A stretch of DNA of 64,000 nt from NCBI GenBank assembly GCA_963170055.1, contig CAUJGJ010000444.1, positions 6,243,118-6,307,117 of the forward strand, written 5' to 3'. The translations under genes and the position numbers were made by a program. The notes beneath the pieces are model-generated. The model saw only the letters and a list, made by a program, of their open reading frames with translations, did no database searches and was not told the DNA's origin. Shown piece after piece: positions 1 to 64,000 of the stretch; position 1 is the stretch's first letter; the number at the start of each line of letters is the position of its first letter. This stretch comes from Halisarca cf. caerulea (taxonomy: Eukaryota > Porifera > Demospongiae > Chondrillida > Halisarcidae).

Positions 1-200
1 ACCACACACGGCCGACAGCTCCAACACATCCATCACCACGCCAATTGCAAGCAGCAACAGGATAACTAACAGCAACAAAACGACGAGCAGCAACGGAGGC
101 ACCAACAGAATGACAAGAAGCACCAATAGAACAACAAGAAGTACCAATAGAGCGACAAGCATGGATATCAACAGAACAACAAGTACGCCCTACACACTAT
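1..200. repeat. AAC/AGC-rich low-complexity sequence
   Basis: Short units of the type caacag/aacaac/aagc recur across the first 200 bases. No gene is supported here. Reading it in any frame gives only Thr/Asn/Gln-rich low-complexity peptide. Confidence 0.6.
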
Positions 201-539
201 GTTGGACAAATCCACAAAGAATTCGATGCGAGAACATGTCCTCCATTGCTTCAGACTAACAACAAACACTATACCTTTCATTTTCCTCGGTTTTGTATTG
301 CTCAGTCTTTGTGTATCAACAAAACAGTATCAACAAAAAGGATTCATCTGGTACATGTGCTCCTGGATTCAACTGCAGCAGTCCAGATACAAAACATATA
401 CTGATAGTCTGTGAAGAAAGTACACCAACATCCGTATCTGCAGACTATCAGTGAAGGAATCAACATTTGTATCTGCAATCTCACCGGCATGTACTCCATG
501 GACAGCCACTTCCACTATGGTAGTAAGCTGGGAAGCGTC

Positions 540-725
540 TGCTCTGTCCAGCCCTGTCATCCCTGCACAGATGCAAACTGCTTCCATCAACATTACTCCA
601 TGCAAACACAGACTACCTTCACCAATGTTGCTTCATCCAGCCTTATCATCCCTATACAACATCCAGCCTTATCATCCCTATACAACATCCAGCCCTATCA
701 TCCCTATACAAACAAAGACTGGTAC
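540..725. repeat. Degenerate minisatellite, left of the hAT remnant
   Basis: Imperfect 20-40 bp units recur, containing 'atcccTGCACAG', 'acacagacTaCCTTCACC' and a doubled 'catccagccttatcatccc'. A related unit lies at 3325-3400, beyond the hAT remnant. The two ORFs in this stretch are products of the repeat and are not called as genes. Confidence 0.55.
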
Positions 726-849
726 CAACTTCACTGTATCCATCACAGTGCTGCCAACCATACAGTTTCATCCGTACAAAATACGGAAATTGAGCGATTC
801 ATACAGTAAATGGAAATGCAATGGGTAATACGGAAATTGTTTTTGTTAA

Positions 850-2907
850 TTGCTCAAAATGGCTGCCCATGGTAGACAAGGAGAAATACCAGCAGGAGAT
901 ATTGATAACGAGACTTCAACGCAAGCTTCCACCAATTTAAAGGCTTTGGGCCCACCTGAGAAGAAACTAAAGGCTATTTGTACCGGACGATTCAAGGCGT
1001 CGTGGCAGTTGCCAGCGCATATCACTAGGAGTGCAAAAGGCGAGTCGTTTGCTTATTGTAGTCTCTGTAGAAGCGATTTTAGTGTATTGCACGGGGGCTG
1101 AATGACGTTAAGCGTCATGTTCAAGGAACGGTGCACAAGAAAAGGCTGAAAGATGTTGAGCAAAGCGCACAAATCGGTGATTTTTGGGTGAGTCGAGTGT
1201 AGGAAAGTCAAGCCGTTCGGCACACACTTCCAAAGTTACTGCAGCTGAATTAGCAATGGTTCAATTCATTGCTATGCATAACCTTCCCTTTTTAGCTGCA
1301 GACCATCTTACGGATTTGTTTCCTAAAATGTTTCCCGATTCCAAAATTGCTGGGGATTTTTCATGCAAGCGCACTAAGACTCGATCTATCGTTTGTCATG
1401 CTCTAGAGCCTCACTTCAAAAAGCCTTTAGTTGAGTTAGCAAAGGTAGCACCTATCAATGTACTCTGCGATGAATCAAATGACAGAGGAGATGCTGAGAA
1501 GCTGCTCACTGTTCTTGTGCGTCTCTATGAGCCAACTGCTGGCAAAATTGCAACAAGGCATCTAGATACCGTCGGCATTACTGATTTTACAGGGTTGGGT
1601 ATATTCACTGCCATCAAATCTGTTCTCGATGCATATCAGATACCCTTTCATAACGTACTCAGCTTTACTTCCGATACATGCAATGTAATGAAAGGTGCCA
1701 GAAAGGGAGTAATAGCACACCTTAGAGAAGTGCAACCGAACATCATTGATGTTCATTGTATTTGCCACTTGGCAAATTTATGTGCAAGAGCAGCTGTGAA
1801 GGTAATTCCCCTAAAGGTCGATGATTTCTTGGTAGATATTTTTTACCATTTTCATTACAGTGTGAAGCGTGTCGTGTCACTAAAAGAGTATGCTGATTAT
1901 TGCTGTACTGAGTACAAGACCATTTTGAAACATGCTCAAACCCACTGGCTTTCTTTGGAGAGATCCGCCTTGCGCACATTGGACATGTGGGAACCCCTCA
2001 GCGAATACTTTATTACCCACCCTGATGCCAGTAAATCTGGCAAGGTCAAAGGTATAGCAGAAACCTTTAAGCAGCCATTAACCAAGGCATGGCTCCACTT
2101 TCTTTGCAGCATCTTCGCAATCTTAAATAAATTCAATTGTCTCTTCCAAGCATTGTCAACTTCAAAACCATATTGTCGTATTACATTAAGCCGGATATTT
2201 TGAGGGTTCCTATAGATAAGCTGATTGCTGCTGATCAAGACATTACTAATCCAACCAACTACTTGGGAAGGGAAGACATTTACATTGGAGATGCAACACC
2301 TCTTAGCCTTCAAGCAGCTACTGAAGAAGAGGTGACTACATTCTATGAAGGCGTTATTGCCTTTTATGAAGCTCTTGTGAAGAAGCAATTTAAATTGTTT
2401 CAATTTGGGTCGCCAATATTGGGAAAACTTAAATTTCTTGATGTGACCCAATGTCAAGATGTGAAAAGAGCAACATTTAATGCCATTTATGAAACCTTCC
2501 CCATACATTTTGATAAGGATCGAGTTGAGATGGAATACCGTGAATTTGCTATTGATGACACCATTTCACAGACGAAAAAGGATTTTAAAGAAGCATTTGA
2601 TTTTTGGTTGTATGTTAAAAGCCTCACATCTCCAATGGGGGAAACTAGATACGAAGAGCTGGCCAATCTTGCACTCTGCTTACTGTCCATTCCCACATCA
2701 AATGCCGACTCTGAGCGTGTGTTCAGTCTTGTGAGGAGGATCAAAACAGACTTTCGATCCTCTTTATCCACACAAAGTGTCTCATCACTGATATCATGCC
2801 ATTTCAACAACCTGGGACACTGTTGTGAAATGACAAGTTTTGACGAGGACTTGCTAAAACAGGTGAAATCATGCACTTCAGCTGCCATGAAAGAAGGTTC
2901 CAAGTAG
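850..2907 (+). pseudogene. hAT-superfamily transposase (ZNF862-like), frameshifted
   Basis: This is a broken hAT transposase, an enzyme that excises and inserts its own element in the nucleus. It starts at the ATG at 859 with a BED/TTF-type zinc-finger region (W..P.HI, FAYCSLC, then H..G..H after a one-base frameshift near 1098). A second frameshift lies near 1185. The RNase H-like core follows, with FTSDTCNVMKG and VHCICHLANLCA. A third shift, probably with a small deletion, lies near 2140. The C-terminus keeps the hAT dimerisation signature SNADSERVFSLVRRI at about 2698-2745. The family usually runs 600-900 residues and the summed pieces fit that. Terminal repeats and an 8-bp target duplication could not be placed with certainty. 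Family assignment is strong; it cannot be active. Confidence 0.85.
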
Positions 2908-3324
2908 CTAGACATTAACAAAGTTCACATTTAGGATGTCATATTAGTGATTACATATCATGGAACTTGAGTTATTATATATATATAGAGTAGGGAATGT
3001 GATTACCAATGTACTGCAGACTATATTATGTAATATATAGCTGTATTAATTTTTTGTTTTAATAAACTTACTGTATCTGAACTATCATGCATAATATTGT
3101 ATACTTTGCTTTACTATACATCATGTATTACTACCTGATTCATTTTTGATTCCCTGTTAGAAATGGATAACCAATGGCATATTATAGCAGTGTAGTGTAG
3201 TCTATACTGCCACAAAATTGCATTTACACATGCAGACATAAGAATACTGAAATGACTTCAAAAATACTGAAATGAGCAACCACTACTACTGAAATTGATA
3301 CTTGGAGGTTGGCAGTACTGCCAT

Positions 3325-3400
3325 CACTATCATCCCTGTGCAGAGGTAAATTTCATAAGCTCTAATCCCTGTGCAGACACACAGACTGCCTTCACCAATG
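3325..3400. repeat. Minisatellite, right of the hAT remnant
   Basis: Two units beginning 'atccctgtgcag' and one 'acagactgccttcaccaatg' match the array at 540-725 in the same orientation. This implies the hAT element landed inside, or was later flanked by, a dispersed repeat. Confidence 0.5.
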
Positions 3401-3402
3401 TT

Positions 3403-3827
3403 CGACAACCAGCTATCATTTGCCAGTGTACACACAGCGATGTGGCTCCAGAAAGTGTCCTTGTAAGAAAGCTGGATCAGCTTGCGGATTAGGATGCCAT
3501 ACTGGAAGGACATGCTGCAATACAACTGGCCAAAGCAAGCAGAATAGCATGACTTCGACCAGCTATGAAGACTTGACAACAGAGACAGACAATTTCTGGC
3601 TTGATATTGGTAGTACTCATTTATCCAGCAAGAGACAGTCACCTGCCTGGCTAAATAACCACCACATGACAGCTGCACAGTTCTTACTGAAAGAACAACA
3701 TCAACATAATATTTCAGTTATGCAGTCACCTATCCTTCAGTGTACCAGGGAATGGAGGAGACCAAGCTTTTCTGGGCTTGGTATACAGTACAGAAAACTT
3801 GCAGTCTCGCATGCGATGGTTTGGTGA
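3403..3827 (+). pseudogene. Cys-rich (CXC-like) protein fragment
   Basis: An open frame carries QRCGSRKCPCKKAG followed by C-x3-C-x5-CC, which resembles the CXC/tesmin-like cysteine motif found in many transposon-linked proteins of basal animals. About 70 residues later comes WLNNHHMTAAQFLLKEQ. Similar WL..HH..AA..LL segments precede Ulp1-like peptidase regions in mobile-element proteins; that comparison is from memory and is inference. No catalytic region follows and the frame stops at 3827. It begins right at the end of the minisatellite, so it is probably a truncated copy. Function is not established. Confidence 0.4.
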
Positions 3828-5560
3828 TCACGTAATAATTGCACGAAACTACCGCGAGTGAAAGAACGAGATCGCATGCAACATTCATGCAAAATCTTGA
3901 GCACGAACATCATCTTTAGACTGTAATTTTCTTTAGACTATAGTCGTGAGAATTACAAATGTTCTCCCTGAAAAACACACTGCCCTGAATTGGTAGTCAT
4001 CTTTCCCAACAGTTTTGACTTGTCGTTCAGTCAGTTTATCATCCTGAGCCATAGCTTCGTATAAAAACGTGCACATGCAGGCGTGTCTGTCTTCGGTCTT
4101 CCCAAACACTTTCTGTTCTTAACCATCCCTGTTGCTTGGTAGTACTCGCCACCGTTTGATGCACATGTCCGCTCAAAGACACAGTTATAATAAATGCTTT
4201 AGAAGATTCTAAAGTACTACTTATACAAAAATCGAATGAATTCAAAGGAAGTTACCGTACGGTATTTATTTTACTTATATCAGGTCTCTGTAATTTGGAA
4301 ATCTGTCTATTTCTGGTAGTGATCATCGTCTATAAGAGTCTGCTATTCGCGCGATCTCAAAGGGCAGTCTTGTGTGATCACGCAATATTTGCTTGATATC
4401 ACGCACTATCTCGCGAGTGGGTCGTGCAAGATTTCACGAAATAGTGCAAGTAACTTTTGACTTGTACTGTATGTACCGAAGGGAGTATTTGTTGATGAAT
4501 AAGGTGTACATATACACATGATCGTTATCCATTCAAAGACACATTATCAATACCTGTCACTTTGTAGGTAATGTAGTTGCCAGGAAGGAAGACAGCACCA
4601 CAGCAAATCAACTACTTGCTACAGTCTGTGCTCCATCATTGTCCCTAATGACAACACAAGATACCAACAATGCACCACCCACTGGGCTACACTGAGGGTG
4701 CAAATGAGCAGATTACCGCAGAAAGACAAAATATCACATTAGTGCACTAACATCCCAACTGTAAGCAGAAAACTGCACTCAAAATGCAATGTAAGGAGCT
4801 CCAAACAACTCCTCAGTCAATCATATGAGAATTCATCACATAGTAGCAGCATGTCACAAGATCTTGTCATGATTCTGAGGGATAACCAGGCTGAAGTGGA
4901 AACTACCAAACATGGTATTTGTGTAATCATTCTGGGAGCAGCAGATGAAGGCATTTCAAGCTTCATCCTCCACAAGCCATACAGTGCAAACCTACAGTTG
5001 TTTGCTAGTGTCTGTATTTGAGGCACAAGTCAAGGGCAGCTTACGAATTGCTGAGAGAAAGTGGAATTCATGAGCTACCATCACAGTACACACTGTGTGT
5101 GCATTTCTTTGGTATGTTAATGTAAATCTTTTTGTCTGCTATCAAATAGGATTTGTCAGAGACCAACAATCTCATTGACGTAGTAATGCCTAGCTAACCA
5201 TCAGACTAGCATGTACAGTGGCCACATTTCTGGTGTGGAGGTTACCACCTAACCTTATTTATCCATATGTACACTTTCCAGCGACAATAGTAATTGGTAA
5301 ACATTTGTACGAACCAACTTGTGAAGTGGTGTACAGACAGTTAGAAGATGGGGTTGAAGGTTAGGGAAGACAAATATTTACTGGACACTAGGTTGTATGC
5401 ACTTGTTACCTATATGTATTATATGTATTATGCTGCATGTTTTGACAAGCACAGCAGATGGGGTAAGAAGCAATTGGAAGCTCTTCCACATATCAAGTGG
5501 GGAAAAAGCACCATCACTACCAACTCACTGTGTCAACCCATACAGCAGTCCAACTAAAAA
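3828..5560. other. No gene recognised; scattered GTGATCACG-type repeats
   Basis: Related segments at about 3825-3900 and 4370-4450 share 'gtgatcacg', 'taattgc' and 'gcgag' elements, and similar words recur at 8480-8510. The short ORFs here (for example 4817-5026 on the minus strand) show no recognisable domain or codon signal. Nothing else is supported. Confidence 0.4.
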
Positions 5561-5566
5561 TATATA

Positions 5567-6175
5567 CAGTAAAACCTCACTAATCCAACTTCTGAATAAT
5601 CTGGAAACCTTGCCAATTCAACAAGTTTCCTTTTCACTGGCAGTTTATGTATGTTGACTGGCTCTAATAATCAGGAATTCTTCCTATTCCGGAAACCGAC
5701 TGCTTATGATGTTGCCTAATATGGTGAACACAACTTTGATGGACTGACAAAATGGCAGCAGGTGGAAGACTAGCCAAGTGCTTTCACAAGGAACTAACTT
5801 CAGACATAATAGTGGCTAGTGATCGAAAACTGAAGCCTACCCAACAGCAACTAGGAGAAGAATTTGGAATTGGGAGGATCACTGTAAGCGATATTCTTCA
5901 CAAGTATGACGCCTATAAGAGTCAATGGGAAAACAATCTGTACAGTAAACACCAGTGCCTAAACAAGGCAACTTAGCTAGATTCTTTCAACAACCTTACT
6001 TTTGACTTCTTCTGTAAGGCTATAGATCCAAGGGAATCCTGATCAGCAGGCCAATGCTTCAGAAGAAAGCATTGGAATTTGCTGAAGAGTTAGAAGTAAA
6101 CAACTTTCAAGCCAGCAATGGGTGGCTTACTAACTGGAAAGCAAGGTATTCTATCAAACAATTCTTCTTTCCACT
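5567..6175 (+). mobile_element. Tigger/pogo-like element, 5' fragment
   Basis: The left terminus CAGTAAAACCTC begins at 5567 just after a TA, the classic pogo/Tigger end. The frame from the ATG at 5752 gives a CENP-B-type N-terminal helix-turn-helix (RKLKPTQQQLGEEFGIGRITVSDIL). After stops, a Tc5-type DNA-binding segment (LQKKALEFAEEL, then FQASNGWLTNWKAR) reads to about 6165. The DDE catalytic domain is missing because a minus-strand DIRS fragment joins at about 6170. It differs in TIR and sequence from the pogo family at 51-58 kb. Non-functional. Confidence 0.75.
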
Positions 6176-6690
6176 GTATTGTCTCTCCAATCCTCCACAT
6201 CTCTTGAAAACAGCCCAATGATACAATAGTGCCCTGCCCTAGCTGCAGGGTGTGGGGGTCCGGAGAGTGCATCAGGAGAGCAGCATCCTTGACTGAGGAG
6301 TAGTCCTTGTGTGAGCTGGTGACAGAAGGCGTCGTTCACGCTGTACCCGTTGGGCGGTGAGAGGTCCACAATGAACCACCATTTCCAAGGGTCTTTTTGG
6401 GATTACAGCAATGCTGCTGGTATTCAGACCTGTGCAGGCTTCAGGTGGGAACAGACCCAGCAGGTGCCCCTGTGCTAGCTGCTGGGATAGTTAGGTGTGG
6501 ACTGCACATGTTCAGAAGCTGAGGGAGTGTATCAGGGTGTGGAGCGGTATTGAGGCTACACTTGTAGACCAATCCAGAATCCCCTCTTGCATCCCTTGGA
6601 GAATGTGCCTTGTCCACTCCTGATTGGGTGTGTGTGACCGAAAGCTGTGCGTCATGCTTCAATGTGCAGTATGGAGGTCACTGGATGCGA
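6175..6690 (-). pseudogene. DIRS-type reverse transcriptase fragment
   Basis: Read on the minus strand, the sequence gives HTPNQEWTRHILQGMQEG, then a stop-ridden stretch with GVIPK-like IAVIPKRPLEM, then the RT block DLSPPNGYSVNDAF. These match, in order, the start of the DIRS RT domain also present at 59400-59900 (HPNQSWVVCLLSGI and VDMSFPDGYSVN). Several frameshifts and stops interrupt it, and palm motif C is absent. It abuts the Tigger fragment and is a dead scrap. Confidence 0.65.
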
Positions 6691-6699
6691 GAGTGCTGC

Positions 6700-7090
6700 T
6701 GGGGGAACTCCCTGGTTCCATGGGTTGGGATAGGGTGGCTGCTGGAGCTTGGATAACTGTCTTCCCAAGAGGTTGGCCATTGTGGTGGAGGTGAATGCAG
6801 GGAGGGGCGCGGGCAGGTCACCTATTGGAAGGGAGGGATGGTAGCTACTGTTACCTTGGACCCTTTGTGTGTCACATGCTTATGATATATGGGCAAACCT
6901 TGGCACAGCTCACCTGACCCTGGCACATGTGTCAGCATGCGGGGTGGGGGTGGGGGGAGTCGCACAGTCATCGTTAGATATTCTACTGACATGGTACTTA
7001 TATCAAATGCATTGTCACTATAATATGAAACAATACCCACCATGTGGACAAGTACCCGGCATCACAACACAACCAGAAGACAATATATAG
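6700..7090. other. No gene recognised
   Basis: G-rich unique sequence with a short gtggggg tract near 6940. I see no domain, repeat or terminal structure here. Confidence 0.3.
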
Positions 7091-7096
7091 GAGAAG

Positions 7097-7250
7097 AAGC
7101 AATTTGAGTTTAAAAAACTTGTGGGCTGCCCATGGCCCTGAAAACTCAAATCACTTGGAAATTGTTGTTATTCGTGAAACTAACACTTCAAACAACTCTT
7201 GTTGTAAAAGACTCTTTGCTGATGAAGTGAAGAGCGAAGGTGCAAATTAG
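7097..7250 (+). mobile_element. Hairpin-ended element, head fragment (copy D)
   Basis: It begins with the family's 15-bp inverted arms (AAGCAATTTGAGTTT and its complement about 46 bases later) enclosing a smaller GC stem (gggctgcc/ggccc). The family body word 'aaaagactctttgctgat' follows. Homology to copies at 9801 and 50419 fades at about 7250, exactly where RecQ-like coding sequence starts. This may therefore be the true 5' end of a helicase-bearing element. Confidence 0.6.
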
Positions 7251-7261
7251 TTTAGCCGTTA

Positions 7262-8301
7262 AAGTGCTACTAGAAGGCAGGGACATTTTTGCACAGTTTC
7301 CAACTGGCTTTGGCAAGACGATAACCACAGCTGGTATTGTTGCCCCTTGTCTTCGATTTTTAGGGGCTGCCGCAGGCAGCCCCTATATTGTTTTCATTTG
7401 GACTTCCGGTGTGTAACGCTCGTCCGATATATATATATATATATATATATAATATGGATTTGAAGAAAAGTCTTATAATAGAGAATTTATATAATAGTAA
7501 TAGAGAAGTATGAATTTATACAGGAATGAGTTATAGGAATTGTTTTGAAAACAATTGCCAAATATGGTAATTGTTTTCAAAACAATTGTCCAGTTACAAT
7601 AAACAGTATGTTCAATGAATGTTCAGCTGTGCACTTACACTCCAATGCTTAGCAAGTGATTCGAGTGCGTGGGGCGGCAGCCCCCACGAGTTTTTAACTC
7701 GAATTACTTATTATCAAGCTTACATACTGGGGACTTCTTTAGTGTTGTGCTCGTCTCCCCTGATCACACCGATGGAAGACCAAATAGAACGTTTGCAGCT
7801 AAGGGGATTGCAAGTGGCCCTTCAGCAAAGCAGAGTGGATCTGCAGGTGACACTAGAAGGTCCCAATAATGGTGATTATCAAATGTTATTGTTCATTGCC
7901 AATGAGTACATGAGAAAGTACATACAAAAGGTGGTCAAGCAAATAGCGTGATGGGTGGTGGTGGTTGACAAGGCACACTGTGTTGTGACAAAGGATGCTC
8001 ATTTGGTAAAGCTCTACCCAGTTCTATCCAGCCACAAACAGGTGAAAATGTTCATCCTTTGCAGGCAAGGATCTGTGAAATCCGCAGTCTCTTGTATTCT
8101 GAAGTACAATTCCTTCTAATAACAGTAACAACTGAGGTGAAAATGAGGGAGACAGTATTGAAGACACTAGGGATGACAAAGTGCGCATATCATCCAACAG
8201 TCAGAAGATTGGATTAAAACATACTATGGGGTGATGAAGACAACCAGTCTAGACAAGGTGGCTGATACACTGGTGGATGGACTTCGAAAGTTACCCTAGA
8301 T
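7262..8301 (+). pseudogene. RecQ-like DNA helicase fragment, interrupted
   Basis: The frame through 7262-7350 reads VLLEGRDIFAQFPTGFGKT, a Walker A / helicase motif I of RecQ type. After the insertion at about 7358-7709, the frame resumes with VSPLITPMEDQIERL, matching the RecQ motif Ia region (VSPL..LM.DQ). Near 7960 comes a DEAH-like box (VDKAHCV, D-K-A-H rather than D-E-A-H), then RETVLKTLGM and, after a frameshift, YYGVMKTTSLDKVADTLVDGLRKLP. Only the first RecA-like domain and the start of the second are visible; RQC and HRDC regions are absent. Stops and frameshifts show it is dead. RecQ enzymes unwind DNA 3'-5' in the nucleus; this fragment may derive from a mobile element (see copy D). 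Confidence 0.7.
7358..7709 (-). mobile_element. Hairpin-ended element, full copy in reverse (copy C)
   Basis: In reverse relative to copies A and B, it starts with a perfect GC hairpin (GGGGCTGCC gca GGCAGCCCC, 7363-7383) followed by 'tatattgttttca'. It contains a (TA)n tract at about 7427-7450 and ends with the double hairpin (arms AAGTGATTCGAGT at 7654-7666 and their complement at 7697-7709, inner stem GTGGGG/CCCCAC). It splits the RecQ-like gene. No coding capacity. Confidence 0.75.
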
Positions 8302-8570
8302 CCTCCCCTGTAGGAGGAATACATCCTCCCCTGTAGGATTCCTGGAATACAAACTTTATTCTCATTATAACACTGTGCTACGGTATAGAACAAAAAAGTT
8401 ACGTTAAGAAATGCTGTCACGACTGAATCACCCCGTATGTAGTAGCTACATGATTACACGCCTTTTGAGATATGTGATCACGTCTGAACAACTACGTGAT
8501 CACGACAATGAAAGTTATTTACCCCAAGAAGCGTGATTTTGCAGATTCAGAAGGTTACTAATAGCGTTTG
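8302..8570. repeat. Short palindromic repeats
   Basis: Two copies of 'atcctcccctgtagga' occur at about 8300-8345, then several 'gtgatcacg' words up to 8515. No gene is seen. Confidence 0.4.
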
Positions 8571-8576
8571 ATTGAA

Positions 8577-9020
8577 AAAACCGTCGATCTCGGCGCGTTT
8601 ACTTTCCTGCAAAATGTTCTACAATTGTGATATTTCAAAACAGTTCACCGTTGTCTTCTTCAGGTAAATATGCCAATATTCACCTGAAGAATATGTTTTT
8701 TCAGAAACTCATAGAAACGGGGACAATTGCGAGGAAGCCAGGGTCAGGGAGACTGTCTAAAGTCACCAGCGAAGTGGAATGGATTATTGAAGCAGAGATG
8801 ACTAAAGATGACGAAACCACCGTTGAGCAGCTGCAAAATCTGCTACAGAATCAAGGACATCATCTATCGTGACCAACAATTCTTCACTGTCGGAAGAATC
8901 TAGGATGGAGTACATGGGGAGCAACATATTGCCAGATGATTTGCGAGCAGAACAAGTTTTTTTAAGTGGCTAGATTGGGCTAAAACAGTGCTAACAAAAA
9001 TTTTGACAATGTCATCTGGA
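8577..9020 (+). pseudogene. Tc1/mariner transposase, N-terminal fragment
   Basis: The frame gives TGTIARKPGSGRLSKVT, KDDETTVEQLQNLL and, after a stop at 8870, TILHCRKNLGWS and KWLDWAKT. These follow the order of the paired helix-turn-helix domain and the linker before the first catalytic Asp. They correspond closely to the better copy at 43169 (GGIGRKPGS, KDDELSLEDF, LHRWRQELGWT). The catalytic domain is absent beyond about 9020. Confidence 0.7.
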
Positions 9021-9420
9021 CAGACAAAATGTCTATGCAATTGGAGTGCCACAGCATGGTGTCTTCCATGTGCTGCAGTTTGGCTTCTTGTGGTGATGGC
9101 TCATTCCTTGCTTCCATGTCTTGTATGGACAAGTCCTCAAACATTGTTCCTGGTGAACATAGCCTGAACAATTCTTCATCTTCTGGTGGCCAGGGCTGAT
9201 AGATGATATTATCCGGTGACCAGAGTGGATGCATTTCTTCCTTTCCTCCTACCACCTTATTATTCGTTCACTGCTTCCTCTGGATTCCTACTGTCAGTCC
9301 TTTGCATTGCCTCCGCAAATTCACATCCTTGTCCGCCTTGCCTGTAGGGTGTCCCTTGATAAGGGACGTACAGGTGGTGCTGATACTGTTGAAACTGTCC
9401 GATTTATGGGGTAGAGAGAG
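9020..9420. other. No gene confidently recognised
   Basis: A minus-strand frame at 8980-9255 is rich in Glu and Pro and could be an exon remnant, but it overlaps the Tc1 fragment and shows no motif. Nothing else is supported. Confidence 0.25.
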
Positions 9421-9422
9421 TC

Positions 9423-9700
9423 ATGGAACATGGACTAGGAAGAGTACGATTACCTGGACTAGTGTGGAAGAGTAGGATTACCTGGACTAGTGCAAAAGAT
9501 CAACATCTGTTGGAGCTGTACCAGCTTAACTCAGCTGATCCGTCACTGGGTGTGGCCAAGAGGCTCCTTCAGAATTGGAGATCACACTATGCAGAGTACC
9601 CCACCACAGCAAATGCGATGGTGAAGGGGGTAATCGTGAATTCTGATAGGAAAGGATCAGTAATCTCTGTTCACATGGTAGTAGAATGGTATATGCCCCC
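9423..9700 (+). pseudogene. Retroelement-like HTH/Myb fragment
   Basis: The frame reads RITWTSAKDQHLLELYQLNSADPSLGVAKRLLQNWRSHY. The pattern W-(x)5-D-x2-LL-x-LY followed by a basic W helix resembles the Myb-like DNA-binding leader seen in several retroelement proteins. The repeated phrase 'ggattacctggactagtg' just upstream (9450-9490) is a 27-bp duplication. The ORF then runs into a (TA)n tract. Identification is tentative. Confidence 0.35.
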
Positions 9701-9720
9701 AGCCACATCAAAGATACACC

Positions 9721-9721
9721 C

Positions 9722-9770
<49 letters not shown>
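9721..9770. repeat. (TA)n microsatellite
   Basis: About 25 uninterrupted TA dinucleotides. The Tyr/Ile peptides read across it are artefacts. Confidence 0.95.
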
Positions 9771-9771
<1 letters not shown>

Positions 9772-9800
9772 CAGCATGATTGCTGTTTTAGATCACAAAC

Positions 9801-10008
9801 AAGCGATTCGAGTTTAAAAAACTCGTGGGCCGCCTACGGCCCTGGAAACTCGAATCGCTTGGAAATCGTCGTTATTGACTAAAATAATACTTCGAAGAAC
9901 TCTTCTGGTCGAAAAGACTCTTCGCTGATAAAATCAGGAGCAAACGAATGAATTTCACCGAAATATAGCCGAAAGATTACGTACCGACTTTGCGTCCGCC
10001 ATGTTGTT

Positions 10009-10050
<42 letters not shown>

Positions 10051-10129
10051 TTGACATCGTTACGGATGTTCCGGACACTTCCGGTGAAAGTAAACACAAT
10101 ATAGGGCCGCCGGAAGGCGGCCCAAAAAA
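9801..10129 (+). mobile_element. Hairpin-ended element, full copy (copy A)
   Basis: About 329 bp. The head has 15-bp perfect inverted arms (AAGCGATTCGAGTTT and complement) enclosing a GC stem (GGGCCGcc/tacGGCCC). The body contains 'cgaaaagactcttcgctgat', a (TA)n tract at about 10013-10041, and the conserved 'ttccggacacttccggtgaaa'. The tail is a perfect hairpin GGGCCGCC ggaa GGCGGCCC (10104-10123) followed by A-rich sequence. No ORF. Near-identical to copy B at 50419. Confidence 0.85.
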
Positions 10130-11165
10130 TGACAATAATTCTGTGTACTCCAGCCAGCGGTAGCTTTGTGAATTATAAGCATGACAATAACCATCCCCAC
10201 TGCAATTTCCTCATGTGGCCCAATTAATATAGTATGCTTAATATAATTTGTAGCTTAACCAAAGGTTAAGCGAGGTTAATGGACGTAGTGGTGCCAATGG
10301 GTACAGCTGCAGTCCATATATTATATCTCCTCGCACCTCATATTATAGATATGCAAACCTAGGCACTAAAGGTACATACATAATACACCTCAGTGGGGTT
10401 ATTCATGGGTGAGTCAAGCTGCCACTATGGTTGCCCGCGAATTGCGTGCCCTCGCGGGGGATTCACTGCACGCCAGGGCCAGCGTTCCCTTAACATTAGC
10501 GTCCGTAGTAACCTCTCATTCTGTTGGCAACAACTGACGCAAAGAACTCCCACCCAGTCGTTCCTCCTTATTTGCTCGTATGGCTGAACAAGTGAACCCC
10601 CGTCCGCCTCTTCCTCCGCGGTTGCGGAGCTTACTTCCCTCGTGTCGGCGTTGAAGTCTCAATTGGACCAACAAAAAACAATCCAGGCCTCCATTCTGCA
10701 GCAATTGAGCGTTCTACAAGAACAGTCGCTGCCCCGTACCCCTAACCCCTCAGCACAGGTCGACGGCACACCAGCGCCCCCTCCTCCAGGCCCCTCCGAA
10801 AGCTCTCGAGGTTAGTTTTAGTCCGCTCCGCTACACACGCCCCCCCCCCCCCTCTTTCTTGTGCTACTGATGTTTATGTTTTTATTTTCTAGTAATTGCC
10901 CCCCCCCTGCCTTAAGCAGAAACTGTGGTCACCTCCCTTCGCCTTGGGTTCGCCTCTTATACCTAATGTTGTAATAACAGTTGACCTTGTACAACACCCT
11001 GCTGCTGACTTCCTAGCTGCTTCGTCAGCTTGGGGTTATAACTCTTGGCTACCGTTAGCTTGTATTAGTATGTAGTGTTAGTGGGCTGAGTTGGTTCCTG
11101 CTTGGCACCATACCTCACTGCGGGTAAGGAAGTGCTATCCCTGGTTAAAAAAAAAGAAAAAAAAG
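10130..11165. other. Leader region of DIRS element 1
   Basis: No clear gene. The phrase 'gttaatggacgtagtggtgccaatggg' near 10278 is similar to one at 47020. Homopolymer C tracts lie at 10840 and 10902. A short open stretch near 10590-10800 (PRLRSLLPSCRR-like) could be 5' gag-adjacent sequence but cannot be assigned. Confidence 0.35.
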
Positions 11166-11169
11166 AAAA

Positions 11170-11530
11170 AAAACGCTTTACAGGTTGCCTGCATGGCACC
11201 TAGCTGGCTTGCAGTTATGGTTTCCCCAGCTGGGGAAGAGTGCTTTAGGTTGCCTGCTTGGCACCTAGCTGGCTCTCAGTTGTGGCTTTCCCAGCTTGGG
11301 AATGTTGCTTTAGGTTGCCTGTCTGGCCCTTGTGCTGGTTGTCGTGGCCTTCCCGGTGGTATCTTAGGTTGCCGGCCGGGCACATAGGTTGGTAGTTGGA
11401 GTCTCCCCAGCTGGGGAGTGGCATATTAGGTTGCCTGCTGGTTACCAGTGCTTGCGGCTTTTGCCCTCCCCTGTTGGGAGGTGTGGCGGTAGGTTACCTG
11501 CTGGGAACTGGAGCTTTTATTATGATTCTG
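11170..11530 (+). repeat. 60-68 bp imperfect tandem repeat in DIRS 1 leader
   Basis: About six units begin 'gcctgcttggcacc' or a close variant and end 'ctttaggtt', each with an inner 'ccccagctgggga' stem. Units have drifted, especially the later ones. ORFs across it are repeat products. Confidence 0.75.
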
Positions 11531-11723
11531 GCCTTCATGGCCTCTTTGGCCAGGTGTTGTAACCACATTGCCTGCTTGCCTGGCACCCAGGCTTGGAGTG
11601 GTGGCATGCCATGCCTTGGTTGGTGCAATAGTCCGTTTGGGGGCTCCATGTCACGGTATTTTGGCTCATCCACCCACTCAATGTTCCCTCCTTCTCTATT
11701 CTCCTGTCTTAGGGCTGAGCAAT

Positions 11724-12411
11724 GAGGCAACCCTCTCGGGCCTTGAACCCATCACAGCAGTGCTGGCTGATGTTCCTGCCAGTGGCCCTCCTGGCAATGG
11801 GTCGGACTCACAGTCCTGCAAGGAAAAGCCTAAGTGCGGGCTGGTACTGGGTGGGGGCCTCCCTTCTATCCCAGGAGACCTCCTCAAGAAGGTCTTGGAT
11901 GGTTCCTATGTTGAACTAGCTGCCTTCCTCCCAGAACGGATCCAAGAATCCTTCTTGTAACCAGAAGGAAACAAGAAAAAGCTAGCACCCATTGATAAGT
12001 TTACCGATTGGGTGTTAGCATTCTGTAGTTTTGGTATCGCCACCCTGCAGGCCCACCCCGACTTTGGAGCAGATCTCCTCACATTTATGGGCACTGTTGC
12101 ACGCCTGGCCAGGGACCACCACAGTCCAGCCTGGGCCACTTATGAACAGGCTTTCCGAGCAAAAGTGGCAGCAAATCCCTCTGTGTGCTGGAATTGCCTC
12201 GATCAGGAGGTCTGGGCCTTGGCCATAGTCCCTTCTACCACCAGCACCCCCCTACCTCAGAAGTGTACATCACTAAATTCCAAAACAACGTGCAATCGCT
12301 GGAACGAGGACAGGCCGTGCCCCTTTAAAGTCTGTCGGTACCTGCATGCTTGTGCGGGGTGTCTCAGCCCCACCCTTCAGCGTGTCCCATTATTGCTGCC
12401 AAACGCGCCAA
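11724..12411 (+). pseudogene. DIRS gag-like ORF with internal stop
   Basis: The translation has the usual DIRS gag layout. GLPSIPGDLLKKVLDGSYVELAAFLPE comes first, then a helical domain (FTDWVLAFCSFGIATLQAHP, ARLARDHHSPAWATYEQAFR, CWNCLDQEVWALA). Last is a Cys/His cluster (CNRWNEDRPCPFKVCRYLHACAGC split over 12291-12362). A TAA at about 11958-11960 interrupts the frame (CAA to TAA would fit). A shift after the cluster loses the end. Gag packages the element RNA. No ATG start can be chosen with confidence. Confidence 0.7.
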
Positions 12412-12682
12412 AGGTAGTACCCAATAACTTATTGTTGCTCTGCTACAAGGTGACTAACCTATCTACTCAGGGTTTATCTACGTATTGTAAACATAACATG
12501 TTAATCTCACATTCTATATTTCCTCACCTTTATCCTCATACCCCCCCCCCCCCCCATTACAATAAGTGTACTAGTCACATTTTCACCCATCATTTACCTC
12601 ATCTGTATTTAGAGTCTTATGTATTCTCCAGGGTTCTGAATAATTGCAGTTCATAATGTTTTTCGGCACAGTATCGTAGTGC

Positions 12683-13917
12683 ATGGCCTCTTGCAAATCA
12701 CTTGAACTGCCATATCCAAGGGGTTTGCATTTCTCTCCTTTTACAGTCAAACCTTCATTTCAACCAACTTGTTCAAGGGTGGCTCCCTTGCTGGCAGTCA
12801 AGTTCCTGCATCTTCAGCAGCTTAGGGGTCACTCTATTGTCAGGCTCCGCCGCCTCCCCCCATCTGCTAAAAGCATTCATACCCCACTAAGAGTGGCTGC
12901 ATGGTCCTCCAGCCTCTGCCACCACCCCAACCAACCATGGGTCGCTAGCCTGCTGTCTGGCCTACATGATGGTGTGCGCATTGGCTATACTCCAGTTGCT
13001 CCGGCTCAGTCAACTACCGCGAACATGCAGTCTGCTGTTGAGCATCCTAAGGTAGTGGAGTCATATTTGCAAGACGAACTTGAGTCTGGGAACATAGCAG
13101 GCCCCTTCTCACCAGCAGAGGTAGGAGATGCGATCATTAATAGGCTTGGGGTCAGGAGCTTGCCCAATGGCAAGATAAGAAATCCTGTACTCGAAGAGAG
13201 TTGGAACATTTAGTCGGGTTACTCCAGTTTGCCTGCAAGGTAGTGCCACAAGGTCGCCCTATCGTGCGCAGGCTGATTAACCTCCTTTGCATCCCCAGCA
13301 AACCATTCCATCATCTACGTCTGAACCAGGCTGCACGCTCAGACCTCCTCTGGTGGCACTCTTTTGTACACATCTGGAATGGCATTTCCCTACTGCATCT
13401 ATCTAATGGCCTAGTTCCTTCTGCAAATGTTTTTACAGATGCTTCTGGCAATTTTGGCTGCGGGGCAGTTTGGGGCCTTCAGTGGCTGCAAGGCGTGTGG
13501 CCACCTGATTGGCACCAAGTAAACATTATGGCAAAAGAGCTTGTGCCAGTAGTATTGGCCTGTGCTATGTGGGGTCGCAAGTGGTCCGGCCAGCACGTAC
13601 ACCTCCACATTGACAACATTGCAGTGGTGGAGGTACTTAAGAAAGGTTCCTCCAAAGAACCATCTGGCACTGTTATGCACCTTCTTCGCTGCCTGTCTTT
13701 CATTTCAGCCTACTTCCAGTTCACATACGCGGCTTTCCATATCCCTGGCATTCTTAACGCCGCAGCAGACAAAATCTCCCGTAATCAGCCGTCCTCTCTC
13801 CCTTCACAGAAGTCCACCATTCCCTCCGATCTGTGGGCTCTGACTGTGCAGGCCAGACCAGATTGGACCTCGAAAGAGTGGAGGAGGCTTTTCATGGATT
13901 TTATTCACAAGGTTTAG
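12683..13917 (+). pseudogene. DIRS RT-RNase H with deleted RT core
   Basis: The 5' part (12683-13165) encodes the region before RT (WSSSLCHHPNQPWVASLLSGL, then EVGDAIINRLGV). At about 13165-13175 the sequence jumps directly to KSCTRRELEHLVGLLQFACKVV, which in DIRS 2 lies after the palm. About 150 residues of RT, including the catalytic YxDD, are therefore gone. The RNase H-like part from 13201 is open: FTDASGNFGCGAVWG, AKELVPVVLA, LHIDNIAVVEVL and HIPGILNAAADKISR hold the expected acidic positions. The 3' end overlaps the recombinase frame. It cannot reverse-transcribe. Confidence 0.8.
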
Positions 13918-14846
13918 CTTCAAACACTCAAAAATGCTACTCCTCTGGTCAAAAGCGGTTCCTATCTTTCTGTAACAAATTTAAACTGCAGGCAGTACCC
14001 CCCTCAGAGCACACTATACTACTGTTCATCTCTCAACTGGGCTCGGATAAGTTATCTACTCTAACAATTCGCAACTATTTGTCAGCTATTAGGAACCTAC
14101 TAATAAATGCAGGCATCTCCAACCATCAGCTTTACACTCCTAGGGTGGAACTGGTACTCAGGGGCATCAAGCGATCCAATGTAAGTACAAAGAGCTCAGG
14201 TAGGGCCCGCCTGCCAATCACTCCAGCAGTGCTGTTGCAGCTCAAACATGTCTGGAGCTCCCAACCAATCTCCCATGACTGTAGGATGCTGTGGGCGGCT
14301 GCCTGCATGGGTTTCTTCGGCTTTCTCAGGTGTGCCAAATTCACAGTTCCAATCATCACTTCCTTTGATCCTGACAAACATTTGTCGTTGGATGATCTCT
14401 CAGTAGCCTGGTCGCAATCCATCATAACCACCATAGTACTTCATATCAAAGTTTCCAAAACAGATCAGTTCGGCAAAGGGACTGATATCTATCTCACTCG
14501 CACAGGGTCATCACTTTGTCCAGTATCTGCCTTACTCGACTATCTGATGGCCCGCGGCACAGGCAAGGGTCCACTATTCCTCCTGGCCAATGGTAACCCC
14601 CTGACCCGCCCCCTCCTAGTGGCCAGAGTCAGGGCAGCCCTCACCTCATGTGGATCAGACATGGAGAAATACTGCGGTCACAGCTTCCGCATTGGGGCCG
14701 CGACTACTGCTCTCCAGGCAGGCGTTTCAGATGCAAAGATTAAGATGCTTGGCAGGTGGGAGAGCTCAGCCTACCAATCCTATACACGCTCCACCAGAGA
14801 GGAATTGGCATCGGTTTGCACTTTGTTGGCCAAAGTTAATCCCTGA
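13833..14846 (+). CDS. DIRS tyrosine recombinase
   Basis: The 337-residue open frame has no stop. It has an N-terminal SAM-like core-binding region (residues about 20-110, LASNTQKCYSSGQKRF, LTIRNYLSAIRNLL) and a catalytic domain. That domain carries GFLRCAKF (Arg at about 166), a Lys in the KVSKTD beta-hairpin, GHSFRIG (His 283, Arg 286), GRWESSAYQSY (Trp 309, Tyr at 314 or 317). The R-K-HxxR-W-Y set is complete. It would cut and join the circular cDNA at the target through a 3'-phosphotyrosine. The frame opens with a GTG and overlaps RNase H by about 85 bases, as usual for DIRS, so the true start is uncertain. It is the best-preserved recombinase in the window. Confidence 0.85.
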   Translation: MGSDCAGQTRLDLERVEEAFHGFYSQGLASNTQKCYSSGQKRFLSFCNKFKLQAVPPSEHTILLFISQLGSDKLSTLTIRNYLSAIRNLLINAGISNHQLYTPRVELVLRGIKRSNVSTKSSGRARLPITPAVLLQLKHVWSSQPISHDCRMLWAAACMGFFGFLRCAKFTVPIITSFDPDKHLSLDDLSVAWSQSIITTIVLHIKVSKTDQFGKGTDIYLTRTGSSLCPVSALLDYLMARGTGKGPLFLLANGNPLTRPLLVARVRAALTSCGSDMEKYCGHSFRIGAATTALQAGVSDAKIKMLGRWESSAYQSYTRSTREELASVCTLLAKVNP

Positions 14847-14849
14847 ACA

Positions 14850-16130
14850 CTAAATCCCACTTCTGCCATGGGCTTCTGGTAGCGACTGGTCTATATTTAT
14901 GTTGTCATTTCAATATACAGTTTCATGTTGTGTTCCACCCCTATTGTCATACAAAGTGTATACCAGTCCACATAGAATCGTACCAAGCTGTGTACCACTC
15001 AATTCATTCTATTATCACTATACATAATAATGTTATATAGTACCTTTAATAATTATGTGATTTGTTTTCATTATCTCAAGTGACTGGTTTACTCATTGCT
15101 TTGGGGGTGTTAATCCTCCTCTCGCAGCTGCATATCAGCTTAAGCTACTCGTTTCGGCTCAACTCGTGGCGGTATGATAGAGGCGTTGCTATTTCATCCC
15201 CCAAAGCAACAAAGTTATGGTCTCTAGGAATGATGTCAAAGGGTACCCTATGTAATAAGTTAGGTGTCGCCTTTCTGGGCAGGGGCAAATAGTGGACTAA
15301 CCTACCCCCAGTAGTGACAACAGCACAGTAATATCAGCATTGTCACCACACTTATGCTTGTAGTCTAGTCTGAGTGGTAATACATCTCAATGGTACCCAG
15401 GCAGTTAGAACTTCAGGACAATGACATCATTCGCAGGACAAATGCTTCCAACTACCCCCACCCTTTGCCAGCTGACAATGGGTTAGGCTACCGCATACCC
15501 CGGCCTTCCGCCAGCTTAAATGCTCCATTGGAGTTTAGGCTGTAAGGAACTATTCTCCCCTACTGAGGCTGGTGGTGGGACCGGGCAGGCAGTTGCTACT
15601 CGCCTGGTTTGATACAGAAACATCGGGGGTAAGGTACCCAGGGCGTAATGCAGGACATTAAATGCTTGACATTCACTTAGGTTAGTTTTACTGACACCTT
15701 TGGATTCCAGCCACTTCAACACTACTTCATTCACTTTGAGGCATTCTTCCATACCACTTATGTCTGAAATAACAAAGTTGACTTCCCAAGGTGTTAAATT
15801 TGCATGTATTTTTTACTCGCATGTATTTTTTACCTCCAAAAGGCAGTTTCCCAGCTACTGTGTAATTGTCCTGATGGGTATTGGCTCATTAGGTGCAATG
15901 ACAATGTCATGGACTTTTTTCCGTTAGTTATCAAATGTACATAAAGAGACTTTCAGGGAATATATTTACTGCCTTATGGATTGACAACTCTTGATGACAA
16001 CTATCCAAAATATAAATAAATGTTCACCTTTGGAGAAGATCTGGTATTGTCTAAGAAAGGTCAGAAGGTTGTATCCTTGTGGGAGAGTAGATACAAAGGT
16101 AGAGACCTCTCTATACCTCTTAATTTCAAA
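14850..16130. other. DIRS 1 downstream region; no other gene
   Basis: Contains the DIRS-terminal-like block at 15470-15600. Otherwise it is AT-rich sequence without recognisable domains. Confidence 0.4.
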
Positions 16131-16185
16131 ATAACTGGATACAATCATTCACTGAATTAGATGAATATAGCATTCTTAATGCCTA
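16130..16185 (+). repeat. Local duplication, copy 1 (copy 2 at 17100-17155)
   Basis: The phrase 'tacaatcattcactgaat' followed by 'gatgaatatagcattcttaat' recurs near 17108-17152 with few changes. The adjoining 'atgatcctggaaggtaatgg' occurs at 16849 and again at 17160. These mark a segmental duplication around the kinase exon. Confidence 0.65.
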
Positions 16186-16353
16186 CTGAGGTACTAATAC
16201 TGAGGGGCCTTGAAGTGGCCATTTGCTGCTTTCAAGCGATTTTTTGGTTACAAAGTTCCTTTGTATGATGTTAGCATAGTGCTCTGTATGTGGTTGCTCT
16301 TGGTTTTGTTTTGTGTTGTGGTTGTGTAGTCTTTGCCCATTATGTCACCACAT

Positions 16354-16415
16354 GTGTGTGTGTGTGTGTGTGTGCGCGTGTGTGTGTGTGCGTGTGAGTG
16401 TGCGTGTGTGTGTGT

Positions 16416-16454
<39 letters not shown>

Positions 16455-16500
16455 TGCGCATATGTGTGTGTATGTGTATGTGTGTGTGTGTGCATGTGTG
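16354..16500. repeat. (GT)n / (GC)n microsatellite
   Basis: About 150 bases of imperfect TG dinucleotides with CG and CA interruptions, lying in the presumed intron before the kinase exon. Confidence 0.95.
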
Positions 16501-16536
16501 TACGTTTGCATCTTTATTTATGTCTGTTGGCTTCAG

Positions 16537-16748
16537 GAAATCTTGACAAGTAAGCGTATCATACATGGTGATTTAGCAACCCGCAATGTGCTTCTGGGGG
16601 AGGAAGGGGTACTGAAAATTTCCGATTTCGGAAATGCAAGATTTTCATATGACACCTGTTGTTGGACCATCAAGGCCCTCCCCCATCAGGTGGATGGCAC
16701 CTGAGGCTTTTACTCAGGGAGAATTTTCTGAGAAATCGGACATGTGTG
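16537..16748 (+). pseudogene. Receptor-type tyrosine kinase exon, frameshifted
   Basis: A splice acceptor (tgttggcttcag) precedes a frame encoding [15 protein letters not shown], a tyrosine-kinase catalytic loop (HGDLATRN form of HRDLAARN). The DFG segment [13 protein letters not shown] follows. After a frameshift near 16650 the activation-segment end reads [19 protein letters not shown], holding the APE motif. The next expected block (WSFGV) is not found. The enzyme phosphorylates Tyr on partner proteins at the membrane, but only about 70 residues of one lobe are here. The rest may lie outside or be lost. Either a pseudogene fragment or a dying exon. Confidence 0.75.
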
Positions 16749-17239
16749 TACTATTGTATGCTTCTCTCTATCCAATGTCATGTGCTTCAGTACATAGTTA
16801 AATGCGTCAGTCCAAATAACTGGCAGCAGAAATATGCACCGTGTAGTAATGATCCTGGAAGGTAATGGAAGAACTTCAAGACCCCAGGGGCAAGATCCGA
16901 GCTATTGACGACCATCACACAAAGGGAGCATCATGTATGGAAGTGGAAATGAATCACAGGTAGAGATTCTATGGTTAGGATATATCATATTCAACCAATA
17001 CAGATATAGATTAAAAAGTTCAGAAATCAATAATCCAGAAATGATCAAACTTCAAGTTCTGGAATAACTAGATCAATTCACCTGTGGGTCTACTTTAAAA
17101 TAAATGGCTACAATCATCCACTGAATTGGATGAATATAGCATTCTTAATACCGTACCAATGATCCTGGAAGGTAATGGAGGAACTTTCCTTTAACCCTCT
17201 AACCCTAAGCCAATACAAATAGGGACTTTTGAGTCTAAA

Positions 17240-17655
17240 ATACTAATCTACATGCTGAAGAGAAAAAAGGATCGAAGCCTAGTATGTATGCTAGATTCAA
17301 AAGAACTCCAATGACACGCGAAGAGATGATGCGTTACATTGCGTGTCTATTATTGCTGAGCATAAATTCTGTGAGAAGTTATCGGCAAGCCTGGGATTCA
17401 AAGAGTAGCCAGTACCTTGTGCGATTGCATGAGCTAATGAGCAGACACCGATTTGAAGAAATATCTTCTTTTTTGCATGTTGTTTCTCCAGCTGAAGAGG
17501 CAGCAAATCCAAACCATCCTCTGAAGAAGATACTGCCATTTCACAACTACATAAAGAAGAGATGTCTGGACTTGTATCAACCTCTACAACAACTGGCAGC
17601 TGATGAAAGGATGGTGAAAAGCAAAGCTAGGACACACTCCAGTATCATGGGATAA
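17240..17655 (+). pseudogene. piggyBac transposase 1, first segment
   Basis: The frame from 17284 gives MTREEMMRYIACLLLLSIN, then RLHELMSRHRFEEISSFLHV and DLYQPLQQLAADERMVKSK, with the first catalytic Asp in DERMV. A frameshift lies near 17275. The match to the transposase at 32328-38734 is residue for residue in order. At the point where that copy has an intron (after SSQ) this copy is continuous. The sequence breaks at RTH, just where FRQYM should follow, and the protein resumes at 22110, over 4.4 kb away. Confidence 0.85.
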
Positions 17656-18079
17656 CCCGAAGAGGTAAATCTGCTATTGCATACCCTGTGTGATTATTAT
17701 GAGTAATTACTGATTCATTTTTATAGACTCCCGACACCTATTTTGTATTTTGACGGCATCATCGATCAATACGGTAAGACTGTTTGTATTGTATCGTTCT
17801 TGCCTTACTTGTATTTTTTCGAACATCATCATGTAACTTACTTTAACCATAGACTCTTAGAGTCTATGCTTTAATAGTTAGTAAACTCATGTTTTAACAT
17901 TCAATTTTATTTATATTAATTTTGTACTTAATGCTAAGAATTTTAAATTTATGCTGACCAATGTCTGAATTAGAACACAGCGGATGAATGTATGTGTGCA
18001 CGTGGTTATGCGCATATCAGTTAGTATTCCTTTAATAATAATATTTTCATTACTTATAACACACATCACAGTACAAGAC

Positions 18080-18179
18080 TATAATCATGAGCGTGTGTGT
18101 ATACACATGTACATGTCTCAGTATGTGTGCGTGTGTATGCGTGTACATACATGTCTCAGTGTGTGTATGCATGTACATG

Positions 18180-18223
<44 letters not shown>

Positions 18224-18386
18224 CATGTACATGTGTTGGTATGTGTGTGTGTGTGTGTGTTTATTCCTTAACATAACCACTATTCCTTACACTGTTAGTG
18301 CTATCATTATGCCTTTCATTATATAATTTCCAGTAATAAACTCTCAGTATGTGTGTGTGCACACGTGTACATGTCTCATGCAGTGA

Positions 18387-18444
<58 letters not shown>

Positions 18445-18597
18445 ACATGTCTCTCTGTGTGTACGCATGTACATGTCTTAATGTTTGTGTATATGCCTTA
18501 ACATAGCCACTATTCCTTGTACTCTGTGAGTGCCATACCTTCCATTTTTACAAGTTTCTGTAATTATCTCTGTGTGTGTGTACGCATTTACATGTCT

Positions 18598-18650
<53 letters not shown>

Positions 18651-18890
18651 TGTGTGAATGTGTATGTTTGTCACATCCACATGTCTCCGTGTGTGTATAT
18701 GCGTGTACATGTCTTAGTGTTTGTGTTTATGCCTTAACATAGCCACTTTTCTTTACACTGTGAGTGCTATGCCTTCCATTTTTATAAATTTTCTGTAATT
18801 TCTCAGTGAGTGTACATGCGCACATGTACATGTCTCAGTTAGTATGTGTGTAAATGTTTCAGTTTGTGTGTGTACATATGTGCACAGTTT
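18080..18890 (+). repeat. Three-fold ~235-bp repeat with (GT)n cores
   Basis: The unit includes 'ccttaacatagccact' and 'ttacactgtgagtgct' at about 18267, 18497 and 18730, each followed by (GT)n with 'gtacatgtctcag' words. This is a compound satellite. Cys/Val ORFs across it are rejected. Confidence 0.8.
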
Positions 18891-18979
18891 AAAATACATC
18901 TACTCATACAAATACACACATTCAACAAACAATTGACCAACATACTTTACATAGTGAACAGTATATAACGTACTAGTGG

Positions 18980-19317
18980 CACAAATACACATTGTACACA
19001 TATACATGCACAGACAGAGAGAGACACACACAGAAAAACACATGTTCACACTATATGTGACCATATATGAACACAAATGTACTTATATTATCTTACATTC
19101 ATACATACACATGCACATGCACACACACACAACTATGTACAATTGCACAGACAGACATCTGAACTAATTTCCAATGACAAAGTCTACACACAGACAGGCA
19201 CATGTGCACACACACACACACTATAAACACACACACACACACAACTATGCACAATTGCACAGACAGACATCTGAAGTACTTTTCAATGACAAAGTTTACA
19301 CACAGACAGGCACATGT

Positions 19318-19377
<60 letters not shown>

Positions 19378-19381
19378 ATAA

Positions 19382-19420
<39 letters not shown>
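18980..19420 (+). repeat. (CA)n field with a ~120-bp tandem duplication
   Basis: The segment 'caattgcacagacagacatc' to 'gacaggcacatgtgcac' at about 19138-19213 is repeated at about 19253-19328. A pure (CA)n run follows at 19320-19375, with another after it. It lies in opposite dinucleotide phase to the (GT)n field upstream. Confidence 0.85.
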
Positions 19421-19888
19421 TTCCACTACTAAATACACAAAAACATACTCCACACATGTATAGACATTCATGTAAGAATAAACATACCTCACACACAAGC
19501 ATACAGCCAATACGTATGCTATAACAACAAAGGTAATCACACAACACACTCCCACATAGCTTTCAGCACAGATGACTGAAGAACGAGGACCAAGGAATAT
19601 AACTTATAGTACTAGTTATGGTTGTATTTACGTGGTCACACACACACAAACTAAAAAGTCTGATACCGACACAAACACGCCATGCATGCAAGGTAAGACG
19701 GGGTAACTTGGAACGAACGGGTAAAAGTAGGGTCAATAGTAAATTACAGATACATTTCAGGGTCTATTTATTGCCTCCACGAACTGGGCGTTCAGCAGTG
19801 GCAAGTATGGCTGGGCACCTCAAGCAGTATATAATAGACCCTGTTCCAATTTTCCCAATTATCACAGACCCGTGGCCAACGTGTTCTG

Positions 19889-20102
19889 TTGCAACTATCA
19901 ACCTTTGACCCCAATGCATGGTTATGCAACAATTCCGCCGCACAATGCAAGAAAAGGAACAAAAACTTGCTTACCATGCTCCGCAGTATTACAAGACTTT
20001 GTCAAACCCGAGAAATACGCTTAGAAACACAGAGGAATACAAAGACGATCGAAGGACCAGTCGACAACGGCTTTTCAATGAAGAACAGGTGCGAATTGTC
20101 TG
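19889..20102 (+). other. Possible 5' exon of the microexon gene
   Basis: An acceptor-like 'ccaattatcacag' at 19866 is followed by a charged frame ending FNEEQ, then a GTGCGA donor-like site at about 20092. One frame (from ATG 19918) gives QQFRRTMQEKEQKLAYH and similar helix-prone sequence, in keeping with the coiled-coil gene downstream. Linking it to the exons at 20279 onward is inference. Confidence 0.35.
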
Positions 20103-20278
20103 AAATTCCATTGCGCGCATTCTCCGTGGGATTTTATTTCATTTGTGGCTGGCTCCGACAATGGTCGAAATATCTCTCGTTTTTGTGGTACGTTCAAAGC
20201 CTACTACAACGTTAAAAGTGTAATATGTTTTTATTTCGAATTTCACTGTATACATTATTCTACTTTTCACACAAATAG

Positions 20279-21449
20279 ATGTTGGTTGCAGCATCAATAC
20301 ACTTGCTGCTGCAACTATTGATCCCAAGTTTTTTCTCGGGGCTAATGGTAAGAGTTTTACACTCTGTACGTTTGCATAGTGATTAATTTAGTTTATTCTC
20401 TGTTGTAGGGAATCTTTTCAACTTGTGTGTGCATATATGTAAGTTTACGACTTATTCAATGCCATGCATCTCCTTGTTCTTGCAGGCTCACAAAATTATT
20501 AAAAATGAACTTCTCACCTTGTATGGCAATACTTTGTTTTTGTGTTATAAATCACTGGTTTTAACTTTAATAAATCAAATTTATTCTTATATTATATTCT
20601 TGTATTTCCTATTGTTTGTAGATGAAAGTCAAGAAAGACTACAATGTAAGAGAACCTGCATGACTTGCATAAGATTAGAATGTATATTATATATATATAT
20701 ATATATTATTATTATTCGATATATGTTTTTACATGCCTGTTTTTTTTTACTACATGCATGTGAGTATTCGTGTATTCCTGTAATGTCCTCTGTTATAAAT
20801 TATGTTATATCTTCATGTTCACAGGAGAGAAAAGCATCAGTGGAGAAGGAACTATTAGTGAGTTCAATATTGGTGAACAATGTACCTATTGACAGTAATA
20901 CAATTGTTTAACTTTTGTGTACATATGCATGTGTTTGAACATTTATAGTGTGCATGTGTGTGTGTGCACATATATATATGTGTACGTGTGTACGTGCATG
21001 TGTGTGCATGTGCATGTGTGCGCACATGCATGTGTGTGTACGTGTGTACATGTGTGTGTGTGTGTGCGTGTGTACATATGTGTGTGCATATATGAATATC
21101 AAATTGGCTCTTTTTTTCTCTATACATGCATAATAGACAAAAGAAAAGGTTGATGAAATTGAAAAAGTTGTAAGTAAAATTCGTTGTATGTGTGTGTGTG
21201 TGTATGTGTGTGTATGTATGTGTGTACATATATAAATATCAAATTTGCTCTCTTCTTCTCTATACATAACAGAAAAAGGAGAAAGATGATGAAATTGGAA
21301 AAGTTGTAAGTAAAATTTGTTGTGTGTGTGTGTGTGTGTGTATGTGTGTGCACATATAAATATCAAATTTGCTCTCTTCTTCTCTATACATAACAGAAAA
21401 AGGAGAAAGATGATGAAATTGAAAAAGTTGTAAGTAAAATTCGTTGTGT

Positions 21450-21495
<46 letters not shown>

Positions 21496-21747
21496 TTATT
21501 AGCGTGTGTTTTATGCACACCCATTGTCCCCCTCTAGAAAAATGAAAAAGATCAGGAAATTTCTCGCATTGTAAGTACAATTTTAAATCTCTGTAGTTTT
21601 GTTCAACAGATAGATCTTTTTCTCATATACAGCGTAACCAACTTCAAAAGGAACGGCGCTGCAGGAGGCGCGAAAGGAGGATGCTGTCACCAACGAGGCC
21701 TCTTCCTCCTCCGCCTCCTCAGCGCCAGGGTCAATGTGTGACCCATA
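20279..21747 (+). CDS. Coiled-coil gene with five 33-nt exons
   Basis: Candidate exons, all bounded by AG and GT, lie at 20279-20347 (69 nt), 20622-20645 (24 nt), 20825-20857, 21137-21169, 21273-21305, 21397-21429 and 21538-21570 (33 nt each), then 21633-21747 (115 nt). The 33-nt exons are phase 0 and encode 11 residues each: [55 protein letters not shown]. The last exon encodes [16 protein letters not shown] and a Pro-rich tail. Three exons and their flanking introns are near copies, so they arose by tandem duplication. The first 69-nt exon reads as a hydrophobic start ([14 protein letters not shown]) in the same phase. Function unknown. It lies between two halves of a piggyBac and may be host or part of a larger insertion. 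Confidence 0.6.
20930..21500. repeat. (GT)n tracts inside the microexon introns
   Basis: Each intron between the 33-nt exons starts GTAAGTAAAATTCG or close and then a TG-rich tract. It then carries 'aaatatcaaatttgctctc' and 'ctctatacataacag' before the next exon. Intron and exon were copied together as a unit of about 124-136 bp. Confidence 0.85.
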
Positions 21748-22087
21748 GTAAGTTAGCACAATATATGTACACAAAGTCTACATGTTTAAATATACATATA
21801 AATATAATTTTATGTTTTACAGTATATATTCCCACACCCTTTCTTTACAGATATACGAGCAATAAGCTATTAATGTTTTAAAACTTATACTTATATATAA
21901 CACATGTACATGCATACTCATTTCTGTATCTTTATTATGAATACTATTACTATATGATTATGAACAATTATTGCTAGTATATACTATTATAATTGATTTT
22001 CGTTATATCATAGTACTAATTTTATTTAATATTAATAATGATTACAATTAATTCAACATTTAACAATAATCAATATTTACAATTAAA

Positions 22088-22380
22088 ATGAAACGTTTTT
22101 ATTGTTTTCATTTGGACTTATACATGAAAGATAAACCAAGCAAGTGGGGGTACAAATACTGGGTGCTTGCCAATATCCTGGGATACACAGTTGATTTCAA
22201 TCTATACTGTGGTGCTGCTAGGACTGAATCTTATGATCATGGCTTAGCTAATGTAGTTATCATGGAACTGGTTGAGCCCTTTCGCTTTCAAGGATACCAG
22301 ATCTTCTGCAACAATTTCTACTCCAGTCCCAAATTGTTTACCAATTTGCTGGAAGATGAGATTTCAGCAACAGGAACTAT
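22088..22380 (+). pseudogene. piggyBac transposase 1, second segment
   Basis: The frame YMKDKPSKWGYKYWVLANILGY continues the protein of 17284-17655. It holds the second catalytic region as FCNNFYSSP, where related copies have FDNFYTSP, so the Asp has become Asn. It breaks after ISATGTI at a TA, where the 982-bp element has inserted. Confidence 0.85.
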
Positions 22381-22381
22381 A

Positions 22382-23363
22382 CAGTGGCGTGGTGCTCAAA
22401 AGAAAGTTGCCACTGCGACAAAATGGCGGCGGCGCGATATACTACGGATCGAAATAGCTGGAAAAACTGGGAAATGGGATGATGCAAAACTATTTTGAGT
22501 AGCTAAACCAAGGAAACACATAGTAACACACGTGTTGAGTTAGTATTGTGTGTGTGCTTGTTTTGAGAATCACAGCTTTGATTCTGGGAAGCAGTGTGCT
22601 TTCAAGCCTAAATACTGCAGACCTTTCTTTTCACGAATAAAATTCGTGCTAATCATTGGTGAAGATATTCCACATTTGTACCATCTTCAATATCAGAATT
22701 CAGTCTATTGCGTCTTACAACTGTGCAGTGGGTTATTATTTCTACATTCTTTAAGCATCAAAACCTATCGCTAAACGACGAATGCGATTGTCGTCTTTCG
22801 TTTGCTCTACTGAGGAAAGGCGGTGTTCCCAGAACAATGCATCTATATATTCCAGCATAGCACAAAGATAAGTAACTGTTGAAACTGAAACTGGAATCCT
22901 GCAACTGGTTATAAGGACTCTTTGAGCTCCAATAGGAAAGACAAAAATGTTCTCCATCCACCGATATCTGCAAAGCATCTTTGTTCGGCTGTAAGGTTGT
23001 GAGGACACTCTAATTTCGGATGGTCTTCAACAATCCTAGTAGTGTGGGACATTGGCATGATTTTCAGTGCAGATGAACTGCTGCCATGAAGTTAAACAGT
23101 AATCTGACGCTGAAAACTTGAACACTACTCGAATCTATACAATATCATACTCAACCAATCTTCGAGATTAAGCTTCGCCAATCTTTTATTTTAAGTCTTT
23201 CTTTGCAAATACTTCGACCTTTTAAATAGTATTACTGTAACTTGATTCATTTTCGAGCGTATTCAAAGTCGTTTAGTGACTTTTCTAACGCACCAACAAC
23301 ACTAGACTCGTGGCACCATTTTATAACATTACGCAAGTGGCAACTTTCTTTTGAGCGCCACTG
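22382..23363. mobile_element. 982-bp TA-flanked element (mariner-type MITE)
   Basis: Terminal inverted repeats match: left CAGTGGCG, a 4-base insert, then CTCAAAAGAAAGTTGCCACT; right end the complement without the insert. TA dinucleotides flank both ends (22380-22381 and 23364-23365), the usual Tc1/mariner target duplication. Removing the element and one TA joins ISATGTI to VNHIGVPQEVQ, as in the intact piggyBac at 37.9 kb. A minus-strand frame at 22758-23008 has no recognisable motif. Confidence 0.85.
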
Positions 23364-23830
23364 TATGAGTCAATCATATAGGCGTTCCACAAGAAGTACA
23401 GAAGTGAAGACGAGGTTGGAGTGTAGAGACATCCTCAGAGGTACAGGCTACTACATTAGATTGGCTGGATCAAGAGAAGTTTACACATTGTGGAAAGACA
23501 CAAAATGTGTGGCAGTGCTTTCAAATGCTTACCCTGGACATAGTCAGGATACAGTAAGAAAACGTGTCAAGTGCAGAACAGGCTTCACTGAAGTCCAAGA
23601 AGTTCCTATTCCCTTACCCATATAAAACTACAACAAATATATGGGTGGAGTCGATAAATCAGACCAATTTATTAGCTATCACAGGGTGCTTTGTAGGGCA
23701 ACCAGATAGTGGATGATGTTATTCTACCATTTGTTGGAAATTGCCACTGTGAATGCTTCCATTTGTTGGAAATTGCCACTATGAATGCTTCTATTATTTT
23801 CAATTAGCTACAAATGGACAGTGGTGAAAC
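23364..23830 (+). pseudogene. piggyBac transposase 1, third segment
   Basis: After the TA the protein resumes VNHIGVPQEV, RGTGYYIRLAGSREVY and NAYPGHSQDTVRK. After a stop comes YMGGVDKSDQFISYHRVL, the third Asp region. FYHLLEIATVNAS closes it. A 33-bp tandem duplication ('tttgttggaaattgccact' twice) lies at about 23730-23795. The Cys-rich C-terminus seen in the copy at 38.5 kb is missing. Confidence 0.85.
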
Positions 23831-23871
23831 AAGAAGACTGACTGAGAGTAAATTTCGCAACAAACTATGTT

Positions 23872-23950
23872 CTGGGCTAGTCTTGTGTACCCAGACCGCT
23901 TTACCCTCCATCTTTACGGAGAGAAGCGGTCTGGTACTTATCCTCCCAAA
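23872..23950. repeat. Hairpin MITE fragment, CCAGACC type
   Basis: Arms CCAGACCGCTTT and AAGCGGTCTGG enclose a short loop, preceded by 'gggctagtcttgtgtac'. A relative lies at 24590-24655 (CCAGACCCTTT / AAAGGGTCTGG, then 'ctacgcaagaccag'). The outer words of the two are reverse complements of each other, as expected for the two ends of one MITE family. Confidence 0.6.
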
Positions 23951-24589
23951 AGTAAAGTTTGTTAATGTAGTGGAATGTTGGGACACTTTGATGTCAGGTG
24001 AGTTCGACTGCAAATTTCAAGGTGTCAAAAATTATTTTGCTAATACCAATGCATGAACGTGAACTTGTGAATGAGTGCATTGTATCTGGTATCTTGCTAC
24101 TCTGAGTATTTTGGAGTTAGCCTCTATTATCTGCACAGTCGCTTGCCATTATGGTTTTGTCATAAAGCCTGAGCAGTTACAAGCCATTTTGTCATTCACA
24201 CAACGCAGACATTTTCGTATCCTTACCTACTAGGTACGGCAAAACTCTAAACTACAAAATTCTGCCAGCACCATGCAACCTGCTACGATCGACTAAGCAA
24301 TGCGCATTGTTCTAGTCTTAATTCTTTTGGCAGACCTCATGGCAGAACAGAAGAGGAGATTTGTGCCAGTGAGGATTAACACTGAGTTTTTGGGAGACCT
24401 CCAACAGACCTCACTGCCATAGAAAGAGTGAGGAACAGTCAACACAGTCTGGTCCCAGTCAGTCCTGAGAATCTCTGCTACAATCATGTATTGAGAGATG
24501 CTGTTGTTGTTGTGATAATTTTTTATCATTTATTGTTTGTGTTCAAATTAACGAATGTGGGTGGAAGTCTCTGGCAGGATCCAGGACCA

Positions 24590-24655
24590 GACCCTTTCTT
24601 GGCATGTGTGGGCGATAAAGGGTCTGGCTACGCAAGACCAGTTCTGGCAGGCTTG
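24590..24655. repeat. Hairpin MITE fragment, second copy
   Basis: See 23872-23950. Inverted arms CCAGACCCTTT/AAAGGGTCTGG with an 18-base loop, followed by 'ggctacgcaagaccagttctgg'. Confidence 0.6.
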
Positions 24656-24729
24656 TCAGGGAAACCTGCAAGTCAACATCCAAGGATGTCTTCTCCGTCA
24701 TTGCCACTCTGTGCAATGATGGAGTAGAC

Positions 24730-25721
24730 ATGAAGCTGAGATACTACCAGGGCCTGTTGCAGGGTTGCTCCTGTTGCAAGTGTCAACAGGAGCTGACACG
24801 GCTGGATGCCTCCATGGGCAGCCAGCCACAGCCCTGCACATATGTAGCTGCTGCCATGGCCCTGACAGTGAGCAACTTTACGAATTTAACCCCCACCTTT
24901 TTTAGACAGGTATATATATTTATGAAAAGCCTTCTTCCCTTTCTCACACGTTTTTTTCAAATCCCGACAGTCCCCTACACATGTCAGATAAGATCTGCCT
25001 TGCCTGACATCACTCACCATCCACCAACCCAACCACTACCCAATCCTCTGAGGCTACTCAGGGCGCAGTCTTCCCACTGTCTGTGGACGCAATCCACTAT
25101 GTGGACGGTGATGGGGGCAACCTCCTTGCTGAGGCAGTGTCAGGGCTCCTGGAGTATCTTGGCCCCATTTCTAACATTGAGATACTCCAGCTTGCCAACG
25201 GTCAGCAGCACCTGGTTGGCTTTCACAAGGAGTGGCATGATGCCATCAAGCTGGGTGTCACAGCTCTGAGACGTGCCAGGCACAACATTGCCACCAATAA
25301 GAAGGCACTCCTGTCCACTAGTGGCTCTGCGGACAGCTATGGTCGGCTGCTGGTAACTGTCCACCTCGTGAAGGATGGTGCTACTACTACCAATGGAGAG
25401 GACCTTGTACAGCAAGGCCTCTCCGTTCCCTTTGGAGAGGCCCCCTCCAGCATCAAGGAGGCCCAGCGTGTGGCCATGGAGGAGAGGAAAGGCCTCCACA
25501 GCTTCAGTGCTGACATGTCTGCACTAGATCTCCATCCGTTGGAAGTTAGATGGCAGCTCATCTCCTCCACCGAGGTACGCATCACCATTGGTAGTGACGT
25601 CTGCCGAATCACGAGTCAAGCTGGAGGAAGCAATGAAGGCCACTTAATGATTTGGAAGAGCACTATCAAAGGTGCAGGGCTGCATCTCTTTGTGCATGGG
25701 GACCAACCAATTTGTACATAG
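24730..25721 (+). CDS. Unrecognised protein, possibly two exons
   Basis: The frame at 25083-25721 encodes about 212 residues with no stop (LLAEAVSGLLEYLGPISNIEIL, LVGFHKEWHDAIKLGV, EAQRVAMEERKGLHSF). Good amino-acid balance and GC content above its surroundings suggest real coding. Upstream, the frame 24730-24909 (KLRYYQGLLQGCSCCKCQQEL) carries a CxCCxC-like cluster. The stretch between shifts frame, which may be an intron or damage. I do not recognise the family. A gag-like protein of a retroelement and a host gene are both possible. No partner genes are adjacent. Confidence 0.4.
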
Positions 25722-25964
25722 CCAGTGACAAATTTTTCACATTTTAATCCCTCCACCCCTTCCCAGAGATCACCTCACCTTCAACCCTGATTATGAATTG
25801 TGTGTAAATAATTTTATTTTTGGTGCCAATCATTATGACGGCACCAACTTGGGGAGGTACGTCAACCAAGGGGGCTTGGACGAGGCAACGAGAGAGCCTG
25901 CCTCTCAGAGCACATTGGTCAACTACATATCCAGCTGGACTGGAAGGTAGTTAACCAAGTTGCA

Positions 25965-26125
25965 GAGCATCACTCCCTACTCTCACACACCTACGCAAGA
26001 ACAGAATACCTGCTACCCTCACACACCTTAGCAAGAACAGAATACCTGCTATACCCTCACACCTTAGCAAGAACAGAGTACCTGCTACCCTCACACAACT
26101 ATGTAAGAACAGAGTATACCCACTA
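25965..26125. repeat. ~36-bp tandem repeat, four copies
   Basis: The unit reads 'ctcacacaccttagcaagaa' then 'cagaatacctgctacc', with small indels between copies. Minus-strand Leu/Val ORFs through it are repeat products. Confidence 0.8.
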
Positions 26126-26221
26126 GTGTGCTCCCAATAGGGCCAATAGCCCTGTAGCATGAGCATTGACTCCATAATACAACAGTGGTCATTTCACTGA
26201 CAGTGATATTTTGCATTCGGA

Positions 26222-27120
26222 GTGAGTCAGCATTGTTCTTGCCCTAAAGTGAGTACAGGCTCTTCAGCTGCTATTACTAGGCAAGCCAAATTGCAAGCCA
26301 AAAGATCAAGTGTGCATACATGTTCTACACACTGGGAAAGAGATTGGAAATTTTGGAATATATCAACTCGGATCACACAGATGTGCATTCTGCCAGGAAC
26401 TTTGGGATAGTCAGAATCACCAGTTGGTCATGGAAGGATATTGAATGAGCCAAAACAAAGAATCACATCAAAGTGAAGGGTAAGCATGCAAAACGACCAC
26501 TGGGACGACCACTGCTACAGCATATCACTGAAGACAAATTGGTGCTGTGGACATTAGAATCTCGTGACCTACAACTTCCTACACAAAGGAAAACAATGCA
26601 GTGAAAAGCCTTGATTCAGTCAACAAATTCTGAATTTAGAGTATGTGATGGTTGGCTTCAAAAGTTTATGATTCAAAATTCTCTTTCATTTCGAAGACAT
26701 ACTTCAATCCAGCAGAGGTTACGGAGTAATTTGGAGAAAAGTGGGAAGAATTTATCGGCAGCATTCAGGCCTGAGGAAATGTCATTATTTTTCCAACAGT
26801 TTTGATTTTCAATGTGGATGAAACTCCAATTTTTTGACATACAAGGAGCAAGGACAGGTCACAAGGTGCTAAAGAGGTTTGAGTTGTAGAAATTAGCAGT
26901 GGGAAGAAGCACATCACATTTGTCGTTGTCTGTACTTTCGATGGACACATGCTAAATAATATAATGATAAATAATGATAACAATAATCAGAACCCATACA
27001 CTTTCTACTCTGCTAATAATCACAATGCATGAAAACTGTTGTTCCTGAAAACATCTGTTTAATTTACAAATTCGAATATGCTTTCTTATTCACCAATATG
27101 TTATTTTGCACTCACTGCAC
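26222..27120 (+). pseudogene. pogo/Tigger copy 3, heavily decayed
   Basis: Short frames align in order with the pogo transposase at 52115-53815: QAKLQAKRSSVHT, LESRDLQLPTQRK, EFRVCDGWLQKFMIQNSLSFRRHTSIQQ, then shifted pieces of the DDE start. At about 26955 the sequence jumps to the tail of the element. 26995-27120 matches the minus-strand HIRAN-like gene region at 53965-54050 ('caatgcatgaaa', 'gaatatgctttct'). The catalytic middle is deleted. The copy shows that the accessory gene belongs to the family. Confidence 0.75.
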
Positions 27121-28560
27121 AGGGTATTTAAAACTGCCTGTGGGATAAATCCCAAATGGTCATCCCTGAAAAGTTGCTCAAATACTCAATGTTTCTTCCC
27201 AATATGGATGGTGCAGGCTTAGTCGCAGTCCAGCAAGTTGTGACCCACATTTGTACGCAAGCGCCTTAAGGGAAATGTGGGCCCGGCAATAGTCACTTGG
27301 ATTGTGTACAGTATTGAGTAAAGATTGGTAGCCATGCTACACGCGTGTGACATGAGCGTAAAATACTACTCATGCGAGTAGAATTATTACTCATGCGAGT
27401 AAAAACGGCGACGTGTTAATAAGCTGCTATTTTCAACGTATAATTGTAGTACATTAAGTGTTATTTCGGAGAGCGAATTGACGCTTGATTGTAAGAACGA
27501 AGTCATGGATACCACCTTGGGATCAACTCGTGGCAAATATCCTTATGCCCCTCCCAATTGAATCGAAGATAGTTCATCTTTTCCCAGCTGGTTCATCTTT
27601 TCCCAGCTGCTTGTCAAAGTAACAGTTTATTTTCAGAAATTGGCCACTTCGATGCTATCTTGTAATCTTGCGGGTAAGAATGTGCATGCATCGTGAATGC
27701 CTATAGTCCCTCCTTAGATTTTTTGTAGCTGCCGTTGCTACATATCTCCATCTTTGTTGTGTTATTATGACATAAGTGCCTACTGAATGTCCGTAGCCCC
27801 AGCCAATTGTAGCGTACCGGTGCAGTTTTCTTTTTTAAGCCTCCCCAGCTTGAGTCTGCTGCTTACGCATGGCTGTTAGGTCGCACATTCTAAAGTTGAT
27901 CCGGAGCTCACGCATGTGGGACATGTCCATAAACTTAAAATCTTAGTGGAGGCGCCAATTAGAAAGAATTTCGCGACTTTAGATGGCTTCACGACGAAAT
28001 GTCATGTGACCAGCCCGTGACTTGGGAAAAATGTTGCTGTGCACGTAAAGATTCCAAAACAGCCTTACATGATATTAAAACTGCAAGATCGACAATTATT
28101 CCAGTCAAACGGCCTTCGGCTACAGTGAATCCTAGTCTTGCGTCTCCGGCCCCTTTCTGTTGACGACATCATAAAAATTCTACAAAATCTCTAACAACAT
28201 CAAGGAGAAAGAGGCTGGCTATGCGAAACTAAGTGAATCTTAAGCCTTCGATCAAATTTGAACATGTCAGTAACTTTCTGGTCTGGCTTACCTAGCTTGA
28301 GTTTCTTCGATCTTTTTTCCTTCCGAAAAACATCTTCGAAAGCGATTCGGTTCGTATACAAGTGCGACCAAAGCAGAATTTAAAGAGCTATCCGACGGCG
28401 AAAGGTTATGTATCAAAGATCAAATGTACAAAAATAGAAGAGACTTCGTCTGAATTCCACTTCATGCACTTGCTACTTGACTCGACTTTTAGGTGACGTC
28501 ACTTTCAATATCATGCGACGGTCATGTGACAAAATGGCTACCAGCTAGTTCTAGGCTAGT
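27121..28560. other. No gene recognised
   Basis: Unique-looking sequence without a domain in any frame. 'gcatgtgggacatgtcc' at about 27906 is one of five dispersed copies of a short motif (see findings). A short direct repeat 'gttcatcttttcccagctg' lies at 27571-27611. Confidence 0.3.
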
Positions 28561-28570
28561 CAAAACTTTA

Positions 28571-28862
28571 ATGGCTGGGCGGCAGTGGGAAAAAACCTAT
28601 TGGCATACTTTTTTACATTTATTGGCTGTATCATAGGATAATAAATAACTTCCATGTTGGGGATTTTGATTCATTGCCCGATTCAGACGTTACAGGCGAA
28701 AAGGTGAGCTACCATGTTTTGAAATTGTGGTTTTTGCCGATTTTCTCTGAAACTCTTAGAGATATTTAAATCCCCAACATGGAAGTTTTAGATACTTAGG
28801 TAAAGAACCTGTATTCCAACATTTGTGCCCTTGGCTTTGAAGCTGCACTGCCGCCCAGCCGT
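28571..28862. mobile_element. ~290-bp MITE with 15-bp inverted termini
   Basis: Ends GGCTGGGCGGCAGTG (28572) and its exact complement (about 28847-28861). An inner pair 'cttccatgttggggattt' (28651) and its complement (28766) extends the fold. It encodes nothing. Target duplication not clear, so superfamily unassigned. Confidence 0.7.
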
Positions 28863-28864
28863 TT

Positions 28865-29820
28865 TTCGTGTTTTTATATGTTTGAGGAGAATGCGCATAC
28901 ATTCCAAGGAACGTTGAAAATTCTTTCAAGTTTGACATCGAACGAAAGGTAATGCAGCCGTCTACACAATGGTACTAGTTGTTAGAAGATATTTGTAGTA
29001 AAAAATAAAACTAAAAAGTGAAGATAAATTTTCTGATCACTGAAGCCATACAAGTGTTTGTGGACATGTTCCACATGCGCAATGTATAAGATCGAGCGGG
29101 TTGATTACACGATATGTACTACCGCGATATTATCGAGCACGGTACCGCGATAGCGTCGTGCATTAGGCTTCATGGCTACCTGCGATCTCCCCGCCTAACC
29201 GGGTGTCTTGTTTCACGTTTATTTGGTTTGTTTTATCGGTATCTTTATATTTCAGCCACTTCTCCACTGGTTCGTTCGCTTTTCGACGCTTTTTAAGGTG
29301 TTAACTTGCGTGTATTTTTTTTATTCGCACGAGTACACACAAACCATCTGCGTGTCAGATGTGAGTTGCTGGTTACCTATCTTTAATCAGTACAGTAGCA
29401 ATCAACCGATCGGATTCTTCTGACCCGTATTCTAGCCAATAATATTCATTGCTGGTGGTTGCTGTGCTATGAGTCCAAGGCACACAGTACATACATAAAG
29501 CCGAGGCGCACACATGTTAGCCTAGTCTGCTGTAGGAGCAGGTCACAGCTGGCAGGAATAAAAGAATAAGTGACTGATTTCAATATAAGTATTCCACAGT
29601 GGCAATGTTACCTCTTATCTATCATTCGCCTTTCTTTGCAACAAGTCAACTTGGCAGGTGGACATTACCTTTGTACCACAGCAGCAGCAAACAATTTTGT
29701 TCATCCTGTCTGGCAGCAATACAGATGCTAATTTACAAACCAGGGATTTGGGAAAAGGATTATTTTCAAACTGGTACCGCTATGCATAATTCGATCGGTT
29801 GGGTTCACCAACTAGCTTAT
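28865..29820. other. No gene recognised
   Basis: Contains another dispersed motif copy at 29063-29081 on the minus strand. Short ORFs at 29114-29423 and 29599-29823 lack recognisable features. Confidence 0.3.
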
Positions 29821-29829
29821 TAGCAGCAG

Positions 29830-30235
29830 GGATAATTGCTTGTGGCAGAGGAGAGGCCAAAGGTGTAGGTGTCAAAGTGATTGGCCTTATTGCTTTGGGT
29901 TTGGATGTAGCAGCCTTTTTGTATTGAAATCTAACAATCGACTTGTACGAGCTGTTGGGGAAGTGTGTACTGTCAAACAGATTCTGCAAAAGCAGGCAAC
30001 TCTTGATGTGTAAGAAAGACCGTTTTCGACCTGCCACACTCATTCGAGATGAACTAGCAACCACCTATTGTCTTCAAGTTTCCATGTCGACTGTTAAGTA
30101 GACTCTCAGGGATGATGGGATGCATGGGCGAATTGCTCAGAGAAAGCCTTTCCTAAGCAGAGCAAACCAGAAGAAACGTCTACAATTTGTCCTAGAACGC
30201 CAACATTGGACTGTGGAGGACTGGAGTAAAGTTGT
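29830..30235 (+). pseudogene. Tc1-type transposase, N-terminal fragment
   Basis: The readable frame gives KDRFRPATLIRDELATTY, SMSTVK, stop, TLRDDGMHGRIAQRKPFL and KKRLQFVLERQHWTVEDWSKVV. This is the second helix-turn-helix of a Tc1 transposase and the run-up to its first catalytic Asp. One TAG at about 30101 and an upstream frame break (29900-29985) kill it. It belongs to a different Tc1 lineage from the copy at 43169. Confidence 0.75.
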
Positions 30236-30329
30236 CTATTATATGGCAATTTACACAGGATTAAAATAATATATTTAACCTTTAACGCCCACATGTTTTA
30301 GTTATTGTTTACCCATTAAGACCCAAATA

Positions 30330-30493
30330 CATTTACAAAGGCAGCTAAACACTCTGGGATAGCAAGAACAACTAAAATAGTTGAAAGGGCCTAGACTGCA
30401 AACCAAGGAATAGACCTGCAGTTTCTACAAGCACGCTCCCATACACACAAAGGTTCTGGACACCCATTATCGTACCGATATTGAAACCAAGCT
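30330..30493 (+). pseudogene. pogo/Tigger copy 4, left half
   Basis: The frame gives SGIARTTKIVERA and HTHKGSGHPLSY, aligned with GIARTTIRSWKG and HAKKGSGRPLSY of the pogo at 52.5 kb. It stops at the TTAA at 30494-30497, where the outer piggyBac begins. The protein resumes at 40502. Confidence 0.65.
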
Positions 30494-30829
30494 TTAACTC
30501 TTTCATGTGCGAATTACGTGCGAATTGCGCAACTGTACACATGTGGAAGCCACTTTTGTGCCATGTGCATTGACAAGAACTTCGTTGGTAGAATACGGGC
30601 TGAAACTACAAATTTACCGAACGTTTCTTCAGAGAAAGGCGGGAAAGTCACTTCGAAAGTTATTCTTTACCGTTTTAGATCGCTTTACGTTGATTTGAAC
30701 GATGGAACAGGGAGAACCCGGGGTAATAAATTCATTAAGTATTTCGCGTATCTGTGCAATGTTACAGAGTGATAGCAACACCACTTATAACTATAATTTC
30801 GTACTTGTAATGAATAGAGGCAAAGAACA

Positions 30830-32083
30830 GTGATGTTCTCTGCAGAAACTGCCCTTGGAATGCTCCTAGAGTCAGACAGTGACGTTGATTGGTGTGATTC
30901 TGCTGATGACATGTCTGGTGAGAAGGGTGAATGGCCTTCAGGCAATAACAGCCTTTTAGCAGCCACAAACCAAATGTGTGATCCCCTTGATGTAGCACAG
31001 GATGAAATGCAGTCCTCTGATGATTATGACACAACCACCCAGTCTACCATCCTGTTGTTGGATCCACCGACTAGCCCAGTTCTCCCCTCTATCAATGATC
31101 CCTCAACCATAACAAGGGCAGGTGCACCAGCTCTCGCAACCATGCCCAATCCAGCCTTGTCCACTCCTTTGAGCATAGCAACTGCACTAGACACATTGCA
31201 TACCATGACCACAACTACTTCTCTCTCAGCCACTCCCTTGGCTGTAGCAACTCCACTGACACCAGCTCCTTCCATCACTCCCACTTCTCACTCAGCCACT
31301 CCCTTGGCTGTAGCAGCTCCACTGACACCAGCTCCTACCATCACTCCCACTTCTCACTCAGCCACTCCCTTGGCTGTAGCAGCTCCACTGACGCCAGCTC
31401 CTACCATCACTCCCACTTCTCACTCAGCCACTCCCTTGGCTGTAGCAGCTCCACTGACACCAGCTCCTTCCATCACTCCCACTTCTCACTCAGCCACTCC
31501 CTTGGCTGTAGCAGCTCCACTGACACCAGCTCCTTCCATCACTCCCACTTCTCACTCAGCCGCTCCCTTGGCTGTAGCAACTCCACTGGTCACACAAACT
31601 CCTTCAGCCACTTTACACACCACAAGTGCACCCACTCCTCCCCCAACCACTTGGCTGTAACAACCCCATGCCACTACATCTAGCAGTGTCTATGTTGCAC
31701 CCATGGCATTCATATGACATGTTGGCCCAACATGCCAGCTGGAAAGTGACAGTACACCACTTGATTTTTTTCTTACCATCTTCGGTAAGGACAGCTTTGC
31801 CCACATTGCAGAGCAAACAAATTTATATGCTGCACAAAACCCTCCATCTGCACGCTACAGCTGGGTAGCTACTACTGCAGAGGAGATCATGCTACTCATT
31901 GGAATAGTTCTGGCTTCGGGAGTACATCGACTGCCATCATGGGAAGACTACTGGTCACGCAATCCCATACTAGACACACCAGGCATTATCATGGGCATGC
32001 CAATAGTATGCTTTAAGGTACTGATGAAATGCCTCCACTTGAACGACAACACTGCCATGCCAGCAAGAGGACAACCAGGTTAA
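30830..32083 (+). pseudogene. PGBD-like transposase, N-terminal part
   Basis: It begins with an acidic leader (SDSDVDWCDSADDMSG), then 5-6 copies of a 22-residue Pro/Thr/Ala repeat (SATPLAVAAPLTPAPTITPT, 66 bp units, 31219-31590). After a frameshift around 31650-31760 the conserved domain starts (FFLTIFGKDSFAHIAEQTN, EEIMLLIGIVLASGVHRLP, DYWSRNPILDTPGI, CLHLNDN). It ends at AARGQPG-like ARGQPG where the second piggyBac inserted. PiggyBac transposases cut and paste at TTAA without scars. The leader repeat is unusual for the family. Confidence 0.8.
31219..31590 (+). repeat. 66-bp coding minisatellite
   Basis: About 5.6 tandem units of 66 bp, in frame, beginning 'gccactcccttggctgtagc'. Units are nearly identical, so expansion is recent relative to the rest of the gene. 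Confidence 0.9.
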
Positions 32084-32327
32084 CCCTCCTACCCTCTCAC
32101 GTACCCTTTAAAGGGCCCAAACATTGGGATTTTTATTGCGCCGAAGAAAGCACCAGCAGCGGCGTTCTTGGTACCATCCGAAAGCTCAAATATCGGGCAA
32201 TTCAGTAAAAGAGTAAAACCCTATGGATTATGCACTTATACGGGTCAGGCCCACCTGATAATGACCACGCTCAAAAAGGCATTTTTAGCCGCATAACGTT
32301 GGATAATTTCGTATACGTAGATAAAAG

Positions 32328-35300
32328 ATGGCGTCTGCGCGGAAGCTTTTTAGCACGCAGGAGGTGATAGACTTCTTTGAAAGCGATGTTTTGTCGATCG
32401 ATTGTGATTCGAGCGCTGAGGAAACGTTCGATGAATATATTGGAACGATGCTACCAGATGAAGATGATCGCGGACATTCTGAAGACGACATTCAGGAGAG
32501 TTCAACACGTTCCACACCATCGCAGCTCCATAACGATCTGCAAGGAGTACCAGAAGATATTTTAACTTCCAAAGACAGCGAGGAAAGTCAAGAGGCGCAC
32601 ATTTCCGTACCTTCCCCTCAAAACAGCATTCCTGATACCATTGATCCTTGGGGAAGCTCTGATGATGAATGCGGCGCTGATGATCTCGAAGCTGATGAGT
32701 CCTCAACGGTTAGTTATATGTCGGATTCTACAGAAGATACTAGATCAGAAAGTGATAGTGCATCTGAAACTAGCAACCTTGCAACTAGTACAGTGAGGGG
32801 ACGGGGGAACAGAGGAATTCGAGGAGGGAGCAGAGGATTGAGACGAGGGAGCAGAGGAGCAAGACAAGGAAACAGTGGAAATGTCCGTGGTTCAGGAAGG
32901 GGTATGAGAAGAGGGCACTCGCGGGGATCTAGGGGTCACACTGGTAGAGGATTGTCTGTGAGCTTTCAGTCACTAATTCCACCATCAGCTAAGTCTATCA
33001 GCATTCCTGATGCTTGTTTCCAGGAACCGGAGGAATTTATGCCCATTAGAACACCAGGGCCACACATACCATATAGTGATGATAGTGATGTATCTGGATT
33101 AGATCTATTCCGCCTCTTCATTGATGATGAAACGTTAGACCGTTTGGTTACCTCCACTCTTGCTTATGCTGAAAGTAAGAAGGATCACAAGCGCAGTATG
33201 TATCAGCGTTTTATGAAACAAACACTTGACAGGGACGAGATGGCACGTTACATTGGAGTATTGTTACTGCTTAGTATCAATTCTACTAGGAACTACCGGC
33301 AAGCCTGGAATCCCAAGAGCTCCCAGGTTAGTTTGGAATATTTGAACAATGCTATACCATTGTATTATCACATTTTGACTATACACTGTCAGGCTGTTAT
33401 TTTTGTGCAACTACATGTATGTGTACTGTATAGCATTGTCGCATGATGTACATATCACCTAGGAAATTTATGAAATATATACACACTGCGTTAGTTGTGC
33501 TGTGTATAACAGGGGATGGATATACAGTACACACTGCCTTCGTTGTCCTCACAGGTACTTATTAGATTGATGGACTTGATGACAAGGAATAGATTTGAGG
33601 CAATTAGTTCCTTTCTTCATATGTGACAGGCTCTGAGAAAAGGGCCCTTATGTGAGCAAAACTAGATTGCGATTTTATTCGCTAAGATTAAAGGGCATGG
33701 ACTAAGGATCAGAATGAAACTTGAACCGCAGCTATAGCTCTTTCCGTTCCTATGATATTATGACTTCAAAGTGCGCAATACTGTAAACGTTGATTTCGAG
33801 AAATCTGTGCCGAACATTTCACTTCCGGGTAAAACATGGAGTTCCGTACTCTGCCTCCGTATACTCGGCTGCGGAATGGTAATCACATTGCTGCGCAAGC
33901 TTCGTAAAGAAAGAAAAGGCCACGTACGAAGGACAAGAAGCTGTAGTTACTGTGAAGGGCCGCGCTAATACAAGAAACGGTGCTTCCTGCTGAGGGCCGT
34001 GATCAATACAAGAAGAGGACGAGGTTAGTTATAGTTGTCAAGTTAGCTTTACTAGCGCGTTTAGAACGCTGCTACAAAACATTAGGTAGAACAAGGGTAA
34101 ATACAACAACACGAAGCTTAAAAAGATATGATTATAGTAATGTGAGCGGATGTAGACAGAGAGCAAAGTGTCTTGAAGAAATGGTTTGTACACAAAGTGA
34201 AGCAACTACACTTTTTTCTTGCAGATTCGTCGTCGTTTAGGAGCAGCTACATCTTCAACGTTATTGTCCTCGAGAGCAGGAGTGCTTCGACCTGGCTTTG
34301 GAACAGATGGCAAGGGACACGTTGTGTCTTTATCGTGATCAGGACAGAAAGGACGTATCTGTTCATACAAATACCACTGACGCTCTGCACTCAAGCCTCG
34401 TGGTGGTATTACGTCAGGCAAATTGTCCTTTTCAGGGGACCAGGGCTGTTTCAGCATGTTAACCTTCACCTCTGTGGTATCGGAGTGCTCTTTGATGAAA
34501 ACAACCCCAGGTTGGGAAGAGGACATACGAAAATGATGAATCTTTTTGATTCCAGGGAGCTTTTTGAAGTGCGGTACAAAGAAGGTCGTCCAGTCATACG
34601 TTGGAACTATTGTACTGCCGTCTTCTCGAGAAACCAGCTGAACAAAGTTGCACTCAGCTGATTTGTTGGTTACATCTGCTATGGCTTTCAAGCTGCCAAC
34701 CTTTGTTCTCTTGTAGAGTCGTTTAAAAAGCCCAAAACACCAATCGGGTGAAAATTTGGTATGGCCTACGACGAGAAAGGAGAGGGTGACATCAGTATGT
34801 CGTTCAGTGAGTGTACGCCACAAAAGATAGTGCAGCATAGCATTATTTTTGTTCTGGCCAGTACAGTTGTCAGCCGTCAGGTACACTTCTTTCTCACCCA
34901 AACTATGGTGGTCAAAAAAATAGTGCAGCCTACTGATCACAGCATTCGCCCCCTTTCCACAATCTCCGGCCTCATCCGTGAGAAAGTTGATTTGACGAGG
35001 CATTGCCTCACAGTTTACTCCAAAGATGGTACATTTTCGAGGTGTGAGGAAATAAATAGGCCCAGGCTGAAGTGGATCTGATGGGTAATGTACCTGTTGG
35101 GCGTAATCAAAGGAGTAGTGCACCTTGATCGAACTGACTGGTGCTACAGCTGAGAATGGTGATGGTGGAGTGAACTGACCATTGGTGGTGAAGTGCACTT
35201 TAACTGAAGCCTGACATTCATCACATGTCGTCTTATAGTGTGACCTTTCAAGGTGGACAACACGCAGATGTTCCTGTGCTTCCCTGATGACAAGCGTCTT

Positions 35301-38300
35301 CTCCTCCTCTGGACGATTTGCTGACCGAAGAATAGCTGCACTATTCTGATGACACTGCCAACAGAGATCTGACATTGGCTTCATGATCACAACTGAAGGC
35401 AACAATGTCTTCCACAGCTTGCAAAAGGTGGAATAAGCAACCGTGTGGACAGTTTCATCCTCTTCAGCAGCTACATGGTAGACTCGCCAGATGCCTCTCT
35501 TTGAAACACTTGATGGAAGAAGCTTTATGTCAGTACGACTATATCCTGGTACTCTTCCTGGCAAAAGCAAACCATTCTGCTCGGTATAATTGAGGAGAAA
35601 TCGTACAACATACTCGATGGACGAGAAAGAGAGGGCATGATGAGGTTTCCTTTTGGTGTTGCCATGGATACGTGGTGTGAGGCCATGTGCTTTCAAGCTT
35701 TTCATCAAATTTTTGAGTCTTTTCTCACCTATAGTGTGCAGGATCCGAAACATCTTCACACATACCTGCTTGTCTTGGTAGTAATAAGAAACTCTGGGCC
35801 TCTCACGTTCTCGTGGAACATGCCTGGATGCAGTCACTACACCTGGACTGCTGTTGGTATGGGCGTGCAGCTGCCCTAAAATCACCATATCCAGCTCACT
35901 CCTAGTGAGCTCTGCGCAAGACTGCCTAGCTGACAGGATGTCTTCACATGATAACTGTGTACAGCACTGTTTCCCATCACCACCCTTTTTGCATCCACAT
36001 CCAGCCATCACGAAGTCTGATACAGTTTTTTCCTCCTGAATGTCACTGGGAAGAGTCTCAAGGGGGATATCAAATTCAACTTGTGCTGTCTGCATTGCCT
36101 CACGAACTCGTTCTTCTGTGTCAACCAGCCCATCAAGATCATCCTCTTCATCCTCCTGCTCAGTATCACCACCCGCTTCAATATCACCAACACCACCGGA
36201 CTCAAGCCCACCAATACCACCGGTCTCAAGACCATCCCTACCACCACTGACACCACCGGATTCAAGACCACCTCTACCACCACCAACACCACTGAACTCA
36301 AGATCACCCCTACCACCATCAACACCAGCGGACAGAAGACCACCACTATCACCACCAGACTCAAAACCATCCCTACCATCACCAACACCACCAGACTCAA
36401 GACCATCCCTACCACCACCAGATTCAAGATCACCCCTACCACCACCAACACCACTGGACAGAAGACCACCACTATCACCACCAGACTCAAGACTATCCCT
36501 ACCATCACCAACACTACCGGACTCAAGACCATCCCTACCACCACCGACACCATTGGATTCAAGATCATGCCTACCACCACCACCAACGGACTCGAGATCA
36601 CCCCTACCACCACCAACATCGCCGAACTCGAGATCACTCCTACCACCACCAACACCACTGGACTCAAGATCACCACTACCACAACCGGACTCAAGACTAT
36701 CCCTGACACCACTGGATTCAAGACTACCACCAACACCAACACGTAACTCAAGACTACCTGGATTGCTGGGGACATCTGTAACATAGAAAATAATATTCCG
36801 TAATTGTATTTATTTAATATTATTTATTAATATTAATACATGTATTATGAAATACTTAATTTTGCACAATACCAGCAGTGTACATTGGCTTAGAAATACG
36901 TATGCTTGAGAAAACCAAACACCATTGCATCACATGTACCTAAGTCAATTTCCATCTCTTCATCATCAGTGTTGTCTTCAGAATCATGTGCAGAAGAGCT
37001 AGGATAGCTAAAAAAATCCCCTATCACCTCCAGCATCCTTTCCTGGTCCTCAGAAGACAAGTGCATGATGGAGTTTATTGTTTTAGCAATTCCTCTGTTA
37101 GTGGCTGCCATCCTGATCGTGTTATTCAGCTGTCAAGTGTGAAATTGTAAACTTGTAATGGTTGCTAAGTAACACAAACAGTTGGAATGTTGTGGTTTCC
37201 GTTTACTATTCGTAAATTTTCGGCGTTACATTTCCGGTAATCCGCTATACGGCGAAGAAGCGCGTGGACCGTGACGTTTCTAGGAGGCTGTTCGATGGGA
37301 ACGAAACGACATAGGCGCACCAAATTTGGTATACAGGTAGGGGAAAGACCCTAGTTCACTATGATGTCATAAACTAAATTCGGTCTAAGTATGACGTGTT
37401 TGCGAATTTGTGGGTGTACTGAACAATACGCGTTTGCGCGTTAAGGGCCCTTTTCTCAGAGCCTGTCACATATCGTGATACCAGCAGAAGAAGATCAACT
37501 GGCTGGAGATCCATTGAACAAGATTAGACCACTTTATGACAGGATGAAAGCCAAATGCCTCGAATACTACCAACCATTGCGGGAGCTTTCTGTTGATGAG
37601 CGCATGGTGAAGTCTAAATCTCGCACCCACTTTCGGCAGTACATTAGAAACAAACCCACTAAGTGGGGTTTCAAGTTTTGGGTGCTTGCCGACCCAACTG
37701 GTTTCACCAGTAATTTTGAATTGTACCAAGGTAAAAGAAGATCCACCACTCCATCTTCCCACGGTTTGGCATATGATGTTGTAATGGACTTGACGATGCC
37801 TTTTCATCACCAAAACTATCTTATCTTTTTTGACAATTTTTACACAAGTCCTACACTTATGGTTGCTTTGCAGGAACATGGAATCAGCTCAACAGGAACA
37901 CTACGTGTTTCAAGAACAGGAGTACCCGAAGCTGTAAAAGAGCTAAATTCTGTACTGAAGCGAAGGGATGTACCTCGTGGAACTGGGTACTATATTCGCA
38001 GTTCTTCTGCAGTATTTGTATGCTGGAGAGACAATGATTGTGTCACCGTTGCTTCAAACTCCTATCCAGGACATGTCGATGGAACAGCAAGGCGAAAGAG
38101 CAAGGACCAAATGGGTGTCCACTCGGCAGTTGACGTCCCTCTCCCTTCTGCTATCCGTCGTTATAACCAATTCATGGGTGGGGTTGATAAGTCAGATCAA
38201 CTTATCAGCTACCATCGGGTCTTACGTCAAACAGTACGATACTGGAAGACCCTTTGGTACCATCTCCTGGAAATCAGCATAAGCAATGCATTCATCTTCC

Positions 38301-38734
38301 ACAAGTGGCGTCTATTAGAAAGCGGTGCAAAGAAGATTCCAACCATGAGTACCTTTTTGGATGGTGTTGTCTTAGCCATAGTCAAAAGACACAGCAACCA
38401 AACAGCCCAGCCATGGGACACTTTTACTATACGGCATGGAAGCAAGCCCTATAGCTTTGAGCAAAGGCGAAAATGTGCAATTTGTAGAAAGAAAACTGTC
38501 AGAAAGTGTCCTGATTGCCCCTTTTGCCCACCTTTGTGCCAGTTAGTGGACAGAGACTGTCACACTGAATGGCACAGTCATGCCTTTGGCGCAGTGCGAC
38601 AATCGTGGTTCTACCAACAAAGAGCGCGACTAGAGATGTCAAGGATGCCAAATTTGACAATTTCATCTAGAAAACGGGCGGGTAGACCATCTGGAGTGAA
38701 AAACAAGAAGAGGAGATCTGTGTTTTCAAAATAA
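32328..38734 (+). CDS. piggyBac transposase 2 (775 aa, split by insertion)
   Basis: Exon 1 is 32328-33326, exon 2 is 33555-33622 joined to 37474-38734. The intron 33327-33554 is GT-AG. Without the insert the frame is open from ATG to stop (333 plus 442 codons). Residues 1-150 are acidic, 155-215 are a Gly/Arg/Ser-rich stretch (GRGNRGIRGGSRG), and the DDE domain follows with DERMV, FFDNFYTSP and GGVDKSDQ as the three Asp sites. The C-terminus has the usual Cys-rich RING/PHD-like finger (CAICRKKTVRKCPDCPFCPP) and a basic tail. It would act in the nucleus on TTAA. The insertion after SSFLHI disrupts it now, so it cannot be made as drawn. Confidence 0.9.
34206..37111 (-). CDS. Candidate transposase, DUF7869-like (913 aa)
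   Basis: Exon 1 is 36940-37111, exon 2 is 34206-36775; the 164-bp intron is GT-AG and phases agree. Exon 1 encodes a small acidic leader (MAATNRGIAKTINS, DNTDDEEMEIDLG). Exon 2 opens with about 16 copies of a 12-residue Gly/Ser/Glu repeat (SGGVGGGRDGLE). Then come a Cys-rich finger (AGCGCKKGGDGKQCC, later CWQCH and CDEC) and a core with SFDYAQQVHYP, YLTADNCTGQNKNN and HTKFSPDWCFGLFKR. The D-DNC-D spacing suggests an RNase H-like nuclease. From memory this matches the family named DUF7869, common in cnidarian and sponge genomes; that name needs checking. A basic tail ends it. Because it is the only gene of a TIR element, a transposase role is inferred. Confidence 0.75.
36170..36765 (-). repeat. 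36-bp coding minisatellite in the candidate transposase
   Basis: Tandem units of about 36 bp encode 12 residues on the minus strand (GGVGGGRDGLES). Open frames on the plus strand and in the other minus frame across the same stretch (Pro-rich, Val-rich) are by-products. Confidence 0.9.
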
Positions 38735-39161
38735 TATTGCTGTAACTTACTGTTTAGTTACCTTTAAGTGCTTTTTGTTTCTTCTTTTGGTGAATCTTTT
38801 TGTTCTCACGTATATATGTTCTCATTGCTTCAATAGCTCCACATTTGGTATCATTTTGTAGAGGACACCAAGAGCTTTCCAATGGTACCCTTTTTGTACA
38901 GCTACTATGTTGCATAACGCCAATAAAAATTGCGCAATGACAGGAAGTAATTTTTGCGCAAAGTTTTCCGGCCATTTTGTCTCCTAGCAACCGCGTCGTC
39001 ATAGTTACAACGAATTCAAATATAGCATTAGATTCTATATCATATGGAGAAAAGAATGATATATAGTTTGTGCATAATAGAAGTCTCTTGTTGGTGTTTG
39101 AGGCTGTAAAAGATAGTACTGTAGTTGAAAATTACAATGTATGGGAGGGTAGGAGGGTTAA

Positions 39162-40254
39162 GATAAACTGTTTAAACTTTGTAAATTATTGGAGGAAATA
39201 AATAAAAACAGCTTAGCCATGTACGATCCACATAAGGAGGTTTCAATTGATGAAGCGATGGTCCTATTCAAAGGTCGCAGTCTGTTCAATCAATACATGC
39301 CACAAAAACCGATCAAACGTGGTTTTAAATTATGGTTGAGATGCGATCCTCACAATGGCTTCATGAGTCAGTGTGAGGTCTATTCTGGAAAGGATCCGAA
39401 TGGCAGCGTGGAGACACTACTAGGAGTGAAGGTTGTCAAATCTCTTTCTAAGGAACTTGAAGGAAAAGGATACTTTCTTTTCTTCGACAATTTATTTTCG
39501 ACCATGTCACTTGTTGAAGAATTGCTGGACAAGAACTTTCACTACATTGCTACCACAAGGGCAAACAGAAGAAATTCGCCAAGAGAATTCAAAAACATGG
39601 CGGGGGCTGAACAAGGAAATGAGCAGGAGAGACTCCAAAACAGCACAGTGCGGCAAAGTGCAATGTATTGTATGGAAAGACAACAGGTGTGTGTCCCTCC
39701 TCAATACCATCACCGGTTTGCAAGCCACTACAACCATCATGAGGAGGAACGAGGATGGAACAAGAGTTACAATACCTTGCCCAGAAGCAGTTAATAAGCT
39801 ATACAACACATACATGGGAAGGGTAGACCTTGCAAATCAATGCAGAAAGACGTATAGCTGCTCCCGAAAGTCCAACAAGTGGTGGCACCGACTATTTTTC
39901 TTTCTTCTTGATGCCAGCGTTGTGAATTCATATATTATTGCCTCTGAAACAGCCAACATCCAAAATAGATCGCTAAAAGAATTCCTTTTGGAGCTAGTTG
40001 AAGAGCTCTTGTCGCAGCACTGCTCCAGAAAACGACCAGGACATACAGAAATAGGACCCCCCTCCGTCCGTTTTAACGAAAGACATTTTCCAGACAGAAT
40101 TCAAGCGAAGCGCTTGCGTAGTTTGCAGCCAGAACAATCAAAGAAGGCGTGTATCCTTTGGATGTGTCGACTGCAAGAAGGAGAATCCTGTTCCACTTTG
40201 TCCTGTTCCTTGTTTTCGTATTTATCACACAAAATGATAAAGCACCTAACATAG
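39162..40254 (+). pseudogene. PGBD-like transposase, C-terminal part
   Basis: Continues the gene broken at 32083: DKLFKL, YDPHKEVSIDEAMVLFKGR (first Asp), KRGFKLWLRCDP, YFLFFDNLFSTMSL (second Asp), then after a frameshift near 39580, RVDLANQCRKTY. Where other families have MGGVDKSDQ, this reads MGRVDLANQ and keeps the Asp. The end is KKACILWMCRLQEGESC. No full Cys-rich finger. The ORF at 39433 begins out of frame upstream of the shift. Confidence 0.8.
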
Positions 40255-40501
40255 TCAATGAACGACACCATTTTTGTTGTAGTATAATCACATAAATCTT
40301 TAGTATTATCTTGTAATCTTCTATTCTTCTATAGCTTGTATCTCGTTTTATACTGATCCTAGCTGGATGAAACTGTACAACAGTACCTATTATAATGTAT
40401 AGTTACTATCCATACAAAATCGTGTTAATCGCCCCCAAAAAATTAATTCGCACATCTGGGGTTCAAGCCACTAATGTGGCTTCCGCACGTGAAGGGGTTA
40501 A

Positions 40502-40674
40502 TTTGGAGTGGATCCTCTAGTCACGTGACTTGCAGCTTCCTGTCCAAAGGAAAGCCATTCAGCAGAAAGCCTTGAGCCTCATTCAGCCTACTAATTCTAG
40601 CTTTTCTGCATCAGAAGGGTGGCCTCAAAAGTTCTTGGCTAGGAACTCACTTCTTTGAGGAGAACAGCGTCAAT
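40502..40674 (+). pseudogene. pogo/Tigger copy 4, right half
   Basis: Frame EWIL, stop, SRDLQLPVQRKAIQQKALSLIQPTN and EGWPQKFLARNSL matches the pogo protein at 52.7-52.9 kb. It ends at RRTASI, where DIRS 3 sequence begins without any break in the reading frame. Confidence 0.75.
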
Positions 40675-41729
40675 CCACCTGGCTGTGTCCTTTGCTAATG
40701 TTTTCTCAGATGCCTCTGGCAGTTGGGGTTGTGGTACAGTATGGGGCACACTGTGGCTCCAATGCCAATGGCCCCAGGAGTGGGGGGACCACAACATAAT
40801 GATCAAGGAACTGGTTCCGGTGGTCATCACTGCTGCAATATGGGGTCGTTACCAGTCCTGCGGCCTTGTACAGTTCCACATTGACAATGTGTCAGTTGTG
40901 CATGTTTTGACCAAAGGTTCTTCCAAGGAACCCTCCGGTTTAGTGATGCACTTGTTGCGGTGCCTTTCCTTCTTTTCTGCCTATTACCAATTTTCTTATG
41001 AGGCCATTCACATTTCAGGGGCTTGTAACACCTTGGCAGATGACATATCCAGAAATTGAACCTCTTCCTTGTCCTCTCAGGTGCCATCCATCCATGCTTG
41101 CTCCACAATCGTTCCTCCTGCTTTGTGGACCCTACTGGTGGTGGAAACACCCGATTGGACCTTCAAAAGGTGGAGGGTACTCTTCAGTATGCATTGTGTT
41201 TTTTGGGTTTCTGAGGTGTGCTGAATTCACCATTTCATCATTGGAGGTCTATGATCCCAACCAGCAACTTTCTTTTAGTGACATCATCCTCTTTCATCCC
41301 CCAAAGGTCACTACAGTAGCCATGAGCATTAAATGTTCAAAAACCGATTAGTTTGGAAAGGGGGTGCAAATATTTTTAAGCCGCACGAAAAGCTCCCTAT
41401 GTCCTGTGTCAGCTCTGCTGGACTATCTGACAGTCCGTGGCTCAAACAATGGCCCATTGTTTATTCGGTTCACTGGTCAGCCACTCTCACATCCATTCTT
41501 GGTTGTCCAAGTACAGTCTGCACTGCAGTCCTTGGGCATGCAAGTGGGTCATTTCACCGGGCACAGTTTCCGGATTGGGGCTGCAACAACTGCATTGAAG
41601 GCTGGCATTTCTGATGCCAAGATCAAAATGTTGAGCAGGTGGGGAAGCTCTGCATACCAAAGCTATCTTCGTACACCTCGAGAGGAGTTATCGTACATCA
41701 GTCCCACACTGGCTAACACTCTCCACTAG
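40675..41729 (+). pseudogene. DIRS element 3: RNase H and recombinase remains
   Basis: RNase H-like part: FSDASGSWGCGTVWG, IKELVPVVITAAIWG, FHIDNVSVVHVL and HISGACNTLADDIS (40690-41059). After PDWTFKRWRVLF the core-binding half of the recombinase is deleted (about 41175). The catalytic part follows: FFGFLRCAEF, a TAG in KTD-stop-FGKG, GHSFRIGAATTAL and SRWGSSAYQSYLR, so R, HxxR and Tyr are retained. Gag and RT are absent. The copy is dead. Confidence 0.8.
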
Positions 41730-41734
41730 TAATT

Positions 41735-42970
41735 GGGTGGTATTACTTCAATTATCCACAATCCATATACACTCATTTTATCCATTCTATCCTGAGTTCT
41801 AATTTATATTCAGTATTTATTATTTGGTTGGTTCAAGAGTTATTCATTAACAAGTGTTGTTTATTACTAATCATTGCTAATTGGTTCTGTCAATCAGTGG
41901 TTGCATGAGTTCAGTAGTTTGGGGGAGTAGTTCCTCATGGCTCGTCAGTCACAACTTGTGGCGGTATGTCCTCGCATGTGGGATATGTCACTATGGCACT
42001 TGAATGGCTTCCGAAAGTTGGCAATTTTGTTGCTAACACATTCCCTTTTTCTCTCTTGTGTGTATCAGAAATGGCCAACAACGACATTTAGACTGTATGA
42101 ACACATTTTAGCTACACATTTATCTGTATTTTGCCCAAATTTTTCATCTATCGTTTGACTACTCCCCGCTTTTCCAAACAGCTGCATTGGAGCAGTTATT
42201 CCTCTCAAGTAAATCGAAACTTAGGTCTAGAGACACAGAATATGGACTAAACAGTCTCTAATAAGTCTACCCAATATTTTACTGATGGGGATTTTGTTTA
42301 CTGAAACAGTTTTCAAGATAATTAACAAATACTGAAAAAGTACTAAAATAACCAGCAATAACTCTTTGGAAATTTGCGGCATCAAAATCTCCATCAGTGA
42401 AAAAATGAAGCATTTGATATTGATTACAACAAAACACTCAGAAGCTTCCTATGTTGATCTGCTGATTTACTTGACGACATGGCATTTTGCAAGAAGGATT
42501 TGCTTAGCTAAGGGTTGATTATCACACAATAGTCATGTGACATGAGCTGTGATGTAACCGCATATTGCCCTTACCCAAGTGTTTGAAGTGTTTGATCTCT
42601 GCAATGATGATGTGTTATAAGCGAGAGAAATTCAGTGGAGGAAGAATATTATGTAATGAAAACAGACAGTTAACAAACGATACTATCGGCAATTGAAGAA
42701 AGCGAACTGGACATTCAGCGCCCGATCGGCGACATCGAAGAACAAGGTTCGTAATCTTTGCTTGATCTTAAATTCAAATAGAAAAGTCGATTTTACTAAC
42801 TTGAGTACCTTAAAACAGGACGAACGATCTATGTTTAAGCCTTCAAAACGAACTTTAAGCCTACCATCAACTGTAAAAATAGCAGGGCGATTTCACTGTG
42901 AATTACATAAGTACTGCAGCTTACGATACCTACAATTGATCGTGAATATGATCTTCCCAGCTACCTTACA
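41735..42970. other. No gene recognised (DIRS 3 downstream)
   Basis: 'cacaacttgtggcggtatg' near 41950 matches 'caactcgtggcggtatg' near 15158 downstream of DIRS 1, so this is DIRS 3' sequence. A degenerate dispersed motif copy lies at 41972-41988. No ORF of note. Confidence 0.4.
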
Positions 42971-43168
42971 CAACTACAGTACTTTTCATAAAAAACTGGA
43001 GGACAAACAGCAGTCAAACCAACGGTCAATCGATGGACGTACAGTGTAGGGTCACCAGACGTACAACGTACGTATACCGCTCGGACAACAACCACATGGC
43101 GCGTAATACGATTACATCATAAAGTACGTCATTGACAACGAGAAGTTGGAAACGGTTCCTCGAGCGAG

Positions 43169-44160
43169 ATGGTGTTTTCAAGCTTAGTAAAGCAGCGAAT
43201 TCTGCTTTTAAGACACAAAGGCAAAAGCTATAAGCAAATTGCAGATGTGTTAGCTAGAGAAGGACATGTTGTTTCGAAATCTGGAGTTGCGCTATTTATC
43301 AAGAACTACTCAAAAGAGGGAGGTATTGGGCGTAAACCGGGAAGCAGTTTGACTGGGAAGAAAACAGAAGCGGTCTTGAAACTTGTCGACAGTCACATGG
43401 AGAAAGATGACGAACTTTCGCTGGAAGATTTCAGGACAGCACTCCAGAAGGAGGACATCTCTGTATCCGTATCTTCACTGCACCGTTGGAGACAAGAACT
43501 TGGCTGGACCACCAAAGGAACCAAGTATTGTCAAATGGTGAAGGAAGTAAATGTTGAGAAGAGACTAGACTGGGCGAAGGAGAATTGTGAAGACATAAAC
43601 CTCGACAACTTGGTGTTCACCGACGAAACGACTGTTCAGCTTGAAAATCATAGATGGGTTACCTGGTACAAGAAAGGTTGCAAGCCTCGATACAAGCCCA
43701 AGCCGAAGCACCCAATCAAGCTTCAAGTGTGGGCAGGCATTAGCAAGAGAGGCCTGTATTTTCAAAGGACGGATGAACACTCCATTGTTTACACAAATGT
43801 TTGCAAGAAACCCTCATTCTTTTTATCAGGAATGCCTATCCTGACGGCTGTAAACTCATACAGGACAATGACCCCAAGCACTGTTCTCGACTGGCGTGTG
43901 AGTACTATGATGACGCAGATGTAGATTGGTGGAAGACGCCTGCTGAATCACCTGATCTGAACCCCATTGAGTGCCTCTGGCACGAACTCAAAGAATTCAC
44001 ACGACGCAGGGTCAAACTGAAGACAAAACATGATTTGATTGATGGAATCCATCAGTTTTGGCAGATGGTGGACATTGCCAAATGCACCAAGTACATTAAT
44101 CATCTTAAAAAGGTCATTCCTGAAGTTGTAAAGTGTAATGTGCATGCCACAGGGTTTTAG
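43169..44160 (+). pseudogene. Tc1/mariner DD34E transposase, one frameshift
   Basis: The N-terminus has two helix-turn-helix units (LLLRHKGKSYKQIADVLAR; later SSLHRWRQELGWTTKG). Catalytic sites are VFTDETTVQ, IQDNDPKH and PDLNPIECLWHEL. The spacing from the second Asp to the Glu is 34, the Tc1 form. A single one-base frameshift near 43800 separates 43169-43924 from 43801-44160; elsewhere the frame is clean. A cut-and-paste enzyme acting on its own TIRs. The small fragment at 8577 is a relative. Confidence 0.9.
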
Positions 44161-44442
44161 ACATTATTACTACCTATAGTATTATTATTAATATCATTAT
44201 TAGAGTACTCTTGTTGTGGTTTGCTATAGTTTATCTATAAAAACACTTAGAAGTCTTGTTTAAGTTAATGGTTGTATACTACACTATGTCCAACATGTAA
44301 GTACAATATCTTAATAATGAAAGCAAAATGGAGTAAAGGCAAGAGATGCACACAGTCGTAATTGCTAGCTATCGGTGCATAATTAAAGTGCACATTCACG
44401 AGTAGTCTATTTTCAATGATATACGTACGTCCAATTTAAGCT

Positions 44443-44492
44443 AGAAGGCTTATACCCTTCTTTCCAGGCTAGAAGGCTTATACCCTTCTTCT
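44443..44492 (+). repeat. 28-bp tandem duplication
   Basis: 'gctagaaggcttataccctt' occurs twice, head to tail, in the gap between the two convergent genes. Confidence 0.9.
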
Positions 44493-44568
44493 TTCTCAGT
44501 TGTTTGCATTGCTGAGCAATAGCCTCTTGAGCAAGCATCCACTTTTGCTCAAAATTCTCCGGTATTGA

Positions 44569-45435
44569 TCAGTATGAGGGGAACATTTCAAAGAGGGTCA
44601 TCTTCAAGGTGTTCAGCACCTCATGGGGGCAAGGCTGGTGCTTTGCCATCCCTCCTAGGACTGCATCTCTCAAGCACTGAGTCTCCAAGAAATACTTCAC
44701 GTGCTAGCTTTACAGCCACTGCACTCATTTTACTGTCTACCAGCATACAGCGATATGACCACTTTGCATCCTCGACTGAGATAAGCTCACTGGTGTCAAT
44801 GTCCTCTGCTATAAACTCATGCCCTCCTTCAAGCCTGTAGAATTGGCATTAGCCAATGTTTAGGTGCTGAGCCATTGGCGGTGGTGGGGTTGGATGTAGG
44901 TTACAACACACTAGATGATGTGAAGGAGTCTTGATGAACAGTATTGGGATGGCCTGCTGGTTAAAATTCACTGGGGGGCTCACAGGAGTAGCCATGTTCC
45001 TATGCATTGTAACTTCGAGAGCTTCAATCTTCTTTAATATGGCAGCGTTTTCCCTTTGTATGGCCTCTTTCCCCTGCAATAACTGCTTAAGCATTGACAT
45101 TACTGGGGCACTCTCCTCGTGTTGTTGTGCTTGTTGGGTTTGTACAAGTTCAGTGACCATCTGATCATCCCACATGTCATCAAACGGAAATGGTGATGGA
45201 GGAGATGAGGGTTCGTCTTGCGGTGTGTGTTACAACACAAAGGACGGGCATGGTGGTGATGGTTGTACTTGCTGACTGGGCAAAGGTGGTGAAGGCTCAC
45301 AGTCAGCAATATGCAAAATTCTTCCAGTGGGCTCATCATTGAAACTGTTCTTAAGCTCATTTTGCTGCCTGGTACGTACGGTGCCTTCGTTCGAGGTTTC
45401 CCTGCGCTAGTGTTTGTTACTATTTTTAGCCACAT
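44569..45435 (-). pseudogene. BEN-domain-like accessory gene of the Tc1 element
   Basis: On the minus strand an N-terminal Pro/Ser-rich region (CEPSPPLPSQQVQPSPP) leads into a coiled coil (LKQLLQGKEAIQRENAAIL, 45010-45110). A probable short intron ends at an acceptor near 44830 (ccaattctacag). A C-terminal domain follows: ISVEDAKWSYRCMLVDS, MSAVAVKLAREVFLGDSVL, KAPALP and, after a frameshift at about 44625, HEVLNTLKMTLFEMFPSY. The order of an A..LAR.VF helix, a loop with RDGKAPALP, and a final amphipathic helix ending MFP resembles BEN domains, which bind DNA and chromatin. One TAA at about 45229 and the frameshift disable it. The family call is from pattern and should be tested. Confidence 0.5.
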
Positions 45436-45548
45436 AGCAACGTACGATATGCGGGCGAAGCCATACTAAAACACGGATGTACAGCAGTCGGTCGCCGTAC
45501 ATACAGCGGTCAAGGCCGGTCGTCCAGTTTTTTATGAAAAATACCGTA

Positions 45549-46190
45549 TATGTAAGTGACATTACCTTTTGGTAAATAAAAGTTTTCACATGTACGAAGA
45601 GTAGAACAAATATCAAGCAGCGCAATTGCCCTTGCTTCTACACTAAAATTAAACGTCATGAAATGTCTCGTGCATATCACATTATCGAAGCCTTGCACAC
45701 ACCCAAATTCCAGCCCATTAACACAATAGTGGAACTTTGGACATGTCCCACATGCGCTCGTGAGTACATTCACCAAAGCACTGGGGTAGTTCCAGGGGAT
45801 GACGTCTAACAAGTGCCTCCTTCAGCGATGGCATCTCTGCTATATGGGATAGTTTAAGTATCGTAAGGTGCCGGCCATTTTACTGATACTCAGCCGGCAC
45901 ATGATCAGTTGAGAATGTGAATCGGTAAACAGGATGGATATGACATCATCCCCTTATGGCTTGGCAGCAAAATTCTATGGAGGTTACAATACCGCATACC
46001 TTGGTCTTCCACCAGCTCAAAGCATTATTCAATGCTAGAGTGCAAGGTAAACTGCACCATCTCCTAACCTGGCCAGAGGTAGTAGTGCATGGTAAGAATA
46101 CAATACACCATCATATGCGGTAAGAAACCATACGATCATAGGGTTGGTAGGATCATTGCTAATGAGGGTCACTAAATGGAGTTTTGACAA
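45549..46190. other. No gene recognised; DIRS-terminal-like block
   Basis: 45975-46080 ('accgcataccttggtcttccaccagct') matches the blocks at 15490 and 60990. A dispersed motif copy lies at 45735-45754. Confidence 0.4.
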
Positions 46191-46198
46191 AGTATTAA

Positions 46199-47005
46199 CC
46201 CTTAAACGTTTGTAAGCCAGTTTTCTGGCGCGACCTCTTAACGTTCGTAATTTGCAATTTCGTCGTATTATATTGATTCTTTAGTTGTGTGTTAATACAG
46301 GATACATATGTAACTTTGTATAGTATCAAGCTTGTGCGATCAGTACAAAAGAAGATACAGCCTAATAAAAGTTGCTATTATACAAAAATTTACAAGAAAC
46401 GGCAGTAGATATACGAAAAATTCAATAGTTTACGGACCAAAAATGGCTACCCATGTTGCGTATCAGAAACATTTTAGTGGATTTCTCGCCTAATTTTAGT
46501 TCTACGTCATTTCTCATTACTTGAAATGTGGATGGAGGTACTCATGAAGAGGATTTGAGCAATCACAATCTTCTAGAATGAATCAGGTAGTTTTCCGTTT
46601 GTATCTGAAGTTAGTACGGATAAACTGTTCTTAGTATTCTCCATGAAATGGACATTAGACGCTTTTCTGTTTAGAAATGGTATTCTTTGTGTAGAATGCA
46701 ATGTGTACAAAGCTTTTTATGCACTAGGCATCATTTCTAACCTTAAAACAATATCTATAAATGCGCACGTATTGCAAGACTCAGCTTATGGAAGTCTTTC
46801 TTCGCCGACAAGATGGAAAACTGACTGAATAAGTGCAAACAAGGACTGATGAAGTCTACCTAGTATGCCACGACAACATACTAAGCATATAAGAAAGTTT
46901 CACAAGCGAAATACTGGCTATTTTAAAGCTTGAAGTTTGCGCCAGATATTTGGCTTACAAACGTTAAGGGTCTAGATTTTCACCGGAAACGCAAACGTTT
47001 AAGGG
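46199..47005. mobile_element. 807-bp piggyBac-type MITE
   Basis: TTAA on both sides (46195-46198 and 47006-47009). Perfect 14-bp inverted termini CCCTTAAACGTTTG. A second, subterminal pair also exists: 'ctggcgcgacctcttaacgt' on the left, and 'ccctaacgttt'-like with 'ctggcgc' on the right complement. No transposase, so it must have been moved by another piggyBac. Confidence 0.9.
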
Positions 47006-47282
47006 TTAACGGAGTTAATGACCATAATGGCTGCCAATGGGTTATATGCTCGATTATGTAATGTGCCGCGAGAATGGCGGCACCATTAGATTCGTCATTT
47101 TGCTTGTGCAAATGGAGGACGAGCTATGGGTAGCAACGTTGTGTTGATAGTAACTAGTCATTCTCAACGCTTGATGCTCTGAAGCTTCTACAAGTTCAGA
47201 ACAAAGGCTGTAAAAATGAACATTTTTTCACACCTACTAATTAGTGCAGACATGTCCCACATGCGTACTGCAATGCAATCAG

Positions 47283-47391
47283 AAATTTGAGTGGACCACT
47301 GCCCGTGATATGACATTAAGACCGCCAAGGCTCAGATAGCTTCAGCCAGGGTTCTCACTCAGTATAACCCTGCTCTTCCTATATTGCCTTA
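47283..47391 (+). pseudogene. Ty3/gypsy RT-RNase H junction fragment, left part
   Basis: FEWTTA, then DIKTAKAQIASARVLTQYNP and ALPIL, is the connection segment between gypsy reverse transcriptase and RNase H. It is cut at 47391 by the Harbinger element and continues at 50030. Confidence 0.8.
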
Positions 47392-47586
47392 GGCCGTGTT
47401 CACACTACGGTAGAATTGACGTCGCCGGTGGCAGTACGTCCACGTTTCGTCGTTCACACATCACGTTTTCTGACGTAACCGTCAACGTGGCCTTATCGTC
47501 ACGTGGCCGTCAACGTGGGAATAGAAGCCACGGCAGTAATGACGGCAAGGTATTATTTTTGTTGAAGAGAAAGGAAATCGAGCAGA

Positions 47587-48483
47587 ATGGCCACGAAAGG
47601 AAAGAAAGTCAGAGTGAAATGGGATCCAGAGACAGAGCGGAAGCTGATCGACATATGGGCTGACATTCTAGAGGAATTTGATGGGCACATGTTAACGCGT
47701 AAGAAGAAAGAGGAGAAAGCAGCAGCAAAACTCAATCGATTTATTGAGGAAGAGCTTAATAGGCCTGAAAGATACACTGCGAAAGAGGTATGCCACAAAA
47801 TCGACACCATTATGAAGAAGGGCAAGAGTATGTATACTAACTATCAGAAGAAGGGGGAAACTGGAAAGCCATACGACGATGATGATGCGGATATGGACAT
47901 AAAAACTGCTGAAATAGCCTGGCCAAACTTTAAGACGTTCCATGATAGATTCCAGAACCATCCAGCCTTAGGTCCAGGATCAGTGGATGATTCCACTGTC
48001 ACTCCAGTAGCCATTGAAGAGGTAGAGGTGGGCAATGATGAAGATACTCCAGGAAGTTCAAGGTGCCCAAGTAGGTTGTCAGAATCCACCACTGTGGATT
48101 TAGAAGAGGATGAAGATGATGAAGGGCTACCAGCTAAGAAGTCAAAAACAGATAATGAGACCCCATTGGCAAGAGTCGGCAAACGGAAGGGGAAGACAGG
48201 TAACGGCTCTTCAAAAGAATTTTTAATCACCTTTGCTGAATTACAGGAGACAATTCAAGTGCGGCAGCAAGAGCATGAGTCCAGACTACAGAAGGAAACA
48301 CTGGAGTTCCAACAGAAATTGGAGGAAGACCGGAGAAAAGCTGAACAAGATAGAATGAAATTTGAGGCAAAGCTTGCAACGGATTTGCAACAGCAGAGTT
48401 CATTGTTTCAATCTAACCTCATGCAGCAGAACCAGCTGTTTCATGCTGAACTTTTTAAGAAACTTTTCGAAAAAAAAGACTGA
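47587..48483 (+). CDS. Harbinger Myb/SANT-like accessory protein
   Basis: 298 residues, start ATG at 47587, no introns. Residues 8-80 form a Myb/SANT-like trihelix (KWDPETERKLIDIWADIL, YTAKEVCHKIDTIMKKGKS). An acidic middle (VDLEEDEDDEG) and nuclear-signal-like KKSK and GKRKGK follow. Residues about 215-298 form a long Glu/Gln-rich coiled coil. In PIF/Harbinger elements the second protein carries the transposase into the nucleus and binds the ends. It converges on the transposase gene with 116 bases between stops. Confidence 0.85.
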   Translation: MATKGKKVRVKWDPETERKLIDIWADILEEFDGHMLTRKKKEEKAAAKLNRFIEEELNRPERYTAKEVCHKIDTIMKKGKSMYTNYQKKGETGKPYDDDDADMDIKTAEIAWPNFKTFHDRFQNHPALGPGSVDDSTVTPVAIEEVEVGNDEDTPGSSRCPSRLSESTTVDLEEDEDDEGLPAKKSKTDNETPLARVGKRKGKTGNGSSKEFLITFAELQETIQVRQQEHESRLQKETLEFQQKLEEDRRKAEQDRMKFEAKLATDLQQQSSLFQSNLMQQNQLFHAELFKKLFEKKD

Positions 48484-48599
48484 TTTTTCATTTGGGTCTT
48501 ATACTATTCTATTAACACTGCTATTATAATCAAAAGTATTACTAAATGTTACTTCACTGTATCAATAGTGCATGCACTAGCCTATGTTGTACTACTCAA

Positions 48600-49934
48600 T
48601 CACTGTGGTGCAGGTCTTGTACGGTGTATGAATCCTGCCAGTGCGTCTCTCACTTGTGCCCCTGAGCCAATGATTGCAGTTGCATGTTGACTTGATGGAG
48701 TTGTACTGCAATCATATGCATTTTCATCTGGCAGCCAGCCTTGCTCAAAGGGGCACTGATGCCTCTCACATATGTTGTGCAGAGCACAACAAACTACTGC
48801 AACTTGGCGTACAAACGTGGGATCATTGAGGGAGCACCTGCCATCCATTATCTTCCATCGTCCCTTTAGTCTGCCAAATGCCTGTTCAACCACTCGCCGT
48901 GTACGGATTAAACTGTAATTAAAGCTTCTTCTCTGACTTGGTTGATTGGCATCATAGCACTTCATGACAGTTGCAGATAATGGAAAAGCTGCATCAGCCA
49001 CAATGTACGGTTTCACGTTGACTCCACCAAGCATTTTTGGGGGATGTGAGAGCCACTCGCCATTTGCAATTTTCTGAAACAGACTGCTGTGTCGAAACGT
49101 GTAGGAGTCTCCTACTGAACCTGGCCTGCCTGCATTGATGTAGGTAAATATCCCTCTTGCATCCACACAAGCCAATACAATAATGGCTATGAACTTCTTA
49201 TAACAGAAGTAGGAGTCACCAAACTCAGTTGGTTTCTTCAGGGACATGAATGTGCCATCTAAAGCACCAGCACAATAAGGTAGCCCACACAAGGATTCAA
49301 AATCGGTCAGTACCTGTTCCAGCTCACGTCCTGTTGGAAATACAATTGCAGCAGGTACCAATCTAGCTCGAAAAATACTGATACCCTCGTGAACAATTGA
49401 AGCCACTGTCGATTTGCCAATGGCATACAGGGCAGCTAATTCTGAAAAGCTGCTAGCATGAGCTAGCCAGTGTAAGAGAACTGCAATCCTTTTCTCAGGA
49501 CGAATTGGCATTCTCAGTTGTGTGGTAGATTTAGTGAAAAATCTACCATAAGTATTGCAGAGGTACCAAAAGGTGTCCTTTGTCATTCTGAAGTGTTGCA
49601 GGTATTGTTTTTCTTCCCAGTCAGGCCATCTAGACCCCATGCTCCTCCACAAACCACAAACATCTTTCTCCCAAAATCCTTTCTCCCTTGGGGCGGCCCA
49701 AAATCTTCTCCGTCTTCTAAAAGAGCGAATTATCCGCTGAATAGGAGGAAACGCTAACATGGACAACCAAGACAGCAACTGTGATAGCGATCCGCGACTT
49801 CTGAAAGGCACTACGCCACCCATACAGTGAGGGGTGAGTGATCGACGACAAATTCTCAGCCGGCGACGACTAGGAAAGGGCTGCGCGAGCGATAAAACAC
49901 TGATCAACCAAAAAGAAACGTTAGTGGTAGCCAT
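48600..49934 (-). CDS. Harbinger transposase (DDE_Tnp_4, HARBI1-like)
   Basis: 444 residues, single open exon. An HTH region (LAHASSFSELAALYAIGKSTV) precedes the nuclease domain. Catalytic sites are GALDGTFMSL (Asp 1), PYIVADAAFPL (Asp 2) and RRVVEQAFGRLKGRW (Glu). The intervening RGIFTYINAGRPGSVGDSY is typical of the family. Two upstream ATGs give a longer N-terminus (MATTNVSFWLISVL) than many relatives, so translation may begin nearer MLAFPP at about 49758. No stop or shift is seen. Together with the Myb-like gene this could still be an active element. Confidence 0.9.
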   Translation of the reverse strand: MATTNVSFWLISVLSLAQPFPSRRRLRICRRSLTPHCMGGVVPFRSRGSLSQLLSWLSMLAFPPIQRIIRSFRRRRRFWAAPREKGFWEKDVCGLWRSMGSRWPDWEEKQYLQHFRMTKDTFWYLCNTYGRFFTKSTTQLRMPIRPEKRIAVLLHWLAHASSFSELAALYAIGKSTVASIVHEGISIFRARLVPAAIVFPTGRELEQVLTDFESLCGLPYCAGALDGTFMSLKKPTEFGDSYFCYKKFIAIIVLACVDARGIFTYINAGRPGSVGDSYTFRHSSLFQKIANGEWLSHPPKMLGGVNVKPYIVADAAFPLSATVMKCYDANQPSQRRSFNYSLIRTRRVVEQAFGRLKGRWKIMDGRCSLNDPTFVRQVAVVCCALHNICERHQCPFEQGWLPDENAYDCSTTPSSQHATAIIGSGAQVRDALAGFIHRTRPAPQ

Positions 49935-50029
49935 TTTACCTTTACTAGCTTAAAATAGGTCTGAACGATTGCACTTTCGAACGTCAACGTCAACGGCGAC
50001 GTCATTTATAACGTAGTGTGAACTGGGCC

Positions 50030-50230
50030 ATAGCTGCCAATGCTTCCCAGTATGGAATAGGAGCTGTTATCTCTGACATTGAACTGGATGGCACTGAACG
50101 TCCGATTGCCTTCACCTCACACTCCCTAACCAAGAGTGAAGGTAACTATGCTCAGTTAGAAAAGGAGGCCTTGTCCTTGATCTTTGGGATTAAGAAATTT
50201 CATCGTGATCCTATTCTCTCCAAAGTGTAT
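50030..50230 (+). pseudogene. Ty3/gypsy RNase H fragment, right part
   Basis: AANASQYGIGAVISDIELDG, RPIAFTSHSLTKSEGNYAQLE and KEALSLIFGIKKFH are the classic gypsy RNase H start, continuing 47283-47391. It ends at about 50230, where pogo copy 2 begins. Protease, integrase and LTRs are absent. Confidence 0.85.
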
Positions 50231-50261
50231 TGATTTGTGTGTGCATTTGGACACAGATTGC

Positions 50262-50627
50262 ATAACTTTCTTAGTAAGATTCAATCTCTATAAGAAACTC
50301 AGACCATCTGATCATAAATATGGATGAAACACCAATTGTCTTTGACATGCAAAATTCATGGATGGTGACCAGAAAGGGCGAAAGAGAAGTACTTGTGCAA
50401 GGGACAAAAGGTGGTAACAAGCGATTTGAGTTTAAAAAAACTCGTGGGCCGCCTACGGCCCTGGAAACTCAAATTGCTTGGAAATCGTCGTTATTGACTA
50501 AAATAATACTTCGAATAACTCTTTTGGTCGAAAAGACTCTTCGCTGATAAAATCAGGAGCAAATGAATGAATTTTACCGAAATATAGCCGAAAGATTACG
50601 TACCGACTTCACGTCCGCCATGTTGTT

Positions 50628-50663
<36 letters not shown>

Positions 50664-51419
50664 TAGATAGACATCGTTCCGGATGTTCCGGACACTTCCG
50701 GTGAAAGTAAAAACAATATAGGACCGCCTTCCGGCGGCCCAAAAAGTGTGTCACAATTGTTGTGGGATGCACTGCAGCAGGGCAGATGCTCAAGCCAATG
50801 GTGATCGTGAAGGGTAAAAGCGAGTGATCCATACACTACAGCAAGAAAGATGTTTCCATTGCCTATCACCAAAAGCATGCATGAACCAGAACATCATGAA
50901 ACAATGGATCAGGGAGTTAAGCACACGAAACGCAAGCATTGCCTTCTTGTTTTTGACACCTTCTGTGGGCATTTAACAGAGGATGTTACTAAAGCACTGA
51001 GGAAAACAAACACATCAACTATTGTTGTACCTGGTGGATGTACTAGCAAAGTTCAACCCATTGATGTATCCCTCAATCGCCCCATAATAGATATAGTTAG
51101 AGGACAATGGGAAGAATACCTATATCGTGCTACCAGTGTATCTTCTACTGCAGATACACCTGCTCCAACATAGACAGACATTGTAAACTGGATTGTCCAA
51201 GCCAATGCTACAATGCATGCTCAGAGTGACAACATTAGGAAGTCATTCCGAGTATGTGGCATTAGTAACAACATGGATGGCTCAGAAAATCACTTGATCC
51301 GATGTGCTAAGGAGTTGCCAGTATTCCAGATCCCGTATGGATCTCACACTGATAGTGATACAGAAGATATCTTTAATTCAAGCAGTAGTGACTCTGTGGA
51401 TACTGATTCTGAACTGTAA
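50262..51419 (+). pseudogene. pogo copy 2 transposase, C-terminal half
   Basis: FLSKIQSL, then MDETPIVFDMQ (first Asp), then VQGTKGGNK where copy B intrudes. After it, MLKPMVIVKGK resumes (frameshifted). KRKHCLLVFDTFCGHL holds the second Asp and PGGCTSKVQPIDVSLNRPI the third region. RKSFRVCGISNNMDGSEN and an acidic tail end the protein. A TAG at 51171-51173 and shifts make it dead. Confidence 0.85.
50419..50746 (+). mobile_element. Hairpin-ended element, full copy (copy B)
   Basis: About 328 bp, closely similar to copy A: head arms AAGCGATTTGAGTTT, inner GC stem, body 'cgaaaagactcttcgctgat', (TA)n at 50634-50660, tail hairpin GGACCGCC ttcc GGCGGCCC (50721-50740). It sits between GTKGGNK and the VTIVV of the pogo protein. 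The host rejoins as GGTAACAAG/TGTGTCACA, consistent with a duplicated AAG or with an insertion that makes no duplication. Confidence 0.85.
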
Positions 51420-51519
51420 CTTTACTACTATATGGGTTGACTATTATTGCAATACTTATAGTGATCAATAGTTATAATTGCATATCACGTATGCAGGAAA
51501 AATTATGTTGTTGAAACTA

Positions 51520-51600
51520 GTTATTCAGTTTTAAAACATTTTTGCATTCACCAGTATAGAAAACGGTGCCAGGAATTTCCATTCTGCCTTTCTCTTTGCA
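51520..51600 (-). pseudogene. HIRAN-like gene of pogo copy 2, C-terminal piece
   Basis: On the minus strand CKEKGRMEIPGTVFYTGE parallels CKERGGMEIPCELTYCGK at 54000-54060. The preceding RRY lies at 55023-55031, beyond the inserted MITE. Confidence 0.6.
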
Positions 51601-52114
51601 GTACAGTATTTCTTACAGAAAACCATCCAGTTTATGGGCAATGACCGCGTGACCGACTGACTGCCCGACCGCCCGAGCAACAATTGAACGACCATGTGAC
51701 TGCCAGTGACGTTTCGCAAGAGATTGAAACACCCACTCTCTTTTTCTCTCAAGACTCTTCAAATTTGAGAAAAAAAGTCTGAGTCATCCGCCTCCATTGG
51801 CGATTCATCTTCTGAAATACCGTATTCGCTCTAAAAATTCGTCATTCCAATTTTTCGTCAGGCAAAACCAACTGGTATTTCTTAGCTCTAATCCAGACGA
51901 ATACCAGGCGCTCTAATTTTCGTCACATTACTCTAAATTTCGTCACCGGCAGGAAGCAATCTAATTATTCGTCACAAAGGGCTTTGTTTTTTAGATTCTA
52001 TGATTCGCGGTTGTTTTGCACCTTCGAACTTCATTGTTCGTCACAAAAGGCACTTCAGCTGCTTTTTCTGGCCCGGTATCTTGAAAGAAGACCTTGTTCC
52101 GCTCGTGTGAGCGT

Positions 52115-53815
52115 ATGATGGCTGAATACTGCAGCGATTCTGATTTCGATCCAACTCCACCTCAACCTAGTACGCCAGATGGCTATTTTTGCACCCCAGA
52201 ATGGGATGATCAGCTCTTGGATCAGCTCGAATTTTCGCATAGTGAACCAGAGGATGTCATAGACCTGTGTGACAGCAATACAGAGAACCCACCCAAGCCG
52301 AAAGGTCGGAAAATCACAGATTTTTTTAAGCCTCGTAGCCATTCCACTCGCAAAGATATTCGGTCGTTTGGAGCAAGCCAGCATTGTTCTCTTCCAAAGG
52401 ATCTTTCGAAGCAAAGTACAGGTTCTACAGCTGTTATTACTACCCAAGCAAAATCAAAAGGCAAAAGATCAAGTGTGTATACGACTTACACACTGGGAAA
52501 GAAATTTGAAGTTTTGGAGTATATCAAGTTAGGTCACACTGATGCTGAAGCTGCTAGGTACTTCGGCATAGCTAGAACCACCATCCGGTCATGGAAGGGT
52601 ATGGAATGTGAGCCAAAACAAAGAATTGCCTCAAAGCTGAAGGGTAAGCATGCAAAGAAGGGTTCTGGACGGCCACTGTCATACAACTTTGCACTAAAAG
52701 ACAAACTGGTGCAATGGATATTAGAATCTCGCAATCTGCAACTGCCTGTACAAAGGAAGGCAATACAGGAAAAGGCAGTGGCCTTGATTCAGCCAACAAA
52801 TCCGGAGTTTTGAGCATCTGATGGTTGGCTTCAAAAATTTATGACCCGGAATTCCCTTTCATTGCGCAGACACACTTCAATCCAGCAAAAGTTACCGGGT
52901 GATTTGGAGAAGAAGCTGGAAGAATTCATGAGCAGTGTTCAGGCCTTGAGGAAACGCCATGATTTTCCAAACGACTTGATAATCAATATGGATGAAACTC
53001 CAATATTTTTTGACTCTCAAGGAGCAAGAACAGTGCACCAGAAAGGTGCTAGGGAGGTTCGCGTGAGAGGAACCAGCGGTGGGAAGAAGCGTGTTACTTT
53101 TGTTGTTGCCTGTGCTTCCGATGGCAAAATGCTGAAGCCTATGGTGATCGTCAAGGGGAAAACATCAAAGTCCATCAAGAATATCCAATATAGCAGCAAG
53201 GAAGTTTGCATTGCACACCAACAAAACGCATGGATGGATAACAGGCTCATGTGTACGTGGATCAAGGAGGTCCTTGTGAAGTACACCAAGCGTAAGCATT
53301 GTTTGCTTATCTTCGACAGCTTTCGAGGTCACCTCATGGAGGATGTGAGTACTGCCTTGAACAACGCCAATGTCACGACCGTTGTCATACCAGGTGGTGG
53401 TTGTACCAGCAAAGTGCAACCAGTAGACGTATGCTTGAATCGCCCCATCAAGGATATGGTCCGAGGACAGTGGGAAGAATACATGCTCCAAGCAACTGAC
53501 CAATCTTGCTCACTGTCTATACCTTCGCCATCGAAGACTGACATAGTCAGTTGGATTGTGCAGGCAAATTCTGTGCTCAATACACGAGCTGAGTGTGTTA
53601 GAAAATCTTTCAAGGTATGTGGCATAAGCAACCTTCTTGATGGCTCAGAGAATGGCATCATCCGCTATGCAAAAGAGTTGCCGAATTTCCATATACCGTA
53701 TGGTCCAGCTGCGTATTCATCTGAAGAAGAAGGGGACATTTTTGCCAGTGGTACCGGCAGTGATACCAATGATTCGGAGGGCAGTTCTACTGATGAAAGT
53801 GAACTTGAACCATAG
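52115..53815 (+). pseudogene. pogo transposase with a single nonsense codon
   Basis: 567 codons from ATG 52115. Residues 1-100 are acidic, with a PIP-box-like RKITDFFKPR at about residues 65-75. A psq-type HTH follows (GKKFEVLEYIKLGHTDAEAA), then a CENP-B/Tc5 domain (SDGWLQKFMTRNSLSLRR). The DDE domain has IINMDETPIFFD, LLIFDSFRGHL and KVQPVDVCLNRPIK. The acidic tail ends ESELEP. The only break is TGA at 52811-52813, where relatives have Arg (CGA to TGA fits CpG decay). A readthrough or one reversion would give a full enzyme. The stop separates the HTH from the DNA-binding half. Confidence 0.9.
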
Positions 53816-53954
53816 ACAATATAACTTAGTAACTTGTCAGCTAGACTTGATTTGTATTGGTTGTGTTAAGCTACATAATATTATTATTATACCAAAGACA
53901 CTGTCTACATAGTAATACTGTATACTTAATAATGTGAAACTATAGCATTTTCAT

Positions 53955-54341
53955 TCAGTTAATAATCTCAATGCATGAAAGCTGCTGCTCCTCGAAGTAT
54001 CTTTTCAGTTTGCGAATATGCTTTCTCTTTCCACAATACGTTAACTCGCACGGTATCTCCATTCCACCGCGTTCTTTGCAATATCTTCTTGTACTTGTCA
54101 CTTTTCCAGCAATGGTGCCACCATGTTCCAAGAAGAAGTAAGATACCTTCGAAATTTCAAGAGGAAGGTGACTGTGAACCTCATCTTCTGTTGTGCTGGT
54201 GATTTCCACAGCGTGTCTATCGTGTTTGTTGTCAGCATCTTGTCGACAAGTGAACTCTTCATCCAGAACCGGCGTCCAGATATCCTGGTAAACGTGATAG
54301 CCACGCAGAGCGGTTTGGATCTTCAGTTCAAAAGAGGCCAT
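53955..54341 (-). CDS. HIRAN-like accessory protein of pogo
   Basis: 128 residues, intact, convergent with the transposase (139 bases between stops), and inside the TIRs. It reads LRGYHVYQDIWTPVLDEEFTC, then DADNKHDRHAVEI, LPLEISKVSYFFLEHGGTIA and KVTSTRRY. The order (aromatic start, E/D-N-x2-D-x2-AV, P-x2-IS, L..GG.I.G.V) is the HIRAN pattern. HIRAN domains bind 3' DNA ends in HLTF-type fork-remodelling proteins. ATG at 54341 is the only start. A role in recognising transposon or gap DNA ends is conceivable but is inference. Confidence 0.6.
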   Translation of the reverse strand: MASFELKIQTALRGYHVYQDIWTPVLDEEFTCRQDADNKHDRHAVEITSTTEDEVHSHLPLEISKVSYFFLEHGGTIAGKVTSTRRYCKERGGMEIPCELTYCGKRKHIRKLKRYFEEQQLSCIEIIN

Positions 54342-55022
54342 ATTCGCATATTATGCCGAGTGAAAAGCGCTCTAAAGTTTCGTCACATTCTAAAGATTCG
54401 TCGAAAAATTCTATATTTTCGTCAGCATCGGCCATGTTGTTCATTCTCATTCTAATGATACCATATGACAAAATATTTGTGAAATAGTTGGTGACGAATT
54501 TTTAGAGCGGATACGGTATTTGAAGCGTCTTCTTCAATCGCTGGATTGGGGCGAGTCTGTTCTAACTACTTGGAATATCACTTTGGAAATGCGACGTATC
54601 CCTCGGATGCAAATAGCAGTAGCTCCGCAGTCTTGCTTGTTCCTCAAAAGTTTTAGTGACGTTCGCTTGAAGTTTCAGTGAAGTTCGTTCGAAGTTTCGG
54701 TTTAGTTCGCACAAGTTTTAATATGGTAGCCTCGAAGTTTCAGCGAAGTTCACTGAAAGCTTCAGCGAAAATCGTTCAAAGCTTCAATGAAGTTCATGCG
54801 AAGTTTATTCTGCGCAATCAAAAATAATTTCTGTGCATATCGTGGTTTGAATACACCATTTCTTTCTTCCTCGACTATTGGTATTGCGTAACAACCGTGA
54901 CGTTTTATTACACATCACGAAATGATGCCGTTCAAACCATAAATAATACTCCTAACGGAGTGCTGATTGACTGACTGAACGACTGACGCTGTGCTGGATG
55001 GTTTTCTATGAGAAGTACTGTA

Positions 55023-55166
55023 TCTTCTCTTTCCTGTAACTTTACCACAAACAGTTCTGCCGTGAAGGAGAAACAATGAAGACATATGCGAAATTTTGTG
55101 CAGAAGATGACCATGAATCTCACCTTGGTTTTCCATGATAGCTACAGCGTTGGTATTGTGGTCATT
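55023..55166 (-). pseudogene. HIRAN-like gene of pogo copy 2, middle piece
   Basis: Minus-strand DHNTNAVAIMENQGEIHGHLL, ISHMSSLFLLHGRTVCGKV and GKRR align with the central part of the copy 1 protein. The N-terminal part is at 58021-58130, on the far side of Harbinger 2. Confidence 0.7.
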
Positions 55167-55460
55167 AGGGACATTAAGATTTGCATTTTTTGCCTTACGC
55201 GTAACCTGTAACTTGTGAGAAAGTCACGTGCACGACCACAAACCGCAAGTCACACGTTCGGTTCACACGTTTTTCACCTGTAGACCAGCGTCTACACGTA
55301 CACGATCCCCGCAGAGTTTAGCCGAAGAATGCCACTGCGTACCCACGTTTAGCGAGTTCCAAATTGTAGTGCAACATCTTTGCTCTATCTCCGATCGCTA
55401 AAAACTGCCTTTTGAACACTCGCTGTGATTTTCGGCTGGTTTTTGAGAGTAGATGCAAGT

Positions 55461-56444
55461 ATGCCTCAATTTCGGTGGCCCGATCTGATGCACGATGTAG
55501 CGCTTGCTCGTGAAGTTATGTCTTGTCGTCCAAACAAGCCTCAGGAGTGGGAGGAAATAGCTGAAAAGCTCAGTACAGCATTTTCCACAGAAGGTAAGAC
55601 TGTGGAATTGAAGGGAAGAGGATGCAGGGAGCGTATGGATCGCCTGCTCGACAAATACAAGTCAGATGACTCTAAATCTTTAAAACGGTTAGTATTTGTG
55701 CATTGCATCTCACATGATGTTTTACTATGAAATGCCTATACATTTTTGTACAGGTCTGGAACTGAAGAGGAGTATGATGAGCTCTCTCAGCTCCTGGAGG
55801 ACATATACTCCTACCAGTGTGATGTTGTGGCTGTTTTGAACCAGGAGAAGAAAGAAAAGAAAAAAAAAGAATTGGAAGATAAAAAGAAAGCTGAGGAAAT
55901 GAGGAACTCAGCCATGGAGACCATGAGCAGTAAGTGAGATCACTACATGATGACATATCCTGCTCTGAATTTTTAATAATTTAATCTTGTGTTATCTAAT
56001 TTTGCAGGTAGAAAACGGCAGAAAGAGGGTGTTTCAGCTGACTCATCCATGATCACACTCGAGTCAGATGAGGACAGTGCTGATGAAGAGGATCAGGGGA
56101 AAGGTTAGAAAGCATGCATTCATGGTTGTCACATGCAAATACACAGACTGAGGGTTCGTGGTCTCTTTTCAACTTATGTAGGCAAAGGTAAAGCAAAGAA
56201 GAAGAGGCTCTCCAAATTATCGGCAATGGAGATGCTCCAAAGCAAATTTGAAGTTAGTTCGGGACTCAGAGCAAAAGAGTTGGAGCTAAAAAAGGAGAAG
56301 CTAGACCTAATGAAAAGAAGAATGGATCGGGAGGATGAGGAGAGGAAACAGGCTGCAGAAGAAAGGGAAAAGAGAATGCAAATGGAGTTTGAGGAGCGCA
56401 AGCTCATGTTGGATTTGCTGAAAAAGTTACTTGACAAACAGTAG
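55461..56444 (+). CDS. Harbinger 2 Myb/SANT-like protein, four exons
   Basis: Exons 55461-55687, 55754-55929, 56008-56103 and 56182-56444, all GT-AG with matching phases. The Myb-like N-terminus is MPQFRWPDLMHDVALAREV, then EEIAEKLSTAF and GCRERMDRLLDKYK. Lys/Glu-rich helices (QEKKEKKKKELEDKKK), an acidic patch (LESDEDSADEEDQG) and a long coiled coil (ELELKKEKLDLMKRRMDRED) follow. It is the partner that helps the transposase bind DNA in this superfamily. The short introns (66-78 bases) are typical of the window. Confidence 0.85.
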
Positions 56445-56536
56445 TTTTATATTTTTTGATTGTATATTCAATTATGCGGTAGTCTCCACTTACTTGTACT
56501 TTGCTGATATGTGGTCAGCAACACATGTACATAAGT

Positions 56537-57878
56537 TTACACATTGGATAAATACGTTTCCAAAGAAGGAGGATCTACACCAAAAAAAGTACTGGTCAGT
56601 GAACCATGCAGGCATGTGTGACAGTTGGTGAGGATGGCTGCCACTAAATAGTATTTGCCAACTGGCTGAAGTAGTAGCTTAGTGTTCCTCTTGAAGTCCA
56701 AGTAGGAAAAGTACTGCATGATCTTGCCGAACGTCCACTCCACACTTATACGGACTTGGCTCATGGAACGATTAAAATCTTGCTGCTGCTGTGTAAGATG
56801 AGCTCCACGGAAAGGTGCCATGATGTTCCTAGATAAGCCATAGGCTGGATCACCATATATGACATAGGGCTGTCCATTAGGCTGCTTGAATTGCTGAAGC
56901 TTCTGGGCCAGTCCACTTGCTCCAAGCATGAATGCATCGTGACGTTTACCCTCAATTGGTCCAAACATGTGAGCAATAAGACCATTGGATGCAACAACAG
57001 ACTACAAGGAGAATGGTAAACTAACATTACATATACAGTACAATATGTACACATACAGACTGCCTACTTGGAACTTAATGCAATGGACCCTCTTGTGCCC
57101 ACTAAACATAATCCGCTGGTTCCGAGAAGGTCTAGCAATCGGCCGAACTGTGCCATCAATAAAACCCCAGCATTGACGAAGAGCAGCACCTTTGTCAAGT
57201 ATCGCAATGGAGAACTGCTCTGGGTTCAGCCAGACCAAGTTGAGTGATTCCAGCAAATGCCTATAACGTCTAAATACATCATCTATGATCTGTAAAAGAA
57301 TTCAGTGAAGTTAACACCCTTTAAACCACTGTAAACACAAACTAAAAAAAGAACGTACCAAATTAAAAATAGCACTTAGCTCCGGCTCGGGTCTTCTAAA
57401 CAGAGGGGCAAGATCACACCATCGATTTGGGAAGGACAGCCTACGCAACATGATTAGAAGAGCTTCAAATCCTGAAACTCTAGTGCCTTGGCCACAGCGA
57501 TAAGATTGCGCTAGGTTTAGTGCACTACACAGGCGCTCCAGATCTCCTTTCTCAAACCTGAACAGGTAAATGTCAGCCCTAACAAGTTAGAATACCCAAA
57601 ACCTTACTACACACACCTGAAAAGCTGTTCGCACTCCAAGTCACTCAGATTATCCAGCGAAAAGCGCTTTCGTTCGACAGTGAACTTGGGAGAGTACATA
57701 GCATCCAATAAAAGAATCGACAAGTCCTCCTCGTCGCTACTGTCAACGGTATCATCATACAAAAGGACTTGCAATATATCTGACACATCACGCCTGGAAA
57801 CGATAGGCTCCAACTAGCTTAGAGAGCAAGAAAAACGACCTATTACTATCTGCCGTCTCACCTTCGACTGGCCGCCAT
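56537..57878 (-). CDS. Harbinger 2 transposase, five exons
   Basis: Exons on minus: 57862-57878, 57617-57793, 57359-57557, 57068-57289 and 56537-57001. All junctions are GT-AG and phases agree. MAASR leads into RDVSDILQVLLYDDTVDSSD and a helical region (FEKGDLERLCSALNLAQSY). The nuclease domain follows, with GFIDGTVRPIARP (Asp 1), VIYGDPAYGLSRN (Asp 2) and SVEWTFGKIMQYF (Glu). About 359 residues, usual for HARBI1-like enzymes. It lacks stops. The gene converges on the Myb-like gene with 92 bases between stops. Confidence 0.85.
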
Positions 57879-58020
57879 TTTCAACCGCTAATTACACGCT
57901 ACAGGTTACACGCTAACACAATCTTGAGCACTTTTTTGGCGAAATTTCGATGAACGCGTAACTTGTGGTAGTGGTTACAGGTTAGGCGTTACACGTACGA
58001 AAAATCTTAAGGTCCCTATT

Positions 58021-58130
58021 ATCCTCTTCTCGCTGACACAAGAATTCTTTGTCTACAATAGGCGTCCAAATATCCTTGTAAACATGAAAACCCTAATGAC
58101 AGTTGATACTTTTAGTTCTGTGACCGCCAT
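58021..58130 (-). pseudogene. HIRAN-like gene of pogo copy 2, N-terminal piece
   Basis: The minus strand gives an N-terminus parallel to MASFELKIQTALRG with shifts, and ends VDKEFLCQREEDN right at the Harbinger insertion. Confidence 0.6.
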
Positions 58131-58334
58131 TTTCTCGATACAGATCAGCCTAGATTTTCTCTCCAAAACTTCATCGTGTGCTCTAAAGATTCGACATTTA
58201 AATATTCATCAGGTAAATTGAACTAGGTGAGTTCCATTCTAATGGCACTGAATGACGAAAGTATAGTGCTGGAGGGGTGACGAATTTTTAGAGAGAATAC
58301 GGTAACTGCATTACTCTATTGTGCATTTCAATGC

Positions 58335-58405
58335 AAGTGATTCGAGTTTAAAAATCTCGTGGGCCACCTATGGCCCTGGAAACTCGAATCACTTGGAAAT
58401 CTTTC
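58335..58405 (+). mobile_element. Hairpin-ended element, head only (copy E)
   Basis: Arms AAGTGATTCGAGTTT and complement enclose 'gtgggccacctatggccc'. Only the double hairpin is kept; the body is not recognisable beyond about 58440. Confidence 0.7.
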
Positions 58406-58590
58406 TAACGGACTCGAAAGATCACTGTAAGAAATACATGGTTTTGTGTAGTGGTGTAGTAAAATGTGTGTGTGTGCCGGTGTGTGTGTGTGTGTGTCAA
58501 ATTTTAGCATTAAATAATCCAGACAAAATATTGGGATAATGATCTAGTCAGTTTTATTAATTATATATGACTCATGATCGTAAAACTTGG
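58406..58590. repeat. (GT)n tract
   Basis: Short TG microsatellite at 58465-58498 with no gene. Confidence 0.6.
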
Positions 58591-58778
58591 CACCTGCAGA
58601 TTCTTTGACCGATGTGTGTTCTTCATGTGGTCATCCAGGGCATAAGGCATCCTCATGCCCAGCATCTTCTACAACGCCGTCATATGGAGGGCAAGGCAGT
58701 CATCCACCACATGGAGGTCCACCACCACCCATGGCTCCAGTACCTGGTAGCGGTCCACCTCCCCTACATCATTGGTGA
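58590..58778 (+). pseudogene. DIRS 2 gag zinc knuckle
   Basis: The frame TDVCSSCGHPGHKASSCPA is a CCHC knuckle (C-x2-C-x4-H-x4-C), followed by a Pro/Gly-rich tail and a stop at 58778. It sits upstream of the DIRS 2 RT frame, so it is probably the gag C-terminus. An acceptor-like 'cttggcacctgcag' precedes it. Confidence 0.55.
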
Positions 58779-58799
58779 TTTCTGGCTTTCCAAGGGAGA

Positions 58800-59400
58800 G
58801 ATCATTCATATGAGAATTTGCGTCTTATCCTCTGTCGATGGCTCCCTTTCATTATATACTACATGTTTATTATGTCAATTATTGTAAGGACACTTTATTC
58901 CCATGAGCTGGCTCACTTATCACGTGTTTTATGGTTTAAGTGGACATGATCATGTTTTTGATATCATGTATGTCTATGGTTCATCTATGTACAATGTAAT
59001 ATACTATAACTACATTAATAATATGATTTGTAATTTGCATGATGGGATTTGGCTGATGGGTAGATAAAAATTTCTTGGTAAGGGTAGTGCGGCGTATTGG
59101 CAGGGGTCGTTTTATTCAGTTGAAGTGGTGGAATGTGTTGTGTGTGGGTTATGCATGTCGCATGTTACAAACCAGGTGGTTGTTTTTTTGTCGGTCCCAA
59201 GGTGGGACACATATAAGCCGAGTAACGTTCTTTCTTAAATTTGCGGTCTGAGTCTGATTTCAGTAATTTTTACAATGGTTCCTATTATTGTGGTGTAAGC
59301 CGGTAATGGTTTGGGTTATCAGTTTGTTTTAAAATTTCTTCCTTAGGCACAATAGTATGTTCCCAAGAGATGGACAGCAGCACCATGCTTAGTAAGTCAT
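58800..59400. other. Spacer between DIRS 2 gag and RT
   Basis: AT-rich, with no domain recognised in any frame. Confidence 0.3.
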
Positions 59401-59403
59401 TTT

Positions 59404-60646
59404 GTGACTTTACAGCAGGTTTCCAGAGTCATGGCTCACGCTCAGTCTCAGCTTCCACCTAAAGCCTTGAAAGTTCACTCCCCCTTAAAGGGCCAGGCTT
59501 GGGAGTTGGCATTGTCGGATCATCCTAACCAGTCTTGGGTGGTCTGCTTGCTGTCTGGAATCTGTCATGGTGTTCACATTGGGTTTGGGGGAGGTATTGT
59601 GCATTCCGCAAAGAACAACCTCCAGTCGGCATTGGTTACTCCAGCGGTAGTTGTAGCCTACCTCAATAAGGAGTTGAAGAATGGGACCATTTCTTGGCCT
59701 TGGACAAAAGGAGAGGTACCTTCAGTCATTCTGAACCGTTACGGTGTCATTTCCAAATCTGGTAGGGCTGGGAAATGGCGTCTAATCGTGGATATGTCCT
59801 TTCCAGATGGGTACAGTGTCAACAGTGGCATTAATGATAATTTGACAGGCATGGCTTATTCGTCGGTGGTCGATGCAGCCTGTAATATGCTCCAATGTGG
59901 AAAGAGGACTGGCTTTACTGGCCAAGATTGATGTGGCTAGTGCTTATCGAATTGTCCCAGTACATCCCACTGACCGGTTCCTGCTAGGCATGTCTTGGAA
60001 GGGTAAAGTGTATGTGGGCAGACAGCTTCCATTTAGGTTATCTTCAGCTCTGGTTATCTTCAATGTGTATGCTGATGGTTTGGAGTGGGTTGTGCGCAGG
60101 TGGGGAGTAGCAGCAATCCTCCACTACCTGCATTATTTTTTAGTGATGGGGCCTGCTGGGTTGACTGGCTGCCAGTCTCTTTTAACAACTTTGACATCGA
60201 CTTGTGCTGAGCTCAGGATTCCTCTAGCCGAGGATAAAAGGAGGGACCTTCTGCATCCCTCATTTGTTTTAGATTCTCATGCGATAGAAATCAGACTGCC
60301 TCATCAGAAATCGTTGGCTCTGGTGGCACTGTTTGAAGAATGGGCGGTTCGCAAGTCTTGCCCTAAGAAAGAGCTTGAGCAGTTGGTAGGCAAGTTGAAT
60401 CATGCTTGTATGGTAGTTTCTCAGGGAAGAGTTTTTCTGCATTGTTTGTACTACTTATTAGGCTCAGTGAAGAAGAGTTATTTTCATTTAGGGGTAAACC
60501 AGGGTTGCCGTTCCTATTTAGCTTGGTGGTCCTGTTTTTTCCCTGAATCTAACGACCATTCCCTTGCCGAGTTGACTGGTTCCACCAGGTCTTCATTGGT
60601 TTTCACATCAGATGCTTCGGGGCACTGGGGTTGTGGAGCAGTGTAG
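59404..60646 (+). pseudogene. DIRS 2 RT-RNase H, catalytic site lost
   Basis: 59404-59931 encodes ALSDHPNQSWVVCLLSGI and KWRLIVDMSFPDGYSVNSGI. A one-base shift near 59910 leads to LLAKIDVASAYRIVPVHP, LPFRLSSALVIFNVYADGL and ILHYLHYFLVMGP. The YxDD position reads LHYLHYFLV, so both catalytic Asp residues of motif C are gone. The connection (KKELEQLVGKLNHACMVVS) and the start of RNase H (FTSDASGHWGCGAV) follow, then a TAG at 60644. It supplies the RT segment missing from DIRS 1 and was used to define that deletion. Confidence 0.85.
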
Positions 60647-61110
60647 GGAGAGAAATGTTGCAAGTTGCCTGGCCACTTGGATGGGATGATGTGTCCATTA
60701 TGGTCAAAGAACTTTTTCCCGTCGTTTGTGCATGTGCTGTTTGGGGCCTGCTTGTTTGGTAGAGAACCTTCTTTATAAGTAGAAACAGCTGCCCATTTCC
60801 ATCGGGACATTTTATCAGACCAATTTCAAAGTTGATTGATCATGTGGCATAATTGCATGGATAATGTTTTGTTTCCAAGTGTTGTCATAAGCCCGGGTAT
60901 AGAGACCATAGAATGACATCATTCTAGTGTTCAGGCTGTAAAGGAATATTAGGTATTTGGCTGTTGGGCAAATATAGTGCTGGGTATACCACGTATCCCA
61001 ACCTTCTGCCAGCTAAAAAGCACCATTGGTGTTCCAGCTGTAAAGAATTATCCTCTCTTCGTTATGGGTGATTCCACCAGGTAGGCGTGGTTATTAAACT
61101 GTCTGTGTAG
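60647..61110 (+). other. DIRS 2 RNase H remnant and terminal block
   Basis: After the stop, MCPLWSKNFFP-like coding decays quickly. 60980-61080 ('taccacgtatcccaaccttctgccagct') matches the DIRS terminal blocks at 15490 and 45985. No recombinase is present. Confidence 0.5.
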
Positions 61111-61339
61111 CAAAGCATCTGGTTGTTAAGGTACCCTGAGCATAATGCAGCATATTACAAGCCCTTTCAACGTGATAGATCAAACCCAGATGCAATTTCC
61201 TTGATGCCAATGCCACAACAAATACATCACATATGTGGCATTCAAAGAAAGTTGCCATTTGTGCAATATTTTAAAAGGGCGTCGTCATCATTTTACGCTA
61301 AGTTGCATTGTGAAAATTGAGTTAAATACTTTTCTTACA

Positions 61340-62400
61340 CACACAAATGAAAGAGATTACACCTGAAGTGGGGATCAGTTGAGATTAGTTGTTATGAAAT
61401 ATGTAGAGGCAAGGATGGTGAAACTGAGCCTGAAAGACAGAGAGTGTGTTATTTGTCTTCTTCAAACAGGGTGTTTCTCAATGCCGTACTCCTTCTAAAC
61501 TTTGTTGCAGTCACACTGATATGCAGAAAGTGGTGCAGAAATTCCAAAAGGATGGAACTGTGAAGGACCAAATATATTTTATCACATGACAAATTCTTAG
61601 AAGATATACGGTACTAATTAAGTAATTTCACCAGCAACTAATCAAGTTATGACACCTCAAAGTTTGAGGAACACTTTTGCATGTAGTCATAAAAACTGAA
61701 ATAACCTATTTTGTGGAAGGTCAGCTCAGACCAAAGTATGGGAAAGCGTCACAGGATGCAGTGCTCTATGCTGTATTCCACTGTACAGATATTGAGGACG
61801 CATCTTACAGCTGCCAAGCTGGTGGCCTGAACCCCTATGGGGATCTGCCGCTAGTCACTGACCTGTGAGGACCACTTTTCCCTTATCCGACATCATTCAA
61901 TGGCAGAATAGGACAATTGAAGACAGAAGCTGAATTGTGTTTTCTGACAAATCAAAGTTTAAGCTCTACAAAGAGTGATAGTTGAACATATGTTTGGAGA
62001 AGTGGTGGGAAAGCTCTCAACCTGAAATGTATCCAGCAGACGGTAAAACACAGCAGTGGCTATGTGATGGTGCATTTTTGAAAGGTTTTAATCTTGTAAG
62101 AATCGATCATTGTATGAAAGCTGTGGACTACATAGAGGTACTCAAGGAAAACCTCATAACTTTCCTTGAGGTGTTTCCAGAAGAACAGAAGGTATTCCAG
62201 CAAGACAACGCCCCGATTCACACTACCAAGCGGACCATGAACTTCCTACAGGAATCGAGAGAAGAAGTTCTGGAAAGGCCTCCACAATCACTGGACTTAA
62301 ATCTGATTGAGCATGTCTGGAAAGCAGCTGATATAAGTTGAGATCAACAATGTATCAGACTAAGAGAACAGCTTTGGACCACTTGTTCCATTGTTTACAG
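61340..62400 (+). pseudogene. Tc1 transposase (DD34E), decayed
   Basis: The HTH part is faint (KDRECVICLLQTG, QKVVQKFQKDGTVKDQ at about 61430-61570). First Asp region VFSDKSKFKLYKE at 61935-61975. 61982-62340 gives KGFNLVRIDHCMKAVDYIEV, KVFQQDNAPIHTTKRT (second Asp) and SLDLNLIEHVWKA (Glu). Spacing Asp-Glu is 34. The usual PDLNPIE has become LDLNLIE. Several stops and gaps, so dead. It differs in sequence from both other Tc1 copies. Confidence 0.8.
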
Positions 62401-62789
62401 GAGGCATGACAGAATATTTTCATAGTACTAAAATACTCTGAGGGTATCACCACCCTCCAACACCATTGAGACTGAAGAGTCTACAAAGTCCCTCTAAACA
62501 GGACAGCTGTAGTTAGAGTCCTCACAAAGTCAAGTGAGTGAAGTCTCCATAAAGTGGATGAGGGGATTTAGTGTGACCACAAAATCACAACGTAATCATG
62601 AAGGTTGTGTCAAATTAGATGTACTGTGACCAGGGTCTAATGTAGGAACCAGCATGTGGTCTCTTTGAAAAGTATGAAGCAATAAGAACAGTTGTTACTT
62701 CTGTTGCTACCACTGGGGCCACTGATGGAAAGGAGTACACCCCTGCAACACAGCACGCACTGCTTTCTGCTATTCGTAGACATGAAAGG

Positions 62790-62875
62790 AAGTACCGTAT
62801 TTGTTCGAATAGAAGCCAGGGCTTGTATAGAAGTCAGGCTCAAATAGGGACTGGGGCTTGAATAGCGGGTTAGCC
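62790..62875 (+). repeat. 17-bp degenerate tandem repeat
   Basis: Four units of the type 'gaatagaagccagggctt' with changes. 'accgtatttgttcgaata' at its start resembles a transposon terminus, unassigned. Confidence 0.55.
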
Positions 62876-62884
62876 TTCAAACAG

Positions 62885-63658
62885 CTCTAGATGTCTGTAC
62901 AAACGACAACAGTGATTGGTTTGACTCAGAAGGGGAAGATGAACTTGAGGAATTAGATTATAGCGATCTGATGGACCCACTAACCATTGCACAGGACAAT
63001 ATAGATGATAGCAATGGTGAGTGCCAAAAAATTGAATCAATATTATATAATACACATTGCAAAAATTACCTAGCTACATACTATGTTATACAATACAGAG
63101 ATTGAACAAGAAGTGTCAAATACTGTCCATCAACTTCCGGATCTACTAACTGGTACTCCTGAAACAACAGAAGTTGATGACACAGAGACAACAACCGTGT
63201 TGGAGTCTGATTCCATCTCCCGCCTTGAGACTAATGAGTGTTTACATGCCATAATGCCAACTATCTCCCTTCCTCACATGGATGACGATACTTTGCAAGT
63301 TGAAACTGCCGCAACAGGGACTGAAACCTGTTCACAACCTAGTGAATGCAGTGCAATGCCCTTCAATCCGTGTACATTAAACTTGCAAATTGGACCAACG
63401 ATAATGCTACCAAGTGATGCAATCGCACTTGAATTTTTTCATCTCGTGTTCGGAGAGGATACATGTAATTTAATTGCAAGTGAAACTAATGAATACGCAC
63501 GGCAAAATCCTCCAGGAGATGGATACAACCGGGGCCAGCGAAACGACAGAATACGGTCTTGGAGAGAAAGTCATTCTGACCCTTGCCAATCCCTTCCTTT
63601 TGATGACCTATCTTTGTACCATACTTACTTTATATTAATGTACCACCTAAGCAAGTAG
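62885..63658 (+). pseudogene. piggyBac transposase 3, N-terminal part
   Basis: Exon 62885-63016 (acidic: SDWFDSEGEDELEELDYSDL), a GT-AG intron 63017-63098, then exon from 63099. The second exon ends in the domain start IMLPSDAIALEFFHLVFGED and NLIASETNEYARQ, which opens the piggyBac DDE domain. The frame stops at 63658 before any catalytic Asp. It is truncated where LTR-element sequence begins. Confidence 0.75.
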
Positions 63659-63659
63659 T

Positions 63660-64000
63660 TAGTTGTTGCCTTTGTAACCTGTGTGGTTCAGTGTATGGTA
63701 TAGGCTCGAGTTGGAGCCAGTTGAATAATTTTGGTCCATTTGCGTGACAACCGTGTACTTCGTGACATTTTGGTGGCAGCGGTGGGATTGAACGAAGAAT
63801 TCCTTTACGAATAACTCCCAAAGAGACTGGAGACATATGTCCGAGACGGAGGCACAGACCAACACGTTGGAACTATTGAAACATCAACAAAAGCAGCACG
63901 AAGACCAGCGGGCCCTTATCATGGGAATCCTGGAGCAACAGAAGCTCAATTTTGAGACTCATCGCAAGGAGATCGCCGCTTTGCGACAGCAACAACGATC
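63660..64000 (+). mobile_element. Ty3/gypsy-like LTR element, 5' end (runs off window)
   Basis: The sequence to about 63766 has the look of an LTR end (cgtgaca). It is followed by a primer-binding-site-like 'tggtggcagcggtgggat' at 63771, and 49 bases further an ATG at 63837 opens a gag-like frame to the edge of the window. The LTR start was not fixed and the partner LTR is outside. Confidence 0.55.
63837..64000 (+). CDS. gag-like ORF, partial
   Basis: The frame is open for 54 codons to the end: MSETEAQTNTLELLKHQQKQ, then an amphipathic Gln/Glu-rich helix (LIMGILEQQKLNFETHRKE). N-terminal coiled-coil leaders of this kind are common in gypsy gag proteins. Partial, with no other domain visible. 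Confidence 0.5.
   Translation, partial: MSETEAQTNTLELLKHQQKQHEDQRALIMGILEQQKLNFETHRKEIAALRQQQR

Follow-up and report, generated by a model that had tools for sequence, protein, structure and literature searches.

A DUF7869 protein is very probably the transposase of a DNA transposon, most likely of the Sola2 type, in the sponge Halisarca cf. caerulea

Sola2 is a described but poorly annotated group of DNA transposons; Sola3 uses TTAA. In one account (PMC10741241), Sola elements encode a DDD transposase, generate 4-bp target duplications, occur in bacteria and metazoans, and are mostly 2-9 kb long with ends of 11-1124 bp. In Dictyostelium fasciculatum and Polysphondylium pallidum, according to PMC3627910, Sola2 elements have inverted ends of 12-21 bp, a transposase of 888 aa, Fanzor1 proteins, and 4-bp duplications of the pattern AWWT, which are also given as ATAT, AAAT and ATTT. 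Here we analyze an element within a 64,000-nucleotide stretch of the genome of the sponge Halisarca cf. caerulea (contig CAUJGJ010000444.1), in the following called the window. The single apparent gene of this element encodes a protein with the Pfam domain DUF7869, and judged by the published features and not by sequence the element most likely belongs to Sola2.

The element interrupts the second exon of another gene. The features of the element and of the host gene are located in the window as follows.

32328..33326, plus strand: exon 1 of the host gene for a piggyBac-type transposase; a GT donor was taken as the exon end
33555..33622, plus strand: start of host exon 2, broken by the element; from frame joining
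33619..33622, no strand: ATAT, the 4-bp target duplication on the left flank
33623..37469, no strand: whole element, 3847 bp; homologous copies stop at identical bases
33623..33650, plus strand: left terminal inverted repeat, 28 bp, GTGACAGGCTCTGAGAAAAGGGCCCTTA; AAAA at bases 16-19 from the tip
37442..37469, minus strand: right terminal inverted repeat, 28 bp, complement of the left one without mismatch
37470..37473, no strand: ATAT, the 4-bp target duplication on the right flank
37474..38734, plus strand: remainder of host exon 2, DDE_Tnp_1_7; from Pfam and frame joining

An earlier note, made from the letters of the window alone, had described the 3847-bp element with its perfect 28-bp inverted termini and the flanking ATAT, and these coordinates proved to be exact. 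The same applies to its claim that excision together with the loss of one ATAT restores the piggyBac frame. Joining of 33555-33622 to 37474-38734 yields 1329 nt, which correspond to 443 codons including the stop and contain no internal stop, whereas the frame is broken if the second ATAT is retained. The Pfam family DDE_Tnp_1_7 was matched in both pieces of the interrupted gene. The gene hit by the insertion is an older one and encodes a piggyBac-type transposase.

Because ATAT is palindromic, this duplication alone is weak evidence. A search with the 20-base tip, allowing at most two mismatches, revealed 21 matches, the two of the window element included, versus one for the backward control. 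Three additional copies of the window element, 93-99% identical by piece, are present in the same genome and carry the same ends. The genome also contains gene-less relatives (MITEs) of 592-1215 bp, which belong to a sister subfamily and whose ends are closely related to those of the window element. All six MITE duplications are exact (four times ATAT, once AATT and once AAAT), and since the MITE L074 is flanked by the non-palindromic AAAT on both sides, the duplication of 4 bp is a true one. For 11 DUF7869-type insertions of the genome both ends were tabulated. The duplication is exact in 10 of them, among which is the second lineage described below; the set includes copies and MITEs that are not independent families. 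AWWT fits 21 of the 22 flanks, with ATGT as the exception. The proposal of a TIR transposon with a 4-bp duplication was therefore borne out.

A second lineage, L025, encodes a protein 38% identical to that of the window element; it is 2637 bp long, has GTGAC ends and is flanked by ATAT on both sides. Its apparent empty site, at C369:12387394-12387707, consists of two flank matches that adjoin in the genome, as judged by coordinates only. A scripted search for ends around 17 DUF7869 loci of this genome (two pairs overlapping) identified none, which says little because the script also missed the ends of L008 and L025, both identified by other means. A similar search in one further stretch, much of which reads N, found none either. 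Named hits in other animals are to Halichondria panicea, Dysidea avara and Gigantopelta aegis.

The gene of the window element and the codons of its three putative catalytic residues are located on the minus strand.

36940..37111, minus strand: exon 1 of the transposase gene, begins with ATG
36776..36939, minus strand: intron, GT-AG
34206..36775, minus strand: exon 2, bulk of the protein and stop
35106..35108, minus strand: codon for D330 in SFDYAQQ, first Asp of the putative catalytic triad; conserved in 61/63 rows of alignment A1
34869..34871, minus strand: codon for D409 in ADNCTGQNKNN, second Asp of the putative triad; 63/63 in A1
34743..34745, minus strand: codon for D451 in GHTKFSPDW, third Asp of the putative triad; 61/63 in A1

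The two exons of 172 and 2570 nt add up to 914 codons including the stop and encode 913 aa, in agreement with the two-exon gene described before. It is the only apparent gene of the element, as all remaining open reading frames of at least 90 aa overlap it in other frames. The assignment of the protein to DUF7869 also held: Pfam PF25273 was matched with an E value of 1.7e-16, and the match covers residues 378-535 of the exon-2 frame, which counted from its ATG has 629 aa. The residue numbers of the three Asp refer to this frame (alignment A2), and D330 precedes the stretch matching the Pfam model. The three conserved acidic stations noticed earlier correspond to D330, D409 and D451, which are invariant in all 31 chosen proteins of A2; A1 comprises 63 rows. 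In the putative DDD triad, 78 residues lie between D330 and D409 and 41 between D409 and D451. The triad was chosen by motif, because E375 and D243 are invariant in A2 as well.

None of the Pfam transposase families reached an E value better than 0.01 on the proteins scanned, and no NCBIfam model was better than 0.004 on the 63 relatives. Sequence searches of the PDB with the protein and with a 63-row profile gave no significant match, and a PHROGs search with three proteins yielded a best E value of 0.12. In the literature searched the term DUF7869 was not used, and the matches to strings of the conserved motifs were unrelated, judged by title.

Relatives are also encoded at 11 bacterial loci, and paired ends were found at eight of them; at the other three no convincing ends were found. 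Using tips placed by eye, we found that the 4-bp duplication is exact in three of these eight elements, differs at one base in four and at two bases in one. AWWT fits 15 of the 16 bacterial flanks, again with ATGT as the exception, a count that is partly circular because the tips were set by eye. AAAA is present at bases 16-19 of both ends in 17 of the 19 elements tabulated from the sponge genome and bacteria. This register departs in one MITE arm and in the bacterial element L095, the only one of the eight without it. None of the NCBIfam models was better than E 0.03 on seven bacterial proteins. The DUF7869 protein of Desulfocicer had no match among phages and plasmids, none of the 11 stretches of IMG/VR viral contigs that fit a pattern encodes a relative, and of 395 genomes from the same phylum as Desulfocicer only the Desulfocicer genome itself was matched.

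These data bear on the question of which protein moves the ends. DUF7869 could be a passenger of elements that are mobilized by a transposase encoded elsewhere. L095 would fit this explanation, as it contains between its ends a second open reading frame that, on visual inspection, was taken for an ISL3-type transposase. We nevertheless consider a passenger role very unlikely. Apart from the DUF7869 gene no gene is apparent between the ends of the window element, inverted ends are paired with it in two lineages of this genome and at 8 of 11 bacterial loci, all gene-bearing elements with paired ends except L095 show AAAA in register, and the three Asp are invariant. Because of the gene-end pairing, the 4-bp duplications, the AAAA register and the invariant Asp, the DUF7869 gene is very probably the transposase of its own element, as the earlier note had supposed.

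With DUF7869 as the transposase, the element would be an autonomous cut-and-paste DNA transposon. The Cys-rich and helix-turn-helix-like N-terminal part would bind the inverted ends with G at base 1 and AAAA at bases 16-19. A putative DDD center of D330, D409 and D451, possibly in an RNase H fold, would excise the element and insert it at an AT-rich target, AWWT, with a stagger of 4 bp, which would give rise to the 4-bp duplications. The MITEs of the sister subfamily are presumably mobilized in trans. With its gene intact and its ends perfect, the window element would permit a direct excision assay.

That the element belongs to Zator/ISAzo13 or to a different known superfamily, for instance Academ or piggyBac, is hardly probable. 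Duplications of 3-4 bp are also described for Academ. In PMC5199201 Academ has a 3-bp duplication and piggyBac TTAA, and Academ is set apart from the 4 bp found here by duplication length only. The piggyBac superfamily was rejected since the target here is AWWT and DDE_Tnp_1_7 is absent from the element protein and present in the interrupted host gene. In favor of Zator/ISAzo13, weak Pfam matches to DDE_Tnp_ISAZ013 occur in three of the 63 members, with a best E value of 0.022, and a match below the cut-off in one of seven bacterial proteins (E 0.018). The sub-threshold match of the bacterial protein L093, at residues 405-505, spans D409 and D451 by alignment. However, Zator and ISAzo13 duplications measure 3 bp according to Kojima and Bao (2023), compared with 4 bp here. 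ISAzo13 was also rejected as a close relative by hhalign against 38 ISAzo13 proteins, with P values of 0.23 and 0.17 that are not significant. The NCBIfam model NF033594 of ISNCY-family transposases showed matches far under its curated cut-off in 16 of 63 members; in the three members in which they were placed, they lie in the N-terminal half, which is helix-turn-helix-like by eye, and leave the putative catalytic part unmatched.

Two explanations of the classification were weighed in addition. The DUF7869 elements could form a superfamily of their own in bacteria and animals, outside Sola and all listed ones, and the earlier note had regarded the family as undescribed. In line with this, DUF7869 is a domain of unknown function in Pfam without a good Pfam transposase or NCBIfam match, and none of the bacterial-eukaryotic transposase pairs named in the introduction of Kojima and Bao (PMC10045372) was matched here. 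The length and AWWT pattern of the duplications, the three Asp, the element size and the range of hosts fit, however, Sola2 and Sola as both accounts describe them. A separate superfamily is therefore unlikely, and the claim of an undescribed one is probably wrong. By description only, the likeness to Sola (PMC10741241) extends from the 4-bp duplications and three conserved Asp, which would fit a DDD transposase, to the size of 3847 bp and ends of 28 bp, which lie within the ranges given there, and to the hosts, which comprise 11 bacterial loci and animal relatives. The 4-bp duplications at AWWT, imperfect in 5 of 8 bacterial elements, and the long transposase (913 aa versus 888 aa) are shared with the Sola2 elements of D. 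fasciculatum and P. pallidum as presented in PMC3627910. In contrast to those elements, the window element has longer ends and contains no apparent second gene in addition to the transposase gene, such as that for Fanzor1. Sola2 membership remains the most likely assignment.

DUF7869, a domain of unknown function, thereby gains a testable role as a transposase, and this role would account for many unnamed proteins with the ADNCTGQNKN motif. Elements that share both the gene and the end layout occur in bacteria and are left unnamed by the NCBIfam models. If the family is Sola2, it could be labeled as such in Pfam and NCBI; otherwise it amounts to a new superfamily. In the latter case it would represent a new bacterial-eukaryotic transposase pair with a common end layout of a terminal G, AAAA at bases 16-19 and the target AWWT.

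The element is real and its limits are exact, with perfect 28-bp inverted termini and ATAT on each side. When the host flanks are joined through a single ATAT, 443 codons result, including the terminal stop and with no internal stop; two copies of ATAT break the reading frame. Since Pfam identified DDE_Tnp_1_7 in both host pieces, the interrupted host is a piggyBac-type transposase gene. Length, termini, flanks and restored frame are as the earlier note had described them. The features of this region are:

30830-31660: ORF containing multiple tandem repeats around PLAVAAPLTPAPTITPTSHSAT; a Pfam search gave no match at E 0.1
33623-37469: the element, 3847 bp; its single apparent gene (minus strand, two exons) encodes 913 aa, with DUF7869 (PF25273, residues 378-535 of the 629-aa frame that starts at an ATG in exon 2) as the only Pfam match
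36100-36775: opening part of exon 2, occupied by a long repeat of low complexity in which Gly, Asp, Leu, Glu and Ser are abundant; in protein alignment A2, stretches rich in Gly or Asp stand at its position in two relatives, P0026 and P0007
39189-40254: second piggyBac-type transposase (DDE_Tnp_1_7), frame-broken, directly downstream of the interrupted one

The genome assembly (194 Mb) contains three more copies of the element with 93-99% identity by piece. In two of them both ends can be read, with ATAT on either side, and the third keeps the left end with AAAT as flank, its match ending before the right end. Searching the genome for the 20-base tip (up to 2 mismatches) gave 21 matches, including the two of the window, and one match in the control. 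These matches led to a sister subfamily of one 3449-bp element and six elements of 592-1215 bp; the remaining ones showed no partner end within the stretch analysed around each. The 3449-bp element is flanked by ATGT and ATAT, and its gene aligns piecewise, at 39-76% identity and across different frames. Using tblastn, no DUF7869-type gene was found in the six short elements, all of which have exact 4-bp duplications (ATAT four times, AATT and AAAT). Because AAAT is not palindromic, the AAAT pair shows a true duplication. By hand count, 91 of 150 DUF7869 matches listed lie on one 14-Mb contig (C369), of at least 169 in the genome; one gene may be represented by several of them.

A second lineage in the same genome, L025, encodes in one open frame a DUF7869 protein of 702 aa that is 38% identical to that of the window. 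The element comprises 2637 bp with ATAT at each side, and its inverted ends start with GTGAC and have the common stretch GGAAAATGTGGGTTCGAGG. Whole-genome comparison revealed more copies over this stretch and, at C369:12387394-12387707, adjoining matches to the two flanks of L025 that overlap by 9 bases and have no element between them, by coordinates an apparent empty site.

In a scan of GTDB contigs, 11 of 35 pattern matches encode relatives (31-42% identity in the best segment). Their sources include Desulfocicer vacuolatum, Desulfobacterales, a Legionellales bin and Thiomargarita nelsonii; several are metagenome bins, in which contigs may be wrongly assigned, and the Desulfocicer contig (148 kb) is from an isolate. 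Such elements are rare in bacteria, with one in 395 genomes of Desulfocicer's phylum. Paired inverted ends surround the gene in 8 of the 11 loci, with tips placed by eye from inverted match and flank; no convincing pair was found at L096, at L092, where the gene lies at the edge of the contig, or at L098, which is a fragment. Three of the eight have exact 4-bp duplications (L091 AATT, L093 AAAT, and ATTT at L099, whose gene is split over two frames). The flanks differ by one base in L090, L094, L095 and L097 and by two in L089, and with these tips 9 of the 10 flanks fit AWWT. Between the inverted ends of L095, an ORF at 2308-3627 resembles an ISL3-type transposase by eye.

The ends share a layout across lineages. 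In 17 of 19 tabulated elements from the sponge genome and bacteria, both ends carry AAAA at bases 16-19; the other two deviate, the element L078 in one arm and L095 in both. Copies and MITEs that belong to the same family do not count as independent cases; the lineages that stand apart are the window group, L025 and the bacteria. Most simply, the window's element is explained as an autonomous cut-and-paste transposon that its own DUF7869 protein moves, and the earlier note's proposal of this mover is well supported.

To compare the proteins we used two alignments. A1 holds the window's frame and 62 relatives chosen for coverage from the best 120 of 892. A2 has 31 rows: the window, L025, 14 relatives from the A1 search, 7 of the 11 bacterial loci and 8 from a second listing of 120 matches. 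Sources are known or inferred for 13 of these (window, L025, the 7 bacterial loci, Beggiatoa (P0220), Halichondria, Dysidea and Gigantopelta), and the other 18 were assigned to groups by similarity. The Halichondria panicea protein is the best named relative among the matches listed (59% identity), and the named relatives point to a sponge as the source of the genome. In the A2 tree a single branch with support 100/99 separates the 15 rows labelled bacterial (8 of them named) from the rest. D409 is present in 63/63 rows of A1, D330 and D451 each in 61/63, and Cys33, Cys35 and Cys44 are invariant there. In A2 all three Asp are invariant; because E375 and D243 are likewise invariant, the putative catalytic triad D330/D409/D451 was picked by motif and order. 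D330 lies N-terminal to the Pfam-model stretch. Sub-threshold matches were obtained to the ISNCY model in 16 of 63 A1 rows (in the N-terminal half in the three proteins where they were positioned) and to ISAzo13 in three rows and L093. Direct profile comparison with ISAzo13 gave no significant match (P 0.23 and 0.17), and the RNase H fold is therefore putative.

Sola is reportedly treated by Bao et al. 2009 and by Yuan and Wessler 2011. The earlier note had proposed the element as a candidate undescribed type, which is probably wrong, as its features fit published Sola2/Sola. According to PMC3627910, Sola2 of two slime moulds has AT-rich 4-bp AWWT duplications including ATAT, AAAT and ATTT, and a transposase of 888 aa; according to PMC10741241, Sola elements, which are present in bacteria and metazoans, have DDD transposases and 4-bp duplications and are for the most part 2-9 kb long. 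The features examined agree, save for the imperfect bacterial duplications. On the basis of these published features we consider membership in Sola2 likely and a superfamily separate from Sola unlikely. What is new here is that DUF7869 is tied to inverted ends and to bacterial relatives that share the end layout.
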